Shown here one piece after another: positions 1 to 64,000 of a stretch of 64,000 bases of DNA; the stretch's first letter is position 1; the number at the start of each line of letters is the position of its first letter. The position numbers and the translations under genes are program-made. The stretch is from Gemmatimonadota bacterium (lineage in GTDB: Bacteria; Gemmatimonadota; Gemmatimonadetes; Gemmatimonadales; GWC2-71-9), in assembly GCA_040388535.1 (NCBI GenBank), contig JAZKBR010000002.1, positions 838,838-902,837 on the forward strand, read 5' to 3'. Below the pieces are notes generated by a model. That model searched no databases and was not told the DNA's origin. It saw only the letters and a list, made by a program, of their open reading frames with translations.

Positions 1-94
1 GCGCAGTGAGTTTGGGTGCCACGGGGGACTCCTGATGCACGATGAAACCACGAGCGGAAGCGTGCGTAACCGGATCATGACCCCCCGGTTCGCA

Positions 95-127
95 TCGCTT
101 CTCGCTTCTCGATCCTCGCTGCTCGAG
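95..127. repeat. Degenerate 7-bp tandem repeat upstream of the RND operon
   Basis: About five head-to-tail units of the form TCGCTTC (TCGCTTC, TCGCTTC, TCGATCC, TCGCTGC, TCGAGG) end just before the Shine-Dalgarno region of the first gene. The remaining left-edge sequence (1-144) holds no convincing gene start. The repeat could be a chance low-complexity stretch or a member of a heptameric intergenic repeat class, since other heptamer repeats occur at 19.9, 29.2 and 53.56 kb. Confidence 0.5.
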
Positions 128-144
128 GAAGATAGGTTGGCGCC

Positions 145-3100
145 ATGAAGATTTCGGAAATCTCGATCTCGAGGCCGGTGTTCGCCTCGATGATGTCGCT
201 CGCCCTGGTGCTCTTCGGGGTGCTGGGCTACCAGCGCCTCGCCGTGCGCGAACTCCCCGACGTCGACCCGCCGATCATCTCGGTGCAGACCACGTTGCGC
301 GGCGCCAATCCGCGCGTGATGGAATCGTCGGTCACCGACATCCTCGAAGAGCAGCTCAGCACGGTCGAAGGGCTCCGCACGCTCTCCTCGAGCAGCTCCG
401 AGCAGAGCAGCAACATCACCCTCGAGTTCACGCTCGACCGCAGCATCGAATCGGCGGCGCAGGATGTCCGCGACGCGGTGAACCGGGTCCGGGGCCGACT
501 CCCGGTCGACATCGAGGAACCGGTCGTGGCGAAGCAGGATGCCGACGCGCGGCCGTTCTACTACCTCGCGCTCTCGTCGCCCACGCTCGACCTGATGCAG
601 CTCAGTGACATCGCCGACCGGATCGTGAAGCAGCGGCTGCAGACGGTCCCGGGCGTCGGCAGCGCACAGATCCTGGGTGAGCGTCGTTATTCAATGCGCG
701 TCTGGCTCGACCCCAACGAACTCTCGGCCCGCGGCCTCACGGTGCAGGATGTGCTGGCTGCCATCCGCTCGCGCAACATCGAGGTGCCGGCCGGACGAAT
801 CGAGTCATCGCGTCGCGAGTTCACGGTGCGTTCCCTGGGCGAACTCAAGACGCCGGAAGAATTCGGCGATCTCGCGGTGTCGAATAACAATGGCGTGCTG
901 ATCAAGCTGCACGACATCGCACGGGTCGAACTCGGGCCGCAGGACGATCGGTCGGCGATCCGCTTCAGCGGCGTGCCCGCCGTCGGCATCGGCGTGGTGC
1001 GCCAATCCAAGGCGAACCTGCTCGACGTGGCCGAAGGGATCCGGGCGGAGCTGCCGCGGATCCAGGCCGCGCTGCCACCGGGCGCCACGCTGATCCAGGC
1101 ATTCGACCAGTCGGTCTTCGTGAAGCGCTCCATCGCGGATGCCCAGCGCACCCTCATCGAGGCCGCGGTGCTCGTCGTCATCATCATCTTCGTCTTCCTC
1201 CGTAATCTCCGCGCGACGATCATCCCCGCGTTCGCGATTCCGGCCTCGATCATCTCGGCCTTCGCGGTGATGTTCTGGCTCGGCTTCTCGATCAACAACT
1301 TCACCCTGCTCGCGCTGACGCTGGCCATCGGCATCGTGGTCGACGATGCAATCATCGTGCTCGAGAACGCCTATCGACACCAGGAAGAGCTGGGGGAAGA
1401 TCCCGAGACCGCGGCGCGACGCGGTACCGCGGAAATTTCCTTTGCCGTGGTGGCCACCACGATTTCGCTGATGGCGGTGTTCATCCCGCTGGCCTTCCTC
1501 AAGGGAAACACCGGGCGGCTCTTCAACGAGTTCGGTATCGCCGTGGCCGGCGCCGTGTTCATCTCGGGCTTCGTCGCGCTCACACTCACGCCAATGCTCT
1601 GCGCCAAGGTGCTGCGAGTGCCGCCGAGTCACGGGGTGATCTACAAGGCACTGGAACGCGGCTTCGACGGGCTTGCCAACGGTTATCGCCGGGCGTTGTC
1701 GGCGGCGCTGCGTCATCCGGCGATGGTGCTCATCGGCGTGGCGGCACTGCTGGTCGGCGCCGGGGCGGTCTTCCTTACGCTCAAGCGCGAGTTCATTCCC
1801 TCCGACGACCGCGGCGTCATCTTTACCAACTTGACAGCACCGGAGGGGTCGACCTTCGCCTACACCGATGGCTACCAGAAGAAGGTCGAGGAGATCTTCG
1901 CCTCGGTGCCTGAGGTGGCCTCGATCTTCTCGATCATCGGCCGCGGCGGCTCGCCCAACGGCGGTTTCGTGGTGGCGCGACTGAGCTCGTGGGAGGAGCG
2001 GACCCGCACGGTCGACCAGATTCTCCAGGAGATTCGCCCCAAGCTCGGCGCAATTCCCGGTGTGATGGCGTTCGCGAGCAATCCACCGGCGATCGGCGGC
2101 AACGGATCGCCGGTGCAGTTCATCGTGCGGAATCCCAACTACGACTCGCTGCTGGTGGCCAACGAACGGATCCTCAAGGCCGCGCGCGCGATTCCCGGGC
2201 TGCTCAACGTGGACACCGACCTCAAGGTCAACAAACCGGAGCTCACGGTGAATTTCGATCGTGACCGCGCCGAAGATCTGGGTGTTCCCGTGTCCGACGT
2301 GGCGACGACGCTGCAGACGCTGCTTGGCGGTTCACGCAGCAGCACTTTCACCCGCGACAACAAGCTCTACGACGTGCTGGTGCAGCTCGATCCGGCCCGC
2401 CGGGCCACGCCGCAGGACATGACGACGCTCTTTGTGCGCGGCAAGGGCGGTCAGCTGGTGCGGCTCGACGGTCTCGCGAAGGTCCAGGAAACCACCGGCC
2501 CGCGCGGGATCGCCCACTTCGATCGAGTGCGCGCCTTCACGCTGAGCGCCGCAGTCGCGCCCGGCTTCACGCTGGGCGAAGCGATCGACACGCTCACCGG
2601 CGTGGTGCGGGCGCAGCTGCCACCGTCGACGACAATCGCCTTTGGCGGTGAGTCGCGCGAGCTCTCCGAGAGCGGCGGCGAACTGACCCTCGCCTTTGGC
2701 CTCGCGATCATCGTGGTCTTCATGGTGCTGGCCTCGCAGTTCGAGTCGATCGTGCATCCGTTCACGGTGCTGATGGCGGTGCCGCTGGCCGTGCTCGGCG
2801 CGATCTTCACGCTCAAACTCGCCGGTGCCACCATCAACCTCTACTCGCAGATCGGGATGATCCTGCTGGTTGGCCTGGTCACCAAGAACTCCATTCTCCT
2901 GGTGGAATACGCCAACCAGCTGCGCGAACGCGGGATGGAACTCACCGATGCCATGCTCGAGGCAGGGCGCATCCGGTTGCGGCCAATCCTGATGACCTCG
3001 GTCGCCACCATCATGGGCGCAGTGCCGATCGCACTCGGCCTCGGCGCGGGTTCGGAATCGCGACGCCCGCTCGGGTACGCCATTGTGGGTGGCGTCTTCT

Positions 3101-3213
3101 TCTCGACCGTGCTCACGCTGCTGGTGGTGCCGGTGGTCTGGGTGCTGCTGGAGCGGGCGCTGGTGCGTCGCACGGCACACGCGCAGGTGCTCGAGCCGGC
3201 GGAGCAGTCGTGA
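145..3213 (+). CDS. RND efflux transporter, inner-membrane pump (AcrB/HAE1 family)
   Basis: Proton-driven inner-membrane pump that exports hydrophobic compounds through a tripartite complex. The 1022-residue length is normal for the family. The N-terminus starts with cytoplasmic ISRPVFA and a first membrane helix near residues 11-30. A large periplasmic loop and a second hydrophobic block follow, and the proton-relay Asp pair of TM4 is visible in [13 protein letters not shown] (D400, D401). The second half repeats the layout, ending with a helix-rich C-terminus. The ATG start is preceded by a GGAAGA-like ribosome site. The stop overlaps the GTG start of the TolC-like gene by 4 nt, and the adaptor follows, so the three form one export system. 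The substrate cannot be told from sequence. Confidence 0.95.
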
Positions 3214-4505
3214 TCGGCGCGCTCCTGCTGGCCGCGGCGCTCGCCGGGCCAGGATCGCGCGACACTCTGCCAGTGGTGACGTTGCGCGAAGCGCTGCAGG
3301 CGGCCGTCCGGCTCGATCCTGACTATGTCCAGTCGGTGGGCCAGCTCCACAACGCCGAATCCGCGCGCAAGGCTGCATTGCTGGTCTTCCTGCTGCCCTC
3401 GGTGTCGGCCTCGGCCGACTATTCGCAGCTCTCCACCAAGCAATTCAATGTCGGGACCGGCAGCCAGGCAAATGCCACGGGCCGCGCCTCCCTCGATGCG
3501 CGCTACGATTTGTTCACGGGCGGGCGCAAATGGAACGACATGCGGCGAGCCGCGGTGGAGCTCGAAGGGAGCGAGGCCGGTGAACTCGGTGCCCGTTTCA
3601 CCGCCGCGCTCGAGGTAGAGCGCGACTACTACGCCGTCCTCGGGGCGCGGGAACTGCGCGACGTGGCCGAGCAGCGCCGTACGCGCGCGCGCGAGGAACT
3701 GGTCACGGCGCGCGCGCGCGTGGTGAGCGGCGCAACCGTGCAATCCGACTCGTTGCAGGTACTCCTCGAAGTGCAGCGCGCCGAGGTTGACGTCCTGCGG
3801 AGCGGAGCCACCCTCACGGTGGCGCAGCTGCAGCTGGGGCGGCGGATCGGTCGGGCAACGGCCGTGGACGCGGCCCCGATTGATCCGGCGCTGCCCTCAG
3901 CCCTCGAAATGTCGCTCGACGATGCGGTACAGCAGGCGGTGGCCCAGGGACCCGCGTGGCGGCAGGCGCGGGCAACCGAACGATCCGCCGACCTGCAGAT
4001 CCGTTCGCGGCAGGGGAGCTACTTCCCCACCGTGACGCTGCTCGCCTCGCTCGGAAAGTTCGACGACAAGTTCTTCCCGACGCAGACCACTCGCCGGAGC
4101 GTCGGCTTCTCCCTGGCCCTGCCGATCTGGGATGGTGGCCAACGGGAACTCGCGATCTCGCGCCTGAAGAGCAGTCGCGATGTTGCCCGCACCATTCGCG
4201 AAGATCTCGAACGCGCGGCCCGCCGCGACGTGACCGAGGCGTATACCAACTACGATGTCTCCAGGCAGGCGCTCGCCATCAGCAGCACCGGTGTCGCGGT
4301 GGCGACCGAAATCCTGCGGGTCCAGCAGTCGCGCTATCGCGCCGGGTCGGGCACCGTCCTCGAACTGCTCGATGCCCAGTCACAGCTCGTGCAGGCGCAG
4401 GCCGATCTGGTACAGTCGCGCTACGGCGTGCGGCTCGCGCGTGCCGCCCTCGAGACAATGCTTGGTCGCCGCCTGACCAATGATCCTGACCGGAGTACTC
4501 CGTGA
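3210..4505 (+). CDS. TolC-family outer membrane efflux channel
   Basis: Outer-membrane channel and periplasmic tunnel partner of the preceding RND pump. The 431-residue protein has a short hydrophobic leader and two internally repeated halves rich in long Ala/Arg/Glu/Gln helices, as in the OEP family. YDLFTGG and LALPIWDGGQRE look like the two barrel-forming strands that begin each half, followed by coiled coil (for example ISRLKSSRDVARTI and VLELLDAQSQLVQAQ). The GTG start lies in a GTGA overlap with the pump stop, and its own stop overlaps the next start the same way, so translation is probably coupled. It has no Cys lipobox, unlike some OprM-type channels. Confidence 0.9.
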   Translation: MIGALLLAAALAGPGSRDTLPVVTLREALQAAVRLDPDYVQSVGQLHNAESARKAALLVFLLPSVSASADYSQLSTKQFNVGTGSQANATGRASLDARYDLFTGGRKWNDMRRAAVELEGSEAGELGARFTAALEVERDYYAVLGARELRDVAEQRRTRAREELVTARARVVSGATVQSDSLQVLLEVQRAEVDVLRSGATLTVAQLQLGRRIGRATAVDAAPIDPALPSALEMSLDDAVQQAVAQGPAWRQARATERSADLQIRSRQGSYFPTVTLLASLGKFDDKFFPTQTTRRSVGFSLALPIWDGGQRELAISRLKSSRDVARTIREDLERAARRDVTEAYTNYDVSRQALAISSTGVAVATEILRVQQSRYRAGSGTVLELLDAQSQLVQAQADLVQSRYGVRLARAALETMLGRRLTNDPDRSTP

Positions 4506-5575
4506 TCGTTTCTTCTCGTCGTCTGCTCGCTGCTGCTGTCGTCCTTGCTGCGTGCGGCAAGGCACCCGCGAAGCCCGCTGCAGGCGGGCCGGGTGGCGGG
4601 CCACCGACGCTCCCGGTCGAAGTGACGGCAGCGTTCACCGATACGGTGACCGATGCGATCGTGGCCACCGGCCAGATCGAGGCGATGCAGCAGATCGAAC
4701 TGCGCCCCGATGTCGAGGGGCGAGTGATCGACCTGCTCTTCAAGGAGGGGGCCCGCGTCGCTGCCGGCACGCCGCTGGTGAAGATCGACGACGCCGAGCT
4801 CAAGTCCCAGGTGGAGCGCGCGCGTGCCGATCGCGATCTCGCGAAGCAGTCGCTCGAGCGAACGCGGCAGCTGCTGGCGGAGAAGGCCGCGGCGCCGGCC
4901 GACCTCGAGCGCGCAGAGGCGACCTCGCGCAGCAGCCAGGCCTCGCTCGATCTGCTGGAGCTGCGGCTTGCGCGCACCGTGGTGCGTGCCCCGTTTGCCG
5001 GCGTGATCGGCCAGCGGCTCGTCTCGCTTGGCGACTATGTCAACAGCTCGTCGCGGCTGCTCACACTGCAGACGGTCTCGCCGCAGCGCATCAACTTCAC
5101 CGTGCCGGAGCGCTACGCCGGTTCACTCAAGGTCGGGCAGCGGGTGGCATTCCAGGTGGCGGCACTCGACTCGCGGACGTTCGAGGCGCGGGTGGACTTC
5201 GTCGATCCGGTGGTCACGCTGCCGGGGCGGATCATCACCGTGAAGGCCGTCGCCGACAACTCGCAGGGCATCCTGCAGCCGGGGATGTTCATCGAGGCCC
5301 GGCTCGCGACCGAAGTCCGCCCCTCCGCGATCATCGTTCCTGAGGAGGCGATCGCCCCGACCGCGGGTGCATCGTGGGTGTGGGTCGTGGAAGGTGACAA
5401 GGTGGCCCGGCGTGAGGTCGAACTCGGCGTGCGCTCTCCCGGCTTCGTCGAGGTGCGCAAGGGAGTTGATCTCGGTGACCGCGTCGTCGTGGGCGGACTC
5501 GATCGGCTGAGTCCCGGCGCCACCGTGAAGGCCACTGATGTCGTGCGCCGGCCGCAAGGAGTACGGGAGCACTGA
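4502..5575 (+). CDS. RND efflux periplasmic adaptor lipoprotein (HlyD/AcrA family)
   Basis: Membrane-fusion protein joining pump and channel. The signal ends in a lipobox (VLAAC, Cys18), so it should be lipid-anchored to the inner membrane. A Gly/Pro-rich linker is followed by the first half of a lipoyl domain (IELRPDVEGRVIDLLFKEGARVAAG), a helical hairpin near residues 95-155, the second lipoyl half (VVRAPFAGVIGQRLVSLGDYV), a beta-barrel and a membrane-proximal domain. The 357-residue length is typical. Start is the GTG in a GTGA overlap. It shares one transcript with the pump and the channel. Confidence 0.92.
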   Translation: MIVSSRRLLAAAVVLAACGKAPAKPAAGGPGGGPPTLPVEVTAAFTDTVTDAIVATGQIEAMQQIELRPDVEGRVIDLLFKEGARVAAGTPLVKIDDAELKSQVERARADRDLAKQSLERTRQLLAEKAAAPADLERAEATSRSSQASLDLLELRLARTVVRAPFAGVIGQRLVSLGDYVNSSSRLLTLQTVSPQRINFTVPERYAGSLKVGQRVAFQVAALDSRTFEARVDFVDPVVTLPGRIITVKAVADNSQGILQPGMFIEARLATEVRPSAIIVPEEAIAPTAGASWVWVVEGDKVARREVELGVRSPGFVEVRKGVDLGDRVVVGGLDRLSPGATVKATDVVRRPQGVREH

Positions 5576-7467
5576 TGCGCCGTGCAGCGCTCGTGATCAC
5601 CGGAGCCCTGCTCGGAACGTCCGCTCCCATTGCTGCGCAGGCCCCCTCGCGCTGGGCGGTGCAGATCCAGAGTCCCGTGGGGTCCGAACGCGGTGAGCTT
5701 CGGCTCACCGGGCGCAATGGTCGGCTGCTGCTCGAGAGCAGTGACACGGCGTGGATTCCCTTGCGTGACCTGCAGATCGTCGATGGCCACATTGCCTTCG
5801 GCGTGGCACCGGGCGGACGACGATTCGATGGCATCGTCACCTCCGGTGCGATGCAGGGCACCGTCACTGAACCCGACGGACGCGCTACCCGGTGGATCGC
5901 CGAGGAGATTCCCGCCGGCATCACGCGCTGGCCCGTGCGCCCGCGCGTGCGACTCCGCCAGGTGGTCGTTGGCACCGGGCTGACGCATGTCGCGCTGCCG
6001 GCGGCGTGGCGCGCCCTCATGCCCACGCCGGCGACCGTCACTGCCGAGCGCGATGCATTGGCTGAGTCGGTGGGCCTGCGACCGCCCACGGTCGATGCGA
6101 TGCTCAATGCCCAGCGCGTCGCGCTTGGATTCGACAGCAGCGGTCGCGCCCTCAGTTACGCCCAGTTGCTCCGGATTGCACGCAGCCCCGCTGCAAACGA
6201 TGAATTCCGCCGGATCTTCGGTATCGCCCCGCGCTTGCGCACTGACCTGCATCAGGTCGCATTTGCGATCGCCAGGAGCAAGCGCAACACCACGCCGGTC
6301 TCGCCCGAGGCGCTGGCGCGCAGTCTTGCCGTGCTCGCTCCCGGCTTCCCGATCGCGGCCGATTCCCTCTCGCTCTATGGCGCGGGGTGGCGCGCGTGGA
6401 ATCAGGCGCGTACCGACACCGTCAATGGCCGGATCGCCGGAGGCGATCACTCGGTTCCCGATTCACGCTTCGATGCATCGGTCCGCGGCTTGCTCGAGGC
6501 CTACGACGAAGCGACAGTCTGGTGGACCGACGCCGTGGACTGGCTCCTCAACAATCCGTGGATCGAGACCGCTGCCGGGTATCGCTCGCCGGCGGCCCTC
6601 GTCGCCGCCTTCTGGGGCAAGCCCACGGTACCAGCTCCGCCACTGGAGCCGACGCATTTCGGCTCCGTGCAGGCGGTGCCCGTGGTCGGTGCGGCACGCC
6701 TCGGGTCGCGGCTCATCCGCCCACTCAACGCGAGTGGTGTGGAGTGGCTGGCACAGGGCGGCGTGGCCGAGGCGCTCGGACTCTGGCGTGAGATCGAAAA
6801 CCGCGATTCGCTCAGCGTGGTGCGCGATGGCCAGAGCATGCAACTCACCGGCCCCGCATCGGTCGCGCGGAGCCGGCTCGGCGGTTTCCTCTCGGGTCGC
6901 GATGCCATCCGGATGGAACCGGGAATCTCCCCGGTATTCGCGGTGGTGACCGCGGTGCATGAATGGCAGCATCTCCTTTTCGAGGGTGCCCGACTTGAAG
7001 GGACCGCGCCCGGCCTGCTCGACACGCCAGAAGAACTTCGACTGCTCGATGGCAATCCCTGGCTCGCCGAGGGCGCGGCCGAATGGGCCACCGAAGCCGT
7101 GCTCGCACCGGCACGAGGCTCGGTGCCGCTGCTGGCGTATATGGAGGCCTTCAAGCGCGGCAGCATCGACTTGCTCTCCGGGGGAGACGACCCGCACGCA
7201 CTGGGCTACCTTCTGGTGCGCGCGCTGGCAGCCCGGAGCGCGACGCCCGCCGTCCTGCGTGATCGTTTGATCCGTTGGCTCCACGATCCGGTGGCCCTCG
7301 CGAGGGAGTATCAGGTCGACGGTCCCGCGCGCGGCGTGCAGCCGCTCCAGCTCAACCGACCGAGCGGCGCTGGCGTCATTCCCGAAATCGACTTTACCTG
7401 GGACGATGGCATTGCCGAACATCTGGTCCGGCGCCTCGTGATCCCGGCTCATCCTGAGGAGCATTGA
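5575..7467 (+). CDS. Secreted protein with HExxH metallopeptidase motif
   Basis: Not a family I can name. It has a Sec signal peptide ending near IAAQA, an N-terminal beta-rich segment (about residues 25-120), a helical middle, and a zinc-protease-like site H462-E-W-Q-H466. A second acidic motif WLAEGAAEW (E499) lies 37 residues on, the spacing expected for a gluzincin third ligand. The start overlaps the adaptor stop by one base (TGATG), and the gene is followed by another exported peptidase in the same arrangement. The role may be in envelope protein turnover, but no substrate can be inferred. The zinc-site reading is based on motif and spacing only. Confidence 0.75.
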   Translation: MRRAALVITGALLGTSAPIAAQAPSRWAVQIQSPVGSERGELRLTGRNGRLLLESSDTAWIPLRDLQIVDGHIAFGVAPGGRRFDGIVTSGAMQGTVTEPDGRATRWIAEEIPAGITRWPVRPRVRLRQVVVGTGLTHVALPAAWRALMPTPATVTAERDALAESVGLRPPTVDAMLNAQRVALGFDSSGRALSYAQLLRIARSPAANDEFRRIFGIAPRLRTDLHQVAFAIARSKRNTTPVSPEALARSLAVLAPGFPIAADSLSLYGAGWRAWNQARTDTVNGRIAGGDHSVPDSRFDASVRGLLEAYDEATVWWTDAVDWLLNNPWIETAAGYRSPAALVAAFWGKPTVPAPPLEPTHFGSVQAVPVVGAARLGSRLIRPLNASGVEWLAQGGVAEALGLWREIENRDSLSVVRDGQSMQLTGPASVARSRLGGFLSGRDAIRMEPGISPVFAVVTAVHEWQHLLFEGARLEGTAPGLLDTPEELRLLDGNPWLAEGAAEWATEAVLAPARGSVPLLAYMEAFKRGSIDLLSGGDDPHALGYLLVRALAARSATPAVLRDRLIRWLHDPVALAREYQVDGPARGVQPLQLNRPSGAGVIPEIDFTWDDGIAEHLVRRLVIPAHPEEH

Positions 7468-9179
7468 TGCGGCACCGTGGACTTCTTTCGCTGGCGCTCC
7501 CGTTGTTCGCGGCCCTTCCCCTTGGGGCGCAGCAGACGGTCCCCGAGCGGACCGGCGGCGCGCGAACCTCGAGTCACGCCGAGGTGCTCGCCTTCATCGA
7601 TTCCCTGACGCACCGCGGCGCGAAGCTGCAGGTCGGCACGCTCGGCCAGTCTCCGCAAGGGAAGCGCCTCCCCTACGTCATCCTCTCGCGCCCACTGGTA
7701 ACGACCCCGGCGGCGGCAAAGCGGACCGGCAAGCCGCTGCTCTACATCCAGGCCAACATTCACGCCGGCGAAGTCGAAGGGAAGGAGGCCGTGCAGCAGC
7801 TGATGCGGGATCTCACCCTCGGCCGTCTGCGGCCGCTGCTCGACAGTGTCGTGATCATCTTCGTGCCGATGTACAACGCCGACGGCAACGATGCCTGGGG
7901 TCCTCAGGAACGGAACCGGAGCGAGCAGAATGGCCCGCCGCTCGTGGGGCTGCGCCCGAATGGTCAGGGCTACGATCTGAATCGTGACTATGTCAAGCAG
8001 GATGCCCCCGAGACGCGCGCCTCGCTGGCACTGATCAATGCCTGGGATCCCGACCTGTTCATGGATCTGCACACCACGGACGGCAGCTATCACGGCTACG
8101 CGCTCACCTGGTCGCCGGGGCTGAATGCCAATCGCACGCCCAGCACGGGGTGGGTGCAGGACACGGTGCTGGAACAGGTGCGCAAGCGGGTGCGTGAACG
8201 CTTCAAGTTCGAGACCTATCCCTACGGCAACTTCCGCGGTGGCAACGCCAATCCCACGGGCTGGGATACCTACGAGTCACTGCCGCGCTATGGCACCAAC
8301 CTCAACGGGATGACGCGCTTCTCGATCCTCAGCGAGGCGATGAGCCACGACGTCTTCCCGCGCCGGATCGACGCGACGTACGCCTTCGTCCTCGAAACGA
8401 TTCGCTTCTTCGTCGAGCACAAGGGCGAGATGCAGCGTCACCGGACGCTCACGGCGAACTGGCGCCCCGACTCGGTGATCGTGCGCGGCAATGTGCTCGC
8501 TTCTTCTCCGGCCCGGATGGACAGCGTGCTGGTTGCAATCACTCGCACCGAAACGCTGCCGGCGCCCGACTCGACCGCGATGGCGAACGCGCCGCGACCA
8601 TTGGTGATTGCCGAACCGGTGGGATGCACTGCCACGAGCAACGCCGCACCTGCCGGCCCACCACGCGGCCCCGGTCGTCCGGCCCCGGCTCCGGGTCCGC
8701 GGAGTGAGATCTTCCTCACTGGCGAATCGCGTCCGGTCTGGATGGAAGTGCACGATCGCTTCGGCGCGGTGCGCAAGGAGGCAATGCCGGCGGCGTACCT
8801 CTTCAATGACGCCAAGGTGGCCGAGCTGCTGCAGCGTCAGGGCGTGCTGGTGAAGCGACTCCGGCACGACTGGGTTGGTCCGGCAGAAGCGTTCACGGTG
8901 GACACCGTGATTCGTTCGCCGCGGCCCAACGAGGGGCATTGCAGCGTGCGCGTCGAGGGTCGTTGGGCGCCGGTCGCTGCCGACTCGGCCCATTTCGGCA
9001 GCTTCCTGGTGCCGACGAATCAGCGGTTCGGGTTGCTCGCCGCGTTCCTGCTCGAGCCGGCGTCCGAGGATGGCTACACCACCTGGAACTTCTTCGACCG
9101 CAGCCTGCTGCCTCACGGAGCGCACCCGGTTCGCCGGGTCCGGGTGTTGCCGCCATCGCTGCGTGTTGCAGCGCCGTGA
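7467..9179 (+). CDS. Secreted M14-family zinc carboxypeptidase-like protein
   Basis: Predicted periplasmic or secreted metallopeptidase of the carboxypeptidase A clan. A signal peptide (LLSLALPLFAALPLGAQ) precedes the M14 domain. Zinc ligands are visible as H99-A-G-E102 (HxxE) and H202 in DLHTTDGSYHGY, and a candidate general base Glu lies in SILSEAMS. The C-terminal third (about residues 330-570) has no motif I recognise and includes a Pro/Gly-rich linker (PPRGPGRPAPAPGP). ATG 7467 is preferred over the in-frame TTG three bases earlier; it overlaps the previous stop by one base. The next gene starts inside its stop codon. Confidence 0.85.
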   Translation: MRHRGLLSLALPLFAALPLGAQQTVPERTGGARTSSHAEVLAFIDSLTHRGAKLQVGTLGQSPQGKRLPYVILSRPLVTTPAAAKRTGKPLLYIQANIHAGEVEGKEAVQQLMRDLTLGRLRPLLDSVVIIFVPMYNADGNDAWGPQERNRSEQNGPPLVGLRPNGQGYDLNRDYVKQDAPETRASLALINAWDPDLFMDLHTTDGSYHGYALTWSPGLNANRTPSTGWVQDTVLEQVRKRVRERFKFETYPYGNFRGGNANPTGWDTYESLPRYGTNLNGMTRFSILSEAMSHDVFPRRIDATYAFVLETIRFFVEHKGEMQRHRTLTANWRPDSVIVRGNVLASSPARMDSVLVAITRTETLPAPDSTAMANAPRPLVIAEPVGCTATSNAAPAGPPRGPGRPAPAPGPRSEIFLTGESRPVWMEVHDRFGAVRKEAMPAAYLFNDAKVAELLQRQGVLVKRLRHDWVGPAEAFTVDTVIRSPRPNEGHCSVRVEGRWAPVAADSAHFGSFLVPTNQRFGLLAAFLLEPASEDGYTTWNFFDRSLLPHGAHPVRRVRVLPPSLRVAAP

Positions 9180-9652
9180 GCTCCGGACAAGTACGGATCC
9201 TTCAGGCCGGTGTGAAGGCGCCATCTTTCACGCTCGCGGATCATTCGGGCAACATGGTCTCGCTTGCCGACTTCAAGGGCCAGCGCGTCTTGTTGTACTT
9301 TTACCCCGAAGACGACACCCCGACCTGCACGGCGCAAGCGTGCGAGTTCCGCGACGGGTGGTCCGAGATCCGTGCAGCCGGTGCCGTGGTGCTCGGCATT
9401 TCACCCGACACACCGGCGAAGCATCAGCTCTTCCGGACCAGGTACGGACTGCCGTTTCCGTTGCTCGCCGACGAAGATCGCGCGGTCGCAACCGCGTTCG
9501 GAGTCTGGGGCGAGAAGGAGATGTACGGCCGCACCGTGATCGGCATGATCCGGACGACGTTCATCATCGATGCCACCGGGGTGATCGAGCAGGTCTTTCC
9601 ACGTGTACGGACCAAGGGACATGCCGCGCGGGTCCTGGCGGCGCTCAAGTAA
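9176..9652 (+). CDS. bcp: Thioredoxin-dependent thiol peroxidase (Bcp/PrxQ type)
   Basis: Reduces H2O2 and organic hydroperoxides using thioredoxin-type donors. The 158-residue protein has the AhpC/TSA fold with peroxidatic Cys51 and a resolving Cys56 five residues later (TPTCTAQACEFRD), the hallmark of the Bcp/PrxQ subgroup. The active-site Pro and Thr precede Cys51 in the usual places. No signal peptide is seen, so it is cytoplasmic even though its neighbours are exported. The GTG start gives a 4-nt overlap with the M14 gene; an ATG-like start further upstream would run deep into that gene and is rejected. Confidence 0.93.
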   Translation: MSSGQVRILQAGVKAPSFTLADHSGNMVSLADFKGQRVLLYFYPEDDTPTCTAQACEFRDGWSEIRAAGAVVLGISPDTPAKHQLFRTRYGLPFPLLADEDRAVATAFGVWGEKEMYGRTVIGMIRTTFIIDATGVIEQVFPRVRTKGHAARVLAALK

Positions 9653-9671
9653 GCGGCAGTCACAGCATTCC

Positions 9672-10733
9672 GTGAGGTTGACCATTCGTACCCTGATGCT
9701 CGCGCTCTCCGGAGCGATTCTTGTCGGCAGCTGCGCCCCGCGCTCAACCGCACGCGTGACCTGGGCGCCCGAACCCGGCGAACGCCATCTGGCCAACATT
9801 CAGCAGCTCACCTTCGGCGGCAACAACGCCGAGTCGTATTTCTCGGCCGATGGCAAGCGGCTGATCTTCCAGCGCCAGACCGAAGTCGATTCGGGATGTG
9901 ACCAGGAATACGTGATGCAGATCGACGGCACCAATGTGCGCCGGGTGTCGAACGGGAAGGGCCGCACCACTTGCGGCTACTTCATCGAACGCGATCAGCG
10001 GATCATCTACGCCTCCACGGCGGCCCATGACCCCAACTGTCCGCCGCCGGTCGATCGCTCACTGGGCTATGTCTGGCCGCTGGGGCACTTCGAGCTCTAC
10101 ACCGCGCGCACCGATGGCTCGGACACCCGTCAGCTCACCAACAACGGCTTCTACAACGCCGAGGCCACGGCGTCGGCCGACGGCAAGACGATTCTCTTCA
10201 CGTCGACACGTGATGGCGACATCGAGTTGTACACGATGCGGTCCGACGGCACCAATGTGAAGCGACTCACCCACCGCGTCGGTTACGACGGCGGCGCGTT
10301 CTTCTCGCCCGATGGCACGCAGATCGTCTGGCGCGCGCAGTATCCCGAGAGTGCGGCCGACAGCACCGACTATCAGGCCCTGCTCGGCAAGCGCCTGGTG
10401 CGCCCCGCCAAGCTCGAGCTCTGGATGGCCAATGCCGATGGCAGCAACCCGCATCAGGTGACCCATCTGGGCGGCGCCAATTTCGCGCCGTTCTTCCACC
10501 CTGATGGCAAGCGGATCATCTTCGCGTCCAACTACGAAAACCCGCGCGGGCGAAACTTCGACCTCTTCATCGTGCGTACGGACGGCACGGGTCTCGAAAA
10601 GGTCACCACGTCTGGCGAATTCGACGGCTTCCCGATGTTCTCTCCCGACGGGAAGCGGCTCGTCTTCGCCTCCAATCGCCACGGCAAGAGTGCCGGCGAG
10701 ACCGATCTGTTCATCGCCGACTGGAAGGAGTAG
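9672..10733 (+). CDS. TolB-like PD40/WD40 beta-propeller lipoprotein
   Basis: Periplasmic beta-propeller of unknown ligand. A short leader ends in a lipobox (LVGSC). The body holds at least five PD40 repeats of the type DGKTILFTSTRDGD.. and SPDGKRLVFASNRHG.., as in TolB and in the propeller domain of some peptidases. No peptidase domain follows. The GTG at 9672, just after the peroxiredoxin stop, gives a sensible leader; ATG 9693 is possible but would shorten it. It is separated from lepB by only two bases. Similar propellers often act as protein-interaction modules, so a role next to the two upstream peptidases is plausible but unproved. Confidence 0.82.
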   Translation: MRLTIRTLMLALSGAILVGSCAPRSTARVTWAPEPGERHLANIQQLTFGGNNAESYFSADGKRLIFQRQTEVDSGCDQEYVMQIDGTNVRRVSNGKGRTTCGYFIERDQRIIYASTAAHDPNCPPPVDRSLGYVWPLGHFELYTARTDGSDTRQLTNNGFYNAEATASADGKTILFTSTRDGDIELYTMRSDGTNVKRLTHRVGYDGGAFFSPDGTQIVWRAQYPESAADSTDYQALLGKRLVRPAKLELWMANADGSNPHQVTHLGGANFAPFFHPDGKRIIFASNYENPRGRNFDLFIVRTDGTGLEKVTTSGEFDGFPMFSPDGKRLVFASNRHGKSAGETDLFIADWKE

Positions 10734-10735
10734 CC

Positions 10736-11449
10736 ATGGCGCCACCGGGGCGCGGCGCATCACTCGGGCGCTGGTTTCTCGAATGGGTCAAGTCGATCAC
10801 CATCGCCCTGGTGGTCTGGCTCTTCCTGCGCACCTTCCTGGTCGAGGCATTCCGGATTCCCTCGGGCAGCATGCAGAACACACTGCTGATCGGCGACTTT
10901 CTCTTCGTCAACAAGTTCCTCTACGGCGCCGAAGTCCCGCTGATCCACAAGCGCCTCCCGGCGGTGCGTGAGCCGGAGCGCGGCGACATCATCGTCTTCG
11001 ATTCGGTCGAGGAGGATCTGAAAGTCGTCAAGCGACTGGTCGGCATTCCGGGGGATACCCTGCAGATGCGCAGCGGCACGCTCTACCGGAACGGGAAGAA
11101 GCTCACCGAGCCGTACACCAGGAATGATGAGCCGGACCGCACCGAGGATCCGCTGATGCGGGCGCGGATGCGCGAATGGCAGGTCAAGCACTACGCCGGG
11201 CCGGTGCCCGAGGGCTATGCCCCCGATCTGCACGACTGGGGTCCGGTCGTCGTGCCTGCCGAGTCGCTCTTCGTCATGGGCGACAATCGCGATGGCTCCT
11301 ACGATGGCCGCTACTGGGGCTTCCTGCCGCGCATCAACGTTCGCGGGCGGCCACTCCTGGTCTACTTCAGCTACGATGCCGAGAGCTGGAAGGCATTCCC
11401 GTTCTTCACCGAAGTACGCTGGAAGCGGATCTTCCACGTACCCGAATAG
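10736..11449 (+). CDS. lepB: Signal peptidase I
   Basis: Membrane serine protease that removes Sec and Tat signal peptides on the periplasmic side. One membrane helix (about residues 18-37) is followed by the catalytic Ser45 in IPSGSM, the general-base Lys99 in VKRLVGIPGD, and the conserved MGDNRDGSYDGRYWG box. The 237-residue length is on the short side, with a single N-terminal helix. The ATG follows a GGAGTAG ribosome site formed at the end of the preceding gene. It closes the plus-strand run, where four of the genes encode exported proteins. Confidence 0.95.
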   Translation: MAPPGRGASLGRWFLEWVKSITIALVVWLFLRTFLVEAFRIPSGSMQNTLLIGDFLFVNKFLYGAEVPLIHKRLPAVREPERGDIIVFDSVEEDLKVVKRLVGIPGDTLQMRSGTLYRNGKKLTEPYTRNDEPDRTEDPLMRARMREWQVKHYAGPVPEGYAPDLHDWGPVVVPAESLFVMGDNRDGSYDGRYWGFLPRINVRGRPLLVYFSYDAESWKAFPFFTEVRWKRIFHVPE

Positions 11450-11456
11450 GCCGACG

Positions 11457-11485
11457 GCACCCCGCGGGAACCGAACCCGGGGTGC
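11457..11485. terminator. Hairpin between convergent lepB and zinc-ribbon gene
   Basis: A perfect 7-bp stem (GCACCCC / GGGGTGC) encloses a 15-nt loop that can add a GGG/CCC pair. It lies eight bases after the lepB stop and 32 bases from the stop of the opposite gene. There is no clear U-tract on either side, so it may act as a weak bidirectional terminator or 3'-end stabiliser. Confidence 0.45.
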
Positions 11486-11516
11486 ATACGAGGTGGTGCT
11501 GATTTCGCGCGGACGC

Positions 11517-11753
11517 CTAGTGCAGGGCGGGGGAGATCTCGCCTCGATCGATGTACGAAACCACCCGACCACACGCACCGCAGATCAGACCGACTCGTCC
11601 TGGGGTTGGTGCACCATCACTGGGGCGCGGCGGGGTCCGTTCCACCGATTCGCTGCCACAGGACGGGCACCGGAGAGTCTTCCCTTCGCGGTCGGCGCTG
11701 ATGAGGCTCAAGGCCTCGTCCGGGCGAAACTCCTTGACGTGGCGCCGGCCCAT
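11517..11753 (-). CDS. Small zinc-ribbon protein
   Basis: A 78-residue protein with two CxxC knuckles (RCPSCGSESV and ICGACGRVVSY) spaced like a rubredoxin-type zinc ribbon, plus a basic N-terminus. Such small ribbons usually bind nucleic acid or a protein partner, but no specific role can be given. It is convergent with lepB and divergent from the next gene. Its reality rests on the paired Cys motifs and on the absence of a better frame in the gap. Confidence 0.6.
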   Translation of the reverse strand: MGRRHVKEFRPDEALSLISADREGKTLRCPSCGSESVERTPPRPSDGAPTPGRVGLICGACGRVVSYIDRGEISPALH

Positions 11754-11859
11754 TGCTGGTCCTCTCCACGCTGCAGGCCGAGGGGATCCCGGCCGTTTCG
11801 CGTCCTACTTAGCTAGGCCCTTCCGGGGACCCCGTCAAGGGGCCAAAGCGCCCGATCTC

Positions 11860-11889
11860 TTGACGGAGGGGTGGCTGCCTGTCTACGTT
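11860..11889 (+). promoter_or_regulatory. Candidate sigma-70 type promoter
   Basis: TTGACG at 11860-11865 is followed after 18 bases by TACGTT at 11884-11889. This would start transcription about 15-20 bases before the ATG at 11910. The -35 is strong and the -10 is weak. Confidence 0.4.
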
Positions 11890-11909
11890 CGGCCTTTTCC
11901 GAGGGCCGT

Positions 11910-12566
11910 ATGACCGAACTGGCCGCGCCCCAGATCTCATCCTTGATGGAAGCCCTCCCGGGCATCGCCGCCGTGCTTCGCAGCCCGGTCGCCAACGCTA
12001 TTGTCGCGCTTTCGCGCGCTGCCGCTGGGCTGGAGGAGTTCGACGCCTCCCACGCCGAGGAGCTGCTGCGCTTTGGCGTTCGTCGTAACCTGTTGACTCA
12101 GGACGAGATAGATACGGTTCTCGAAGAACTTCGGGTGGTGGTCGCCAGCCGACCGAAGAAGATCGAGCCGATCGTCGAGAAGGCGAAGAAGTTGCCGCCG
12201 AAGCCCGCCGTGGCCGCCATCGTTCCGGAGCCGGCCAAGCCCGCGGCGCCGATTGCGACGGCTGCCAAGTCGAGCGCCGCACCGGCGAAGCCGGTCGCGC
12301 CCCCGGCGAAGACCGCCGAGGTGGCGAAGCCTGCGCCCAAGCCTCCACCCGCACCAGCCAAGGCCGCGAAGCCAGCCGTGAAGGCTGCCGTCCCGGCGAC
12401 CAAGCCCGCACCTGCCAAGCCGGTGACGAAGGCGGCTCCTGCAAAGCCGGCCGCCACCAAGAGCGTCGCGAAGGCGCCGGCCAAGCCGGTCGCGAAGCCC
12501 GCTCCCAAGGCCCCCGCGGCCAAGCCGACGGCCAAGGCAGCAGCGCCGGCCAAGAAGAAGCGCTAG
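11910..12566 (+). CDS. Protein with Ala/Pro/Lys-rich histone H1-like tail
   Basis: The N-terminal 75 residues look globular and helical ([18 protein letters not shown], then a region ending in VLEELRVVV). The remaining 140 residues are a low-complexity tail of KPA, KAA and APAK units ending in KKKR, resembling histone H1-like or AlgP-like tails that bind DNA or polyphosphate. The ATG after the candidate promoter is chosen; an in-frame GTG-type start upstream would begin before the promoter. It shares the palindromic CTAG at its stop with the stop of the opposite chemoreceptor gene. No function is assigned; nucleoid association is a guess from composition. Confidence 0.7.
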
Positions 12567-14221
12567 ACCCGGAAGCCCTTCACCAATCGGGTTAATCGAT
12601 CGGCGGTCGCCACGAGCGTGGTTGCCGCCGTTGCGATTTCCCGGGTGGCCGACGACTGCTCGAGCGCCGAATCGGTGACGGCCTGGGCAGCATGCGCATT
12701 GACCTGCGCCGACCGCGCCACGTCGGCGCCAGTGGCGGCCAGCCGGTCGGCGAGTTCGCGGTGGGCGGCCGCTTCGCGCGCCACCGTCCCGGCGGCGCTC
12801 GACACCTCCTCCACCGAGCCGACAATCTCCGCGAGGGCGCGCGTCACCCCTGCGGCGACCCCCTCGACACCGGCGACACGCTCCTTGCCCGCGCCGACCG
12901 TGGCGGCGACCAGCCGCACCTGTTCATCCAGGGTGGCTACCGTCTTGGCGATCCGCCTGGCACCCTCGGCGCTGGTCTCCGCGAGCTGGCGAATTTCGCC
13001 GGCAACCACGGCGAAGCCGGCGCCCGCCTCACCGGCGCGGGCCGCCTCGATCGCGGCGTTGAGGGCCAGCAGCTCGGTCTGCGCCGCCAGCTGCCCAGTG
13101 AGGGCGACGAACTCGGAAACGGCAGCCGCTGCATCGGTCAGGCGATCGACCGACGACGTCGTCCGCTCGACGACCTCGTGCAGCTCGAGCAGGGTGGCCG
13201 AGGCGGCCCCCAGATGCCCCTGGTGGGTCGCGGCCGTTCGCCGAATCCCGTCGGCTACCGCCACCACGCGCTGGCCGGCCCCGGCGCTTCGGGCTGCTGC
13301 CGCGCGAAGGTCGCCGAGGGCGACGTCGCTCTCGCGCATTCCGGTGGCTTGCCGTTCGGCGCTTGCGGATACCTCGCCGATCGCCCGGGAAACATGGGTC
13401 GCGCTTTCGGTCAACTGTTCTGAACGGGAATAGAGCTGCGAGGCGTTTTCGGTCAGGGTCGCCGAGACATCGGCGACCGAACCCACCACACTGCGCAGAC
13501 CCTCGCTCATCCGTCGGACCGCACCGCCGAGCACCCCGAGCTCCTTCGGCATCGGCCCGAGGTCGAGCGGTCGGAGATCTCCGGAACCGACCCGCTCGGT
13601 GGCCTCGATCAGCCGCCGCAACGGCAGCACCACCGCCCGCACCGTACTCACCGCCGAGCCGGCGCCGATTCCGAGCGCGACCACGAAGAGGATCCAGACC
13701 ACCAGACGGCGGTCCTCGCTGGTCTGGGCCAGCTTCTCGGCCCGGGCGGACGCGGCTGCCTCCTGAACGGCGGAGAGCGCCCGGACTTCGTCGAGCAATG
13801 AGTCGGCGATCGGGGCGCGGGGGAGGGTCGTCGCCGCCGCGCCGCCGGGCGAGCGGCGGGCCAGCTCGGTGGCGAGGGCCCCTACCCGGGTGACTGACTT
13901 GAGCTCCGCTGGGCTGAGCTCGCTCTGGGTGTAAGCCAGGGTCACCGACCGGATCGCCACAAATGCCGAGTCCAGCTCGAGCTGCCGGGCGGAATCCGGA
14001 CGTGCCGACAGTGCATCGCCATCCCGGATCGCCGTCACCACCTCGCGCGTGATGGTCTGGGCGAGCACGGTGCGTTCGCGGACGGTGATGAGTTCCTCGC
14101 GAACCGCTGTGTCAAGCGAATTGACAGCCGAGACGCCAAGGAGCGTCATCGCGAAGACGAGAAGGAGCAGGAGTGCTGTCCCTGCGGTGACTCTGCTGCG
14201 GAGGGACCGAAGGTCAGCCAT
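12563..14221 (-). CDS. Methyl-accepting chemotaxis protein
   Basis: Transmembrane chemoreceptor. TM1 lies near residues 12-35, a periplasmic four-helix sensor fills about 35-170, and TM2 ([18 protein letters not shown]) leads into a HAMP domain ([19 protein letters not shown]). The signalling tip [20 protein letters not shown] contacts CheA and CheW. At 552 residues the length is typical. It diverges from the three chemoreceptors at 57-64 kb in the sensor and in the tip ([12 protein letters not shown] instead of [12 protein letters not shown]). It stands alone, away from the cheA operon, and I found no sigma-28 box before it. No C-terminal methyl-esterase tether pentapeptide is seen. Confidence 0.9.
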
Positions 14222-14304
14222 GGCTGAATGTTGCCGTCAAGCGGAGGGCCTTGGCAAGCGGGCGCCCCTTTCCGGGGCTCGGGTCCTGGTCTATCATCCC
14301 GCTT

Positions 14305-14919
14305 ATGTCCTCGCCAACGTCGCTGGTGGTTCGCACTTTTACCGATCGGGCAGAGGCCCTCGCGCACTGTATCCTGCGCGCGGGAGAGTCTCCCAGGGTG
14401 GTCGCCTTCGACGATGCGATTGGCTGTCCGGTGGAACAGGCACTGGGCGCGCTCGAATGGACCCGGGTCGTCGGGGTGCTTCCGGATGACGACCTCCTGC
14501 ACGCGGGTCGGCTCACCGAGGAGACTGCTGCCGCCGTGGTCGAGCGACGGACGCCGGACGGTCGCCGCTACGTCTTTCTCGGGCCGCGACTCGACGCGCT
14601 GACGCTGGATGCCTACGACGGCGAAGTGCTGTTGAACGAGCCAGGCGTGATGGCGATCGGATTTTCGGAACGCGCGAACGCGCTGGCGCACTTTCTTCGT
14701 GCGACCGGTGGCGCCGGTGCGTTGCTGGCCCAGCTCGGTCGGCGCGCGCCCGAACTGCGCCACATGCGCCGCTGGCTGGCGCCGATTGTTCAGGAACTGG
14801 ATGGCCCGCGCCGCCTTGTGGCGGGCTGGTTTGCGGCTTCCGCCGGCGGTGCGCTGTTCATTGGTGATGATGCCGGTGAAGCGAGCTGGCGCTACATCGA
14901 AGTGGGGATTGATTCGTGA
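14305..14919 (+). CDS. Hypothetical protein
   Basis: A 204-residue soluble protein with no signal peptide and no motif I recognise. Two similar segments (FTDRAEALAHCILRAG near the N-terminus and FSERANALAHFLRATGG near residue 120) suggest an internal duplication. The ATG at 14305 is chosen because it is the first good start after the divergent chemoreceptor promoter region. Its stop overlaps the GTG of the next gene by 4 nt, so the two are co-transcribed. Confidence 0.7.
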   Translation: MSSPTSLVVRTFTDRAEALAHCILRAGESPRVVAFDDAIGCPVEQALGALEWTRVVGVLPDDDLLHAGRLTEETAAAVVERRTPDGRRYVFLGPRLDALTLDAYDGEVLLNEPGVMAIGFSERANALAHFLRATGGAGALLAQLGRRAPELRHMRRWLAPIVQELDGPRRLVAGWFAASAGGALFIGDDAGEASWRYIEVGIDS

Positions 14920-15491
14920 ATCGTCGCATTGCACTCATGGCATTCCTGGCGTGCGGGACTGCGCCTGTGCTCGCCTCGCCGCTGGTTGCCCAGGCGGTCA
15001 TCTTCGGAGAAGAGCCCACGCTCGATCCGATGCGCATCGCGCTCAAGGCGGACGTGATTGTCTTGCGGGACAGCCTCGCCTCGGTCGAGGCTACCTCTGC
15101 ACGACTGATCCGTGCCAAGGGCGGGGCGTCACCGTCGGTCGTACTCTCGTCGGCGCGCGTGCTGCAGTCCGACTGCGTTCGCGCCGCTCGTGCCGCTGGC
15201 ACCCTGCAGAGCAAGATGGGCACGGTTGGTACCAACGATGCGCGGGGCAAGGCTGTCATCAACGATTACAATGCCGGCCTCGCCGACCTGAAGCGGTCGA
15301 TGGCATCATGCGACAAGGCGCTCGAAGTTGGCCTGGCCGGCAGCAAGCCCGGCGATCAGGATCCGCTCTTCCGAGTGGCGCTGGCGTCGAAGGAGGCAAT
15401 CCGGAAATACGACTGGAAATTGCAGGTTCTGCTCAAGACCTTGCAGATTCCCCTGGACCCGAAAGGGTTCAAGTCGGCCATCAACATGTAA
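14916..15491 (+). CDS. Secreted hypothetical protein
   Basis: A 191-residue protein with a Sec-type leader (MAFLACGTAPVLASPLVAQA) and a mainly alpha-helical mature part containing two Cys (in SDCVRAA and ASCDKAL) that could form a disulfide. The GTG start overlaps the preceding stop (GTGA). No family was recognised. It is followed by an unusual non-coding stretch with nested inverted repeats. Confidence 0.7.
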   Translation: MNRRIALMAFLACGTAPVLASPLVAQAVIFGEEPTLDPMRIALKADVIVLRDSLASVEATSARLIRAKGGASPSVVLSSARVLQSDCVRAARAAGTLQSKMGTVGTNDARGKAVINDYNAGLADLKRSMASCDKALEVGLAGSKPGDQDPLFRVALASKEAIRKYDWKLQVLLKTLQIPLDPKGFKSAINM

Positions 15492-15499
15492 TCAGCGTG

Positions 15500-15559
15500 C
15501 TTGCCGGGGCGTGGAATTGTGGATCAACATCTCCACATTCCGTGGACAAACCCGGCAAG
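15500..15559. repeat. Two-tier inverted repeat downstream of the 191-aa gene
   Basis: Outer arms CTTGCCGGG (15500-15508) and CCCGGCAAG (15551-15559) pair perfectly. Inside them a second stem pairs 15513-15523 with 15532-15541 with a single bulged base around an 8-nt loop. The stop codon of the preceding gene ends nine bases before it. It has no U-tract, so it is either a 3'-end stabilising structure or a REP-like palindrome. Confidence 0.6.
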
Positions 15560-15572
15560 TGACGTTGCAGTC

Positions 15573-15610
15573 CCCACTTCGACCCCACAAATCTTCCACG
15601 TCGAAGTGGG
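15573..15610. repeat. 10-bp perfect inverted repeat
   Basis: CCCACTTCGA (15573-15582) and TCGAAGTGGG (15601-15610) are exact reverse complements separated by 18 bases. It stands directly between the preceding two-tier repeat and the candidate RNA promoter, and could be an operator or a second stem of one larger structure. Confidence 0.55.
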
Positions 15611-15666
15611 CTAACCCGAATAGAATCAGGCACTTGCGAGATTCTGGCACGCCCCTAGCTTATGTC

Positions 15667-15849
15667 TCAGGCTGTCGGGGCGTTTCGCGCGTCACGACCC
15701 CTCCGATCTGGTGCCTCGGAGAGCCCTGTGGGCGAGTGGTCCGCGAGCCGCTCTGACCCGCAGCACCCATCCCGCCGTTGCGCCCCCGAGCGCTGGCGGC
15801 GGAATGTGAAGCGGTCGATCAGCTCGCCTGATCGGCCGCTTCGTCTTTT
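15667..15849 (+). ncRNA. Candidate structured small RNA, 6S-like rod
   Basis: No convincing protein gene covers this stretch. A weak promoter (TTGCGA 15634-15639, 16 bases, TAGCTT 15656-15661) would start an RNA near 15667, and a strong intrinsic terminator ends it at about 15849, giving roughly 180 nt. By hand it folds as a rod. The closing stem pairs 15675-15682 (TCGGGGCG) with 15781-15789 (one bulge). The distal stem pairs 15726-15739 with 15748-15763 around an 8-nt loop, and a side hairpin CTCCGA/TCGGAG lies at 15701-15721. Size and rod shape recall 6S RNA, but I cannot confirm the family. The 3' end overlaps the end of the opposite HD gene. Confidence 0.45.
15809..15849 (+). terminator. 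Intrinsic terminator of the candidate RNA
   Basis: A 14-bp stem (15809-15822 with 15828-15841, one G-T wobble) closes a 5-nt loop and is followed by CGTCTTTT. The T-tract is present only in the plus direction. The stem overlaps the last codons and stop of the minus-strand gene beside it. Confidence 0.75.
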
Positions 15850-16841
15850 CCGTTGGGTGTGTCGCGCCCGAAGTCCGCCGCCAGACGCACCAGCCACCGA
15901 CCATCGAGCTGCCAGACCTTTCGTGCCGAGACGCGTGCGTCGCCGGGGAAATATTCGGCCGACGCGTAGGCATCGGAGATCGATGCCGTCTTCGCGCTGG
16001 CATTGTCGGCGGTGTGGAGAATTTCCGCTTCGAGCGTGAGCGGGCGCACCGGTGCACCGTATTCGAGCTGCCCGTGATGTGACAAGATCAGATGCTCGAG
16101 CAGCATCTGTTCTTCCGGCGTGCACGGCGGTGCCGCAGCCGCGTGAATGGCATCGCGCAGCATCAGCACGCCTTCGACCACGTGCCCGATCATCCGGCCG
16201 CGCTCGGTGGTTTCGAAGACGCCGCTGCTCCAGGAATACGCCTCGAGTTTGCCGATGTCGTGCAGCATCGCACCGGCAATGACCAGCTCCTCGTCGGCGT
16301 GCGCGATCCGTGCGATCTGGCGGCCGATCGAGATCACTTCACAGGTGTGTTGCAGCAGGCCACCGAGGGCGGCATGGTGCCCGGTCCCGGGCGCTCCGGG
16401 GCAGAGCTCATAGCGTTCGCGGAAATGCTGGTCGGCATAGAAGAGATCGATCACCGCGCGGAGGCGCGGAGCCGTGAACTTCTGCCGCAGGTCGTCGACG
16501 AATTGCCAGTACTTCTCGACCGAGCCGACACTTGGCACCAGGTCGCTGAGCGGCACGCTCCCGTGGGGCAGCGGCCGCAACGAAGTGACCTCGAGTTGCA
16601 ACGATTCGCGATAGCGGGTGACCTGTCCGAGCACCTGCACCTGCATCCCCTTGCCGATGCCGCGAATGACATCATCGCGACCCGCCCAGAACGGCGAGGT
16701 CTCGATGCGTCCGGTCCGGTTGCCGAGCACCAGCGTGGTGCGCGGGTGATCGCCCGTCTTCGCGATCACGTCGAGCACGAGGAGCGGGTGCTGGAGTTCA
16801 TCGCCTGCGGCGAGCGTCTTGAGATCGAGCGGTGGCGGCAT
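15819..16841 (-). CDS. OB-fold plus HD-domain 3'-5' exoribonuclease (YhaM-like)
   Basis: Predicted single-strand 3'-5' exonuclease of the YhaM type. The N-terminal OB fold (about residues 10-90, including TTLVLGNRTGRIETSPFW) would bind nucleic acid. The HD phosphohydrolase domain shows LLQHTCEV, the metal-binding HD in GAMLHDIGKLEAY, LSHHG and LHTADN. At 340 residues it is close to YhaM. The ATG at 16841 is chosen over upstream in-frame sequence because it begins the OB domain (PPPLDLKTL). The extreme 3' end lies in the terminator hairpin of the opposite-strand RNA. Confidence 0.85.
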   Translation of the reverse strand: MPPPLDLKTLAAGDELQHPLLVLDVIAKTGDHPRTTLVLGNRTGRIETSPFWAGRDDVIRGIGKGMQVQVLGQVTRYRESLQLEVTSLRPLPHGSVPLSDLVPSVGSVEKYWQFVDDLRQKFTAPRLRAVIDLFYADQHFRERYELCPGAPGTGHHAALGGLLQHTCEVISIGRQIARIAHADEELVIAGAMLHDIGKLEAYSWSSGVFETTERGRMIGHVVEGVLMLRDAIHAAAAPPCTPEEQMLLEHLILSHHGQLEYGAPVRPLTLEAEILHTADNASAKTASISDAYASAEYFPGDARVSARKVWQLDGRWLVRLAADFGRDTPNGKDEAADQAS

Positions 16842-16967
16842 GGTACGCGTCGGGTTGAAGTCGGGGGGAAGTGTAACGCCCGCCCCGGCCGTTTCGCGTT
16901 GGCGGCGACGCCGACGTGGCAGTTTCATCGGAAATTGGCCCGATGGCGTCCGGGGAAGTAGCTTCGC

Positions 16968-17294
16968 GTGGTGCGCCCCCTCCACGTGCGGCTCCTGGTG
17001 GCCGACCCCGATCGCGACGATGTCGCGTTGCTCCGCGCTGCATTGCAGGCCGCGGGACATGTGGTGTTGTCGGATGATCCGCAGCACCTCCCTGCCGGGG
17101 TCTCCCCGGCACCCGATTTCGTGATCACGGAAGGGGCCGCGCAACCGGCGCCGGAGTCGCTCGAGAGCGCCGAAGCACGACATCTCGCGGCCACCCTCCG
17201 GTTCACCGGGGGCAACAAGCGCCAGGCCGCACTTCTCCTCGGCATTGCCCGCTCCACCCTGCTGGCGAAGGTCCGCAAGTACGGCCTATCCTGA
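16968..17294 (+). CDS. Small regulator with C-terminal Fis-type HTH
   Basis: A 108-residue protein. The first half (VRLLVADPDRDDVALLRAAL) resembles the start of a receiver domain but is far too short. The last 45 residues are a Fis/NtrC-type helix-turn-helix (FTGGNKRQAALLLGIARSTL). It looks like a relic or minimal form of an NtrC-class regulator without the AAA+ part. The GTG at 16968 is chosen as the most upstream start consistent with the divergent HD gene. Its end overlaps the pseudopilin gene on the other strand by nine bases. Confidence 0.65.
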   Translation: MVRPLHVRLLVADPDRDDVALLRAALQAAGHVVLSDDPQHLPAGVSPAPDFVITEGAAQPAPESLESAEARHLAATLRFTGGNKRQAALLLGIARSTLLAKVRKYGLS

Positions 17295-17711
17295 AATCCG
17301 GCCGAGCCGGGAAATCACCACTTTCCGGGACACCCGGCCGCTGGTGAGCACCAGCGTGCGATTCGATGCGCCCACGGCGAGCCCAGCGGGACCGAAGAGG
17401 AGCGGTGCTCCGCTGCCGGTGAGCTGCACGGAATTGCCGGCCGGCCCCGGGGCCCGCCAAAGTTCCACTTGCGAATCGGCCGGTGTGGCGACGATGAAAT
17501 ATCCGGAATCGGCAAGGGTGAGCCGCGTGTCGCTGCCGATCCGGATCGCTGCGCCGCGCGCCTGGTCGAGTGCCGCCAGGAGCCGAAGGGCTTCTTCGCG
17601 CACCCGGATGCCGTCGCGCACCGCCGCGATGCGCGGCACGCCGATGCACGCTAGCAGCCCGATAAGTACGAGCGCCACGAGAAGCTCTGGCAGGGTCACG
17701 CCGCGATTCAT
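17286..17711 (-). CDS. Type IV pseudopilin (GspH/FimT family)
   Basis: Minor pilin or pseudopilin of a type II secretion or type IV pilus system. The N-terminus has a prepilin peptidase site, NRG followed by VTLPELLVALVLIGLL, with the essential Glu at +5 and a hydrophobic helix. The rest of the 141-residue protein is a beta-rich GspH-like head. The ATG at 17711 puts only a 4-residue leader before the cleavage site, normal for this class. No other pilus gene lies in the window, so it is an orphan here. Confidence 0.82.
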   Translation of the reverse strand: MNRGVTLPELLVALVLIGLLACIGVPRIAAVRDGIRVREEALRLLAALDQARGAAIRIGSDTRLTLADSGYFIVATPADSQVELWRAPGPAGNSVQLTGSGAPLLFGPAGLAVGASNRTLVLTSGRVSRKVVISRLGRISG

Positions 17712-17780
17712 GACTGCAACGTGGGGCGGTGGGCCCGCGAGTGCTGGCGCATGCGAGCGCGAGGCGCAACCTTTCAGCGC

Positions 17781-18338
17781 GTGAAGAACTCCGTCGCCGT
17801 CAATGCCCTGCGTCGCTATCACGAATCCGCGCCGTGGCGTCTCGCCGAGCTCATCGAACTCGCCGACGGCCTGATGGTCGACGCGGGATTGCCGCGCGAG
17901 AAGCCCACCACCGAGCGCACCGTGCGCTTCTACGTCGCACGCGGCGTGATCCACCCGCCGTATGGTCGTGGTGCGGGGTCATCGTGGGGATACCGCCATC
18001 TCATCGACCTGGTCGCGGTGCGACTCTCGCAGCAAGCGGGCGAGACCCTCGAGACGATCGCCGAATTTCGCACCAGGGCCGGTGAGACGGGACTTGAACA
18101 GATGGTCGCCGAGCGACTCGGGGCCGCGTTCTTCCGGCCCCGGCTGGTGCGTGATGCGAACCCCGTTCCTGAACCGCTGCCGCCCCTCTCCGCCGAATGG
18201 CAGCGGATTTCTCTGGGCGAAGGCGCCGAACTCCATCTCGCAGCGGGGCACCCCCTGCTGGCGGATGATCCCCGTCTGCGCGCCCTCGTCACCCAGCTTC
18301 GCGGGCTCATTCACCCCTCTCTCCCGGAGTCACCATGA
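17781..18338 (+). CDS. MerR-like HTH protein
   Basis: A 185-residue protein. The segment TERTVRFYVARGVIHPPYGRG resembles the turn and wing of MerR-family winged helix domains (RYYxxxGLL), and is followed by SSWGYRHLIDLVAVRLSQ, as in MerR. The C-terminal half has no Cys-based metal site. GTG 17781 is preferred; upstream in-frame codons overlap the divergent pseudopilin promoter. It overlaps lemA by 4 nt (ATGA), which links this regulator to the lemA-protease pair. Confidence 0.7.
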   Translation: MKNSVAVNALRRYHESAPWRLAELIELADGLMVDAGLPREKPTTERTVRFYVARGVIHPPYGRGAGSSWGYRHLIDLVAVRLSQQAGETLETIAEFRTRAGETGLEQMVAERLGAAFFRPRLVRDANPVPEPLPPLSAEWQRISLGEGAELHLAAGHPLLADDPRLRALVTQLRGLIHPSLPESP

Positions 18339-18895
18339 GCGGCATCCTTCTTCTGGTCGTTGTTGGCGTCATCGTGCTCTGGATGATCGGGGCCTACAAC
18401 CGGCTGATTGCGCTCAAGGGACAGGTGGCCAATGCCTGGAAGCAGATCGACGTGCAGCTCAAGCGGCGGCACGACCTGATTCCGAACCTCGTCGAAACCG
18501 TCAAGGGGGCGCTGCAGTTCGAGCGGGAAACGCTTGAGGCGGTGGTGTCCGCGCGTACGCGTGCCGTCGCGGCGACCGGCGTCGCTGCGACCGCAAAGGC
18601 GGAGGGGGAGCTGACCCAGGCGCTCGGGCGGCTCTTCGCCGTCGCCGAGGCGTATCCCGACCTCAAGTCACTGGGCAACGTGTCACAGCTGCAGGAAGAG
18701 CTGACCTCGACCGAAAACAAGATTGCCTTTGCGCGACAGCACTACAACGACAGCGCCACGCAGTACAACGTCGCGCAGCAGCAATTCCCGACGAACCTGG
18801 TCGCCGGGATGGCCAAGGCATCGCCGGCGGAACTGTGGGAGATTTCCGAGCCGGGGGAACGCGACAATCCCAAGGTCGACATTTCGCTGCGCTAG
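18335..18895 (+). CDS. lemA: LemA family protein
   Basis: Membrane-anchored helical-bundle protein. One N-terminal membrane helix (ILLLVVVGVIVLWMIGAYNRL) is followed by the family signature NAWKQIDVQLKRRHDLIPNLVETVKG and a long helical bundle. The 186-residue length is typical. LemA genes often sit beside HtpX-like proteases, as here. The ATGA start couples it to the MerR-like gene. The function is unknown in general; a role in membrane protein quality control is suggested by the pairing. Confidence 0.92.
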   Translation: MSGILLLVVVGVIVLWMIGAYNRLIALKGQVANAWKQIDVQLKRRHDLIPNLVETVKGALQFERETLEAVVSARTRAVAATGVAATAKAEGELTQALGRLFAVAEAYPDLKSLGNVSQLQEELTSTENKIAFARQHYNDSATQYNVAQQQFPTNLVAGMAKASPAELWEISEPGERDNPKVDISLR

Positions 18896-18904
18896 TCGGC
18901 CGAC

Positions 18905-19921
18905 GTGACCATGCCCGCGCGCGATTTCGTCGCGCAGCAGGAGTCCAATCGCCGGAAGTCGTCGTGGCTGCTGATCGGCTTCGTCTTCTTTTTCGCCTGG
19001 GTCGGATTCGGCGGCGACCTCGCACTCTACCTCGCGACCGGCAACTCGCCGAGTGGGTCGTATCGCCACGTTGTCCCGGTCGTGGGGATCGTGGTCACGC
19101 TCCTGGCCTCGGGCTTTGCGTGGATGTCGTGGCTGCGCGGCGACAAGCAGGTTCTCTGGTCGACCCACGCGATGGAGCTGATCAATCCTGCGACCGACGG
19201 ACAGCGGCAACTGGTGAACGTCGTCGACGAGATGTCGATCGCGTCGGGGCAGCCACGACCGAAGCTTTTTCTGGTGCCGGATGACGATCCCAATGCCTTT
19301 GCCACGGGTCGCGATCCTGCGCACGCGTCACTCGCGGTCACCGACGGGCTGCTGACCTTGCTCGATCGCGACGAGTTGCAGGCGGTGGTGGCACACGAGA
19401 TGGGGCACATCGCACGCTACGACACGCAGCTGATGACGCTGGTGGCCGCGATGGTCGGTTCGATTGCGCTGCTCTCCGATGGCTTTGGCCGGATTCTCTG
19501 GCACAGTGGCAGCGCAAGTCGTGGTGTTGCGGGCGCCGTGGGTCGCCGCGGTTCGAAGAACCTTCCCGTGGCGATCATCATCCTGGTGCTCTGGCTCATC
19601 ACGCTCGTGCTGGCACCGATCGTCTCCCGCATCATGGCGATGGCGATCTCGCGCAAGCGGGAATTTCTCGCCGACGCCACGGCGGCACAGTTCACCCGCA
19701 ACCCAGGTGCGCTGGCTCGCGCCCTCACCAAACTCGATGGTGCGCGCGCGCCGACGCGCGCCGTGGGCCGTGGTGCCGCGCATCTCTGCATCGTGGACCC
19801 GAGTGATGGCCACTTCTCTCGCCTCAGCGGGATGATCGGCAATTTGCTGGCGTCGCACCCGCCGATCGCGGAGAGAATTGCGAGGCTGAAGGGGATGGCG
19901 TTTCAACAGGATGACAGATGA
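18905..19921 (+). CDS. M48 family membrane metalloprotease (HtpX-like)
   Basis: Integral-membrane zinc protease for membrane protein quality control. Two hydrophobic helices (about residues 20-65) precede the zinc motif H164-E-M-G-H168. Two further helices (about 178-195 and 220-240) follow, and the third ligand Glu lies in KREFLADATAAQF. The GTG at 18905 is used; ATG 18911 is almost equivalent. It lies nine bases after lemA. The stop codon falls inside a GATGACA heptamer array, so the last residues (QDDR) are encoded by the repeat. Confidence 0.9.
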   Translation: MTMPARDFVAQQESNRRKSSWLLIGFVFFFAWVGFGGDLALYLATGNSPSGSYRHVVPVVGIVVTLLASGFAWMSWLRGDKQVLWSTHAMELINPATDGQRQLVNVVDEMSIASGQPRPKLFLVPDDDPNAFATGRDPAHASLAVTDGLLTLLDRDELQAVVAHEMGHIARYDTQLMTLVAAMVGSIALLSDGFGRILWHSGSASRGVAGAVGRRGSKNLPVAIIILVLWLITLVLAPIVSRIMAMAISRKREFLADATAAQFTRNPGALARALTKLDGARAPTRAVGRGAAHLCIVDPSDGHFSRLSGMIGNLLASHPPIAERIARLKGMAFQQDDR

Positions 19922-20072
19922 CAGATGACAGATGACAGATGACAGATGACAGGTGACAGATGACAGATGACAGATGATGGATGATGGGTACACAGCGAAG
20001 GCCGACAACTCAATGAAGTGCCGGCCCTTCGCCTATCTGTCATCTGTCATCCATCATCTGTCATCCATCATC
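19910..20072. repeat. Heptamer-armed hairpin element, copy 1
   Basis: The 5' arm is eleven 7-bp units of GATGACA and close variants (19910-19986). The 3' arm is five units of TGTCATC/CATCATC (20038-20072), the reverse complement of the first arm. Between them is a hairpin core with GCGAAGG..CCG pairing to CGGCCCTTCGC (19995-20032). Copy 2 at 29202-29331 has the same plan and almost the same core. The element lies between convergent genes and contains the stop codon of the protease gene. Confidence 0.85.
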
Positions 20073-20079
20073 CTGCTGT

Positions 20080-21216
20080 TCAGTCTGTCAGCGTCCTGTC
20101 ATCCAGGAAAATCAGCGTACTCCGCCGCGCCACCACCGCCTCGAGGGCGCGATGCACATCGGCGTCGATCACGGTGCCGACGAGGTCGCGCATCCGGGCG
20201 ACGGCTTCGTCGGGCGTCATCTTTTCCTGATAGGGCCGCGCGGTCGTAAGCGCGTCGTAGATCTCGGCCGCGCCGAGGATGCGGGCGCCGATCGGAATCG
20301 CATTGGTCGCGAGGCCGTCGGGGTAGCCGGTGCCGTCGGCGCGTTCGTGGTGCGAGCGCACGAAGGCAATCACTTCGCGCAGATGGGTCAGCGGCGAGAG
20401 GATCTGCGCACCGATGGCGACGTGACTCTTGACGTGTTCGAACTCGTCGTTGGTGAGCGGCCCCTTCTTGTTGATCACCTCATCGCGGATGCCGATCTTG
20501 CCGATGTCGTGCAGCCGCCCCGCGGTGCGCACCATCTCGATCTGTTCATCGCCGAGTCCCATCTCGGCGGCGACCATTGCCGAGAGATCGGCGACCCGCG
20601 CCGAGTGGCCGCGGAGGTAGGCGTCCTTGGCCTCGAGGGCGTTCACCAGCGCCTCGAGGGTCGCCACCGAAATCCGCTCGAGATTGCCGCGCTCGCGCCG
20701 GAGGTCGGCGCCGCGCTGGACAATCTCCTGCCGGAGCCAGGCCTGGGTCTGCGCCTGCTCGATCGCTTCCCGGCGCCGGGCCAGTGCGCGGACGATCGCC
20801 CGCTGCAGGTCGGCGAGATCGACCGGCTTGACGAGGTAGTCCATCGCCCCGCGCTGCATGCAGAGCGCGGCGGAATGGGCATCGTTCACGGCGGTCAGCA
20901 TCAGGATGGCGGCGAAGGGTTCGTGCTCCAGCAAGGTCGGCACGAGGTCGAGCCCCGAGGAATCGGGCAGCCGGATATCGAGCAGGATGCAGGCAATCTT
21001 GCGGCGACGGATCTCGGCCACGGCCTGGGCACCATCGGCTGCGGTGACCACCTCGTGACCGATCCCGGTGAGAAAGCGGGAGAGGGAATCCCTGACCGAT
21101 GCCTCGTCGTCCACAATGAGAGTCGTGGTCACGCCCCCTTCGTCGGACTCGAGCGGTCCTCTGGCAGAGAGCGGATCGACGATCGACGAGGCGGACATAG
21201 GGGGCTCCGGTGGCAA
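20080..21216 (-). CDS. Response regulator with HD-GYP domain (c-di-GMP phosphodiesterase)
   Basis: Two-domain regulator. The receiver domain (about residues 30-145) has the acidic pair in LIVDDE, the phosphorylated Asp in LLDIRLPDSSG, and Lys in YLVKPV. A coiled linker follows, and then the HD-GYP domain shows RGHSARVADLS, RLHDIGKIGI, and HHERADGTGYPDGL, all metal and substrate motifs intact. It should hydrolyse cyclic di-GMP under control of a histidine kinase that is not in the window. The chosen start is the first of two nearby ATGs. The stop codon lies seven bases from the end of the heptamer repeat element. Confidence 0.93.
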   Translation of the reverse strand: MPPEPPMSASSIVDPLSARGPLESDEGGVTTTLIVDDEASVRDSLSRFLTGIGHEVVTAADGAQAVAEIRRRKIACILLDIRLPDSSGLDLVPTLLEHEPFAAILMLTAVNDAHSAALCMQRGAMDYLVKPVDLADLQRAIVRALARRREAIEQAQTQAWLRQEIVQRGADLRRERGNLERISVATLEALVNALEAKDAYLRGHSARVADLSAMVAAEMGLGDEQIEMVRTAGRLHDIGKIGIRDEVINKKGPLTNDEFEHVKSHVAIGAQILSPLTHLREVIAFVRSHHERADGTGYPDGLATNAIPIGARILGAAEIYDALTTARPYQEKMTPDEAVARMRDLVGTVIDADVHRALEAVVARRSTLIFLDDRTLTD

Positions 21217-21338
21217 TGGGACAGGACGGAAGAATAATGCGCCCGGGAGACGGGGTCGAATCGAGGGGGCCCGGGACGAAACCGGGTGGGGGGCGTTTCG
21301 TACAGAACCACGACCCCCTCCATACCGGGTGACTGCGC

Positions 21339-21344
21339 TATAAT
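21339..21344 (+). promoter_or_regulatory. Consensus -10 box before the beta-propeller cluster
   Basis: A perfect TATAAT at 21339-21344 lies 34 bases before the ATG of the choice-of-anchor B gene. No good -35 is seen 16-18 bases upstream, so the promoter may need an activator. Confidence 0.55.
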
Positions 21345-21378
21345 CTGGCTCTCTCTTTCAACCCGTACGAGGACCTCC

Positions 21379-23781
21379 ATGAAGCGAGCTATCTCCTTCG
21401 CGGCGCTGCTGTGCGCCGTGTCGGCGTCCGTGTCACCCGCCCACGCGTCCGATCGAAGCGACCGCGCCGGTCTGTCGGGATTCGGTGCTGCGGTGGCGAT
21501 TTCCGGCGATGCGGCCTTCGTTGGTGAGAGCCGCGGGGGCCAGGGCCTGGTGCATCTCTACCGGCGCCTGCCCACCGGCATCTGGAAGGCGACCGGCAAG
21601 CTGAACGCGCCGAACGGCGCTGCAGGCGACGGATTTGGTATCTCCCTCGCGACGGCCGGGACGACTTTGCTCGTGGGCCAGGTCGGCACCTTCAACGCCG
21701 CTGATAGCGGCCGCGGGACGGTGCAGGTGTTCCGTCGCGGCAGCGATGGCAACTGGACCTCGGCCGGGACGATCGGCGATGTCGGTCAGAAGGCGCGGGC
21801 CAATTTCGGCCAGGCGCTGGCGCTGAGCGGTGACCTGGCCTTTGTCGGCGCCCCGGGCGAGACCGCCGGCGGCACGGTCTATCTCTTCCGGATGGGTGCC
21901 GACGGCAAGTGGACTGCGGCCGGTTCGCTTTCCCCCGAGGGCGGCGCGGCCGCCGGCGACAAGTTCGGCACCGCCATCTCGGTCGATGGTGACCGGGTCG
22001 CCGTGGGCGCCTCTGGCCGGGAGTCGAAGGGGAAGGTCTACACCTTCGTGAAGGGCAGCGATGGCACCTGGAAGCAGGAGGCGGCGCTCGTCGGCCGTCG
22101 GACCCTCGATAACTCGCAGCTCGGCGCCTCGCTGAACCTCAAGGGTGATCGCCTCCTCGTGGGCACCCCGGCCGCCAATGCCTTCTCCGGTGGCGCGGTG
22201 CTCTTCGAGCGGACCAAGGACTCGCCATGGAGCGAGAAGGGCTCCTTCTCGGCCTTCGAAGGCGGTGCCACCCGCTTCGGCTTCGCGCTCGCGATCGTCG
22301 ACAAGGAACTCTGGATCGGCGCCCCCGCAAGCGATGCCAACAGCGGCCGGATTCTCCGCATCGCCCAGGACAAGAGCGGCAGCTGGGTCGGGATGAACAA
22401 GCTGGTGGTCGACTCGATCCCGGGCGGCGGCACCTTCGGCAACAGCTTCGCCATCTCCGGCAACAACGCGATCGTCGGGATGGCGGGCGACGGCGGTGGA
22501 CTCGGCACGGTGATGTTCCTCGCCAAGGGACCCACCGGCAACTGGACAATGAAGAACACGTCGTTCCCGCCGACGGTCGACAAGTGGCAGAGCATTGCCG
22601 GCACCGAAGTGAAGTGCGAGAACGGGATGGCGAAGGACTGGGAGTGCGGCAACACCGGCATTCTCTCCTACCTGCCGACCTCGGCGATCGGCGGCAAGCG
22701 CGGCACGATTCTCAGCGGCAACTGGGGCTGGACCGACCCCGAAACCGGCAAGGACTACGCCATCATCGGACGCAACGACGGGACGTCGTACGTGGATGTC
22801 TCCGATCCGAGCCATCCGCGTTACCTCGGCGACCTGCCGAAGCCGGCCACGGCGAACGTGGCGATCTGGAAGGAGATCAAGACGCTGGGTAACTACGCGC
22901 TGATCGTTTCCGACGGCGCGGGGCATCATGGCATCCAGATCTTCGACCTGCGTCACCTGCGCACGGTCAAGACGCCGCAGACCTTCGTGCCAGATGCATG
23001 GTACGACGCGCTCTATTCGATTCACGACATCATGACCAATGACGGCAGCGGCTTCGCGTACGCGGTCGGCAGCAATGGTGGTGGCGAGACGTGTGGCGGT
23101 GGCTATCACATGATCGACATGCGTGACCCGCTCCACCCGGTGTTCGCTGGCTGCTTTGCCGACACCAAGACCGGGCGCAATCTCACCGGCTACACCCACG
23201 ACGGCCTCTGCCGGATGTACCACGGCCCCGACTCGCGTTACTCGGGCAAGGAGATCTGCATCGGCTCGAACGAGACCGCGCTGTCGATTTCCGACGTGAC
23301 CGACAAGAAGAACCCGGTTATCCTGTCGCGCGCGACCTACCCGGACGTGGGCTACACCCACCAGGGGTGGTGGACCGAAGACATGCGCTACTTCTACGTC
23401 GACGACGAACTCGACGAGACCGGCGGCAAGGGCGATGCGGCGAAGGCCACGCGCACCCTGATCTTCGACATGGCGAAGCTCGATGACCCGGTGTTCGTCG
23501 GACCGTTCCTCGGCACCACGAAGGCGTCGGACCACAACCTGTACGTGAAGGGCAACCGGATGTACCAGTCCAACTACGTCGCCGGGCTCCGGATCATCGA
23601 CATTACCGATCCGGTCAAGCCGCGTGAAGTCGGCTTCTTCGACGTGGCACCGGGCGAGAACGCCCCGGGCTTCTCGGGCGCGTGGAACAACTACCCGTTC
23701 TTCAAGAATGGTTCGATCCTCGTCAACAACATGCAGACTGGCATCTTCCTCATCAAAGACCGGACACAGGCCATTCCATGA
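21379..23781 (+). CDS. Secreted choice-of-anchor B family beta-propeller protein (copy A)
   Basis: An 800-residue exported protein. A signal peptide ends near SPAHAS. Residues about 30-400 are FG-GAP-like propeller blades (GFGAAVAISGDAAFVGE, FGQALALSGDLAFVGAPG, FGTAISVDGDRVAVGASG). The C-terminal half has LVIVD-type blades (IIGRNDGTSYVDVSDPSHP, GLRIIDITDPVKPREVGFFDV) with conserved Cys in GGGETCGGGYH, FAGCFAD, GLCRMYHG and KEICIGSNE, probably disulfides. This layout matches the choice-of-anchor B family; the actual function is unknown. ATG 21379 has a GAGGAC ribosome site. A paralogue is encoded at 26760-29195. Confidence 0.88.
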   Translation: MKRAISFAALLCAVSASVSPAHASDRSDRAGLSGFGAAVAISGDAAFVGESRGGQGLVHLYRRLPTGIWKATGKLNAPNGAAGDGFGISLATAGTTLLVGQVGTFNAADSGRGTVQVFRRGSDGNWTSAGTIGDVGQKARANFGQALALSGDLAFVGAPGETAGGTVYLFRMGADGKWTAAGSLSPEGGAAAGDKFGTAISVDGDRVAVGASGRESKGKVYTFVKGSDGTWKQEAALVGRRTLDNSQLGASLNLKGDRLLVGTPAANAFSGGAVLFERTKDSPWSEKGSFSAFEGGATRFGFALAIVDKELWIGAPASDANSGRILRIAQDKSGSWVGMNKLVVDSIPGGGTFGNSFAISGNNAIVGMAGDGGGLGTVMFLAKGPTGNWTMKNTSFPPTVDKWQSIAGTEVKCENGMAKDWECGNTGILSYLPTSAIGGKRGTILSGNWGWTDPETGKDYAIIGRNDGTSYVDVSDPSHPRYLGDLPKPATANVAIWKEIKTLGNYALIVSDGAGHHGIQIFDLRHLRTVKTPQTFVPDAWYDALYSIHDIMTNDGSGFAYAVGSNGGGETCGGGYHMIDMRDPLHPVFAGCFADTKTGRNLTGYTHDGLCRMYHGPDSRYSGKEICIGSNETALSISDVTDKKNPVILSRATYPDVGYTHQGWWTEDMRYFYVDDELDETGGKGDAAKATRTLIFDMAKLDDPVFVGPFLGTTKASDHNLYVKGNRMYQSNYVAGLRIIDITDPVKPREVGFFDVAPGENAPGFSGAWNNYPFFKNGSILVNNMQTGIFLIKDRTQAIP

Positions 23782-24887
23782 TCACCTTCCTGACGCGTTC
23801 CGCTGCCGCACTCGCGGCAGTGGTCGGTCTCGGCGCGGGGGCCCCTTCGGGGGCCCCCGTTCCGCCTGCAGGACCGAAGCTCTATATCGTCAACCAATCC
23901 GCCGCGTCCATCACCGTCGTCGACCAGATGAAGCTCACGGTCGACACCGTGCTCGATCTCAAGACGATGGGGTTCACCGGTAACGCCAAGCCGCACCACG
24001 TGGTGGTGGAAAAGGATGGCTCGTACTGGTATGTCTCGATGATCGGTGACGGCCGGGTGGTGAAGTTCGATCGCAACAACAAGGTGGTCGGCCAGGTGAG
24101 GATGGAGACACCGGGCCTGCTCGCGATCGACCCGATGCACGACTCGCTCTACGTCGGTCGATCGATGACCGCCGTGAATCCGCCGAAGTCGCTGGCGGTG
24201 ATCAAGCGCTCCGATTTCACGATGGTCGAGGAGCAGGAGATCCAGGTGGCGCGGCCGCACGCATTGCTGGCGACTCGCGATGGCAAGTGGGTGCACACGG
24301 CGTCGCTCGCCGAGAACCGGATCGCCTCGGTCGAGACGGCCACCGGTCATGTGACGCTGACCACGCTCTCCGGCACGACGCGATCGCTGGTGCAGTTTGC
24401 CCAGAGCCCCGATGGCAAGACGATGGTCGTGGGCGGCGAGATCTCCAATTCGCTGCTGATTTTCGACCTGACCAAGGCACCGCCGTTCGTGCCGGTGGCC
24501 GAGATTCCGCTGGCCGGCAAGCCGTGGGATCCGATGTTCAGCGCCGATGGCAAGACCGTGTTCGTCACCCTGTTCGGCGGCAATGGCGTCGCCGTGGTCG
24601 ATGTGAAGCACCGGAAGGTGCTCCGCACCATCACCGGCGACCTGGCCCAGCCCTATGACCTGATTCTCCGCAAGGACGGCAAGATGCTCTTTGTCGTCAA
24701 CCAGAATACCGGCGCCTTGAAGCCGGGCGAGAGCGCGCACGATCACATGCCGGGCATGGCCGGGATGGCGAACATGAATCCCAGTGACGGCTGGCTCTCG
24801 ATCATCGACGTGAAGAAGGGCAAGGTCGTCAAGACGCTGATGCTCGGCACCGGGCCCACCGGGATGGGTGCAGCGGGGGCGCGATGA
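23778..24887 (+). CDS. Secreted YncE-like beta-propeller with Met/His-rich loop
   Basis: A 369-residue exported 7-bladed propeller of the YncE/surface-layer type (LYIVNQSAASITVVDQ, KTVFVTLFGGNGVAVVDVKHRKVLRTI, LFVVNQNTG). A loop near residues 321-333 contains His, Asp, His and four Met at 2-3 residue spacing (HDHMPGMAGMANMN), a pattern often seen in periplasmic copper-binding segments. The ATG overlaps the stop of copy A (ATGA), and its own stop overlaps the next start. Copper binding is inferred from composition only. Confidence 0.82.
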   Translation: MITFLTRSAAALAAVVGLGAGAPSGAPVPPAGPKLYIVNQSAASITVVDQMKLTVDTVLDLKTMGFTGNAKPHHVVVEKDGSYWYVSMIGDGRVVKFDRNNKVVGQVRMETPGLLAIDPMHDSLYVGRSMTAVNPPKSLAVIKRSDFTMVEEQEIQVARPHALLATRDGKWVHTASLAENRIASVETATGHVTLTTLSGTTRSLVQFAQSPDGKTMVVGGEISNSLLIFDLTKAPPFVPVAEIPLAGKPWDPMFSADGKTVFVTLFGGNGVAVVDVKHRKVLRTITGDLAQPYDLILRKDGKMLFVVNQNTGALKPGESAHDHMPGMAGMANMNPSDGWLSIIDVKKGKVVKTLMLGTGPTGMGAAGAR

Positions 24888-26725
24888 TGGCTGTGCGTCA
24901 CGGGGTCGCGACGCTCCTCGCTTCGATCGCGACCCTTGCAGCGCCGCTGGCCGCGCAGACGCCGCGCGCCTGGCAGTTTGTGCAGCGTGTCGATGGGATG
25001 CCGGTGGCCGACAGCGCGGGCATTCCGATGCCACAGCCGTTTCTCGGCGGCTTCGATGTGCCGCGCCCCCAGCTCGTCGACATCGACGGCGACGGTGACC
25101 TGGACCTCTTCATCCAGGAGCGCGGCAGTCAGCTGATGTTCTTCGAGAACGTCGGTGGCAAGTATGTCTGGCGCAGCGCACGCTATCAGGACCTCGCGGT
25201 CGGTGAATGGTTCCGCTTCGTGGATCTCGATCATGACGGCGACCTTGACCTGATGGGCGAGCTCAAGAATTCGTTCATCCGCATCTGGCGCAACGACGGC
25301 AGCCGCACGGCGCCGCGCTTCGCCGCGATGCCCGACTCGCTTCGCGACGTCGATGGCAAGGCGATCTTCGCCGATCCGCAGAACATCCTCAACACCGTGG
25401 ACATCGACTGCAATGGCAAGCTCGACCTGTTCATCGGCCGGGTGAGCGGCACGGTCGACCGCTACGAGGAAGACGGAAAGAATCCTGACGGAATGCCGCG
25501 CTTCCGCTTTCTCGCCGAACGCTGGGAAGGGATCGAGATCATCGGGGGAGTCGCCGGCGCCGACGGCGTCACCACGCGACCGACGATGCACGGCGCCAAC
25601 ACCATGGCGTTTGCCGATGTCGATGGCGATGGCGACCCGGACCTCTACTGGGGCGACTTCTTCGAGCCGGGGTTGCTGCAGATCGAGAATGTCGGAACCT
25701 GCGGCTCGCCCAACCTGCACGCGAGCACACCGGTGCAGTTTCCGGTGGGGAACGCGCTGCTCACCAGTGGCTACAACGCACCGACCTTCGGCGATATCGA
25801 CAACGACGGTGATCTCGATCTTGTGATGGGTGTCATCGGGGGCGCCTACCGGCCGAGCACGACGGCAGTCAATAACCTCTACCTGCTCGAGCAGACCGCG
25901 AAGGGGCAATTCAGCGTGCGGACCTCGCGGCTGATCTCGATGATCGACGTGGGCAGCGAGTCGTCGCCGACCCTCGGCGACGTCGACGGCGACGGCGATC
26001 TCGACCTGCTCATCGCCAACAAGATCGCCCCCGACAACAACGAGATCGGTACCGTCACCTGGTTCGAAAACGTCGGCACCACCAAGGCGCCGGCCTTCCG
26101 TGATCGCGGCGTGCTGCCGCTGGCGACCGAGTTCCATTCGGCGCCGGCCCTCGCCGATCTCGACGGCGACGGGCTCCCCGACCTGGTGCTCGGCACCTGG
26201 CGCGACAAGGTGAAGTGGTATCGCAATAGCGGCACGCGTCAGGCGCCGAGGTGGACCCTCGCCGACTCCGCCCTGATCACCCTGACCCGCGGCAGCAACG
26301 CCGCACCGACGCTGGGTGATATCGACGGGGACGGGCTGCTCGACCTGGTGGTGGGTGAGGCGTCGGGGGAGATCAATCTCTACCGTAACGTCGGGAGCAA
26401 GACGACACCGAAGTTCGAGCTCGTGAGTGATCGTTTCCTGTCGCTCGACGTCGGCCGGCGGAGCACACCGGTGCTCGCCGATCTCGATGGCGATGGCAAG
26501 CTCGACCTGCTCATCGGCAGCGAGGAGGGCGGGGTGCAACTCTGGCGGAACACGGGGGCGAAGGGCGAGTTCAGCTTCACCCGTGACACTTCCTTCGTGC
26601 TCCCCACGTTCGATCTGTCGGCGCCTGCGGTCGGCGATCTCGACGGCGATGGCGATCTCGATTTCTTTGTTGGTGTTGGCAGCGGTGGGCTGCTCTGGTT
26701 CGAGAACCGGACGCCGCACCCGTAG
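24884..26725 (+). CDS. Secreted FG-GAP/VCBS repeat protein
   Basis: A 613-residue exported protein with a leader ending near APLAAQT. It then has about nine FG-GAP/VCBS blades marked by calcium-binding DxDxDGxxD loops (VDIDGDGDLDLFI, GDIDNDGDLDLVMG, GDVDGDGDLDLLIAN, ADLDGDGKLDLLIG, GDLDGDGDLDFFVG). Blades alternate with WFENVGT-type strands. The domain is integrin-alpha-like and would bind calcium. The start overlaps the preceding stop (ATGA). The role is unknown; it is the third of four exported propellers in a row. Confidence 0.85.
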   Translation: MMAVRHGVATLLASIATLAAPLAAQTPRAWQFVQRVDGMPVADSAGIPMPQPFLGGFDVPRPQLVDIDGDGDLDLFIQERGSQLMFFENVGGKYVWRSARYQDLAVGEWFRFVDLDHDGDLDLMGELKNSFIRIWRNDGSRTAPRFAAMPDSLRDVDGKAIFADPQNILNTVDIDCNGKLDLFIGRVSGTVDRYEEDGKNPDGMPRFRFLAERWEGIEIIGGVAGADGVTTRPTMHGANTMAFADVDGDGDPDLYWGDFFEPGLLQIENVGTCGSPNLHASTPVQFPVGNALLTSGYNAPTFGDIDNDGDLDLVMGVIGGAYRPSTTAVNNLYLLEQTAKGQFSVRTSRLISMIDVGSESSPTLGDVDGDGDLDLLIANKIAPDNNEIGTVTWFENVGTTKAPAFRDRGVLPLATEFHSAPALADLDGDGLPDLVLGTWRDKVKWYRNSGTRQAPRWTLADSALITLTRGSNAAPTLGDIDGDGLLDLVVGEASGEINLYRNVGSKTTPKFELVSDRFLSLDVGRRSTPVLADLDGDGKLDLLIGSEEGGVQLWRNTGAKGEFSFTRDTSFVLPTFDLSAPAVGDLDGDGDLDFFVGVGSGGLLWFENRTPHP

Positions 26726-26759
26726 GTCCGGTCGTTCCTTCAACTGCAGGAGCAAGACT

Positions 26760-29195
26760 ATGGCTTCATGGACTCTTCGTTCGCGTCCGATCGTGGGCGC
26801 ACTCGTTCTCACTACGCTGGCTACGCTTCCGGCGGTCGCTGGGCCGGGCGATCTGGTGCGCGAACGCGCCCAGTTCGGGCAGAGCGTGGCCGTGGTCGGC
26901 GATGTGGTCTATGTGGCCGAGCCTGGCGCCGGAAGTGCGGGCGGGGTCGTGCGGCTCTATCGTCGTGGCCCTGCAGGGTGGCGCGTCATCGAGACGGTCA
27001 AGTCGCCGATCGGCAGCCCGAGCGACGGGTTCGGCTATTCGATGGGGGTGAATGGCAAGTCGTTGCTGGTCACTGCGCTGAACGGACAGACCGGCAAGGG
27101 CGGGACGATCACCACCTACGCGCGTACCGCAAGCGGCGCCTGGGCCAGGACCGGAACGCTGAACTCCACTGATCCGAGCGTGAATCACTTCTTCGGCGCC
27201 GCGATCGCCCTCAACGGTGATGAGGCCGCAGTTGGTGCAACGCGCGAGGGCGCCGGAACGGTCCACCTTTACAAGCGTGGCGCCGATGGCACCTGGCAGG
27301 AGACCGGCACCCTCAAGCCGCCCGAGGCGAAGGCGCTCAACCACCGTTTCGGTTCGGCGATTTCGTGGCAGGGCGACTGGATTGCCGTGGGCGCGGGGAG
27401 CCGCGACAGCACGATCGGCACGGCATACCTCTACCATCGCGGCAGCAACGGCCAGTGGGGGCCTGCTGTCCCGGTGACGACGGCGAGTTTCGGGGCGGAG
27501 CCTTCCTTCGGTCAGGCAATCCTGCTGGAGAAAGATGAGCTCTTTGTCGGAGCGCCCGGTGCCAATCACAATAGCGGTGCGGTGATGGTGTTCCGCCGCG
27601 ATGCGAAGAGCGACCAGTGGCAGCCCGGGGTGGCGCTGTCCCCATTCGGGGTCGCACCTGCCTTCGGCGGCAACGTGGCCACGTTCGGCACCGCGATGGC
27701 CATGGTCGGAAACGAACTCTGGGTCGGCGCACCAAACGCCGATCGGCGTGGTGGTGTCTACCGGCTTGAGCGTCGCGGCAGTGAATGGATCGGCAGCTCG
27801 CGCCTGACCATCGATTCAGTGAGTGCCAACGCGGGGTTGGGCTCGGCCCTCGCGACCAGCGGTTCGGTCGCCGCCGTCGCGATGCCGCAGGATGCCGGCT
27901 CGGGCACCGTGGTCTTTCTCAGCAAGAATGCCGCAGGAAACTGGTCGACCACCGGTCGTGCCTTCATCGCCACGACCGAGTTTGCCTCCGTGACCGGCGC
28001 TGAGGTGCAGTGCGGCGCTGGGAAGGCGAAGGAGTTCAGCTGTGGCAATGCCTCGCTGCTTTCGTTCCTTCCGATCTCGCAGGTTGGCGGGGTCCGTGGG
28101 ACGCAGATGAATGACAACTGGGGCTGGACCGATTCGCTCAGCGGCAAGGAGTACGCCCTGCTGGGGCGCACCGACGGGACGGCGTTCGTGGACGTCAGCG
28201 ATCCGTCACATCCGCGCTACCTCGGAAACCTGCCGCTGACCGAAGGGGCTAACCCGGCCGCGTGGCGCGATATCAAGACCTACAAGGGCTATGCCTTCAT
28301 CGTGAGCGATGGTGCCGGTCCGCACGGGATGCAGGTGTTCGACCTCAAGCGGCTGCGGAGCGTGACCACGCCGAAGGTGTTCACGGCGGATTACATCTAC
28401 CGGAACATCAACAGCGCCCACAACATCGTCATCAACGAGCAGAGTGGCTTCGCCTATGCGGTCGGGGCGTCCTCCGGCGGCGAAACGTGTGGCGGCGGAC
28501 TGCACATGATCGACATCCGCGACCCGCTCTCGCCGAAATTTGCCGGCTGCTTCCAGGATACCAAGACCGGCATCAACAAGACCGGCTACAGTCACGATGC
28601 CCAGTGTGTGACCTATCACGGCCCCGACGCCCGCTACACCGGCAAGGAGATCTGCATCGGCTCCAATGAGACCGGCATCAGTGTGGCGGACGTGACCGAC
28701 AAGAGCCACACGGTCGCCATCGCCCACGCCGCCTACCCCGACGTGCAGTATGCCCACCAGGGATGGTTCACCGACGACCATCGTTATTTCTACCTGAATG
28801 ACGAAGGCGACGAGACCAACGCGGCGGCCGACACGACAGGTAAGCTCGAGGCCGCCAAGGGCACCCGCACCATGATCTGGGACATGTCGAAGCTCGACGA
28901 CCCCGTGATGACGGCCACCTATGTCGGCACGACCAAATCAATTGACCACAACTTGTACGTGAAGGGGAACCGGCTCTACGAGGCGAACTACTCCTCCGGG
29001 CTGCGGATCATGGACATCTCGGACCCGAAGAAGCCGCGGGAAGTAGGCTTCTTCGATACCTACCCGGCGGACGATGCCGTCCAGTTCACCGGCGCCTGGA
29101 GTACCTACCCGTACTTCAAGAGCGGCACCATCATCATCACCAGCATCGGTGAAGGCGTCTTCTTCGTGAAGGATCGGACGCAGGCGGTGCCGTGA
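26760..29195 (+). CDS. Secreted choice-of-anchor B family beta-propeller protein (copy B)
   Basis: An 811-residue paralogue of the protein at 21379-23781 with the same order: signal peptide (VGALVLTTLATLPAVAG), FG-GAP-like blades (FGQSVAVVGDVVYVAEPG, FFGAAIALNGDEAAVGA), then LVIVD blades with the same Cys positions (GGETCGGGLH, FAGCFQD, AQCVTYHG, KEICIGSNE). Both copies end in DRTQA(I/V)P. ATG 26760 has a CAGGAG ribosome site 5-6 bases upstream; an in-frame stretch reaching back into the previous gene is rejected. The stop lies seven bases before the second heptamer repeat element. Confidence 0.88.
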   Translation: MASWTLRSRPIVGALVLTTLATLPAVAGPGDLVRERAQFGQSVAVVGDVVYVAEPGAGSAGGVVRLYRRGPAGWRVIETVKSPIGSPSDGFGYSMGVNGKSLLVTALNGQTGKGGTITTYARTASGAWARTGTLNSTDPSVNHFFGAAIALNGDEAAVGATREGAGTVHLYKRGADGTWQETGTLKPPEAKALNHRFGSAISWQGDWIAVGAGSRDSTIGTAYLYHRGSNGQWGPAVPVTTASFGAEPSFGQAILLEKDELFVGAPGANHNSGAVMVFRRDAKSDQWQPGVALSPFGVAPAFGGNVATFGTAMAMVGNELWVGAPNADRRGGVYRLERRGSEWIGSSRLTIDSVSANAGLGSALATSGSVAAVAMPQDAGSGTVVFLSKNAAGNWSTTGRAFIATTEFASVTGAEVQCGAGKAKEFSCGNASLLSFLPISQVGGVRGTQMNDNWGWTDSLSGKEYALLGRTDGTAFVDVSDPSHPRYLGNLPLTEGANPAAWRDIKTYKGYAFIVSDGAGPHGMQVFDLKRLRSVTTPKVFTADYIYRNINSAHNIVINEQSGFAYAVGASSGGETCGGGLHMIDIRDPLSPKFAGCFQDTKTGINKTGYSHDAQCVTYHGPDARYTGKEICIGSNETGISVADVTDKSHTVAIAHAAYPDVQYAHQGWFTDDHRYFYLNDEGDETNAAADTTGKLEAAKGTRTMIWDMSKLDDPVMTATYVGTTKSIDHNLYVKGNRLYEANYSSGLRIMDISDPKKPREVGFFDTYPADDAVQFTGAWSTYPYFKSGTIIITSIGEGVFFVKDRTQAVP

Positions 29196-29201
29196 CAGCA
29201 G

Positions 29202-29331
29202 GATGACAGATGACAGATGACAGATGGTGGATGACGGATGGTGGATTGTGACGAAGGGCCGACATCTCAATGAGGTGCCGGCCCTTCGCTGTTATCCATC
29301 ATCTGTCATCTGTCATCCGTCATCCATCATC
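29202..29331. repeat. Heptamer-armed hairpin element, copy 2
   Basis: The 5' arm is seven 7-bp units (GATGACA three times, then GATGGTG, GATGACG, GATGGTG, GATTGTG). The 3' arm is five units (CATCATC, TGTCATC twice, CGTCATC, CATCATC). The core is a near-continuous hairpin: 29252-29261 pairs perfectly with 29279-29288, and 29263-29268 pairs with 29272-29277 around an AAT loop. Copy 1 lies at 19910-20072. The stop codon of the mqnD-like gene is inside the 3' arm. Confidence 0.85.
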
Positions 29332-30193
29332 CGATGAATTCGACGTCCACTCGCTTCGGGATGATCCCGGCTTCGGCTGCACGCTCGAGGAGTAGTCGTA
29401 CCGCGGCGCGCCCGCGCTCGCCGTAATCGACGGTCCACTGGTTGACATACATCCCGACGAACTCGTCGGTCCGCTCATCGGAGATGCCGCGATTGTACTG
29501 CGCCGCGTGCGCGAGCGCGGCCGCCCGGTGTTCCAGCGAGTAGACAATGCTGTCGCGGAGGTCGCGGGCCACCTGCTCGATGACATCGCGACCGAGGTCA
29601 CGGCGGACGACATTGCCGCCGAGGGGCAGCGGGAGGCCGGTTTCGGCGAGCCACCATTCGCCCATGTCGGCCCAGAGATGAAGGCCGTCGTCGGCGTAGG
29701 TGAGCTGACCTTCGTGGATGATCAGGCCGAGCTCGACATCACCGTTGTGCACCTCGGCCTCGATCTGGTCGAAGGGCACAACAACGGCTTCAAAGTCGGG
29801 TTGCCAGAGTCGCAGCGAGAGGTACGCCGTGGTGAGCAGTCCCGGGATGGCGATCCGCTTTCCCTTGGCAGCTGCGCGCACCGTGCTGCTGCCCGAGACA
29901 CGATCGGCGGGAGGCGCCGATTTCGACACCAGTCGCGGACCGTAGCCGTCACCCATCGAGGAGCCACTCGAGAGCAGGGCGTAGTCGTCGGCGATGTAGG
30001 CATAGGCGTGAATCGACACAGCCGACACATCCAGCTCCTTGTGCCGGGCGCGCTGATTCAACGTCTCGATATCACAGAGCTCGTGCTCGTAACGCAGATT
30101 GCCGGTGTTGATCTTCCCTTCGGCGAGGGCGTAGAACATGAACGCGTCATCGGAGTCCGGCGAGTGCGCGACCTGAATCGTCTGAACACTCAC
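29327..30193 (-). CDS. mqnD: MqnD-like 1,4-dihydroxy-6-naphthoate synthase (menaquinone, futalosine route)
   Basis: Periplasmic-binding-protein fold enzyme of the MqnA/MqnD family. The start VAHSPDSDDAFMFYALAEG is the MqnD-type substrate motif (MqnD enzymes usually read SPCPNDTFxFxAL). It is followed by LNQRARHKELDVSAVS, KRIAIPGLLTTAYL and LIIHEGQLTYAD. The enzyme would turn cyclic dehypoxanthinyl futalosine into dihydroxynaphthoate. GTG 30193 gives a GTGA overlap with the zinc-ribbon gene upstream, so the two are co-transcribed. The stop codon is formed inside the heptamer repeat. MqnA cannot be excluded without an alignment. Confidence 0.8.
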   Translation of the reverse strand: MSVQTIQVAHSPDSDDAFMFYALAEGKINTGNLRYEHELCDIETLNQRARHKELDVSAVSIHAYAYIADDYALLSSGSSMGDGYGPRLVSKSAPPADRVSGSSTVRAAAKGKRIAIPGLLTTAYLSLRLWQPDFEAVVVPFDQIEAEVHNGDVELGLIIHEGQLTYADDGLHLWADMGEWWLAETGLPLPLGGNVVRRDLGRDVIEQVARDLRDSIVYSLEHRAAALAHAAQYNRGISDERTDEFVGMYVNQWTVDYGERGRAAVRLLLERAAEAGIIPKRVDVEFIG

Positions 30194-30996
30194 TTGGCGC
30201 CCGCTCCCTTGCGGTAGGTGTCGAGGAACGGCTCGTGGTCCTTGTATTCCGGGCGAGCCTTCTTGATCTCGGCGTCGTAGTGGGAGCGGAAATCGGCGCG
30301 GGACTTCTGTGCCGCAGTGGAGTCGCCGCGGAATTCGGCCAGCATCGCGTACATGTAGTAGCCGAAGAGGTTGGTCGGCTCGACCCGCATGATCGAATCG
30401 GCCTGGCCTTTCGCTTTCGCGAACTCGCCGACCTGCGCCCAGAGCATCCCCATGTGGTAGCGGGCATCGACATCGCGGTCGCCGTCGGGGAGCTGCGTGA
30501 ATGCCCCCTCGGCCATCGGGAAGAACTGGAAGACCTGGTTGCTGTCGCGCGCCTCGATTGCCGTCTGGATCCGGTCGGAGAGCTTCGTGAAGCGTTCCCG
30601 AGGCGTCATGTTGGAGATGTCGGGCGCCTTCACTCCGGCCGTGGGGTCGGCGGCAGCTCCGGTCGCGTTGCCGGCGTTGGCCATGTTGGCCCCGGTCGGT
30701 TCGTTCCGCGAGCGGGCCGAGTAGACGATGCTCCCGATGGCCACCACGCAGAGGACGGCGGCCACGATCCACGGCGTCTTGCTTCCGGCCGGTGCCGCCT
30801 GCAACGGCATCCGGGCGCCGGCAGGGGCCCCCGCCACCGCCGCCCCGCAGCCGGGGCAGAATTTTGCGTCGGGGCCGAGAGCGGTGCCGCAGCTGACGCA
30901 GGCGCGCGGACCCAGAGGTGAGCCGCACGACGCGCAGAAGTTGCCGGTGCCGGAGGCACCGCAACGCGAGCAGGTTTTCGGGGTGGTCTGGGTCAC
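30190..30996 (-). CDS. Double zinc-ribbon membrane protein
   Basis: A 268-residue protein. Four CxxC knuckles (C9/C12, C21/C24, C33/C36, C47/C50) form two zinc ribbons at the N-terminus. A membrane helix follows (about residues 75-95, WIVAAVLCVVAIGSIVY). The C-terminal half is helical and may contain TPR-like repeats (GMLWAQVGEFAKAKGQADSIM). The topology suggests a cytoplasmic ribbon and a periplasmic helical domain. It overlaps mqnD by 4 nt. The link to menaquinone synthesis rests only on gene order. Confidence 0.78.
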   Translation of the reverse strand: MTQTTPKTCSRCGASGTGNFCASCGSPLGPRACVSCGTALGPDAKFCPGCGAAVAGAPAGARMPLQAAPAGSKTPWIVAAVLCVVAIGSIVYSARSRNEPTGANMANAGNATGAAADPTAGVKAPDISNMTPRERFTKLSDRIQTAIEARDSNQVFQFFPMAEGAFTQLPDGDRDVDARYHMGMLWAQVGEFAKAKGQADSIMRVEPTNLFGYYMYAMLAEFRGDSTAAQKSRADFRSHYDAEIKKARPEYKDHEPFLDTYRKGAGAK

Positions 30997-31090
30997 GGGA
31001 TCTCCAAAGGCGTGTCGCCCAATATAGCGTTCCCTGCTGGCGCAGGCCCGCGTGCGTTGCTACCCTTGGGAGTCCTCTGCACGGGTCCCG

Positions 31091-31354
31091 ATGACTACAC
31101 CGCCGTCCGATACCATCGACCTCAGCAACGCCGACCACATGGGCGACCTCGCCCGTGGGGGGACGACGTGGTCGGTGCATCTCGAGACGCGCCAGGATGG
31201 GCCGGTCATTGCGGGCCGGGTGCATTTCGTCGCTGGCGACGTCCGACGCTCCTCCTCGTGGATCTTCCGGGAATGGAGTGTCCCTGATGTGAAGGCGCGC
31301 TTCGCGGAGTTCTCCCCACTCGAACTCTGGCGCCTGCTGGAGAGCCTGAGCTGA
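31091..31354 (+). CDS. Small hypothetical protein
   Basis: An 87-residue protein with no signal peptide and no recognised motif. The segment WSVHLETRQDGPVIAGRVHFVAGDVRR looks beta-rich. It is plausible because it fills the divergent gap and ends 11 bases before the next gene, with the same strand and codon style. ATG 31091 is the first reasonable start. Confidence 0.55.
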   Translation: MTTPPSDTIDLSNADHMGDLARGGTTWSVHLETRQDGPVIAGRVHFVAGDVRRSSSWIFREWSVPDVKARFAEFSPLELWRLLESLS

Positions 31355-31365
31355 CGCTGGTGTCG

Positions 31366-32967
31366 ATGCCGGGCCGGTTCCCCCTCCTCATCGCGATGGC
31401 CCTGCTGACACCGTTCCCGGTGCTGGCGCAAGTGTCGCGCGATACCTCGCAGGTGATTCGTTCGGTCACGCTCGACCGGCACAACATCTTCGATACGTCG
31501 GAAGGGTCGTTCTTCGGCATCCGGGTGGTCAACGCGCTGCATATCACCACGCGCAGTCCGCTGATTCGCCGCGAACTGCTGTTCCGGCCCGGTGATCGCT
31601 ACGACGCCGCGCTCACGGCGGAGACCGCCCGCAACCTCAGGCGCCTCGGGGTCTTCAGCACGGTCAAGGTCGATTCGGTCCGCACCGATTCGGGCTTGAC
31701 GATGAATGTCTTCACCCGCGATGGCTGGAGCACGCGACCCGATTTCCGGTTCAAGTCGACTGGCGGTTCGGTGGCGTACACCCTCGCCCTGATCGAGGAC
31801 AACCTCCTCGGCACCCTGACACAGACGCAGTTGCTTTACAAGAAGGATCCCGACCGGACCAGCACGATCCTCCAGTTTCGCAAGCAGCGGCTGATCGCGA
31901 ACAAGGTCGGTGTCAACGTGGTCTATGCCGACCGCTCCGATGGCCAGCTCCTCTCGGGTGTGATCAGCAAGCCGTATTTCTCGCTGGCGACGCGTTCCGG
32001 GGCATTTCTCGAGTTCGACACGCGCCGCGAACGAATCTTTGTCTTCCGGGATGGTTTCACTGCACCCAGCGATACCCTCCAGCGACGCTACGTGCTCGGG
32101 CGACTCGATGCGAGTCGGGCATTGCGGGCATCTTCGAAGGGATATCTGCGCGTCGGGGCCGTGGCGCAATTGCGCCGCGACGACTTCGCCACGCAGGGTG
32201 TCTACGACGTGAACCGGATTCCGACCCACTCGGTGACCGCCGCGTTCGGCGGATACGTCGAGGCACGTCACGCCGACTTCCTCGTGGTGCGCGGCTACCA
32301 ATCGTTCGGACGGCCCGAAGACGTCGATCTCAGTACCGTGGCGCGGCTCTCCTTGCTGGTGGCCCCCGGGGCGCTGGGCTACGAACGCAACGGCGTCGCG
32401 CCAGGGCTCGGGCTGCACACCGGCACCAGGCTGCCGGGAGGCTTCCTGACCGGGGACTTCCTCGCCAGCGGCCTCTTTACCAGCAAGGGACTCGATTCGG
32501 GCCAGGTCCAGCTGGCGGCCACGGCCGCGCTGCTGCCGTCGCCCCGGCACCAGTTCCTCTTCCACGCCGAAGGGGGAATGCTGCGAAGCCCGCTGGCCGG
32601 CAGCGAGTTTGATCTCGGCCTGGGCGCCGGACCGCGCGGCTTCCAGGAACACGCCTTCACCGGCGACCGGCAGTTCTTCGGGACGGTCGAGTACCGCTAT
32701 ACCGCGTTCCAGGAGTTCGCCAAGGTGACCGGCGTCGGGCTGGCGACATTCGTGGACTACGGCGGTGCCTGGTATCACGGGTCGCCCCGTCGGACTGGCT
32801 GGGATGCCGGCGTCGGCCTTCGGCTGGGCCCCTCCCGCGCCCCGGATGACGGGGCCTCCCGGCTCGACCTTGTCCGTCGCTTTGCCTCGGATCGCCAGCC
32901 GGCCGGGTGGGTCTTCGTGGTCGGGAAGGGCTTCGTCTTCTCGACGAGCGCCCGCGCGGCCCGCTAA
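31366..32967 (+). CDS. Outer membrane barrel with POTRA domain (BamA/TamA-like)
   Basis: A 533-residue outer-membrane protein. A signal peptide (LLIAMALLTPFPVLA) is followed by one recognisable POTRA domain (about residues 55-120: RRELLFRPGDRYDAALTAETARNLRRLGVF, then a beta strand). A predicted 16-strand-type barrel fills the rest. It is much shorter than BamA, which has five POTRA domains, so it is more like a TamA-fragment or surface-antigen D15 protein of unknown substrate. ATG 31366 is preferred to the GTG six bases earlier. Confidence 0.8.
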   Translation: MPGRFPLLIAMALLTPFPVLAQVSRDTSQVIRSVTLDRHNIFDTSEGSFFGIRVVNALHITTRSPLIRRELLFRPGDRYDAALTAETARNLRRLGVFSTVKVDSVRTDSGLTMNVFTRDGWSTRPDFRFKSTGGSVAYTLALIEDNLLGTLTQTQLLYKKDPDRTSTILQFRKQRLIANKVGVNVVYADRSDGQLLSGVISKPYFSLATRSGAFLEFDTRRERIFVFRDGFTAPSDTLQRRYVLGRLDASRALRASSKGYLRVGAVAQLRRDDFATQGVYDVNRIPTHSVTAAFGGYVEARHADFLVVRGYQSFGRPEDVDLSTVARLSLLVAPGALGYERNGVAPGLGLHTGTRLPGGFLTGDFLASGLFTSKGLDSGQVQLAATAALLPSPRHQFLFHAEGGMLRSPLAGSEFDLGLGAGPRGFQEHAFTGDRQFFGTVEYRYTAFQEFAKVTGVGLATFVDYGGAWYHGSPRRTGWDAGVGLRLGPSRAPDDGASRLDLVRRFASDRQPAGWVFVVGKGFVFSTSARAAR

Positions 32968-33000
32968 GCTTCTTCGACTCCAGCCGCGAGCGCCCAGACT

Positions 33001-33402
33001 GTGACCGAGCCGACACCCATTTCCGCCGCCGTTCGTCCCCGTCGCCGCTGGTGGCTGATTGGAACGGCCATCGTCGTCATCCCGGTCCTGCTTTTCTCGA
33101 TTTATGTCGGAATGGCCCTCGATTGGTCATATTCCGAGGGCGAACGGGCCGGTATCGTCCAGAAGTTTTCAAAGAAGGGGTGGGTCTGCAAGACCTGGGA
33201 AGGGGAGCTCGCCATGAGCAGCGTCCCGGGTGTGGCGCCCACGATCTGGCCCTTCACGGTCCGGAATGAAGCGGCTGCCAAGGCGCTCAGTTCCTCGATG
33301 GGACATCGCGTGGTGCTCGAGTATGCCGAGCATCGCGGCGTACCTACAACGTGCTTCGGCGAGACGCCGTATTATGTCGACTCCGTGAAAGTGCTCGACT
33401 GA
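33001..33402 (+). CDS. Conserved small membrane protein
   Basis: A 133-residue protein with a cationic N-terminus (RPRRRWW), one membrane helix (about residues 21-43) and an extracytoplasmic domain containing YSEGERAGIVQKFSKKGWVCKTWEGEL and a second Cys in PTTCFGETPYY. Proteins with this sequence style occur widely in databases, often with misleading names; no function is known to me. The GTG start directly follows the barrel gene. Confidence 0.68.
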   Translation: MTEPTPISAAVRPRRRWWLIGTAIVVIPVLLFSIYVGMALDWSYSEGERAGIVQKFSKKGWVCKTWEGELAMSSVPGVAPTIWPFTVRNEAAAKALSSSMGHRVVLEYAEHRGVPTTCFGETPYYVDSVKVLD

Positions 33403-33432
33403 TCGTAACCTCAGACCGTGAGAACCTGACCC

Positions 33433-33792
33433 ATGTTGTTCAAGTCGTTCCTGGCCATCATCACCGCGAGCGCGCTGTCGAGCGGTGCATTCCATACCGC
33501 ACTCAAGTCGTCGACGCCCGCCAAGGATTCCAAGGGCGCTTCGCCGCTGTCGGTGTCGCTGACCTTTACCGAAGAGGTCAACGCGGCGGTCTCGGCGATC
33601 TCGATCCTCAAGTCCGACTCGACGGAAGTGGCCAAGCTCGTGGTGAAGCCCACCAAGGATGCGGCAACGATCGTGGCCACCGTGGCCAAGCCGCTGCCGG
33701 TCGGCGCCTACATCGTGCGCTGGCGCACGGCCTCCGACGACGGCCACGCGGTGCGCGGTGCCTTCGCGTTCTCGGTAACCGCCGCGAAGTGA
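33433..33792 (+). CDS. CopC-domain copper-binding protein
   Basis: A 119-residue periplasmic protein. After a short leader the mature part begins near FHTALKSSTPAK, the position of the N-terminal copper His of CopC. LSVSLTFTEEVN and YIVRWRTASDDGHAVRGAFAFSV are the family's beta-sandwich signatures, the second with its Asp-Gly-His. It overlaps the Sco gene by 4 nt. The neighbours show it belongs to a copper-delivery set. Confidence 0.85.
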   Translation: MLFKSFLAIITASALSSGAFHTALKSSTPAKDSKGASPLSVSLTFTEEVNAAVSAISILKSDSTEVAKLVVKPTKDAATIVATVAKPLPVGAYIVRWRTASDDGHAVRGAFAFSVTAAK

Positions 33793-34403
33793 AGCGCCTG
33801 GCAGTCTGGCTCTCCCTCGGGGCCGCACTCGCGTGCAACGGGGGAGAGCAGGGCCAGCTTTCTCCCAGTGGCTTCCTCGGCGCGGAATTGCCGAACCCGG
33901 TTCCCAAGCCCGACTTCACCTTCACCGACTCGAAGGGGAAGCCGTTTTCGCTTGTGACCGAGACAGAGGGCAAGGTCACGCTGCTCTTCTTCGGCTACAC
34001 CCACTGTCCCGATGTCTGTCCGGTGCACCTCGCCAACATCGCGGCGGTGCTCGACAAGCTCTCCGAGGAGGAGACTCGCGACATCCGCGTGGTCTTCGTG
34101 ACGACCGATCCCGAGCGCGACTCGATCGCCGTGCTCGATCGCTGGGTGAAGGGGTTCAACCCCGCGTTCATCGGGCTCACGGGATCTGACTCGTTGCTCG
34201 CGGCTGCGCAGGGAATCGTGAAGCTGCTGCCGGCGATTCGCGACAGCGTGCGTGACGCGAGCGGTGGCTACGCCGTCGGGCACGCTGCCACCGTGATCGC
34301 GTACACGCGCGATGGTATGGGTCGGGTGATGTACCCGTTCGGCACCCGCCAGCGTGACTGGGCTCACGATCTCCCGCTGCTGCTGGCGTATGGAGCGAAG
34401 TAG
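33789..34403 (+). CDS. SCO1/SenC-family copper chaperone lipoprotein
   Basis: Thioredoxin-fold lipoprotein that delivers copper, or reduces Cys, at the CuA site of oxidases. Lipobox ALAC with Cys16; copper motif C73-P-D-V-C77 and the third ligand His165 in YAVGHAATV, all conserved. The 204-residue length is normal. The GTG start overlaps the CopC gene stop (GTGA). With PCuAC and CtaG next door it should serve a heme-copper oxidase outside the window; the nearby NosZ also has a CuA centre and might share it. Confidence 0.92.
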   Translation: MKRLAVWLSLGAALACNGGEQGQLSPSGFLGAELPNPVPKPDFTFTDSKGKPFSLVTETEGKVTLLFFGYTHCPDVCPVHLANIAAVLDKLSEEETRDIRVVFVTTDPERDSIAVLDRWVKGFNPAFIGLTGSDSLLAAAQGIVKLLPAIRDSVRDASGGYAVGHAATVIAYTRDGMGRVMYPFGTRQRDWAHDLPLLLAYGAK

Positions 34404-34836
34404 CCGGCAGGCCACCCTCGTCGCACTCCTCCTGATCGCGTGCGCACGAGGCGGATCGCGCATCGGCGATCTCGAAGTCGCCGATCTCCAGCTGCGGATT
34501 GCACCTGCGGGTGCCAGCAGCGCCGCGATCTACTTCACCATTCAGAACCACGGCACCATTGTCGACACGTTGCGTGGCATCACCACCGATGTCGGCGCGG
34601 TTTCACTCCACGACAACGTGACGAACGGCGGCATGGTCACGATGACGCCGCTGACACTGCTCGTGATTGCGCCGGCGAGCCGGGTGACATTCTCCCAGGG
34701 GAAGCTCCACGGCATGCTCGAGCATTTCGTTCGCTCCGTCGCTGTGGGCGACACGGTCACGCTTGATCTTGATTTCGCGCGGAGCGGGCACCTCCGCGTG
34801 CGCGCCCCGGTTCAGCCCATCGCGGGAACGGAGTAG
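34390..34836 (+). CDS. PCu(A)C-type periplasmic copper chaperone
   Basis: A 148-residue protein of the DUF461/PCuAC family. It has a short leader with a possible lipobox (LLIACARGG) and a cupredoxin-like fold. Copper ligands match the H..M..H.M pattern in SLHDN, GGMVTMTPL and KLHGMLEHF. PCuAC inserts Cu(I) into CuA and CuB sites together with Sco. The ATG at 34390 starts 14 bases inside the Sco gene, which indicates tight coupling. Confidence 0.85.
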   Translation: MERSSRQATLVALLLIACARGGSRIGDLEVADLQLRIAPAGASSAAIYFTIQNHGTIVDTLRGITTDVGAVSLHDNVTNGGMVTMTPLTLLVIAPASRVTFSQGKLHGMLEHFVRSVAVGDTVTLDLDFARSGHLRVRAPVQPIAGTE

Positions 34837-34839
34837 TCG

Positions 34840-35634
34840 ATGCAGTGGTGGTGTGCCGCAACCGGATTGCCCTGGAGCTGGACGTGGCAGTGGTACCCTG
34901 GCGTGCATCTGCTGCTGCTGTCGCTCGGGGCCGGCTGGTGGCTGCTCGGTCAGCGGCAGCGGTGGGTCCGGCGACCGACGAAGTGGTTCGTCATCGCGTG
35001 GATCGCGTTGCTGCTGACCCTCGACTGGCCGCTCGGCAAACTTGGCGCGGGGTATCTCGCCAGCGTACATACGGTGCAGTTCCTGACCCTCACGCTGCTG
35101 GTTGCGCCGTCGCTGTTGCGGAGCATCCCGGCCGAAGGGTGGCGCACGCTCGCGCCGGCGGGCTCCGGACTGGAGCGTGTGCTACGCTTCTTCGCTCGCG
35201 CGTTACCGGGATTGCTGGCGTACAATATCCTGGTCGTGACGACACATTTTCCAGCCGTGGTCGATCTGGCGATGACGACGCAACTCGGCTCCTTCGCCAT
35301 CGATATCGCGTGGCTGGTGGCCGGACTCTTCCTCTGGTGGCCGATCCTCGCACCAGATGGCTTCGTGCGGCTCGGGGTCTTCGGAATGATGGGCTACCTC
35401 TTCGGCGCCACGGTGGTGCCCACGATTCCGGCGATGATGATGGTGTTTTCCGACTGGCCGATGTATCGACTCTACGAGCTGGCCCCGCGAGTGTCACCGC
35501 ATTTCACGGCGAACCAGGACATTCAACTCGCGGGGCTGGTGATGAAACTGGTCGGCGATGTGCCCCTCTGGATTGCGACCGCGGTGGTCTTCTATCGCGG
35601 CACCGCGCGTCGCGACGGCCTCACCAACAGCTGA
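34840..35634 (+). CDS. ctaG: Cytochrome c oxidase assembly factor CtaG (caa3 type)
   Basis: Polytopic membrane protein with about seven helices and the caa3-type CtaG architecture (WTWQWYPGVHLLLLSLGAGWW at the start, SVHTVQFLTLTLLVAPSLL, AYNILVVTTHFPAVVD, MMGYLFGATVVPTIPAMM). It is required for copper insertion into subunit I of caa3/cbb-type oxidases in other bacteria. The 264-residue length fits. It begins three bases after the PCuAC gene and closes the copper operon. Confidence 0.85.
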   Translation: MQWWCAATGLPWSWTWQWYPGVHLLLLSLGAGWWLLGQRQRWVRRPTKWFVIAWIALLLTLDWPLGKLGAGYLASVHTVQFLTLTLLVAPSLLRSIPAEGWRTLAPAGSGLERVLRFFARALPGLLAYNILVVTTHFPAVVDLAMTTQLGSFAIDIAWLVAGLFLWWPILAPDGFVRLGVFGMMGYLFGATVVPTIPAMMMVFSDWPMYRLYELAPRVSPHFTANQDIQLAGLVMKLVGDVPLWIATAVVFYRGTARRDGLTNS

Positions 35635-35641
35635 GCATTTG

Positions 35642-36670
35642 ATGACCCCTGTACTCGGTATTTTTCTCCTGCTCGCAATCGCGGCACTGCGCCTCGGGAG
35701 TTCACTCCTGTTGCCGATCACCGTGGCAGGGCTGCTTGCGCTGCTGCTGGCACCCACGGTTCGCTGGCTGGTTCGGCGCCGGATTCCGTCCGCCCTGGCC
35801 GCAGGGCTGGTGGTTGCGGGCGTGACGGTAGGCCTGATCGTCTCGATCATGGTGCTCGCGGCGCCAGCGGCCGACTGGCTCGATCGCGCGCCCAAGACCC
35901 TGGAGCAAGCGGAGCGCAAGATTCGCAAACTCGCGAAGCCGCTGCAGAGTCTGCAGGAGACCGCCGAGAAGGTGCAGCAGGTCACGCAGGGCGGGGTGGC
36001 GAGCGGTCCACCAGCACGGTCGGTCACGGTGGCGCCGGCCGGGATCATGAGCAAGCTCTCGGGCACGACGATGAGCGCACTCGGCGCGCTGATGACGGTG
36101 ATCTTTCTCGCCTACTTCCTGCTCGCGAGCGGTGATCGCTTCCGTGAAAAGTTTGCCGACATGCTGCCCGAGCGACACCGGCGAGAAATGGCTGCCGCGA
36201 TCGTCGAGATGCAGGGGCAGATGTCACACTACCTGCTGCTCACGACGCTCATCAATGCTGGTGTCGGCGTCCTCACCTGGGGCGCCTTGGTCGCGATCGA
36301 TTTTCCCAATCCCGCGCTCTGGGCCGTGGTGGCCGCCGTCCTCAATTACATCCCCTACGTCGGTGCGGCGGTGACGCTGGCGGTCATCGGGGTGGCAGGG
36401 CTCGTGTCGTTCGACACCACCCGCGAACCGCTGATCGCGATGGGGGCCTTCTTCGTGATCAACATGATCGAGAGCAACATCGCGACGCCGATGCTCCTCG
36501 GCCGCCGGTTGCCACTCAACCCGGTCGCGATCTTCGTGGGATTGCTCTTCTGGGGCTGGGTATGGGGGATCACCGGGGCCGTGCTGGCGGTGCCACTGAC
36601 GGTGCTGGTGAAGGTCGTGGCCGACCGGGTCGGACCGCTCAAGCCCTTCGGTGAGTTGCTCGACAACTGA
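35642..36670 (+). CDS. AI-2E family membrane transporter
   Basis: A 342-residue permease of the PerM/YdiK/TqsA family. Two N-terminal helix pairs, a central amphipathic segment (EQAERKIRKLAKPLQSLQETAEKVQQ), and a C-terminal membrane block with the family motifs ALWAVVAAVLNYIPYVGA and NPVAIFVGLLFWGWVWGITGAVLAVPL. Members export varied small solutes, and the AI-2 link does not hold for most. ATG 35642 follows the ctaG stop by seven bases. Confidence 0.9.
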   Translation: MTPVLGIFLLLAIAALRLGSSLLLPITVAGLLALLLAPTVRWLVRRRIPSALAAGLVVAGVTVGLIVSIMVLAAPAADWLDRAPKTLEQAERKIRKLAKPLQSLQETAEKVQQVTQGGVASGPPARSVTVAPAGIMSKLSGTTMSALGALMTVIFLAYFLLASGDRFREKFADMLPERHRREMAAAIVEMQGQMSHYLLLTTLINAGVGVLTWGALVAIDFPNPALWAVVAAVLNYIPYVGAAVTLAVIGVAGLVSFDTTREPLIAMGAFFVINMIESNIATPMLLGRRLPLNPVAIFVGLLFWGWVWGITGAVLAVPLTVLVKVVADRVGPLKPFGELLDN

Positions 36671-36680
36671 GGGGGCCGGA

Positions 36681-36709
36681 TTGCCGGGGAGCCCCATCCG
36701 GGGTAGAAT
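36681..36709 (+). promoter_or_regulatory. Promoter of tRNA-Cys
   Basis: TTGCCG at 36681-36686, a 17-base spacer, and TAGAAT at 36704-36709 form a good housekeeping promoter starting about ten bases before the tRNA. Confidence 0.7.
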
Positions 36710-36719
36710 CCCCGCCGTT

Positions 36720-36790
<71 letters not shown>

Positions 36791-36794
36791 CTGC

Positions 36795-36831
36795 GCGGCG
36801 GGTCTCGTATTCACGAGGCCCGCCGCTTTTT
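36795..36831 (+). terminator. Intrinsic terminator after tRNA-Cys
   Basis: Stem GCGGCGGG (36795-36802) with CCCGCCGC (36819-36826), extended inside by CTCGT/ACGAG, then five Ts at 36827-36831. Confidence 0.9.
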
Positions 36832-36842
36832 CGTTGCCGCGA

Positions 36843-37379
36843 TCAGGGGGCCGGTCGAGGTGCCGGAATCAACCGCACCCTTACCCCATCCGACGCCTCG
36901 CTCACCAGCACCACACTCCACGACCCGTCGTGCAATACCTCGACCAGCGGCTGTGGGAAAAACGGCAGCAATACGTCGAAGGGCGCGCGCTCGCTGTCGA
37001 TGCGCTCGAGAATGCGGAGCAGCGGTTCCGGCGGTGGCAACATCCGGAGGTCCTCCGCACCATCCTGCGCGATCGCACTCCCGGTTGCGCTGCTCGCGGT
37101 GCGCACTGCCGGCAGGCCCCGCCAGAACCAGACCGACCAGTCGCTCTCGCTGAACGATGCCGCATGATGCTGAAAGCCCCGCTGCTCCAGCAGCTGGATC
37201 AGCGGCACCGGGAGAAATGGCGTGCGCAGGTGGAGCACTCCCTCAGCCGGGAGTGCGGCCACGGCCTCGAGAATCTGCGCTTTGGGAGCACCGCCCGCAC
37301 GCAGCAGTTCGCGGAGGTCGAGTTCCACGAGGTGCGCCGGATCGAATTCAGGGAGGTACGAGTTGGCGTTGCTGGTCAT
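36843..37379 (-). CDS. DUF2249 domain protein (two copies of the domain)
   Basis: A 178-residue cytoplasmic protein with the DUF2249 pattern LVELDLRELLRAGGAPKAQILEAV..LPLIQLLEQRGF. A second, weaker copy begins near LLRILERIDSERAPFDVLLPFFPQPLVEVLHDGSW. DUF2249 proteins occur in nitrogen-oxide respiration loci, which fits this place beside the nos genes, but their biochemical role is not established. ATG 37379 is used because upstream in-frame sequence would run into the regulator gene. It is 46 bases downstream of the Crp/Fnr gene and likely co-transcribed. Confidence 0.8.
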   Translation of the reverse strand: MTSNANSYLPEFDPAHLVELDLRELLRAGGAPKAQILEAVAALPAEGVLHLRTPFLPVPLIQLLEQRGFQHHAASFSESDWSVWFWRGLPAVRTASSATGSAIAQDGAEDLRMLPPPEPLLRILERIDSERAPFDVLLPFFPQPLVEVLHDGSWSVVLVSEASDGVRVRLIPAPRPAP

Positions 37380-37425
37380 CCGGGGAATTTCGTCGCCGCA
37401 ATGCACGCCCGCTGTGACGGATGTC

Positions 37426-38124
37426 TCACATCCCACCACGACGGGCCCAGCTCCGCAGCTCCTCCGAAGGTGCCACCACAAAGCGACTCCCCTTCCTGTT
37501 CCGGATGAGTCCGTGGGTCGCGAGCTGCTTCAGCGCGCGTGACACCGATTCGCGCGCGGTCCCGATTTCGGTCGCGAGCTCCTCCTGGGTCCGCTCCAGC
37601 GTGAAGTGGATCCCGTCCGCATTGCTGCGCCCGGTCTGGTCGGCGTAGTCGGCCAGCAACATCGCGAGTCGCGCGGCGACATCGCGGAACGCCACCGTCT
37701 CGAGCAGCTGTACCAGATGCCGGAGCCGGTGACCGAGCGCGTGCACAACCGCCGCAGCGACTTCCGGATCGGTTCGGAAGGCGTGCTCGAACTCGGCGCG
37801 TGGCAGGAAGGCGAGTCGGGTCGGCATCGTCGTGACCGCGTGCGCCGGGTAGGGGCCACCATCGAAGAGCGGCAATTCAGCGACCGGCCGGCCGGGCCCC
37901 TCGACGGCCACGGTCTGCTCCCGACCATCGGGGGAGGAGCGAAAGACCCGGACCCTCCCCTCGAGCACCACATACAAGCCCGCGCAGGGATCGCCCGCAC
38001 GGAAGAGGACGAAGCCTTCACCGACCGCCCGCGGCACACAGCGCACCGCGAGCAACGCGATCACGCGCTCGTCGAGTTCGGCGAAGATCGGCACATTGCG
38101 CAGGACATCTACCAGGGAACTCAT
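37426..38124 (-). CDS. Crp/Fnr-family transcription regulator
   Basis: A 232-residue regulator with an N-terminal cyclic-nucleotide-binding fold (about residues 5-120), a long dimer helix and a winged HTH. The recognition helix reads R191-E192-S-V-S-R196, the CRP-type R-E-x-x-x-R that reads TGTGA, not the FNR type. Only two Cys occur in the sensor (C29, C47), so an FNR iron-sulfur cluster is unlikely. The phosphate-binding Arg-Ser of CRP is replaced by Pro-Ala (PYPAHAV), so cAMP is also unlikely. A DNR-like nitric oxide sensor is the best guess. Matching palindromes lie in its own promoter region and before nosZ. The start at 38124 begins the domain. Confidence 0.9.
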   Translation of the reverse strand: MSSLVDVLRNVPIFAELDERVIALLAVRCVPRAVGEGFVLFRAGDPCAGLYVVLEGRVRVFRSSPDGREQTVAVEGPGRPVAELPLFDGGPYPAHAVTTMPTRLAFLPRAEFEHAFRTDPEVAAAVVHALGHRLRHLVQLLETVAFRDVAARLAMLLADYADQTGRSNADGIHFTLERTQEELATEIGTARESVSRALKQLATHGLIRNRKGSRFVVAPSEELRSWARRGGM

Positions 38125-38151
38125 CCTGCGAATGAAGCGCGCAGGGGGCGT

Positions 38152-38167
38152 TGTGACAAGCGTCACG
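38152..38167. promoter_or_regulatory. CRP-type operator between the regulator and cupin genes
   Basis: TGTGACAAGCGTCACG fits TGTGA-N6-TCAC with one mismatch to the perfect palindrome. Its centre is 35 bases before the Crp/Fnr start codon and 62 bases before the cupin GTG. A GACGAT hexamer at 38189-38194 is spaced so that the site would be near -41.5, as in class II activation of the cupin gene. Confidence 0.65.
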
Positions 38168-38221
38168 GACTGGCATGGCGGCGCGGGCGACGATTGATGC
38201 AACCTTTTCCGGAGTTGCACC

Positions 38222-38545
38222 GTGCGTCCCTATGGCCCACCCCCCCCCACGCTTCCCGAAACGCGACCGACCATCTCCGACGTGGTCGAGGGTCCTGAAG
38301 GCCGGCATTTCACCATCACCTTCGGGCCGTGGCAACGCCTGCCAACCCACCGCAACGCGTCACGCATCCTGATCACCGCCGTCCGCGGCTCGGGAAGCTT
38401 CTCCCTCTCCGATGGCACCGCCGCCGCGCTCAACACCGGGGGCATTGTGCAGGTCGATCCCGACGTGCCGCACGCGGTTGCGGCCGGCGAGGATGGTCTC
38501 GAGATCACGGTCCACCTCATCGCCGGCTGCTGCGGGGTCTGCTGA
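38222..38545 (+). CDS. Small cupin-domain protein
   Basis: A 107-residue cupin: HRNASRILITAVRGSGSFSLSDG and VQVDPDVPHAVAAGEDGLEITVHLI form the two strands of the jelly-roll. The first half has only one clear metal-ligand His, and the protein ends in CCGVC, an unusual Cys cluster that could bind metal. The GTG start has a GGAG ribosome site, and the stop overlaps the next ATG by one base (TGATG). It probably belongs to the nitrogen-oxide regulon because the CRP-type site precedes it. Confidence 0.75.
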   Translation: MRPYGPPPPTLPETRPTISDVVEGPEGRHFTITFGPWQRLPTHRNASRILITAVRGSGSFSLSDGTAAALNTGGIVQVDPDVPHAVAAGEDGLEITVHLIAGCCGVC

Positions 38546-38976
38546 TGGAGCGCTACACGACCGGATTTCTGCGCGCGTCGTTGCTCTGGCTCGTGGCGGG
38601 CGTCTCGTTCGGCGTCGCGATGGCGGTCCACCCGGCGTGGGGGGCGTATCGCACCGCCCACCTCCATATGCTGCTGCTTGGGTTCGTGACGATGATGATC
38701 GCCGGCGTGGCGTATCACGTCTTCCCGCGCTTCGCGGCGACGCCGCTCTTCTCCCCGCGACTCGCGCGCATTCACCTGGTGGTCGCGAACATCGGCGTCA
38801 CGTTGATGGTGATCGGCTTTGTCTGGCGCCTGCATGCGCCACTCCCTGGCGGCGTCGTACTCGGATTTGGGGCGAGCTGCTCGGCCACCGGAGCGTATCT
38901 CCTCGCGTGGAATCTCTGGCGCACCCTCGATCGAGCGGCGTTGCCGCTCACGCGATTGGTCGTGCGCGCATCATGA
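38545..38976 (+). CDS. Four-helix membrane protein with conserved His, nos-linked
   Basis: A 143-residue protein with four predicted membrane helices. AHLHMLLLGFVTMMIAGVAYHVFPRF is reminiscent of the helices of heme-copper oxidase subunit I and NnrS-like proteins, with two His in HLH and one in YHVFPRF that could bind heme. It is far too short to be an oxidase. It overlaps the cupin by one base and is followed by the nosZ promoter. Function unknown; a heme or nitric oxide role is inference. Confidence 0.65.
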   Translation: MERYTTGFLRASLLWLVAGVSFGVAMAVHPAWGAYRTAHLHMLLLGFVTMMIAGVAYHVFPRFAATPLFSPRLARIHLVVANIGVTLMVIGFVWRLHAPLPGGVVLGFGASCSATGAYLLAWNLWRTLDRAALPLTRLVVRAS

Positions 38977-39053
38977 ACAAATCTTCACGAATGCTTCAAC
39001 ACGACCTTCACGCTCCAGGTGCCACTCTTCTCCCGGTACCTGCGAGAACGGCG

Positions 39054-39069
39054 TGTGACAACGATCACA
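39054..39069. promoter_or_regulatory. CRP-type operator upstream of nosZ
   Basis: TGTGACAACGATCACA is a perfect TGTGA-N6-TCACA palindrome. Its centre (39061.5) is 41.5 bases before 39103; a GATGAT hexamer at 39091-39096 would serve as the -10, so the geometry fits class II activation. The nosZ start codon is 98 bases downstream of the site. Confidence 0.75.
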
Positions 39070-39166
39070 GCGCACGCCGACTGGCGAGTCGATGATCTAC
39101 TTGTGCCCCCGCGATGGCGGTGTGGCACCCGACCGGCCCCACGGGGCCACGAATAGTGAGGCAGGT

Positions 39167-41191
39167 ATGCGGCGATTCGGTGTTGGTCTGTTCGCTTCGC
39201 TCGCCCTGATGGGGGCGGTGGCCGGGTGCAGTACCCCGGCTCCGAAGGAGATGGTCAGCGGCGATGCCGCCAAGGCGGTGTACGTCGCGCCAGGCCAGTA
39301 CGATGAATTCTACGCCTTCCTCTCTGGTGGATTCAGCGGCCAGGTGACGGTGTATGCACTCCCCTCGGGTCGCCTGCTCAAGACGATCCCGGTCTTCTCT
39401 CAGTTCCCCGAGAACGGCTACGGCTACAACGAAGAAACCAAGCCGATGCTCGAGACGACCTTCGGCACCGTGCCCTGGGACGATACCCACCACGCCGAGC
39501 TGTCGCAGACCAATGCGGTGCCGGATGGGCGCTGGCTCTTCATCAACGGGAACAACACGCCCCGCGTGGCCCGCATCGACCTGACCCGCTTCGAGACGGA
39601 AGAGATTCTCCAGATTCCGAACGCCGCGGGCGGGCATGCCTCGCCCTTCACCACGGCGAACTCCGAGTACATCGTCTCGGCGACGCGCTTCTCGGTGCCA
39701 ATCCCCAATGCCGACGTGCCGATCGAGAGCTACAAGGAGCATTTCAAGGGAACGCTCTCGTTCATCAAGGCCGACGTGCCGGGGAAGATGGATATCGCCT
39801 TCCAGCTCCTGATGCCGGGGTACAACTACGACCTCGGCCATGCCGGCAAGGGGCCGAGTGATGGCTGGTTCTTCTTCACGACGTACAACACCGAGCAGGC
39901 CTATACCAAGCTCGAGCTGAACGCCTCGAAGAACGACAAGGACTACATCGCTGCCGTGAACTGGAAGCTGGCCGAGCGGTGCGTGAAAGACGGCAAGGCC
40001 AAGGCCTTCCCGTCACGCTATGCGCACAACTACATGGATCCCGATTCCCGGCAGGCGATGGTCGAATTCAAGACGTCGGTGCAGATGCTGGAACCGGCGG
40101 CCTGCCCTGGTGTGGTGTACCTGCTTCCCACGCCGAAGTCGCCGCACGGCGTCGACATCGATCCGAGCGGCGAATACATCGTCGGCGGCGGCAAGCTGGC
40201 CACCGTGATTCCGGTGCATTCGGCGACGAAGATCAAGGCCGCGATCGCCGCCAAGGCCTTCGACGGCGATATCGGTGGCATTCCAGTGCTGAAGTACGAG
40301 GCGACCATTGCGGGCGAAGTACAGAAGCCGGGCCTCGGCCCGCTGCACACCGAGTTCGACGGCAAGGGCAACGCCTACACCACGATGTTCATCTCGTCGG
40401 AAGTGGTGAAGTGGAAGCTGGGCACGTGGGAAGTACTCGACCGCGCGCCGACGTACTACTCGCCCGGGCACCTGATGATTCCCGGGGGCGATTCGAAGCA
40501 GCCGTGGGGCAAGTATCTGCTGGCAATGAACAAGATCACCAAGGACCGCTACCTCCCGACCGGTGGCGAGCTGGCGCAGTCGGCACAGCTCTATGACATC
40601 AGTGGCGACAAGATGAAGCTGATCCTCGATTTCCCGACCCAGGGCGAGCCCCACTACGCCCAGGCGTTGCCGGCGAGCATCCTCAAGGACAAGCAGGTCA
40701 AGTTCTTCTCGCTCGCGAACAACAAGTCGCCGTGGGTCACGCGGTCGGAAGCCGAAGGCGGCATCACGCGGAAGGGGAAGGCCGTTCACATCAAGATGAT
40801 GGCGATCCGCAGCCACTTCGCCCCGGACAATCTCGAAGGGGTCGAGGTCGGTGACAGCGTCTTCTTTCACGTCACCAACGTCGAACAGGACTGGGACATC
40901 CTCCACGGCTTCGCCGTGCTCGGGATGAACACTGCCGAACTGATCATGCAGCCGGGCGAGACCCGGACGCTGGTCTGGATCCCGCAGGCACCGGGTGTCT
41001 ACCCGTTCTACTGCACCGACTTCTGCTCGGCACTACACCAGGAGATGCAGGGATACGTCCGGGTGAGTGCCAAGGGTGCCAACGTGCCGCTCAAGGCCAA
41101 TATCTCGGCCAAGGCTGCAACTCAGCTCTCGCGGATGAACGCCGTGCCGAAGCCGATGGATCACCAGCACGGCGCCGCAGGCGGGAAGTAA
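39167..41191 (+). CDS. nosZ: Nitrous oxide reductase, Sec-type (clade II)
   Basis: Reduces N2O to N2 in the periplasm using electrons from cytochrome c or cupredoxin. The 674-residue protein has a Sec lipoprotein-like leader (ALMGAVAGC) instead of a Tat leader, the hallmark of clade II. CuZ ligands include H108-H109 in DDTHH, with further His in YAHNYMDPD, SPHGVDIDP, LGPLHTEFDG and GEPHYAQ. The C-terminal cupredoxin CuA site is intact: H580 in DILHGF, C616 and C620 in CTDFCSALH, H624 and M627. ATG 39167 follows an AGGCAGG ribosome site; an upstream in-frame start would include the operator region and is rejected. Confidence 0.96.
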   Translation: MRRFGVGLFASLALMGAVAGCSTPAPKEMVSGDAAKAVYVAPGQYDEFYAFLSGGFSGQVTVYALPSGRLLKTIPVFSQFPENGYGYNEETKPMLETTFGTVPWDDTHHAELSQTNAVPDGRWLFINGNNTPRVARIDLTRFETEEILQIPNAAGGHASPFTTANSEYIVSATRFSVPIPNADVPIESYKEHFKGTLSFIKADVPGKMDIAFQLLMPGYNYDLGHAGKGPSDGWFFFTTYNTEQAYTKLELNASKNDKDYIAAVNWKLAERCVKDGKAKAFPSRYAHNYMDPDSRQAMVEFKTSVQMLEPAACPGVVYLLPTPKSPHGVDIDPSGEYIVGGGKLATVIPVHSATKIKAAIAAKAFDGDIGGIPVLKYEATIAGEVQKPGLGPLHTEFDGKGNAYTTMFISSEVVKWKLGTWEVLDRAPTYYSPGHLMIPGGDSKQPWGKYLLAMNKITKDRYLPTGGELAQSAQLYDISGDKMKLILDFPTQGEPHYAQALPASILKDKQVKFFSLANNKSPWVTRSEAEGGITRKGKAVHIKMMAIRSHFAPDNLEGVEVGDSVFFHVTNVEQDWDILHGFAVLGMNTAELIMQPGETRTLVWIPQAPGVYPFYCTDFCSALHQEMQGYVRVSAKGANVPLKANISAKAATQLSRMNAVPKPMDHQHGAAGGK

Positions 41192-41193
41192 TC

Positions 41194-41829
41194 ATGAACC
41201 GGCGGGCGCGCCTCCTGATGGGCATCGCAGCGATTCTCCCGGCTGCGGCTGCACTGTGGCCACTCTGGGAGGTGCGTTTGCTGGCCCCGCAATACCCCGA
41301 GGGTCTCGGCATGCGGATCTTCGCGCATACCGTGACGGGGCTCAAGCCGAATGATCTCGGCAGCATCAACGGATTGAATCACTACATCGGGATGATGCCG
41401 ATCGAGCCGGGGGCGATCCCCGAGCTGCGTTACATGCCGTGGCTGCTCGCGGCGCTGGGAGTGGGGGCACTGCTGGTCGCGGTGCTCAACTCGCGCCGGC
41501 TCCTCGGCGTCTGGATCGGGACCTTTGCCCTTCTTGGTGCCGTCGGTCTCTGGGACTTCTGGCGCTGGGAGTACGACTACGGGCACAACCTCGATATGGA
41601 AAATGCCATCATCATCATCCCTGGAATGAGCTATCAGCCCCCGCTGATCGGGAGCAAGCAGTTGCTCAACTTCACGGCCACGGCGTGGCCGGGCGGCGCC
41701 GCGATCGCGCTCGGTCTCGCATTTGTCATTGCCGTGCTGGTCTGGTGGACTAGCCGGACGCCCCGCGCTGCTGTGGCGGTGCGGGCGACCGGCAGCGCTC
41801 CTGATCGCGGAGCTCAGGTTCCGGTATGA
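41194..41829 (+). CDS. nos-cluster membrane protein
   Basis: A 211-residue protein with about four membrane helices and a conserved-looking periplasmic segment WDFWRWEYDYGHNLDMENAI and PGMSYQPPLIGSKQLLNF. It sits between nosZ and nosD, overlaps nosD by 4 nt (ATGA) and starts three bases after nosZ. Membrane proteins at this place are known in other clade II clusters (for example NosB in Campylobacterota), but I cannot show homology by eye. A role in electron transfer or NosZ maturation is inferred from position. Confidence 0.72.
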   Translation: MNRRARLLMGIAAILPAAAALWPLWEVRLLAPQYPEGLGMRIFAHTVTGLKPNDLGSINGLNHYIGMMPIEPGAIPELRYMPWLLAALGVGALLVAVLNSRRLLGVWIGTFALLGAVGLWDFWRWEYDYGHNLDMENAIIIIPGMSYQPPLIGSKQLLNFTATAWPGGAAIALGLAFVIAVLVWWTSRTPRAAVAVRATGSAPDRGAQVPV

Positions 41830-43049
41830 TGTTGTCACTGGCGGTACTGCTGATTGCCGGAGACACGACCGTGGTCTCACCGGCCGGCCCGTATCGCACG
41901 ATCGCGGCCGCCGTAGCGGCGACGCCTGCAGGCGGCACCGTGCTCGTGCGCAGCGGACGCTACCGTGAGCCACTGATTGTGTTGAATCGCGCGGTGACCA
42001 TTCACGGCGAGCATGGTGCCATCATCGACGGAGAAGGGCAGCACGCACTGATGGTCATTCGCGCAGATGAGGTCACCGTGCAAGGGCTCACCTTCACCGC
42101 GACCGGCGGCTCATTCACCGAAGACCGCGCCGCACTGCGCGCAGAGAATGCCCACCACTGCCGCATCCTCGACAACCGGTTCGAGGAGACTTTCTTCGCC
42201 GTCTATCTCGCCGGGACCGTGGCGTGTGAGGTCGGTGGCAACCGGATTGCCGGCACGATGGGGCGCGTGGAAGCAGCGATGGGCAACGGGGTCCACTCGT
42301 GGTCATCCCGCGAGGCGGATATCCACGACAACATCATCACCGGCCATCGCGACGGGATCTACCTCGAGTTCAACCGGCTCGCCAACGTCCGCAACAACCG
42401 GAGCGAGCACAACTATCGCTACGGCATGCACTTCATGTATTCCGACTCGTCGCACTACACCGGCAACACCTTCGCCGCGAATGGCGGGGGTGTGGCGGTG
42501 ATGTACACCAAAGTGGTGACGATGGAACGGAACACCTTTGCTGACAACGGCGGTCCGACCTCGTATGGTCTGCTGCTCAAGGAGATCGCCGATGCGCAAC
42601 TGATCGGCAATCTGTTCCGGCGTAACACGACGGGCCTGCTTGCCGACGGCGCCGATCGGGTGATCGCCACGGGCAATCGTTTCGAGGAGAATGGCTGGGG
42701 GCTGCGTTTGCTTGGCAGTACCAGCGGTGGAACGATCTCGGGAAACCTCTTCCGGCGGAATTCCTTCGATGTTGCCGTGAACGGCGCCGGCACCTCCACC
42801 GACTTCACCGGTAACTGGTGGGAGTCCTATCACGGCTGGGACCTCGACCGCGATGGACGCGGGGATGTGCCGCACCACCCGGTGCGCCTCTTCGCGATGC
42901 TGGTGGAGCATGCCCAGGCATCCCTGCTGCTGCAACGCTCGCTCTTCGTGCGCCTGCTCGATGCGGCTGAGCGTGTGCTGCCGGTGCTCACGCCGGCGAA
43001 TGTCATCGATGCACGCCCGCTGATGCGGGCGCCGAAGGAGGGCGTGTGA
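41826..43049 (+). CDS. nosD: NosD, periplasmic NosZ maturation protein
   Basis: A 407-residue right-handed beta-helix of the carbohydrate-binding/CASH type. A short leader (LSLAVLLIAGDTTVVSPAG) is followed by many parallel-helix coils (ILDNRFEETFFAVYLAGT, VRNNRSEHNYRYGMHFMYSD, NTFAANGGGVAVMYT, NRFEENGWGLRLLGSTSGG). NosD works with NosF and NosY to supply sulfur and assist CuZ assembly. The start overlaps the previous gene and the end overlaps nosF. Confidence 0.95.
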   Translation: MMLSLAVLLIAGDTTVVSPAGPYRTIAAAVAATPAGGTVLVRSGRYREPLIVLNRAVTIHGEHGAIIDGEGQHALMVIRADEVTVQGLTFTATGGSFTEDRAALRAENAHHCRILDNRFEETFFAVYLAGTVACEVGGNRIAGTMGRVEAAMGNGVHSWSSREADIHDNIITGHRDGIYLEFNRLANVRNNRSEHNYRYGMHFMYSDSSHYTGNTFAANGGGVAVMYTKVVTMERNTFADNGGPTSYGLLLKEIADAQLIGNLFRRNTTGLLADGADRVIATGNRFEENGWGLRLLGSTSGGTISGNLFRRNSFDVAVNGAGTSTDFTGNWWESYHGWDLDRDGRGDVPHHPVRLFAMLVEHAQASLLLQRSLFVRLLDAAERVLPVLTPANVIDARPLMRAPKEGV

Positions 43050-43771
43050 TGATTCACCTTCGCAGCGTGACGAAGCGTTTCGGCCAGCGCGAAGTGTTGA
43101 CCGGTCTCGTGGCCGACATCGCGACCGGCAGGGTCACCGGGCTGGTGGGGCCGAACGGGGCCGGGAAGACCACCCTGCTCAAGCTGCTGCTCGGCCTCGC
43201 GACGCCGGATGCCGGCACCATCGCGGTCGGTTCGCACCTGCTCGATGGCAGCCCTGGTTACCGTGCGAGCATTGGGTACATGCCGCAGATCGTGAACTTT
43301 CCGGCGCATCTCTCCGGCAAGGAACTGCTGCGGACCCTCGCCTCGCTTCGCGGCTCGGCCGTGGCGCCTGATCTCTCGCTGGCCGAAGCGTTCGAGCTGG
43401 GTGACGCGTTCGAGCGGCCACTCGGTGTTCTCTCGGGTGGAACGCGCCAGAAGATCAACGCGATCCTCGCCTTTGCGTTTCGCCCCGAACTGCTGGTGCT
43501 CGACGAACCCACCTCGGGGCTCGACCCAGTGGCCGCGCGGGTGCTCAAGGATCGCATCCTCGCGGAGCGTGCCTCCGGCACCACCGTGCTGATCACGTCG
43601 CACGTCCTTCAGGAACTCGAAGTCCTCGCCGACGATGTTCTCTTTCTCGCCGACGGCCGGGCGAAGTGGCAGGGTGCCATCCATCAGTTCAAGGTGACCA
43701 CCGGACAGAGCACACTTGAAGGGGCTATTGCCGCGCTGCTGTCGGGACGGGCCAGGATGGCGGTCGCATGA
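43049..43771 (+). CDS. nosF: NosF, ABC transporter ATPase for NosZ maturation
   Basis: A 240-residue ABC ATPase. Walker A GPNGAGKT (residues 34-41), signature LSGGTRQ, Walker B LLVLDEPTSGLD and switch His in ITSHVLQE are all present. It pairs with NosY and NosD. ATG 43049 is preferred; a GTG three bases earlier is also in frame and would give the usual GTGA overlap with nosD. The stop overlaps nosY by 4 nt. Confidence 0.95.
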   Translation: MIHLRSVTKRFGQREVLTGLVADIATGRVTGLVGPNGAGKTTLLKLLLGLATPDAGTIAVGSHLLDGSPGYRASIGYMPQIVNFPAHLSGKELLRTLASLRGSAVAPDLSLAEAFELGDAFERPLGVLSGGTRQKINAILAFAFRPELLVLDEPTSGLDPVAARVLKDRILAERASGTTVLITSHVLQELEVLADDVLFLADGRAKWQGAIHQFKVTTGQSTLEGAIAALLSGRARMAVA

Positions 43772-44559
43772 ACACGCTCGCACCGCTGCTCCGCTTCTCG
43801 TTGCGTGAAGCCTTCCGTGGTCGCTGGCTGATCGGTGTCGTCTGCACGCTCGCACTCACAGGTGAATTGCTGATTCGCTTTGCGGGTGGTGGTGCCACCA
43901 CGATCGTCTCCCTCATTGACGTGGTGCTGATTCTCACTCCGATGCTCGGCCTCGTCGCCGGCACGGTGCAGGTGCATCACGCGCGCGAGCTGACCGAGCT
44001 GCTGCTGGCCCAGCCGGTATCGCGGCGACGGCTCTTCACGGGCCTCTACCTCGGGAATGTGATTCCCCTCGCAACAGCAATCGTCGTGGGGCTGGTCGCA
44101 CCATTTCTCTGGCACGGCCTGCTGTTCGGCGAAATGGGGATGCGGCTGGCACCGCTGCTCCTCGTCGCCGTCGGGCTGACCGGGATCAGCAGTGCCCTCG
44201 CGTTCCTGGTGGCGCTGCGCATTGACGATCGCGTCCGGGCACTCGGCGCCGCCCTTGGGCTTTGGCTCATCGCCGCCGTACTCTGGGATGGCCTCATCCT
44301 GCTGCTCGCGGTGATGATCGGACAGCGTCCGGTCGAGGCGCCGATGCTGGCGGTCCTGGCGCTCAATCCGATCGATGTGGGTCGCGTTCTCCTGCTCCTC
44401 GGGAGTGATGGTGCGGCCTTGCTGGGCTATACCGGTGCGGTGGTGCAGCACGCACTCGGCACCGAAGTGGGTCGCGCCGCCCTGGTGCTGGCCCTGTCGC
44501 TCTGGCTCGTGCTGCCGCTGGCCGCCGCGACGCGCGCATTTCAACGGAAGAGTTTCTAA
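43768..44559 (+). CDS. nosY: NosY, ABC permease for NosZ maturation
   Basis: A 263-residue permease with six hydrophobic helices, typical of NosY and other type-5 ABC permeases (PLLRFSLREAFRGRWLIG at the start, HHARELTELLLAQPVSRRRLFTGLYLG after TM2). It forms the membrane part of NosDFY. The ATG overlaps the nosF stop (ATGA), and the cupredoxin follows 24 bases later. Confidence 0.93.
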   Translation: MNTLAPLLRFSLREAFRGRWLIGVVCTLALTGELLIRFAGGGATTIVSLIDVVLILTPMLGLVAGTVQVHHARELTELLLAQPVSRRRLFTGLYLGNVIPLATAIVVGLVAPFLWHGLLFGEMGMRLAPLLLVAVGLTGISSALAFLVALRIDDRVRALGAALGLWLIAAVLWDGLILLLAVMIGQRPVEAPMLAVLALNPIDVGRVLLLLGSDGAALLGYTGAVVQHALGTEVGRAALVLALSLWLVLPLAAATRAFQRKSF

Positions 44560-44583
44560 GTGTCATTCACAATCGGAGTGGTT

Positions 44584-45024
44584 ATGTCGACTCGTTTCCC
44601 CCTGCGGGGTCTGGTAATTGCTGGCGCGACGATGGCGCTGCTGGCGTGTGGCGGAGAGAAGAAGGCGGAGGAGCACGGCGAGGAGGAGGGGGCAAAGCCG
44701 GCAGCAGGGGCAGTTGCACCCACCGGCAAGGTGATCACGATCGAGATGTTCACCGACGAAACCGGCAGCTACTTCAAGCCCAAACTGGTCGAGGCACATC
44801 CCGGTGATGTGCTGCGCTTCACGCTCGGCGTCGGCGTGCACAATGTGCATTTCCTGCCCGACAGCAACCCGGGAGTCCCGAATCTTCCCGCCGCCAGCGA
44901 ACTGTTGCAGCTGCCTGGCCAGACCTTTGACGTGCCCGTGAACTTCGCCGCCGGGAAGACCTACTACTTCCAGTGCGATCCCCACGCTCCGTTGGGGATG
45001 ATGGGGCACGTCAAGGTCGAATAG
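44584..45024 (+). CDS. Cupredoxin lipoprotein of the nos cluster
   Basis: A 146-residue lipoprotein. Lipobox ALLAC is followed by an acidic linker rich in Glu, Gly and Ala, then a plastocyanin-like domain with type 1 copper ligands: His in VHNVHFLPD, Cys and His in YFQCDPHAPLG, and Met in GMMGH. It could hand electrons to NosZ or take part in copper delivery. ATG 44584 with a GGAG site six bases upstream is chosen over a GTG at 44560. It is the last gene of the nos run. Confidence 0.85.
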   Translation: MSTRFPLRGLVIAGATMALLACGGEKKAEEHGEEEGAKPAAGAVAPTGKVITIEMFTDETGSYFKPKLVEAHPGDVLRFTLGVGVHNVHFLPDSNPGVPNLPAASELLQLPGQTFDVPVNFAAGKTYYFQCDPHAPLGMMGHVKVE

Positions 45025-45033
45025 GCCGATCGA

Positions 45034-45714
45034 TCAGAAGCGGTACGCCAACCCGAACGAAAGAACGGGATAGACCTTGGCGTACTTGTCGACATCCTTC
45101 TGGGTGTCGACGATCTGCGAGTTCAGGTCCGACTGTAACTGGGCATTGTTGGCGGCGCCCGTCGCGGTAAGCGCAATCGTGGGCTTGCCGATGGCGGCGC
45201 CGAGGTCGAACAGGAACTTGATGGCGGAGTGCGAGTTCGCGGGTGTGCCGAAGCCGAGGCCCGCGTATGGCGAGGTCTTCGGCCACTTGCCGGAGCCGGT
45301 CAGGGTGCCAACCTGGGCCGTGGTGTATTCACGATCATTGATTGTGAAGGTCCCGTTCTGCTTCGGTACCCCGGTAGCGGTGACTTCGACCGGGTTGGTG
45401 ATGATGCCGCCCGTGAGGTGGAACGAGCCGCGGCCGCTCGGGTAGAGATCGATCAGTGCCGTCAGCGCCTTCGCCTTGAGCTTGGCGTCGAAGGTGATGT
45501 CGGTCTGATCGATGTTCTTGTTGAGCGAGAAGGTGTTCGCGCCGAGCCGGATGCCGACGTGCGGAATCAGCAGCTTGGAGATCTCGGCACCGAAACCGAG
45601 CGTGCCGGCGCGGAGGGCGATCGAAACATCGGATCCGTGCTTCCCGGCGCCCTGCGCCGGAAGGACGGTTGGCACAGCCAGCAGGGCGAGCAGGATCTTC
45701 ACAGGCACGCGCAT
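45034..45714 (-). CDS. Outer membrane beta-barrel protein
   Basis: A 226-residue protein with a clear leader (LLALLAVPTVLPAQ), alternating amphipathic strands (GSDVSIALRAGTLGFGAEISKL, HVGIRLGANTFSL, GSFHLTGGIITNPV) and a C-terminal aromatic residue (GLAYRF*) used by the BAM machinery. It looks like a small 8-stranded barrel. The substrate is unknown. It is convergent with the cupredoxin gene with only nine bases between the stop codons. Confidence 0.78.
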   Translation of the reverse strand: MRVPVKILLALLAVPTVLPAQGAGKHGSDVSIALRAGTLGFGAEISKLLIPHVGIRLGANTFSLNKNIDQTDITFDAKLKAKALTALIDLYPSGRGSFHLTGGIITNPVEVTATGVPKQNGTFTINDREYTTAQVGTLTGSGKWPKTSPYAGLGFGTPANSHSAIKFLFDLGAAIGKPTIALTATGAANNAQLQSDLNSQIVDTQKDVDKYAKVYPVLSFGLAYRF

Positions 45715-45786
45715 GACGCCTCCGGAACAGGGTGAATGGCGGATTCAGCCGCACGGACCGTGCCGAATGGCCCACCCGGTCCGATT

Positions 45787-46656
45787 CTAGAGCGCCGTCA
45801 GCCCCCCGTAGGTCTCCGGCCGCCGGTCACGGTAGAACTGCCAGATGTTTCTCACCTCGCGGATCTGGTCCAGATCCAGCTCGGCCGTGATCAGCTGGTC
45901 GCGGTCGCGACTCCCCTCGGCCACCATCCGTCCGCGGGGGTCGCAGAAGTAGCTCTGACCGTAGAACTCGCCGATTCGCCACGGATCCTCGTATCCCACC
46001 CGATTGATGGCACCGACGAAATAGGCGTTGGCAACTGCGTGGGCGGGTTGCTCCAGCTTCCAGAGGTATTCCGACAGGCCGGCCACAGTCGCCGACGGAT
46101 TGAAGACAATCTCGGCGCCGTTCAGGCCGAGCTGTCGCGCCCCTTCAGGGAAGTGGCGATCGTAGCAGATATAGACGCCAACATCGGCATACTGCGTCTT
46201 GAACACGGGATAGCCCAAGTTGCCGGGCTTGAAGTAGAACTTCTCCCAGAAGCCGGGGCCGCAGTGCGGAATGTGGTTCTTCCGGTACTTGCCGAGGTAG
46301 CGGCCATCCGCGTCGATCACGGCGGCGGTGTTGTAGTAGATCCCCGAACCATCCTGCTCGTAGATCGGCACGATGATCACCATCTGATGGCGTCGCGCCA
46401 CTTCCTGCATCAGCCGCGTGGTATGTCCATCAGGGATCCCTTCGGTGGTGTCGTACCAGCGAGTCGTTTGCTCGGCGCAAAAGTAGGGGCCGGTGAAGAT
46501 CTCCTGCATGCAGAGGATCTGGACGCCTTCGCGGCCAGCACGCTCGATGATCTCCAGATGCTTGTTGATGTTGGCATCGCGGATGATCTCGAGGTTCTCA
46601 TCGGTGCTGCAGGCGTGCGATGCCTGGATCAGGCCGCACTTGACGGTTCGGGCCAT
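45787..46656 (-). CDS. Beta-ureidopropionase (nitrilase superfamily)
   Basis: Hydrolyses N-carbamoyl-beta-alanine or N-carbamoyl-3-aminoisobutyrate to the amino acid, CO2 and NH3. The Glu-Lys-Cys triad is visible in CMQEIFTGPYFCAE, GKYRKNHIPH and VYICYDRHFPEG. The 289-residue length and the NxxFVGAINRVG motif match beta-ureidopropionases. It is the last gene of the pyrimidine operon, one base from the transporter gene. Confidence 0.92.
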   Translation of the reverse strand: MARTVKCGLIQASHACSTDENLEIIRDANINKHLEIIERAGREGVQILCMQEIFTGPYFCAEQTTRWYDTTEGIPDGHTTRLMQEVARRHQMVIIVPIYEQDGSGIYYNTAAVIDADGRYLGKYRKNHIPHCGPGFWEKFYFKPGNLGYPVFKTQYADVGVYICYDRHFPEGARQLGLNGAEIVFNPSATVAGLSEYLWKLEQPAHAVANAYFVGAINRVGYEDPWRIGEFYGQSYFCDPRGRMVAEGSRDRDQLITAELDLDQIREVRNIWQFYRDRRPETYGGLTAL

Positions 46657-46657
46657 G

Positions 46658-48108
<1,451 letters not shown>

Positions 48109-48112
<4 letters not shown>

Positions 48113-49497
48113 TGCAGCCCGGCCGTCGTACGAGGAAGCCAGCGCCCGCGACCTGCCTTGCCGACAACGCGATAGTTGTCGACGATGATTTCGCCTCGCG
48201 ACAGTGTGGTCCTCGCGAAGCCCGCGAGTGGCCATCCCTCGAAGGGAGACCAGTCGGCATTGGTCTCCATTGTGTCAGGATCGACCGGGAGCGTCGAGGT
48301 GGGGTGGATGATGGCAATGTCGGCATCGGCGCCAACCTGGATGGCGCCCTTCTTCGGAAAGAGCCCCATGATCTTTGCCGGATTGGTGCTCAGCTTCTCG
48401 CACATCTCCTCAAGCGTGAAGCGACCGCCGAGGACTCCACGCGTGTAGCTGAGCGGGAGCAGTGTCTCGAGCCCCGGCATTCCCATCGGGATCTTGGTCC
48501 AGTCGCCCTCCCACATCGCTTTCTGTTCCCGCGAGAAGGTGCAGGTGTCGGTGGAGATCACCGAGACCTCACCCTGCCTGAGGCCGGCCCAGAGCCGCTC
48601 GACGTCGGCCGGCTTCTTGAGTTGCGGACAGCAGGCGAAGAGGTGGCCGTCCTCGCGGGCGAAGACGGAATCGTCGAGCACGAGATACTGCACGCAGGTC
48701 TCGGCCAGCACGGGTACGCCACGCGCCTGGGCCGCGCGGATGATGTCGGCGCCTTCGGCCGTCGACATATGCACGATGTAGAGCTGACCACCCGTGGCCT
48801 CGCTCCATTGCACCACGCGCGAGATCGCCTCGGCCTCGATGAAGTTGGGGCGGGTCATCGGATGAAGGCGAGCCCCGTACTGCTGCATCAGCTCGGGAGT
48901 GTGATGCCGGGCAATGAGTTCATCGAGCACGCGGGCCGATTCGGCGTGCACCAGCAACATGGTGCCGTATTCCTTCATCTTCTCCAGCGTGCCGAAGAGG
49001 GCGCGATCGTCCGACTGCCACCCCTCAGACTCGTAGATCATGAACTCCTTGAAGGTGGTGAAGCCGCGATCGACCATCCCCTTGATCTGGTCGCGGTGCT
49101 CGTTCCATCGCGTGATGCAGATATGGAAGGTGTAGTCGATCAGCGCCTTCTCCTTCGCCTTGGCCAGCCAGTTGTCGGCGGCCTGGCCGAGCGACTCTCC
49201 CGCGTAGGGAATGGCGAAATCGATGACGGTGGTGACACCGCCGCGGGCCGCTGCGCGCGTGCCGGTGCGATAGTCATCGGCGGACGTGGTGCCGCAGAAG
49301 GGAAGTTCGAGGTGCACGTGGACATCGAGCACGCCGGGAATGACGAGGTGTCCGGTGGCGTCCACCAGATCGGCGCCGGTGGCATCGAGGCCAGGGCCGA
49401 CGGCGGCAATCGTCTCGCCCAGAATGCCGACATCGCCGACGAACGTCCCGGTCGGGGTGACGACGGTGCCGCCCCGGATGACTCGATCGAAGCGCAT
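48109..49497 (-). CDS. hydA: Dihydropyrimidinase (D-hydantoinase family)
   Basis: Zinc amidohydrolase that opens dihydrouracil and dihydrothymine to N-carbamoyl amino acids. Metal ligands are HVH in DVHVHLELPF, carboxylated Lys in TFKEFMIYES, His in HAESARVL and HMSTAEG, and Asp in DTCTFSREQK. The 462-residue length is typical. It lies between the aminotransferase and the transporter. Confidence 0.94.
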
Positions 49498-49523
49498 GGC
49501 AGTTGCTCCCGACGGGGTAAGGG

Positions 49524-50861
49524 CTACGAGTGACCCACCTGGGCGAGCGCGTGGTCGAGTGCATCGAGTGCGAAGTCAGCATCGTCGCGGGTGATGCACA
49601 TCGGCGGCTTGAGCCGGAGCACATTTCCCTCCAGGCCCCCCTTGCCCACGAGCACGCCGGCTTCGCGCATCGCTTCGACGATCTCGAGCGTCTCCGACTT
49701 CGCCGCCACCTTGGTCCCGCGATCGCGCACCAGCTCGACACCCAGCATCAGGCCCATGCCGCGTACATCGCCGACCATCGGGTGGCGCTGCATCAGCCGG
49801 GTGAGACCGGCCTTGAGGTGGCCACCCACGACGCGACAATTCTCCTGCAGGCCGTCTTCGTCGATGACGTCGAGTACCGCGAGGCCGGCCGCGGCCGACA
49901 CCGCGTTTCCGGCGAAGGTATTGAAGTGGATGCGCTGGGTGAGCGCCTGGGCAATGTCCATTCGCGTGGTGACGGCCGCGAGCGGTACCCCGTTGCCGAT
50001 CCCCTTCGCCATCGTGACGATGTCGGGGACCACGTCCCAGTTCTCGAAGCCCCAGTAGTGCGCACCGGTGCGGCCGAAGCCGGTCTGCACCTCATCGGCA
50101 ATGCAGAGCCCGCCGAGTTCGCGCACGATCGCGTAGGCCTCGCGCAGATAGTTGGCCGCACCATGCGTCGTCCCGCCCACTCCCTGGATCGACTCGGCGA
50201 TGAACGCGGCGACCTTTCCCGGGGTTGAATAGCGGATCAGTTCGCGAATGTCGTTGGCGCTCTGCGTGGCGATCGCCTCGGGTGTGCCCTGGAATGGCGA
50301 GCGATACGGGTCGGGGCAGATCGCGTGGTGCACGCCGACATTCGACGGCACCGGAAACTTCCAGGTCGAGTGCGAGGTGACACCAACCGCACCAGGTGAG
50401 CCGCCATGGTAGGCGTTCCGCAGGGCGATGACATCGGTGTTGCCGGTGAAGAGCCGCGCCATCGTGATCGCGAGGTCGGTTGCCTCGCTCCCGCTGTTCA
50501 CGAAATAGGTGACGTCGAGACCCTTCGGCATCTTCGAGGCGAGCTTCTTCGCGAGGAGTGCCAGGTTCGGATGGAGGTACATCGTGGTCACGTGCTGCAG
50601 CGTCGCCGACTGATCATTTACGGCGGCGACAACTTTGGGGTGGCAGTGCCCGCACGACACGGTCACGATGCCGGCGAGCATGTCGAGGTAGCGGCGCCCG
50701 GTCTCGTCGAAGAGCCACTGCATATGCCCTTCGACGATCATCAGCGGTTCCCGGTACATCGTGAAGACGGCCGGGTTCGTAAACTGACGCCGCAGTTGCA
50801 GTACTTCCTCGCGCGTGGGCCCGGTGTACGGGCGTGGCACGTGCGTGCTCGGCGGCATCAT
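49524..50861 (-). CDS. Class III PLP aminotransferase (beta-alanine / 3-aminoisobutyrate, AGXT2-like)
   Basis: A 445-residue omega-transaminase. NSGSEATDLAI, NAYHGGSPGAVGVTSH, DEVQTGFGRTG and the PLP-binding Lys in VTMAKGIGNGVPLAAV are all present. In this operon it should convert beta-alanine and 3-aminoisobutyrate to malonate and methylmalonate semialdehyde. The sequence style is near AGXT2. ATG 50861 overlaps the preA stop by one base; a GTG three bases upstream is possible. Confidence 0.9.
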   Translation of the reverse strand: MMPPSTHVPRPYTGPTREEVLQLRRQFTNPAVFTMYREPLMIVEGHMQWLFDETGRRYLDMLAGIVTVSCGHCHPKVVAAVNDQSATLQHVTTMYLHPNLALLAKKLASKMPKGLDVTYFVNSGSEATDLAITMARLFTGNTDVIALRNAYHGGSPGAVGVTSHSTWKFPVPSNVGVHHAICPDPYRSPFQGTPEAIATQSANDIRELIRYSTPGKVAAFIAESIQGVGGTTHGAANYLREAYAIVRELGGLCIADEVQTGFGRTGAHYWGFENWDVVPDIVTMAKGIGNGVPLAAVTTRMDIAQALTQRIHFNTFAGNAVSAAAGLAVLDVIDEDGLQENCRVVGGHLKAGLTRLMQRHPMVGDVRGMGLMLGVELVRDRGTKVAAKSETLEIVEAMREAGVLVGKGGLEGNVLRLKPPMCITRDDADFALDALDHALAQVGHS

Positions 50862-51973
50862 CACGAGGCGTACCCCTCGACGGCTTCGAAGCCGGCGTGA
50901 TAGTCGGCCTCGTTCGGCCGCCGGATCGCCGATTGCAGCACGACGCGGTCGCGGCGTGCGCCACGGAAATCCTCGATCCGGTGCCAGCCCTTGTCGGCGT
51001 GCGCCTCCAGGAAGGCGTCGAGTCCGGCGTTGAGGCGCTTGATGATGTTGGGCCCGACCGCCTGATCGAGCATCGCCGCTGTGCAGACCTGCACCGTGCC
51101 GCAGCCGAGGAGGAAGTACGAGAGCGCTTGCGAGAAATCCGAGATGCCGCCGATCCCGGAGAACGCGCCGTCGGGGAACGCCTGGGCGAGTTGCGCCATC
51201 TTGGCGAGCGAGAGTGGCAGAATCGCGGGACCGCCCATCCCGCCGCTCGACACCAGCCCATCGACATTGATCTCGAATTCGAGCGTTTCGGGGTCGATCA
51301 TCGGCAGCGACGGAAAGGTGTTCGATGAGACGATGGCGTCGGCGCCGCCGCGGAAGCAGGCGCCCGCTTCGACCACGATATCCGGCGTGGCAGGCGTGAG
51401 CTTGCACCAGACGGGAATGGTTGAGACTTCCTTGACCGCTTCGGTGACTACGGAGCAGAGCCCCTGATCCTTTCCGATGTTGGACCCCATGTCGCGGCGA
51501 TCCATATGCGGGCAGGAGAAGTTCAGCTCGAGCGCGTCGGCGCCATTGGCCTGACAGCTCTGGGCGAGTTGCTGCCAGTGACGCAGCTCCTTGTCATTTC
51601 CCGAGCCCGCCATGATCGACGCGACGAGGACGCGGTTGGGAAAGTTCTCCTTGATCCGGCGGAGGCGGGGCTCCCACCAGTCGAGCGCCTTGTCGGAGAT
51701 CAGTTCCCAGTTCCACGAGGAGTGCAGTGCCGCACCGGGTCGCTTCTTCATCGAGACGGAGGCGTCTTCCGGTGAGGTGCGCTGGAACTTGGCCTTGGCG
51801 CCGTAGACGTTCACCACCGGATGGAGACCGATCGTCTTGGTGACGACGCCGCCCCATCCCGACTCGAACGCGCGCAGGATATTGGTTTCCGATTCCGTCG
51901 GGGGTGCCGACGAGAGCAGGAAGGGATTCTCGAAATGAATTCCGGTAAACTCGACCGAGCGATCGACCGACAT
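50861..51973 (-). CDS. preA: Dihydropyrimidine dehydrogenase subunit PreA-like, without ferredoxin domain
   Basis: FMN TIM-barrel of the dihydroorotate dehydrogenase clan that reduces uracil and thymine. FENPFLLSSAPPTE, GWGGVVTKTIG, ALELNFSCPHM with the catalytic Cys, and GTVQVCTAAML match PreA. The 370-residue protein stops after the barrel, about 40 residues shorter than E. coli PreA (411), and lacks the C-terminal pair of 4Fe-4S CxxCxxC motifs. No preT is in the window. ATG 51973 has a perfect AGGAGG site. Confidence 0.88.
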   Translation of the reverse strand: MSVDRSVEFTGIHFENPFLLSSAPPTESETNILRAFESGWGGVVTKTIGLHPVVNVYGAKAKFQRTSPEDASVSMKKRPGAALHSSWNWELISDKALDWWEPRLRRIKENFPNRVLVASIMAGSGNDKELRHWQQLAQSCQANGADALELNFSCPHMDRRDMGSNIGKDQGLCSVVTEAVKEVSTIPVWCKLTPATPDIVVEAGACFRGGADAIVSSNTFPSLPMIDPETLEFEINVDGLVSSGGMGGPAILPLSLAKMAQLAQAFPDGAFSGIGGISDFSQALSYFLLGCGTVQVCTAAMLDQAVGPNIIKRLNAGLDAFLEAHADKGWHRIEDFRGARRDRVVLQSAIRRPNEADYHAGFEAVEGYAS

Positions 51974-52016
51974 AGGACCTCCTGATGCCATCACGCGCTG
52001 CCGGGCGGCAGCGCGC

Positions 52017-53477
52017 TCACGACATCCAGTTGATTCCGGCCTCGCGATTCCACTTGGTGGTCATCTTCTTGGACTGGGTCCAGAATTCGATGGAGCCGCG
52101 GCCGGTGATGTCACCGACCCCGAACTTCGACTCATTCCAGCCGCCGAACGAGAACGGTTCGCGCGGCACCGGCACACCGACGTTCACGCCGATCATCCCG
52201 GCGCTCGCCCGTTCCATCACTCGACGCGCCACGCCGCCGCTCTCGGTGAAGACCGATGCGGCGTTGCCGTAGGGCGAGGCATTCTCGACGTCGAGCGCCT
52301 GCTCGATGTCGCGGGCGCGGATGATCGCGAGGACCGGTCCGAACACTTCATCGCGGGCGATCCGCATGTCGGCCGTGACGTGATCAAGAATCGTCGGCCC
52401 AATGAAGTAGCCGCCCTCGCGACCCGGGACGCTCACGTTGCGACCATCCACCAGCACCTTCGCACCAGCGGCTTCGGCCTCGACGATGTAGCGATGAATG
52501 CGCGCCCGCGCTTCGGCCGAGATCACCGGACCGAGGTTGTCACCTGGGACCACGCGGCGCGCCTGCTCGACCATCCGGTTGATGATGTGATCCGTCGCGG
52601 AGACGGCCACCATCACCGACGCGGCCATGCAGCGCTGGCCGGCACATCCCGACATCGAGGCCACGACATTGCTGGCCGTCATATCGAGGTCGGCATCGGG
52701 CATCACGATCAGGTGATTCTTGGCGCCGCCGAGCGCGAGCACCCGCTTGAGCTGCTCCGAGGCACGCCGGTAGACCACCTTGGCGATCCGGGTCGAGCCC
52801 ACGAACGAGATCGCATCGATCCCCGGGTGGTCGCAGATCGCCTCAACCGCTGCCTGACCACCGTGCACGATCTGCAGCACGCCATCGGGGAGCCCGGCCT
52901 CCTTGAGGAGGTCGGCGATCCGACCGGCACTCAACGGCACCAGTTCCGACGGCTTGAGGATGAGGCAGTTGCCGAGGGCGATCGCGTTCGGGATCGACCA
53001 GTTGGGCACCATGTTGGGAAAATTGAATGGCGTGATCGCGGCCACGACCCCTACCGGGAATCGCTCGATCCGGCACTCGACGCCGCGGCTGACCTCGAGC
53101 ACCTCGCCGGCGGTGATCTGCGGGAGGGAGCAGGCGAATTCGGTGAGCTCGATCGATTTGAGCACCTCCGCCCGGGCTTCGGGAGCGACCTTGCCGTTCT
53201 CCTCGGTCACCAGGGCGGCAAGTTCGTCGAGATGCTGTTCAAGAAGTTGACGATAACGGAAGAAGACCTGAACCCGGTCCTTGATCGGCGTGGCCGCCCA
53301 TTTCGGGAAGGCAGCCCGGGCCGAACGGACCGCCGCATCGACTTCCGCCTGCGCCGAGAGCGGCACGCGGGAAATCACGCTGCCGTCGCCCGGATTGAAG
53401 ACATCAAGGAGGGCGAGGCCGCCGTTGGCCGGCACGAACGCCCCACCGATATAGTTGGCTACCACAGGGTACTTCAT
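52017..53477 (-). CDS. mmsA: Methylmalonate-semialdehyde dehydrogenase (CoA-acylating)
   Basis: Converts malonate or methylmalonate semialdehyde plus CoA and NAD to acetyl- or propionyl-CoA. The 486-residue ALDH has the catalytic Cys in SGCAGQRCMAAS, FNFPNMVPNW and LKPSELVPLSA cofactor motifs, and GSIEFWTQSKKMT at the end, all typical of MmsA. It is first in the operon, 43 bases upstream of preA in transcription order. ATG 53477 is used because it begins the conserved NYIGGAFV. Confidence 0.94.
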   Translation of the reverse strand: MKYPVVANYIGGAFVPANGGLALLDVFNPGDGSVISRVPLSAQAEVDAAVRSARAAFPKWAATPIKDRVQVFFRYRQLLEQHLDELAALVTEENGKVAPEARAEVLKSIELTEFACSLPQITAGEVLEVSRGVECRIERFPVGVVAAITPFNFPNMVPNWSIPNAIALGNCLILKPSELVPLSAGRIADLLKEAGLPDGVLQIVHGGQAAVEAICDHPGIDAISFVGSTRIAKVVYRRASEQLKRVLALGGAKNHLIVMPDADLDMTASNVVASMSGCAGQRCMAASVMVAVSATDHIINRMVEQARRVVPGDNLGPVISAEARARIHRYIVEAEAAGAKVLVDGRNVSVPGREGGYFIGPTILDHVTADMRIARDEVFGPVLAIIRARDIEQALDVENASPYGNAASVFTESGGVARRVMERASAGMIGVNVGVPVPREPFSFGGWNESKFGVGDITGRGSIEFWTQSKKMTTKWNREAGINWMS

Positions 53478-53558
53478 CCCCTGAACGTACGGCGCAAGTC
53501 GGCTGCCCGCAACAAGTTGCCGGGTCTCTCCTCGGCAGCAGTCCCCCTCTAGTCTCTC

Positions 53559-53579
53559 ATCTCCAATCTCCAATCTCCG
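53559..53579. repeat. Three 7-bp tandem units between mmsA and cheA
   Basis: ATCTCCA, ATCTCCA, ATCTCCG in tandem in the divergent gap. Only three units, so this may be chance; noted because other heptamer repeats occur in the window. Confidence 0.4.
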
Positions 53580-53620
53580 GTGCTGTCAACTTTCCATACA
53601 GTGGGAGTGCGGCTTCTGGC

Positions 53621-53647
53621 TCATGCTTTGGCCCGGCCGCCCGATAG
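53621..53647 (+). promoter_or_regulatory. Sigma-28 type promoter of cheA
   Basis: TCATGCTT, 11 bases, CCCGATAG. The spacing equals the E. coli FliA consensus (TAAAGTTT-N11-GCCGATAA), and the -35 resembles two clearer boxes before the second chemoreceptor and the porin. It lies 62 bases before the GTG start of cheA. Confidence 0.6.
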
Positions 53648-53708
53648 TCAGCCCGTTAGCTCCACAGCTGCAACAGCAACTGATCGAGATCATTCGGAGG
53701 CGGGCTCA

Positions 53709-55925
53709 GTGAACGACATGGACGACATCCTGCGTGAGTTTCTCGTCGAGAGCAACGAGAACCTTGACCAGGTCGAGCGCGACATGCTGGCGTTGGAGCA
53801 GCAGCCCGATGACCTCGACCGGTTGTCGAGCGTCTTTCGCTGCGTCCATACCATCAAGGGAACCAGCGGTTTCCTGGCGCTGCCGGTGCTCGAGCACGTC
53901 GCGCACGTGGGTGAGAGTGTGCTCAGTCGCCTCCGTGATGGTGAACTCCGTTTCGATTCCGACATTGCCGACACCCTGCTCACGTTGAACGACGCCCTGC
54001 GCGGCATCCTGAAGGCGATCGAGGCGACCGGCAGCGAAGGCGCGACGGATCACTCCGCGTTGCTGGCGCGCCTGAATCGCCTGAATGACGGCGTGGCCGA
54101 GCCGACGCCGGTTGCGGTCACGGTGGCAACGCCGGATGCTGCGGTCGCCCCGGCGATTCCAGCTGCTGTGCCGGCACCGGCGCCCGACGCAGAAGTCGCG
54201 ACGATCGTGACCCGGAGCGATTCGGCCGCGGTCGACGCCGTTGGCGTGAGCGATACCAGCATCCGCGTCGATGTGGCCCTGCTCGACAAGCTGATGACGC
54301 TCGTGGGCGAGCTTGTCCTCGCGCGCAACCAGGTGTTGCAGCACTCGGCCTCCCTCGATGACCAGACCTTCGTCGCCACTTCACAGCGCCTCGACCTGAT
54401 CACCACGGAGTTGCAGGAAGGGGTGATGAAGACCCGGATGCAGCCGATCGGCACCGTCTGGTCGAAGCTGCCCCGCGTCGTGCGTGACCTCGCGCAGCAA
54501 TGCGGCAAGCTGGTGCGCATCGAACTCGAAGGGAAGGACACCGAACTCGACAAGACGTTGATCGAGGCGATCAAGGATCCCCTCGTGCACATCGTCCGCA
54601 ACTCGGTCGATCACGGCATCGAGACGCCGGAAGCGCGGGTGGCGGCGGGGAAGAGCGCCGAAGGTGTGCTCCGGCTCCGCGCCTATCACGAGGGCGGCCA
54701 GGTCAACATCGAGATCACCGATGATGGCGGCGGCATCAATCCGGAGCGTGTGCGGCAGACCGCCGTGCGTCGTGGTGTCGTGAGCGAGGCGCAGTCACTG
54801 CGGCTGAGCGAGCGCGACCTGGTGCAGCTGGTGTTCGAGCCCGGCTTCTCGACCGCGGAAAAGGTGACGAACGTCTCCGGCCGTGGCGTCGGGATGGACG
54901 TGGTGCGCACCAACATCGAGAAGATCGGCGGCACGATCGACCTGCAGAGTTCGTTCGGCAGCGGCACGACCCTCAAGATCAAGATTCCGCTGACGCTCGC
55001 CATCATCCCCGCGCTGATCGTGGCGGGACGCGGCGAGCGTTACGCCATTCCGCAGGTGTCGCTCCTCGAACTGGTTCGCCTCGAAGGCGAGCAGATCCGC
55101 ACCTCGATCGAGATGATCCACGGCGCACCGGTCTACCGCCTGCGCGGTCGCCTGCTTCCGCTGGTGCACCTGAGCAGCGCGCTCGGGCTGGCGCCGGCGA
55201 CCGAAGCGGCCGAATCGATCAACATCGTGGTGCTGCGTGCCGACGATCGGCAGTTCGGCCTGGTGGTCGACAGCGTCAGCGATACCGAAGAGATCGTGGT
55301 GAAGCCGCTGGGCAAGCGCCTCAAGGGGCTGCCGGTCTATGCCGGGGCCACCATCATGGGCGACGGACGCGTCGCGCTGATTCTCGATGTGCTCGGGCTC
55401 GCGCAAGCAGCCAATGTGCTGAGCGCCGGTGCCCGTGAGCGGGTCTCGGTGGATCACGCAGAGCGCAACGACGAGAGTCGCGCAAATCGGCAGACCCTGC
55501 TGGTGATGGCCGTGGGCGAGACGTCGCGAGTGGCGGTGCCGCTCAGCGAAGTCGCGCGCCTCGAGCAGTTCCCGTCCTCAGCGGTCGAGGTCTCCGGCAA
55601 TCGGCGCGTGGTCCAGTATCGCGGACGCATCATGCCGCTGCTCGACATCGCGCACTTCCTCGGCGCACCGCCGACGGATCTCCCTGACATGATGTCGGTG
55701 GTGGTCTACCAGTCGGGCGATCGCAGTGTGGGTCTGGTGGTGAGCGAGATCGTGGACATCGTGGAAGAAGCGATCACCGTGCGCGACACGATGCCGCGTC
55801 GCGGCACGCTGGGCGCCGTGGTGGTGCAAGGCAGCGTGACCGACCTGCTCGACCTCGAGGCGCTGGTCCGCAATGCCGACCTGTTCGCCAATGACTTCGG
55901 ATCGCCAGTGGCGGAGGCCGCCTGA
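53709..55925 (+). CDS. cheA: Chemotaxis histidine kinase CheA with two CheW-like domains
   Basis: Kinase that phosphorylates CheY in response to receptors. Domain order: HPt (about residues 5-105, phosphorylated His47 in CVHTIKGTSGF), Ala/Pro linker replacing a recognisable P2 domain, dimerisation helices (VALLDKLMTLVGELVLARNQVL), ATPase (NSVDHGIETPEAR, DDGGGINPERV, GRGVGMDVV), CheW-like domain 1 (about 440-570) and a second CheW-like domain (about 590-735, LLVMAVGETSRVAVPLSEVARLEQF). The duplicated CheW domain makes it 738 residues. GTG 53709 follows GGAGG; the stop overlaps cheW by one base. Confidence 0.93.
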   Translation: MNDMDDILREFLVESNENLDQVERDMLALEQQPDDLDRLSSVFRCVHTIKGTSGFLALPVLEHVAHVGESVLSRLRDGELRFDSDIADTLLTLNDALRGILKAIEATGSEGATDHSALLARLNRLNDGVAEPTPVAVTVATPDAAVAPAIPAAVPAPAPDAEVATIVTRSDSAAVDAVGVSDTSIRVDVALLDKLMTLVGELVLARNQVLQHSASLDDQTFVATSQRLDLITTELQEGVMKTRMQPIGTVWSKLPRVVRDLAQQCGKLVRIELEGKDTELDKTLIEAIKDPLVHIVRNSVDHGIETPEARVAAGKSAEGVLRLRAYHEGGQVNIEITDDGGGINPERVRQTAVRRGVVSEAQSLRLSERDLVQLVFEPGFSTAEKVTNVSGRGVGMDVVRTNIEKIGGTIDLQSSFGSGTTLKIKIPLTLAIIPALIVAGRGERYAIPQVSLLELVRLEGEQIRTSIEMIHGAPVYRLRGRLLPLVHLSSALGLAPATEAAESINIVVLRADDRQFGLVVDSVSDTEEIVVKPLGKRLKGLPVYAGATIMGDGRVALILDVLGLAQAANVLSAGARERVSVDHAERNDESRANRQTLLVMAVGETSRVAVPLSEVARLEQFPSSAVEVSGNRRVVQYRGRIMPLLDIAHFLGAPPTDLPDMMSVVVYQSGDRSVGLVVSEIVDIVEEAITVRDTMPRRGTLGAVVVQGSVTDLLDLEALVRNADLFANDFGSPVAEAA

Positions 55926-56386
55926 TGCAACCCGACAGCACTCGTCATTTCTGCACCTTCTTTGCTGATGGACTCTACTTCGGCGTCGAAGTCGAACGCG
56001 TGCAGGAAGTGATTCGCTACCAGCCGATGACCAAGGTTCCGCTGGCACATGACGTGCTTGGTGGATTGATCAACCTGCGTGGACAGATCGTGACGGCCGT
56101 CGACCTGCGTCGTCGTCTCGACCTGCCACCACGAACCGACGATCGCCTGCCGATGAATGTGGTGATCCGGAATGACGACGGCGCGGTCTCGCTGCTGGTG
56201 GACGAGATCGGTGATGTGATCGCGGTGGAGGCCTCCGCCTGGGAGCCCCGCCCCGACACGGTGCGCGGCGAATCGCGCGACCTGATCACCGGCGCCTACA
56301 AGACTGCCGATCGACTGCTGCTGGTGCTGGATACCGACCGGGCGATTACCCCCGGCGAGTTGAGCCCGGTCGCGGTCGCATCGTAA
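55925..56386 (+). CDS. cheW: Chemotaxis coupling protein CheW
   Basis: Adaptor joining receptors to CheA. The 153-residue protein has the CheW fold with FFADGLYFGVEVERVQEVIRYQ, GLINLRGQIVTAVDLRRRL and LVDEIGDVI. It starts in a TGATG overlap with cheA. It is followed by a palindrome and a periplasmic protein gene. Confidence 0.93.
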   Translation: MQPDSTRHFCTFFADGLYFGVEVERVQEVIRYQPMTKVPLAHDVLGGLINLRGQIVTAVDLRRRLDLPPRTDDRLPMNVVIRNDDGAVSLLVDEIGDVIAVEASAWEPRPDTVRGESRDLITGAYKTADRLLLVLDTDRAITPGELSPVAVAS

Positions 56387-56432
56387 CGAAGGGGTCGCAA
56401 CGACACGCTGCACTCGTCCTAGCGACCGTACC

Positions 56433-56455
56433 GCGCGAGCCATGATGGCTCGCGC
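56433..56455. promoter_or_regulatory. 23-bp perfect palindrome downstream of cheW
   Basis: Two 11-base arms, GCGCGAGCCAT and ATGGCTCGCGC, are separated by one base. It lies 47 bases after cheW and 31 bases before the next start codon. It could be a dimeric operator or an RNA hairpin that reduces read-through. No T-tract follows. Confidence 0.45.
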
Positions 56456-56486
56456 CATCACACCCAGTTGGTCGGAGGGATCCTCA

Positions 56487-56978
56487 ATGCGCGTGTTCAT
56501 CCTGTCTGGATTGCTGCTCGGAAGCCTCGCTGGTACGGCGAGCGCACAACTGCCACCCCGCAAGACCGTCGCGGTCGCCGTCGATGCCACGGCTCGCCTG
56601 CTCGTGGCCAATGCCGTCGTCGAAGGCGATTGCACCCCGGCCGACGCGCTCGCCTTCTCGGGAGCCATGCGCGCCCAGCTCGGCAAGTCGCTCGACGGCA
56701 AGGTGGTCGTGGTCACCCGGGACAAGATGAACGACGCCCTGAAGACCTTCGGCTACGAAGCCGATGAATTGCTGCCCGAAGCGACGGTAGCGCCGCTCGC
56801 AGATGCACTGAAGGCAGGAAAGGTGGTAACGGCGAAGCTGAGCAAGGGTGCCAACGGCCTGCTTTCGGTGGTCGCGACCGTGAAAGGGAAGGGAGACGTG
56901 ACGGCCACGCAGGAAGCCGGGCAGAGCACCGCCGCCTTCGGCGATGCGGTCGCGCTGCTGGTCAAGGCCAGTCTCTAA
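56487..56978 (+). CDS. Secreted hypothetical protein between cheW and a chemoreceptor
   Basis: A 163-residue protein with a leader ending near ASAQL. The mature part (DATARLLVANAVVEGDCTPADALAFSGAMRAQL..LLVKASL) is alpha/beta with no motif I know; one Cys. ATG 56487 has a GGAGGG site eight bases upstream. Its place suggests a periplasmic partner of the chemoreceptor that follows 33 bases later, but this is only positional. Confidence 0.72.
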   Translation: MRVFILSGLLLGSLAGTASAQLPPRKTVAVAVDATARLLVANAVVEGDCTPADALAFSGAMRAQLGKSLDGKVVVVTRDKMNDALKTFGYEADELLPEATVAPLADALKAGKVVTAKLSKGANGLLSVVATVKGKGDVTATQEAGQSTAAFGDAVALLVKASL

Positions 56979-57011
56979 CTCACCTCGACACTCGCGACGG
57001 AGAGCATCGGC

Positions 57012-58763
57012 ATGAAGCGGTTCAACGAACTCGGCATCGGGGCCAAACTCAATTGGCTCATCGCCCTTGGCGCGGTGGCGCTGGTCAGCCTGGGCGTCGT
57101 GGCCTTCAAGAGCATGAACACGGTGGGGGCGTCCGGTCAATTCGCGAAGACGACGACAGCACGCCAGAGTCTGGTGGGCGACGCGGCACCGCCGGTGCTC
57201 TTCATCTCCGAGCCGTATTCGGTGATGCTGCGGATGGCCGGTGAACTCGATCCCGTGAAGCTGAAGGGTCTCGTGTCGCAGGCGAAGGCGTTCAGCAGCG
57301 CCTATCACGCCGGCATTGCGAGCTGGCGGGATTCGCTCTCGGGGCAACCAGAACTGCTCGCGCATCTGGACAGCGTGGCCGTGCCGGGCGACCGCTTCTT
57401 CAAGGTGCTCGAGGAACAGTACACGCCGCTCATTCTCAAGGATGACCGCGAAAAGGCGTTCGATCTGGCGCGCGGCGTATTGACCTCATCGTACGAGGAG
57501 CAGGTCACCGCCATCAGCCATCTCGTGAAGGTCGCGACCGCCGAAGCGACCCAGGCAGACACCGACGCGCGGCAGGCCGAGGCGCGTGCGCGCTGGATCG
57601 TCGGTGGCGTGGCGGCAGGCGCCATTGCGCTGATGCTGCTCATCGGCACCATCATCACCCGCGGCATCGTGACGCCGTTGCGGCACACGGCCGAGCTTCT
57701 CGAGACCGTGGCCAGGGGCGACCTCACGGTCCGGATGGAAGAGCACGGCACCGACGAAGTGGGCCGGATGGCGACGGCGCTGAACACGGCGCTCGACTCG
57801 CTCCGTTCGACGATTGCGTCGATCGGCGAGAGCGCGGAGTCGCTGGCGGGCTCGTCCGAGGAATTGACGTCCGTGAGTCAGCAGATGGGCGCGAACGCCG
57901 AAGAGACCGCAGCGCAGTCGGGTGTGGTCTCCGCCGCCGCCGATCAGGTCAGCAGCAATGTCCAGACAGTGGCCGCCGGCAGCGAGGAGATGAGTGCCTC
58001 GATCCGCGAGATCGCGAAGAACACCGCCGAGGCCACGCGCGTGGCAGCGACGGCCGTGCAGGTGGCAGAAGCGACCAATCTGACCATCAGCAAGCTGGGG
58101 ATCTCGAGCGCCGAGATCGGTCAGGTCATCAAGGTGATTACCTCGATTGCCGAGCAGACCAATCTCCTCGCCCTGAACGCGACCATCGAAGCGGCTCGCG
58201 CCGGTGAGGCGGGCAAGGGGTTCGCCGTCGTCGCGAACGAAGTGAAGGAGCTCGCCAAGGAAACCGCGCGTGCGACCGAGGAGATCGGCAAGAAGATCGC
58301 CGTCATCCAGGGCGATACCGAAGGGGCAGTTGCGGCGATCCGGCAGGTCGGCACCATCATCGGCCAGATCAACGACATCCAGACCACCATCGCCGGCGCC
58401 GTTGAGGAGCAGGCGGCCACGACGGCCGAGATCGGCCGCAATGTGAGCGATGCGGCGCGCGGGTCGGCGGAAATCGCCCAGAACATCACCGGCGTCGCCC
58501 AGGCGGCACAGAGCACTGCCAGCGGTGCCACCCAGACGCAGGCATCATCCGCAGAGCTGGCCCGGATGGCCACCGAGTTGCAGCGCCTGGTGTCGCGCTT
58601 CCATGTGGACGTCGATGCTCCGCGCCAGCGCGCGACCACGAAGAAGAAGCCGGCGCGCTCGGCGCCACCAGTACGGCGTCCGCAGCACGATCAGGACGAC
58701 GAGCAGGGGAACGAACCGGCCGAAATCGTCGCGGGTGGAGGGTGGTTCGCCTCGCTGCGCTGA
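57012..58763 (+). CDS. Methyl-accepting chemotaxis protein (copy 1 of 3)
   Basis: A 583-residue chemoreceptor with TM1 at about 13-33, a four-helix sensor (about 35-190), TM2 near 195-215, HAMP ([20 protein letters not shown]) and a methyl-accepting domain with the tip [20 protein letters not shown]. The C-terminal tail after about residue 535 is Arg/Lys/Pro-rich and disordered. Its signalling half is almost the same as in the chemoreceptors at 58903 and 62207, and the sensors differ. Probably co-transcribed from the cheA promoter. A strong terminator follows. Confidence 0.93.
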
Positions 58764-58785
58764 GTGGACGTCGTAGCCAGTGATT

Positions 58786-58824
58786 GAGCGGGCGAGGGAG
58801 CAATCCCTCGCCCGCTCAGCCTTT
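58786..58824 (+). terminator. Terminator after chemoreceptor 1
   Basis: A 14-bp perfect stem (58786-58799 with 58804-58817) closed by a GCAA tetraloop, then AGCCTTTT. The last two stem bases are also the first of the next sigma-28 -35 box. Confidence 0.85.
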
Positions 58825-58842
58825 TGGAGATTGTGCCGATAA
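58816..58842 (+). promoter_or_regulatory. Sigma-28 type promoter of chemoreceptor 2
   Basis: TCAGCCTT, 11 bases, GCCGATAA: the -10 is an exact match to the FliA consensus. It lies 60 bases before the ATG at 58903 and overlaps the preceding terminator. Confidence 0.8.
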
Positions 58843-58902
58843 GGCGGGCACTCGGTGGCGCGCGCCATGCGCCGCCTGCACAATATTCGAACGGAGCAGC
58901 GG

Positions 58903-60654
58903 ATGTCACAGTGGTTTCGGGATCTGTCGATCAAGGGCAAGCTCGTGCTCGGTTTCAGCGGCGCGGCGCTGCTGACCGCACTGGCTGGCGGTTACACGGT
59001 GACCCAGTTGCTGTCGCTGGACAACGCTGATACCCGTCTCTACCAGGAAGTGACCAAGCCGCTGACGAAGCTGGGCGAGCTGTCGTACCAGTTTGCCCGC
59101 GCGCAGGTCCGGATGCGCGACCTCACGCTGACGACCGACAGCACCGAGAAGGCGACCTATCGGGCCGACATCGACAAGCGCCTGGCGCGGGTGGACGAAC
59201 TCGTCGCCCTCGTGGATTCCGAAGTGAAGGACAGTGTCGTACGCAGGGCGCTCGAGGGGTTCAAGGCCGCGAACGCCAGCTACGCTCCGCTGCGCGACAC
59301 CGCCCTCGCGCTGGCGATGGCCAACAAGAACGCCGAAGCACAGGCCTACAACAAGAACCGGATCCGGGTGAAGGTGTCGCCGGTCTATGCCGCGCTCGAC
59401 TCGATCGGGACCAAGATGCAGCAGGCAGGCGCGACGATGTCCGATGGTAACACCAAGCGAGCGGAGCGGACCACGATGCTCTCGGTTGCGGCGATCCTCG
59501 TCGCATTGGCAGTGGCCGTCTTGGCCGGTCTCGCCGTGGCTAATCGGATCTCGCAGCCCCTCGTTGCCGCTGTCGGTGCCCTCGAGCGGGTGGCCGCTGG
59601 CGACCTGACCGTGCGGCTGGCATCCGGCAGCCAGGATGAGGTGGGTCGGATGGCGACGGCGCTCACCGGTGCCGTGACCTCGATGCACCAGACCATTGCG
59701 ACCATCGCTGGCCACGCGCAGACGCTCGCCGGTTCCGCCGAGGAACTCACCTCGGTGTCGCAGCAACTCGGCGCGAGCGCCGAAGAAACAGCGGCCCAGT
59801 CGGGTGTGGTGTCGGCAGCCGCCGAGGAAGTCAGCAGCAACGTGCAGACGGTGGCGACGGGCAGCGAAGAGATGAGCGCCTCGATTCGCGAAATCGCGAA
59901 AAGCACCTCCGAAGCGACCCGGGTCGCCGGGAATGCCGTGAGCGCTGCGGCGCGCACCAATGCCACCATCGGGAAGCTCGACCTCTCGAGCGCCGAAATC
60001 GGCCAGGTCATCAAGGTCATTACCTCGATCGCCGAACAGACCAACCTCCTGGCACTCAACGCCACGATTGAAGCCGCGCGTGCAGGCGAGGCCGGGAAGG
60101 GCTTTGCCGTCGTGGCGAACGAAGTGAAGGAGCTGGCGAAGGCAACCGCGACTGCCACCGAGGAGATCAGCCGGAAGATCGCGGCGATCCAGGGCGACAC
60201 GGCGGGTGCTGTCGCCGCGATCGAGGAGATCGAGGGCGTGATTGCGCAGGTGAGCGACATCCAGACCACGATCGCCGGGGCCGTCGAAGAGCAGGCCGCG
60301 ACCACGGCCGAAATCGGCCGCAACGTGACCGAAGCAGCGCGTGGGTCGGCCGAGATCGCCCAGAACATCACCGGCGTGGCGCAAGCGGCGCAGGCGACGG
60401 CAAGCGGTGCCACGCAGACGCAGGCATCGGCGGCCGAGTTGTCGAAGATGGCGGCCGAGTTGCAGCAACTCGTAAGTCGGTTCCAGGTCGATTCGCCGCG
60501 CAGCGGATCGCGCCGTGCGGTGTCAACTTCTCAGTCGGCCAGAAAGTTTGCAGCGACACCACGTGACGCGCGCGTCACGCCGGAAGCCAGTGAGGACGCG
60601 GCTTTTGCGTCGACCGGTGCATCGGTCACGGGCTGGTCGGCCACGCTGCGCTGA
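58903..60654 (+). CDS. Methyl-accepting chemotaxis protein (copy 2 of 3)
   Basis: A 583-residue chemoreceptor: TM1 ([20 protein letters not shown]), four-helix sensor of the 4HB_MCP type ([25 protein letters not shown]), TM2 ([20 protein letters not shown]), HAMP, and the same signalling tip as copy 1. The C-terminal tail is variable and Ser/Thr-rich. ATG 58903 with GGAGCAGCGG upstream is used; in-frame codons further up precede the sigma-28 start region and are not needed. Confidence 0.93.
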
Positions 60655-60678
60655 GCGCGCGTGGTACCACTGAAGTGC

Positions 60679-60705
60679 GCGGGCGAGGAGAGCTTCCTCG
60701 CCCGC
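60679..60705 (+). terminator. Hairpin after chemoreceptor 2
   Basis: An 11-bp perfect stem (60679-60689 with 60695-60705) with the GCGGGCGAGGA/TCCTCGCCCGC sequence shared with the other two chemoreceptor terminators. It is followed by TCACGTTT, which doubles as the -35 of the next promoter; the T-tract is poor. Confidence 0.7.
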
Positions 60706-60732
60706 TCACGTTTCCTTCATCTTCGCCGATAA
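60706..60732 (+). promoter_or_regulatory. Sigma-28 type promoter of the porin-like gene
   Basis: TCACGTTT, 11 bases, GCCGATAA: six of eight -35 bases and all eight -10 bases match the FliA consensus. It lies 54 bases before the GTG at 60787. Confidence 0.82.
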
Positions 60733-60786
60733 GAAGCCCGGATCGGTGCACCGTCACGTCGGCGCACCACGAAAAACTCTGACCGG

Positions 60787-62139
60787 GTGACTCGGATGCG
60801 GACGCGATTGATCAGTGTGCTGGTGATGACGATGTGTGGCGCCGCGGCCGTGCATGCGCAGGGGCCGCAGAGCCGGCCTGCAGCAGCGGTGGACACGACG
60901 CGTGCGTTTCGCGCGACGGATGTGGCCACGCTGGCACAGATGATGGACTCGCTCGCGCACCGCCTGGATTCGCTCCGGCGCGACCTCGGCGACATCGATC
61001 GTCGCGGCAAGCAGAGCGCCGCGGGGATCGGCAACTTCCGGCTCAGCGGCGAAGTGCGCGCGCGCTTCGAGGTGACCACCCAGCGCGGCGGTACGCCGAC
61101 GCGGGAACGAGCCCGCTTCCGCGCCAGGATTCACGCGACCAGCGACCTCTCGAAGACCTTCAGTGGCGGTGTCTCGCTCTCGTCCGGCCCCACCGACGAG
61201 CCGGCGTCTGGCACCCAGACCTTCACCGGGTTCTTCACCCGCAAGGTGCTCTCCTTCGAGCGCTTCTTCGTGAGCTGGCGCCCGGCTGGTGTGAAGGGCC
61301 TGGCCGTGACCGCCGGAAAGTTTCCGACGCCGTGGCTGCGGACCAACATGACCTTCAGCAATGACCTCTCGCCCGAGGGGATCAACGCGACCTGGCGCCG
61401 GAGTGGGCTGTCGCACCGCGTTGATGAAGTCGCGATCGTCGCCTTCGCCCTCCCGATGCTCGAAGTGGCATCGGGCGAGGACAGCTGGATCAAGGGTGGC
61501 CAGTTGCAGAGCCGGTTCCGAATGGCGCCGCGCACCACCTTCTCGGTTGCGCTTGGCTATATCGACGTGCGCAACGCCAATCCGCTGGCGGTCGCGGTCG
61601 GCGCGGGCACCATCAAGCCGGCATTGCCGCAGTCCAACAGCGTCGTGCTCAACGGCAGTGGGAAGGCCGCCGCCTATGGCACCGCCTTCCGTTTCGAGGA
61701 TCTCCTCGCGGTGGCCGAGCGTGGTGCCGGGACTCGTTTCCCGGTGGCCCTGCAGCTGCACGCGGTCCGCAACGTGCGCGCGGCCGATGGGAAGCAGCTC
61801 GCGTGGCAGGCCGAAGCGCGTGTCGGTGCCACAGTGAAGCCGGGGCAGTGGCAGATCAGCGCCGGCGCCTATCGGATCGAACAGGATGCCGTGATCGCGG
61901 CCTTCAACGGCACCGACTATCGACTTGGCTCCAACAGCGTCGGCCAGCTGGCCTCGCTGGTCGTGCGCGTGCGCCCGGAAGTCCTGGCGACCGCAGCGTT
62001 CTACCGTGGTCGCGTGCTCGATACGCGGGCGACCCCGGAACTCGTCGCGCCGGAAGTGCGCGCCCTTTGCACCACCGGGGCGGGTTGCCGTGATCCCTAT
62101 ATGAGCCGTTTCCAGTTCGATCTGTCCTACACGTTCTGA
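60787..62139 (+). CDS. Porin-like outer membrane protein under flagellar-type control
   Basis: A 450-residue protein with a leader ending near AAVHAQG, a coiled-coil segment ([23 protein letters not shown]) as found before the barrel of some putative porins, and a barrel ending in an aromatic residue (QFDLSYTF*). [13 protein letters not shown] and [12 protein letters not shown] fit transmembrane strands. GTG 60787 or ATG 60796 are both possible. It stands between two chemoreceptors and has its own sigma-28 promoter, which suggests that it brings the attractant across the outer membrane. Confidence 0.8.
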
Positions 62140-62206
62140 CCTGACGGCGCCTGGGCGCCCGCTGGTGAACGACCGACGCGCCACAGGGCGCCAGAGGATT
62201 ACGACC

Positions 62207-63904
62207 GTGTTGAAGAATCTGAGTATTGCCGGAAAGGTGTATGCCTTGCTTGCTGGCTGTGTCATCGTGGCCGGCGTGGTCTCGCTGATCCAGCTCAAGA
62301 TGCTGGAGCGCGACTATCACGCTTTCGCCTCGCACGCGGCACTGCAGGACGAGACCCGTGTGTTGCAGGTGACCTTCAAGAAGCAGGTCCAGGCCTGGAA
62401 GGACATCCTGATTCGCGGAGCCGACGAGGCGTCGTTCACCAAGTATCACGACGAATTCGTCCATCTGGATGCCCAGGTGGACTCGCTCTCGGCCGCGCTC
62501 GCGACGAAGGCGGATTCCGGTTCCGTCCGGAAGGCGCTCACGACCTTCAAGGCCGACCACGCCGCGCTGACCAACGACTATACCACCGCCATGGCGGCGT
62601 TTGTGAAGAGCGGGCGGAAGGCGCAGGGCGCGGCGGATGCCGCGATGAAGGGGAAGGATCGTGCGCCGACGGCCACGCTCGACAGCGCCGTGGCCTTTGC
62701 CAAGACGGAGGCGGCCGGCCGGCTCACTAGCGCGGAATCGACGGGACGGATCGGCTTGTTCATCATCATTGCGGCACTGGGCGTCATGGCCTCGCTGTCG
62801 ATTCCAGTCGTCCGCCGCGGCATTCGCAAGCCGCTCTCGGATGCGGAAGCCGTGCTGAGCCGGATCGCCGACGGTGACCTCACCGTGCGCATGGGACTCG
62901 ACAACGATGACGAAGTGGGCCGGATGGGGAAGGCCCTGGATCGCGCGCTCGACAGCCTCGAAAGCACCATCGCCGCCATCGGTGGTCACGCCCACACGCT
63001 GGCCGGCTCGGCCGAGGAATTGACCTCGGTGTCGCAGCAGCTCGGCGCCAATGCCGAAGAGACCGCAGCGCAGTCGGGTGTGGTATCGGCAGCGGCGGAG
63101 CAGGTGAGCAGCAATGTGCAGACGGTGGCGACGGGGAGCGAAGAGATGAGCGCCTCGATTCGCGAAATCGCCAAAAGCACATCGGAAGCCAGTCGCGTCG
63201 CGAACGAGGCCGTGGCCGCTGCCGCGCGCACGACGGCGACGATCGGACAGCTCGGGGTCTCGAGCGCCGAAATCGGTCAGGTCATCAAGGTGATCACCTC
63301 GATCGCCGAGCAGACCAACTTGCTCGCCCTCAACGCCACGATCGAAGCGGCGCGAGCGGGAGAGGCCGGCAAGGGCTTCGCCGTGGTCGCCAACGAAGTG
63401 AAGGAACTCGCGAAGGCCACCGCCACCGCGACCGATGAAATCGGCCGGAAGATCGCTGCAATTCAGGGCGATACGGCTGGTGCGGTGTCGGCGATTGCGG
63501 AGATCGAGGCGGTCATTGCCCAGATCAACGACATTCAGACCACCATCGCCGGAGCCGTCGAGGAGCAGGCTGCAACGACGGCCGAAATCGGTCGCAACGT
63601 GACCGAGGCAGCGCGAGGCTCCTCCGAAATCGCCCAGAACATCACTGGTGTCGCGCAGGCCGCCCAGAGCACCGCAAGCGGCGCCACGCAGTCGCAGGCA
63701 TCCTCGGCCGAGTTGTCGCGGATGGCGGTCGAGTTGCAGGCGCTGGTGAGCCGCTTCCAGGTCAGCGATAAGGCCGTTCGACGCCCATCGCGCGGCGCGC
63801 GCATGACTTTGGCGGCGGCCCGCCCGTCGCCGGAACAGAGTCATTCGTTCGAGGATGATTTTGCAGATGCGGAGCATGATGGGGAGTACGCTCACATCGG
63901 CTGA
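62207..63904 (+). CDS. Methyl-accepting chemotaxis protein (copy 3 of 3)
   Basis: A 565-residue chemoreceptor: TM1 ([20 protein letters not shown]), four-helix sensor with Lys/Ala-rich helices, TM2 ([21 protein letters not shown]), HAMP ([18 protein letters not shown]) and the same signalling tip as copies 1 and 2. The tail ends in an acidic, His-containing segment. GTG 62207 with AGAGGA upstream is preferred over GTG 62165 because it starts right before the conserved [10 protein letters not shown]; the longer form would add 14 residues. Probably transcribed with the porin gene. Confidence 0.92.
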
Positions 63905-63926
63905 GGCCAGCGGAGGCGAGTAACGA

Positions 63927-63964
63927 GGACGGGCGAGGAAGTGATTCCTCGCCCGTCCTTTTTT
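63927..63964 (+). terminator. Terminator after chemoreceptor 3
   Basis: A 14-bp perfect stem (63927-63940 with 63945-63958) closed by a GTGA tetraloop, followed by six Ts (63959-63964). The stem sequence (ACGGGCGAGGAA) resembles the other two chemoreceptor terminators. Confidence 0.9.
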
Positions 63965-64000
63965 GTGGTATGTCGCATGTGAGGGAAGTCTCACGCCAGC

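Follow-up and report, generated by a model that had tools for sequence, protein, structure and literature searches.

What are the two intergenic elements, each a hairpin enclosed between inverted arrays of heptamers, that lie about 9 kb apart in the genome of a soil bacterium of the Gemmatimonadota? A sequence-only reading took them for members of a dispersed family, either bidirectional terminators or small mobile repeats whose arms expand by slippage. The window, i.e. the whole stretch of 64,000 nucleotides that was analysed, belongs to contig C2 of a MAG of 11 contigs and 3.72 Mb, a draft assembly in which errors are possible at repeats, array lengths included.

Organization of the two copies

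The elements and their neighbours in the window are as follows.

18905..19921, + strand: M48-family peptidase gene, left neighbour of copy 1, with its stop inside the second heptamer
19910..19986, + strand: left arm of copy 1, 11 GATGACA-type units
about 19994..20033, no strand: core hairpin of copy 1, core family A
20038..20072, - strand: right arm of copy 1, 5 inverted units (TGTCATC)
20080..21132, - strand: HD-GYP response regulator gene, right neighbour of copy 1
26856..29195, + strand: FG-GAP / LVIVD repeat protein gene, left neighbour of copy 2
29202..29250, + strand: left arm of copy 2, 7 units
about 29250..29290, no strand: core hairpin of copy 2, core family A
29290..29331, - strand: right arm of copy 2, 6 inverted units
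29327..30193, - strand: menaquinone biosynthesis gene (VitK2_biosynth, MqnD type), right neighbour of copy 2

Both copies thus follow the plan initially described, GATGACA-type heptamers, a core hairpin and then TGTCATC heptamers, and Tandem Repeats Finder returns the same arrays. The unit numbers first given are borne out for three arms (11, 5 and 7), the right arm of copy 2 having 6 units by the present scoring and not 5. Both copies do lie between convergent genes (M48 peptidase/HD-GYP and LVIVD-FG-GAP/MqnD-type), and the flanking stop codons are indeed located within units or 6–7 nt away: the right gene of copy 1 stops 7 nt past the arm, the left gene of copy 2 stops 6 nt ahead of it and the right gene of copy 2 ends on the TGA of the outermost unit. 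A (GATGACA)2 probe with up to 3 mismatches has 21 matches for 1.6 expected, a number reached by none of 100 shuffles, which excludes a chance origin of the arrays. As anticipated from the complementarity of the arms, each copy is predicted to fold as RNA into a single long hairpin, of -82.7 kcal/mol (z -8.4) for copy 1 and -87.9 kcal/mol (z -11.7) for copy 2, with 0 of 200 shuffles equally stable in either case. The core of copy 2 shares 38 identical nt, read in the opposite direction, with a core located 153 kb away (G000 C2:1021190-1021230).

A search of the window against Rfam 15 at the gathering score detects no family at either copy, the sole match being a tRNA at 36720-36790. This tRNA belongs to a convergent spacer (36670-36842) that also carries a classical terminator of the same genome, with the hairpin GCGGCGGGTCTCG..CGAGGCCCGCCGC and TTTTT behind it.

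A dispersed family with a strict period of seven

A three-unit probe with up to 3 mismatches has 273 overlapping matches in the host genome, whereas its reversed control has none. The complete GATGACA(n)-core-TGTCATC(n) elements that can be delineated among the matches listed number at least 38, a lower bound, and are accompanied by about eleven single or incomplete arrays. The family is therefore dispersed, as had been proposed, and far from being limited to two copies. The pairing rule is GATGACA first and TGTCATC second, and the matches listed include no close pair that begins with TGTCATC. Among 472 scored units, GATGACA (204), GATGACG (78) and GATGATG (75) predominate; none of these three has the tract of 3 or more G per unit associated with G-quadruplex potential. 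The outer edges frequently read CAG|GATGACA ... TGTCATC|CTG, and the end of contig C2 and the start of contig C8 fall within such arrays. The lengths of the two arms of an element are uncorrelated, and the two arms are only modestly more alike than arms of different elements (23 of 2000 permutations reach the observed likeness).

A sequence-blind repeat scan for units of 4–13 nt, covering the window and 20 evenly spread 20-kb stretches (464 kb), finds 29 intergenic tandem arrays in the host, all of period 7; other thresholds add only period-14 multiples and one array of period 6. Their units include GATGACA, GGATGAT, GGAGAAG and AGAGACT, used in the same manner. With an exact 7-nt unit in excess over other lengths and a distribution over many intergenic loci, these arrays belong to the heptameric long simple sequence repeats. 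At one locus (L196 1456-1645, G000 C2:641456-641645), CTAGAGA x6 adjoins GGAGAAG x8 around a type B core, and the GGAGAAG arm alone is mirrored on the far side.

Modularity of arms and cores

The 35 cores of at least 20 nt comprise two homologous families of nine members each and 17 cores that match no other. Members of family A form the hairpin GAAGGGCCGGCA..TGCCGGCCCTTC. The palindrome of family B is longer and starts with TGTCATCCTGAGCGAAGCG; it is the core of nine armed elements and has 215 half-site matches in the host genome (up to 3 mismatches), far more than its armed copies. Examples of the dispersed palindrome are found at C1:2437-2549 and C1:20006-20116 of G000, and one without arms lies between convergent genes in the congener G081 (L367 880-995). 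The ends of family B (CAGGATGACA) are similar to the outer margin of GATGACA arms and might possibly have been the seed of the heptamer.

A covariance model of family A recovers 26 places, most of them on both strands, as expected for a palindrome. Both heptamer arms are present at 14 of the 18 places read, and one arm or a trace at the other 4, proportions that may favour armed copies as the model was trained mostly on members found through their arms. These arms are of three kinds (GATGACA/GGATGAT, AGAGACT and GGAGAAG). When both neighbours are called, 15 of 16 family A places are convergent, and the 16th (L405) faces a tRNA-Pro on the opposite strand. In 13 aligned cores, 9 of 17 pairs are changed on both sides, and 83% of the cells pair, a value that does not exceed 51% in slid versions; this covariation, equalled by 6 to 11 of 500 shuffles on most measures, is supportive, not decisive. 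Arms and cores are thus modular: one terminator-like core family is found inside three heptamer arms, and GATGACA arms hold unrelated cores.

Location at the 3' ends of genes

According to gene calls made by a codon-usage script written for this analysis, individual calls of which may be wrong, the 37 elements with both neighbours among the matches listed are distributed among 23 convergent, 11 tandem and 3 divergent pairs. For comparison, evenly spaced stretches of this genome contain 177 gene pairs separated by 50 nt or more, of which only 24 are convergent (Fisher P 3e-9). The location "always between convergent genes" inferred from the two window copies is consequently too strict: 14 of the 37 elements lie outside convergent pairs, mostly behind the 3' end of a gene of a tandem pair. 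The preference for gene ends holds more generally, since 52 of the 57 gene 3' ends beside elements are within 15 nt of the element edge (median 2 nt), whereas this is true of only 3 of 17 gene 5' ends (median 61 nt; P 1e-8). In 18 cases, the TGA of the outermost unit is the stop codon itself, the stops being distributed 18:2:3 over the first, second and third unit. A short ATCTCCA x2.9 array at 53559-53578 of the window, with divergent genes on either side, is an exception to the gene-end rule if it is real. Arms acting as universal stop signals in all frames were also considered and dropped, as GGATGTT, GGAGAAG and GGATATT contain no stop codon.

Turnover of the heptamer in related genomes

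The element is not conserved in sequence across the genus: (GATGACA)3, with up to 2 mismatches, is missing from all nine congeners, which have other heptamers or hardly any spacer at the orthologous junctions, and nearly missing from the family. A degenerate four-unit probe detects arrays in 39 of 102 genomes of the family and in 24 of 160 genomes of a phylum sample, mostly from this order with almost none in the other families of the class; these counts are not prevalences, as the probe was built from units already known, overlooks others, and its reversed control also matches some heptamers. The units are specific to lineages, for instance GGTGAAC, GGATGTT and GGTCGTA in G077, GGAGAAC in G078, AGTGAAC in G048, GGTGATT in both G188 and G134, and GGAGGTC in G209. 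All 44 intergenic arrays found in G077 have period 7 (in stretches partly chosen for matches, so that their density is biased), and G076 has five intergenic arrays in 200 kb. In two congeners, G081 and G084, a stretch of 100 kb per genome contains no array, which indicates that the arms are dispensable.

Around mqnD in other Gemmatimonadota (255 kb), period 7 is the commonest but other periods also occur. At non-host loci, a simple rule identifies an inverted partner for about half of the main arrays, and the median distance is 7 nt to gene 3' ends versus 52 nt to 5' ends. The purine arm comes first in the host GATGACA family; this is not a general rule, as the pyrimidine arm is first in some other genera. 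Downstream of mqnD, a TCGCTAT heptamer hairpin is found at L253 3830-3915, and TCGGTTG heptamers, a type-B-like palindrome and an octamer array (CGCATTCC x8) at L261, about 3465-3645. A Gemmataceae MAG (Planctomycetota) carries intergenic TCTCGGT and GATCGGA arrays (L324 37-280) in a neighbourhood chosen for mqnD alone.

Orthologous junctions were compared at sites picked because the host carries an element there. At the MqnD junction of copy 2, G080 has GGATGAT arms and a family-A-like core, G082 has GATAGGA, G077 has GGTGAAA arms and G079 has a hairpin without heptamers. The junction of copy 1 carries GGTGAAA arms in G077, and its spacer is just 24 nt in G078 and 20 nt in G079. At the L043 junction, GGTCGTA arms surround GGGCCGGTTCC..GGAACCGGCCC in G077, and the spacers range from -4 to 18 nt in five others. 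At the L055 junction, G080 has GGATGAT, G076 has GACGAGA and G077 has GGTCGTA surrounding a type B palindrome; type B is accompanied by one short arm in G083 and stands alone in G081, the spacer of G084 being 13 nt long; GACGAGA is also present at the L058 junction of G080. The convergent spacer at these sites is therefore either such a hairpin or almost nothing. These comparisons suggest that the shape of the hairpin is kept while its heptamer sequence is replaced between relatives.

The C-terminus of the MqnD-type protein is FVG*/FIG* in relatives with and without arrays, and that encoded at the L043 junction (AMxEIL..*) keeps its length. Random insertions that truncate genes, translation then stopping at the first stop of the arm, are unlikely because of this agreement of the C-termini with element-free relatives and of the 18:2:3 distribution of the stops.

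A putative two-way terminator and alternative explanations

The elements are probably hairpins that act at gene 3' ends in both directions, most likely as transcription terminators, with outer stems composed of heptamer arrays specific to each lineage. The following model may be proposed. Transcription from either side of a terminator-like core located between inverted heptamer arrays would give a very long stem-loop right after the stop codon; this hairpin would halt the RNA polymerase or protect the mRNA 3' end, so that one element would serve two convergent genes, or one gene in tandem pairs. The arms would lengthen by whole-heptamer slippage, and the arrays of a genome would be kept alike by loci exchanging or copying their repeats; the heptamer would thus shift from lineage to lineage with its pairing retained.

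Position and folding favour the terminator half of the sequence-only reading, termination itself being predicted. The almost exclusively convergent places of core family A, the changes on both sides of its pairs, the other heptamers at orthologous junctions and the native C-termini also speak for this model. The elements place a stable predicted hairpin shortly after the stop codon, as expected of terminators. Hairpins with z < -3 occur in 5 of 5 convergent spacers of the host with arrays, in 12 of 16 without arrays and in none of 35 array-free divergent spacers (z-scores based on only ten composition-preserving shuffles per spacer), which indicates that the armed hairpins occupy the usual site of convergent-spacer hairpins in this organism. 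Neither copy is picked up by a terminator scan of the window, and most hairpins have no U-tract directly behind them: of 74 arm edges, only 7 have TTTT in the adjoining 12 nt on the outside. U-rich stretches are present inside the arm after some cores. For GC-rich Streptomyces, transcripts are reported to end without a U-tract (PMC8780764). The scarcity of U-tracts, the 14 of 37 elements in non-convergent positions (3 of them divergent), the unrelatedness of about half of the cores and the two array-free congeners count against the terminator reading.

It is rather unlikely that the family is a small transposing inverted-repeat element (MITE- or REP/BIME-like) whose 3'-end position reflects tolerated insertion sites. 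The dispersal of the copies, the two homologous core families with their 38-nt identical pair 153 kb apart, and the several congeners that are nearly spacer-free at orthologous junctions, as empty sites would be, all fit such an element; about half of the core hairpins do belong to two dispersed repeat families, so that this part of the mobile-repeat proposal stands. However, arms and cores assort independently, unlike a single transposing unit, native stops are in the outermost unit far above the random-insertion expectation (18:2:3), and neither an insertion hallmark nor a linked transposase was found. The host genome has two Y1-transposase genes (PF01797), but they are without flanking elements: in a RAYT test, the 3-kb loci of the two PF01797 matches contain no type B palindrome (up to 4 mismatches) and no matching heptamer array.

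One unit common to many loci would require a spread between loci, by recombination or copying. It is conceivable, although improbable, that a dedicated process working in 7-nt steps flanks many unlinked hairpins at gene ends with one and the same heptamer, specific to the lineage, and swaps the unit genome-wide in concert, with pairing kept, like a telomere-repeat change in a species.

Non-functional slippage, in which heptamers grow where the polymerase slips at hairpins and persist only where they are tolerated, for instance in convergent spacers, is also an improbable account of the whole. The strict period 7, the uncorrelated arm lengths and the idea of a 7-nt polymerase footprint, as cited in PMC4679880 and PMC4692102, agree with it, and expansion of the arms by slippage as first suggested fits these lengths. 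Independent slippage nevertheless cannot explain one heptamer common to dozens of loci, and it leaves unexplained the inverted pairing of the arms, the presence of one core family in different arms and the strong hairpins of array-free convergent spacers. Finally, binding sites for a protein recognising the repeat in DNA or RNA, as suggested for the TAACTGA repeats, would fit the genome-wide tandem reiteration of one lineage-specific unit but are very improbable, as a single genome combines several unrelated heptamers with the same core and the position of the stop codons is left unexplained.

Relationships with known repeats

Bidirectional intrinsic terminators without a clear U-tract likewise have a strong symmetric hairpin right after convergent stops; the host elements, for which termination is a prediction, differ from them by an outer stem built of tandem heptamers. 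REP/BIME are, as the host elements, dispersed intergenic palindromes at gene 3' ends; they differ in that REPs have no heptamer arms and in that the host Y1 transposase genes are not flanked by elements.

In most genomes, no class of long simple repeats is more abundant than the heptanucleotides, and a 7-nt polymerase footprint has been proposed (Mrazek 2007, cited in PMC4679880 and PMC4692102). The host arrays resemble these repeats in being intergenic with a dominant period 7; as cited in these two papers, the latter are a general statistical class without stated architecture that does not cover Gemmatimonadota. The TAACTGA repeats of marine Beggiatoaceae (PMC4679880) are also dispersed intergenic heptamer arrays but are direct repeats upstream of start codons, with one indirect repeat reported.

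The heptameric repeats of Xanthomonas (GGGAATC) and Nostoc (GGGGA(C/T)T), which are G-rich and interpreted as G-quadruplexes (PMC4692102), have in common with the host elements a 7-base unit, a dispersed intergenic location, inverted close pairs (70 in Xcc), a location nearer the ORF that precedes them than the one that follows and a length and sequence that vary between related species. The statement that no named family has this layout was therefore too strong, as inverted heptamer pairs occur near gene ends in Xanthomonas, and these repeats are a closer match than the cyanobacterial STRR initially used for comparison. Only 16% of the Xanthomonas/Nostoc repeats lie between convergent ORFs (PMC4692102) versus 62% of the host elements. 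The latter are moreover not G-rich, enclose core hairpins, combine several heptamers with one core family and have their unit swapped at the same junction in congeners. In structure and position, the family fits the published heptamer-repeat class, from which it differs in G-quadruplex potential.

In the open-access literature, nothing was found on intergenic or heptamer repeats in Gemmatimonas or Gemmatimonadota, nor any precedent for heptamer exchange around one core within a genome or at one junction between species, an earlier report elsewhere being possible. To our knowledge, the dominance of heptamers among bacterial long simple repeats has been noted for years and has no accepted explanation. 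The present version, not G-rich but likewise inverted and located at gene ends, suggests that what these repeats have in common is a pair of complementary heptamer arms where genes end. As congeners differ in the unit found at a given junction, it becomes testable whether pairing, and not sequence, is under selection, and how dozens of loci come to share one heptamer.

Follow-up and report, generated by a model that had tools for sequence, protein, structure and literature searches.

In the window (the whole stretch of 64,000 nucleotides that was analysed), the gene crp (37426–38124, minus strand) encodes a Crp/Fnr-family regulator of 232 aa that most likely serves nosZ and the neighbouring genes of the nos locus as a dedicated local class II activator, acting through three operators termed here O1, O2 and O3. 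This reading is favoured because the sites are conserved, stand at a fixed spacing from a -10-like hexamer and are coupled to the regulator gene, and because one member of the genus lacks both operator and regulator. In the mechanism that we infer, a dimer of the regulator would bind TGTGAC-N4-GTCACR operators, each centred 41.5 bp before a transcription start in place of the -35 element, and would act with neither cAMP sensing nor an FNR-type iron-sulphur cluster. From O3 it would drive nosZ and probably also the nos genes behind it, from O2 the cupin and COX1-like genes, and from O1 a DUF2249 gene expressed as a leaderless mRNA. The original prediction held that a regulator with CRP-like DNA reading but without cAMP contacts controls nosZ, and the conserved, regulator-coupled operators make this very probable.

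The nosZ genes of Gemmatimonadota include some of the most abundant in soil (PMC10581226). The product of nosZ destroys the greenhouse gas N2O, and the literature found held nothing on how these soil bacteria switch the gene on; no paper on this regulator or operator in Gemmatimonadota was found in a search that covered few subscription journals. The analysis yields a specific regulator together with operators, predicted starts of transcription and a candidate regulon, all open to direct testing.

Operators, conservation and coupling to the regulator gene

O3 (39054–39069, plus strand) is the perfect TGTGA-N6-TCACA palindrome TGTGACAACGATCACA that had been reported before nosZ, and its centre lies 105.5 nt upstream of the nosZ ATG at 39167. 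The one-mismatch copy reported between the Crp/Fnr gene and the cupin gene is likewise present as O2 (TGTGACAAGCGTCACG; 38152–38167, plus strand). The locus holds three operators rather than the two noted earlier, O1 having been missed: this site (TGTGACGGATGTCTCA; 37413–37428, read on the minus strand as TGAGACATCCGTCACA) lies before the DUF2249 gene and overlaps the crp stop codon, and other genera have the 16-mer TGAGACATCCGTCACA upstream of an Mrp-like gene.

By count alone the palindrome is weak evidence for an operator. Matches with up to two mismatches number 18 in the window and 16.8 ± 3.5 in shuffles, and the perfect palindrome occurs at three places in the 3.72-Mb genome versus one for the reversed pattern. 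A window count that does not exceed shuffles, and another perfect match between ATP-synthase genes, are what would be expected if the palindromes were chance matches or had some other role, such as terminator or coding constraint; set against the conservation of the sites across species amid unconserved flanks, their coupling to the regulator and their fixed promoter spacing, this explanation has next to no probability. It is because the 16-mer is conserved across species, not because of the counts, that the palindrome at nosZ is taken as a real, conserved operator.

Among nosZ orthologs drawn from 60 relatives, TGTGACAA[CT]CGTCACG occurs upstream of nosZ in six other species of the genus, 116–142 nt from the position that corresponds to the nosZ ATG (in the window, 113 nt). 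The usual operator of the genus is TGTGACAAYCGTCACG, the fully symmetric version in the window being the exception. When the seven nosZ promoters are compared without gaps, identity is 91% over the operator, 35% over the following 21 nt and 26% over the DNA immediately upstream of the operator. The operator was not found before nosZ of G006, a member of the same genus that has nosZ and no regulator ortholog, nor at nosZ of other genera, including G045, G047 and G055, which carry the regulator elsewhere in the genome. The expected conservation of the palindrome upstream of orthologous nosZ genes therefore holds within the genus (seven species) but not at nosZ of other genera. Since G045, G047 and G055 have the regulator away from nosZ and a nosZ without the site, nosZ seems to have been recruited to the regulator in one genus, which suggests a route by which the gene came under an N-oxide regulator that already existed there.

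In six of the seven genus members with the operator, the genes run DUF2249–crp–(cupin)–COX1-like–nosZ; the contig of the seventh (G008) stops short of crp. Regulator orthologs (about 55% identity or more) are also found in other Gemmatimonadota, and 24 loci with the regulator, 23 from Gemmatimonadota and one from Anaerolineae, were fetched from genome contigs. With up to one mismatch allowed, these loci hold 23 sites in the 62 kb that lie no further than 1 kb from the regulator gene, versus 11 in the remaining 292 kb, and the reversed pattern has no match. TGTGAC-N4-GTCACR operators lie near most of the regulator orthologs in the 23 Gemmatimonadota loci, and at five of the 24 loci no site, even with one mismatch, stands as close as 1 kb to the gene.

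Promoter architecture and candidate regulon

A hexamer of the form NANNNT stands exactly 21 nt from one operator end in 34 of 37 operators (24 loci) and within one base of that distance in all 37, whereas the next-best distance accounts for 6 of the 37; these operators come from related loci, and the nominal probability of the spacing is accordingly overstated. The class II position of CRP is -41.5. Read from this spacing, the hexamer is a predicted -10 box and the operator is centred at -41.5 (34 of 37 operators), overlapping the -35 region in the manner of a class II CRP-dependent promoter. The first base of the -10 hexamers often differs from that of TATAAT. All seven nosZ promoters share a G, an A and a T at offsets 37, 38 and 42, counted from the operator start, and the spacer is unconserved. 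These bases belong to the predicted -10 box of nosZ, GATGAT (39091–39096, plus strand), from which transcription is predicted to start at 39103 and to give a 64-nt leader. For the cupin operon the predicted -10 box is GACGAT (38189–38194, plus strand), again at class II spacing, with a predicted start at 38201. Before the DUF2249 gene the corresponding box is GAAATT (37386–37391, minus strand), and the predicted start, 37379, is the A of the ATG. Start codons peak at offset 33 (operator centre to ATG 41.5) in 16 of 74 half-sites, mostly of O1 type, and because this peak puts the ATG at +1, the DUF2249 mRNA is predicted to be leaderless. The same architecture is seen in an independent phylum: in the Anaerolineae locus (L143) two perfect TGTGAC-N4-GTCACA operators, at 10716 and 13217, are accompanied at this offset by TATGCT and TACTTT, and they adjoin a nitrate reductase gene and two genes of the Crp/Fnr family (genes named by sequence inspection).

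O2 has its -10 box on the cupin side and none at class II distance on the crp side. As crp stands on the side without a -10 box, the further claim that the regulator controls itself is not supported as stated, and O2 may have no effect on crp or may repress it. The regulator could also bind its operators as a repressor rather than as a class II activator: in several genomes about 36 bp separate O2 from the crp ATG, a position in which it could cover the crp promoter, and repression of nosZ by a Crp/Fnr protein has been inferred in Nitrosophilus (PMC11539149). Repression is nevertheless a rather unlikely mode of action, as the spacing fixed at -41.5 is that of an activator and leaves no separate -35 element, and one exact spacing is not needed by a repressor. 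Class II activation remains the preferred reading.

Sites recur in the regulator loci upstream of a gene resembling copper nitrite reductase (TIGR02376, about 160 bits, below cut-off) and of Mrp/ApbC-like, DUF2249, COX1-like and full COX1 genes. When the whole of the window's own genome (G000) was scanned with the loose motif, 39 strand hits were obtained versus 24 for the reversed pattern, and the scan was rejected as too noisy to define a regulon. Far more specific is the composite pattern of operator plus -10 box (at most one mismatch), which occurs at four places in this genome, three of them O1–O3. The perfect palindrome between the ATP-synthase genes, TGTGAAAATAGTCACA (L031 2008–2023; G000 C1:431807), was rejected as a regulon member; it is identical in G001 and in G006, the latter without the regulator. 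Another perfect palindrome lies 49 nt before coxB (L032 2063–2078; G000 C2:191062), and is perfect at the same place in G001, has one mismatch in G005 and is absent in G002, G007 and G009; it was left out of the regulon because it is patchy in the genus and kept in G005, which has no regulator. A further exact copy, TGTGACAATCGTCACG, is found in G001 (L093 9563–9578; C68:41562), 19 kb from nosZ, and was not among the matches of the composite search.

The regulator, its DNA reading and its signal

Membership of the Crp/Fnr superfamily is given by an N-terminal cNMP-type sensor domain, PF00027 (E 5e-22), and a C-terminal Crp-type HTH, PF13545 (HTH_Crp_2, E 1e-14), both above cut-off, together with fold matches that include DNR (3dkw). 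The AlphaFold model has a mean pLDDT of 87, and the nearest solved structures, at about 30% identity, are M. tuberculosis CRP and GlxR. The recognition helix, GTARESVSR, carries R191, E192 and R196, which confirms the R191-E192-x-x-x-R196 set read earlier from the protein, and ARESVSR is invariant in 28 regulator sequences, the window's included. The combination of an R-E-x-x-x-R helix with TGTGA half-sites is that of CRP-type DNA specificity and supports CRP-like DNA reading by this protein. The helix alone names no reader, because it is shared by the second Crp/Fnr protein of the genome (C4:385404), the only other protein found there with the sensor domain. That this paralog reads the operators is extremely unlikely: no close ortholog of it was found in the other operator-bearing genus members searched, whereas the local regulator has orthologs in them, and the sites cluster around the local regulator gene. 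The paralog was rejected on the first of these grounds as the common reader of the sites.

The signal is considered here from the residues of the sensor domain and from the candidate regulon. C29 and C47 are the only cysteines of the protein; the four 4Fe-4S cysteines of FNR are missing, as had been noted, and no TTGAT palindrome with fewer than two mismatches, the operator type of FNR and of DNR/NnrR, was found before nosZ. The absence of a cAMP-contact Arg-Ser pair also holds good: R82-S83, the pair in E. coli CRP, aligns with P93-A94, within a Y92-P93-A94 triplet that is invariant in the 28 sequences. Similarly, T134/N135 of M. tuberculosis CRP, which contact cAMP, align with L137/V138 on the C-helix. 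The NCBIfam CRP model gives 69.6 bits against a cut-off of 266, and cAMP sensing is judged unlikely. Kinship to M. tuberculosis CRP and GlxR, and a pocket glutamate (E83) that is kept, would suit a true CRP responding to cAMP or another cyclic nucleotide; such an identity is very unlikely given the replaced contacts at both places and a regulon that is local and respiratory, not global.

Among the 28 sequences no His, Cys or Met is invariant (C29 in 25, C47 in 26 and H136 in 26), so that no fully kept residue points to a heme or metal ligand, and C29/C47 were rejected as a universal sensor, neither being invariant. The gene set, comprising nosZ here and nirK-like, Mrp-like, DUF2249 and COX1-like genes elsewhere, suggests a signal of N-oxide respiration; our best guess from it is NO, with O2 or redox state less likely.

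Related systems and the nosZ locus

Among the Crp/Fnr proteins that regulate N-oxide respiration (DNR, NnrR, HcpR and DnrT), the regulator represents a new variant. DNR and NnrR are activators of nir and nos genes in denitrifying proteobacteria and control nos genes through TTGAT boxes (PMC1274295), whereas the best match to the DNR site, TTGATnnnnATCAA, before nosZ in the window has two mismatches and lies at -364. HcpR of Desulfovibrio, an N-oxide regulator, resembles the window protein in its family, its R180/E181-type helix, its CRP-like palindrome (wTGTGAnnnnnnTCACAw), the lack of FNR cysteines and its link to N-oxide metabolism (PMC1274295); nosZ, however, is not among its reported targets, which are hcp, frdX and sulphate-reduction genes, the likeness drawn here is one of features, and HcpR was not matched among the NCBIfam hits of the regulator. 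DnrT of Thermus thermophilus, also CRP-like, activates a local locus for nitrate respiration but works at nar with a partner, DnrS (PMC6282519); it is compared here by its described role. Thermus drpA encodes a DUF2249 protein, DrpA, that depends on DnrT and ties this domain to nitrate respiration (PMC6282519), and in haloarchaea DUF2249 is induced along with denitrification (PMC11218638). Crp/Fnr control has been proposed for clade II nosZ in Wolinella (Nss) and Nitrosophilus, but with the motif TTGA-N6-TCAA, which was used to search Nitrosophilus nosZ (PMC11539149). M. tuberculosis CRP and C. glutamicum GlxR, the closest in structure, share the RE recognition helix; they are cAMP-binding global regulators, whereas their cAMP contacts are not conserved in the window regulator.

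A wider proposal, to which we give somewhat less than even weight, is that the protein represents an undescribed Crp/Fnr subfamily of Gemmatimonadota, with a look-alike in Chloroflexota, that would be the main switch of N-oxide respiration in these phyla. Its marks would be TGTGAC-N4-GTCACR operators, rigid -41.5 promoters, often leaderless mRNAs, a sensing chemistry with no invariant His or Cys, and the recruitment of nosZ in one genus.

The genes that the operators would serve are assigned as follows. On the minus strand lies the DUF2249 gene (36843–37379; PF10006, 61.7 bits). On the plus strand are a small cupin gene (38222–38545; Cupin_2 E 4e-4, below the Pfam cut-off), whose orthologs adjoin crp in relatives, and a gene for a small COX1-like membrane protein (38545–38976; PF00115, 41.6 bits). 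This 143-aa protein repeatedly adjoins the regulator, sometimes in two copies. They are followed by nosZ (39167–41191, plus strand), which encodes a clade II Sec-type nitrous oxide reductase (TIGR04246, 919 bits, cut-off 625). Behind nosZ are genes for a membrane protein in the nosB position, with no family match, nosD, an ABC ATPase (nosF) and an ABC permease (nosY) (41194–44559, plus strand), in an order that is the same in relatives.

The nosZ ATG, read from the sequence, is preceded by GAGGCAGG. Just before the ribosome binding site the predicted leader holds a stem-loop, GGCCCCACGGGGCC (39135–39148, plus strand), and a GGCCC-loop-GGGCC stem-loop of this kind is present in all seven nosZ leaders that follow the operator and in one further nosZ among those scanned. 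Covariation is too little to prove an RNA structure, and no Rfam family matched the leader. A second element, GTGCC...GGCAC, lies upstream of the GGCCC stem-loop in several of these leaders. The N-terminus of NosZ itself (39167–39235) has a lipobox-like signal, AVAGC, which suggests a lipoprotein form of clade II NosZ.
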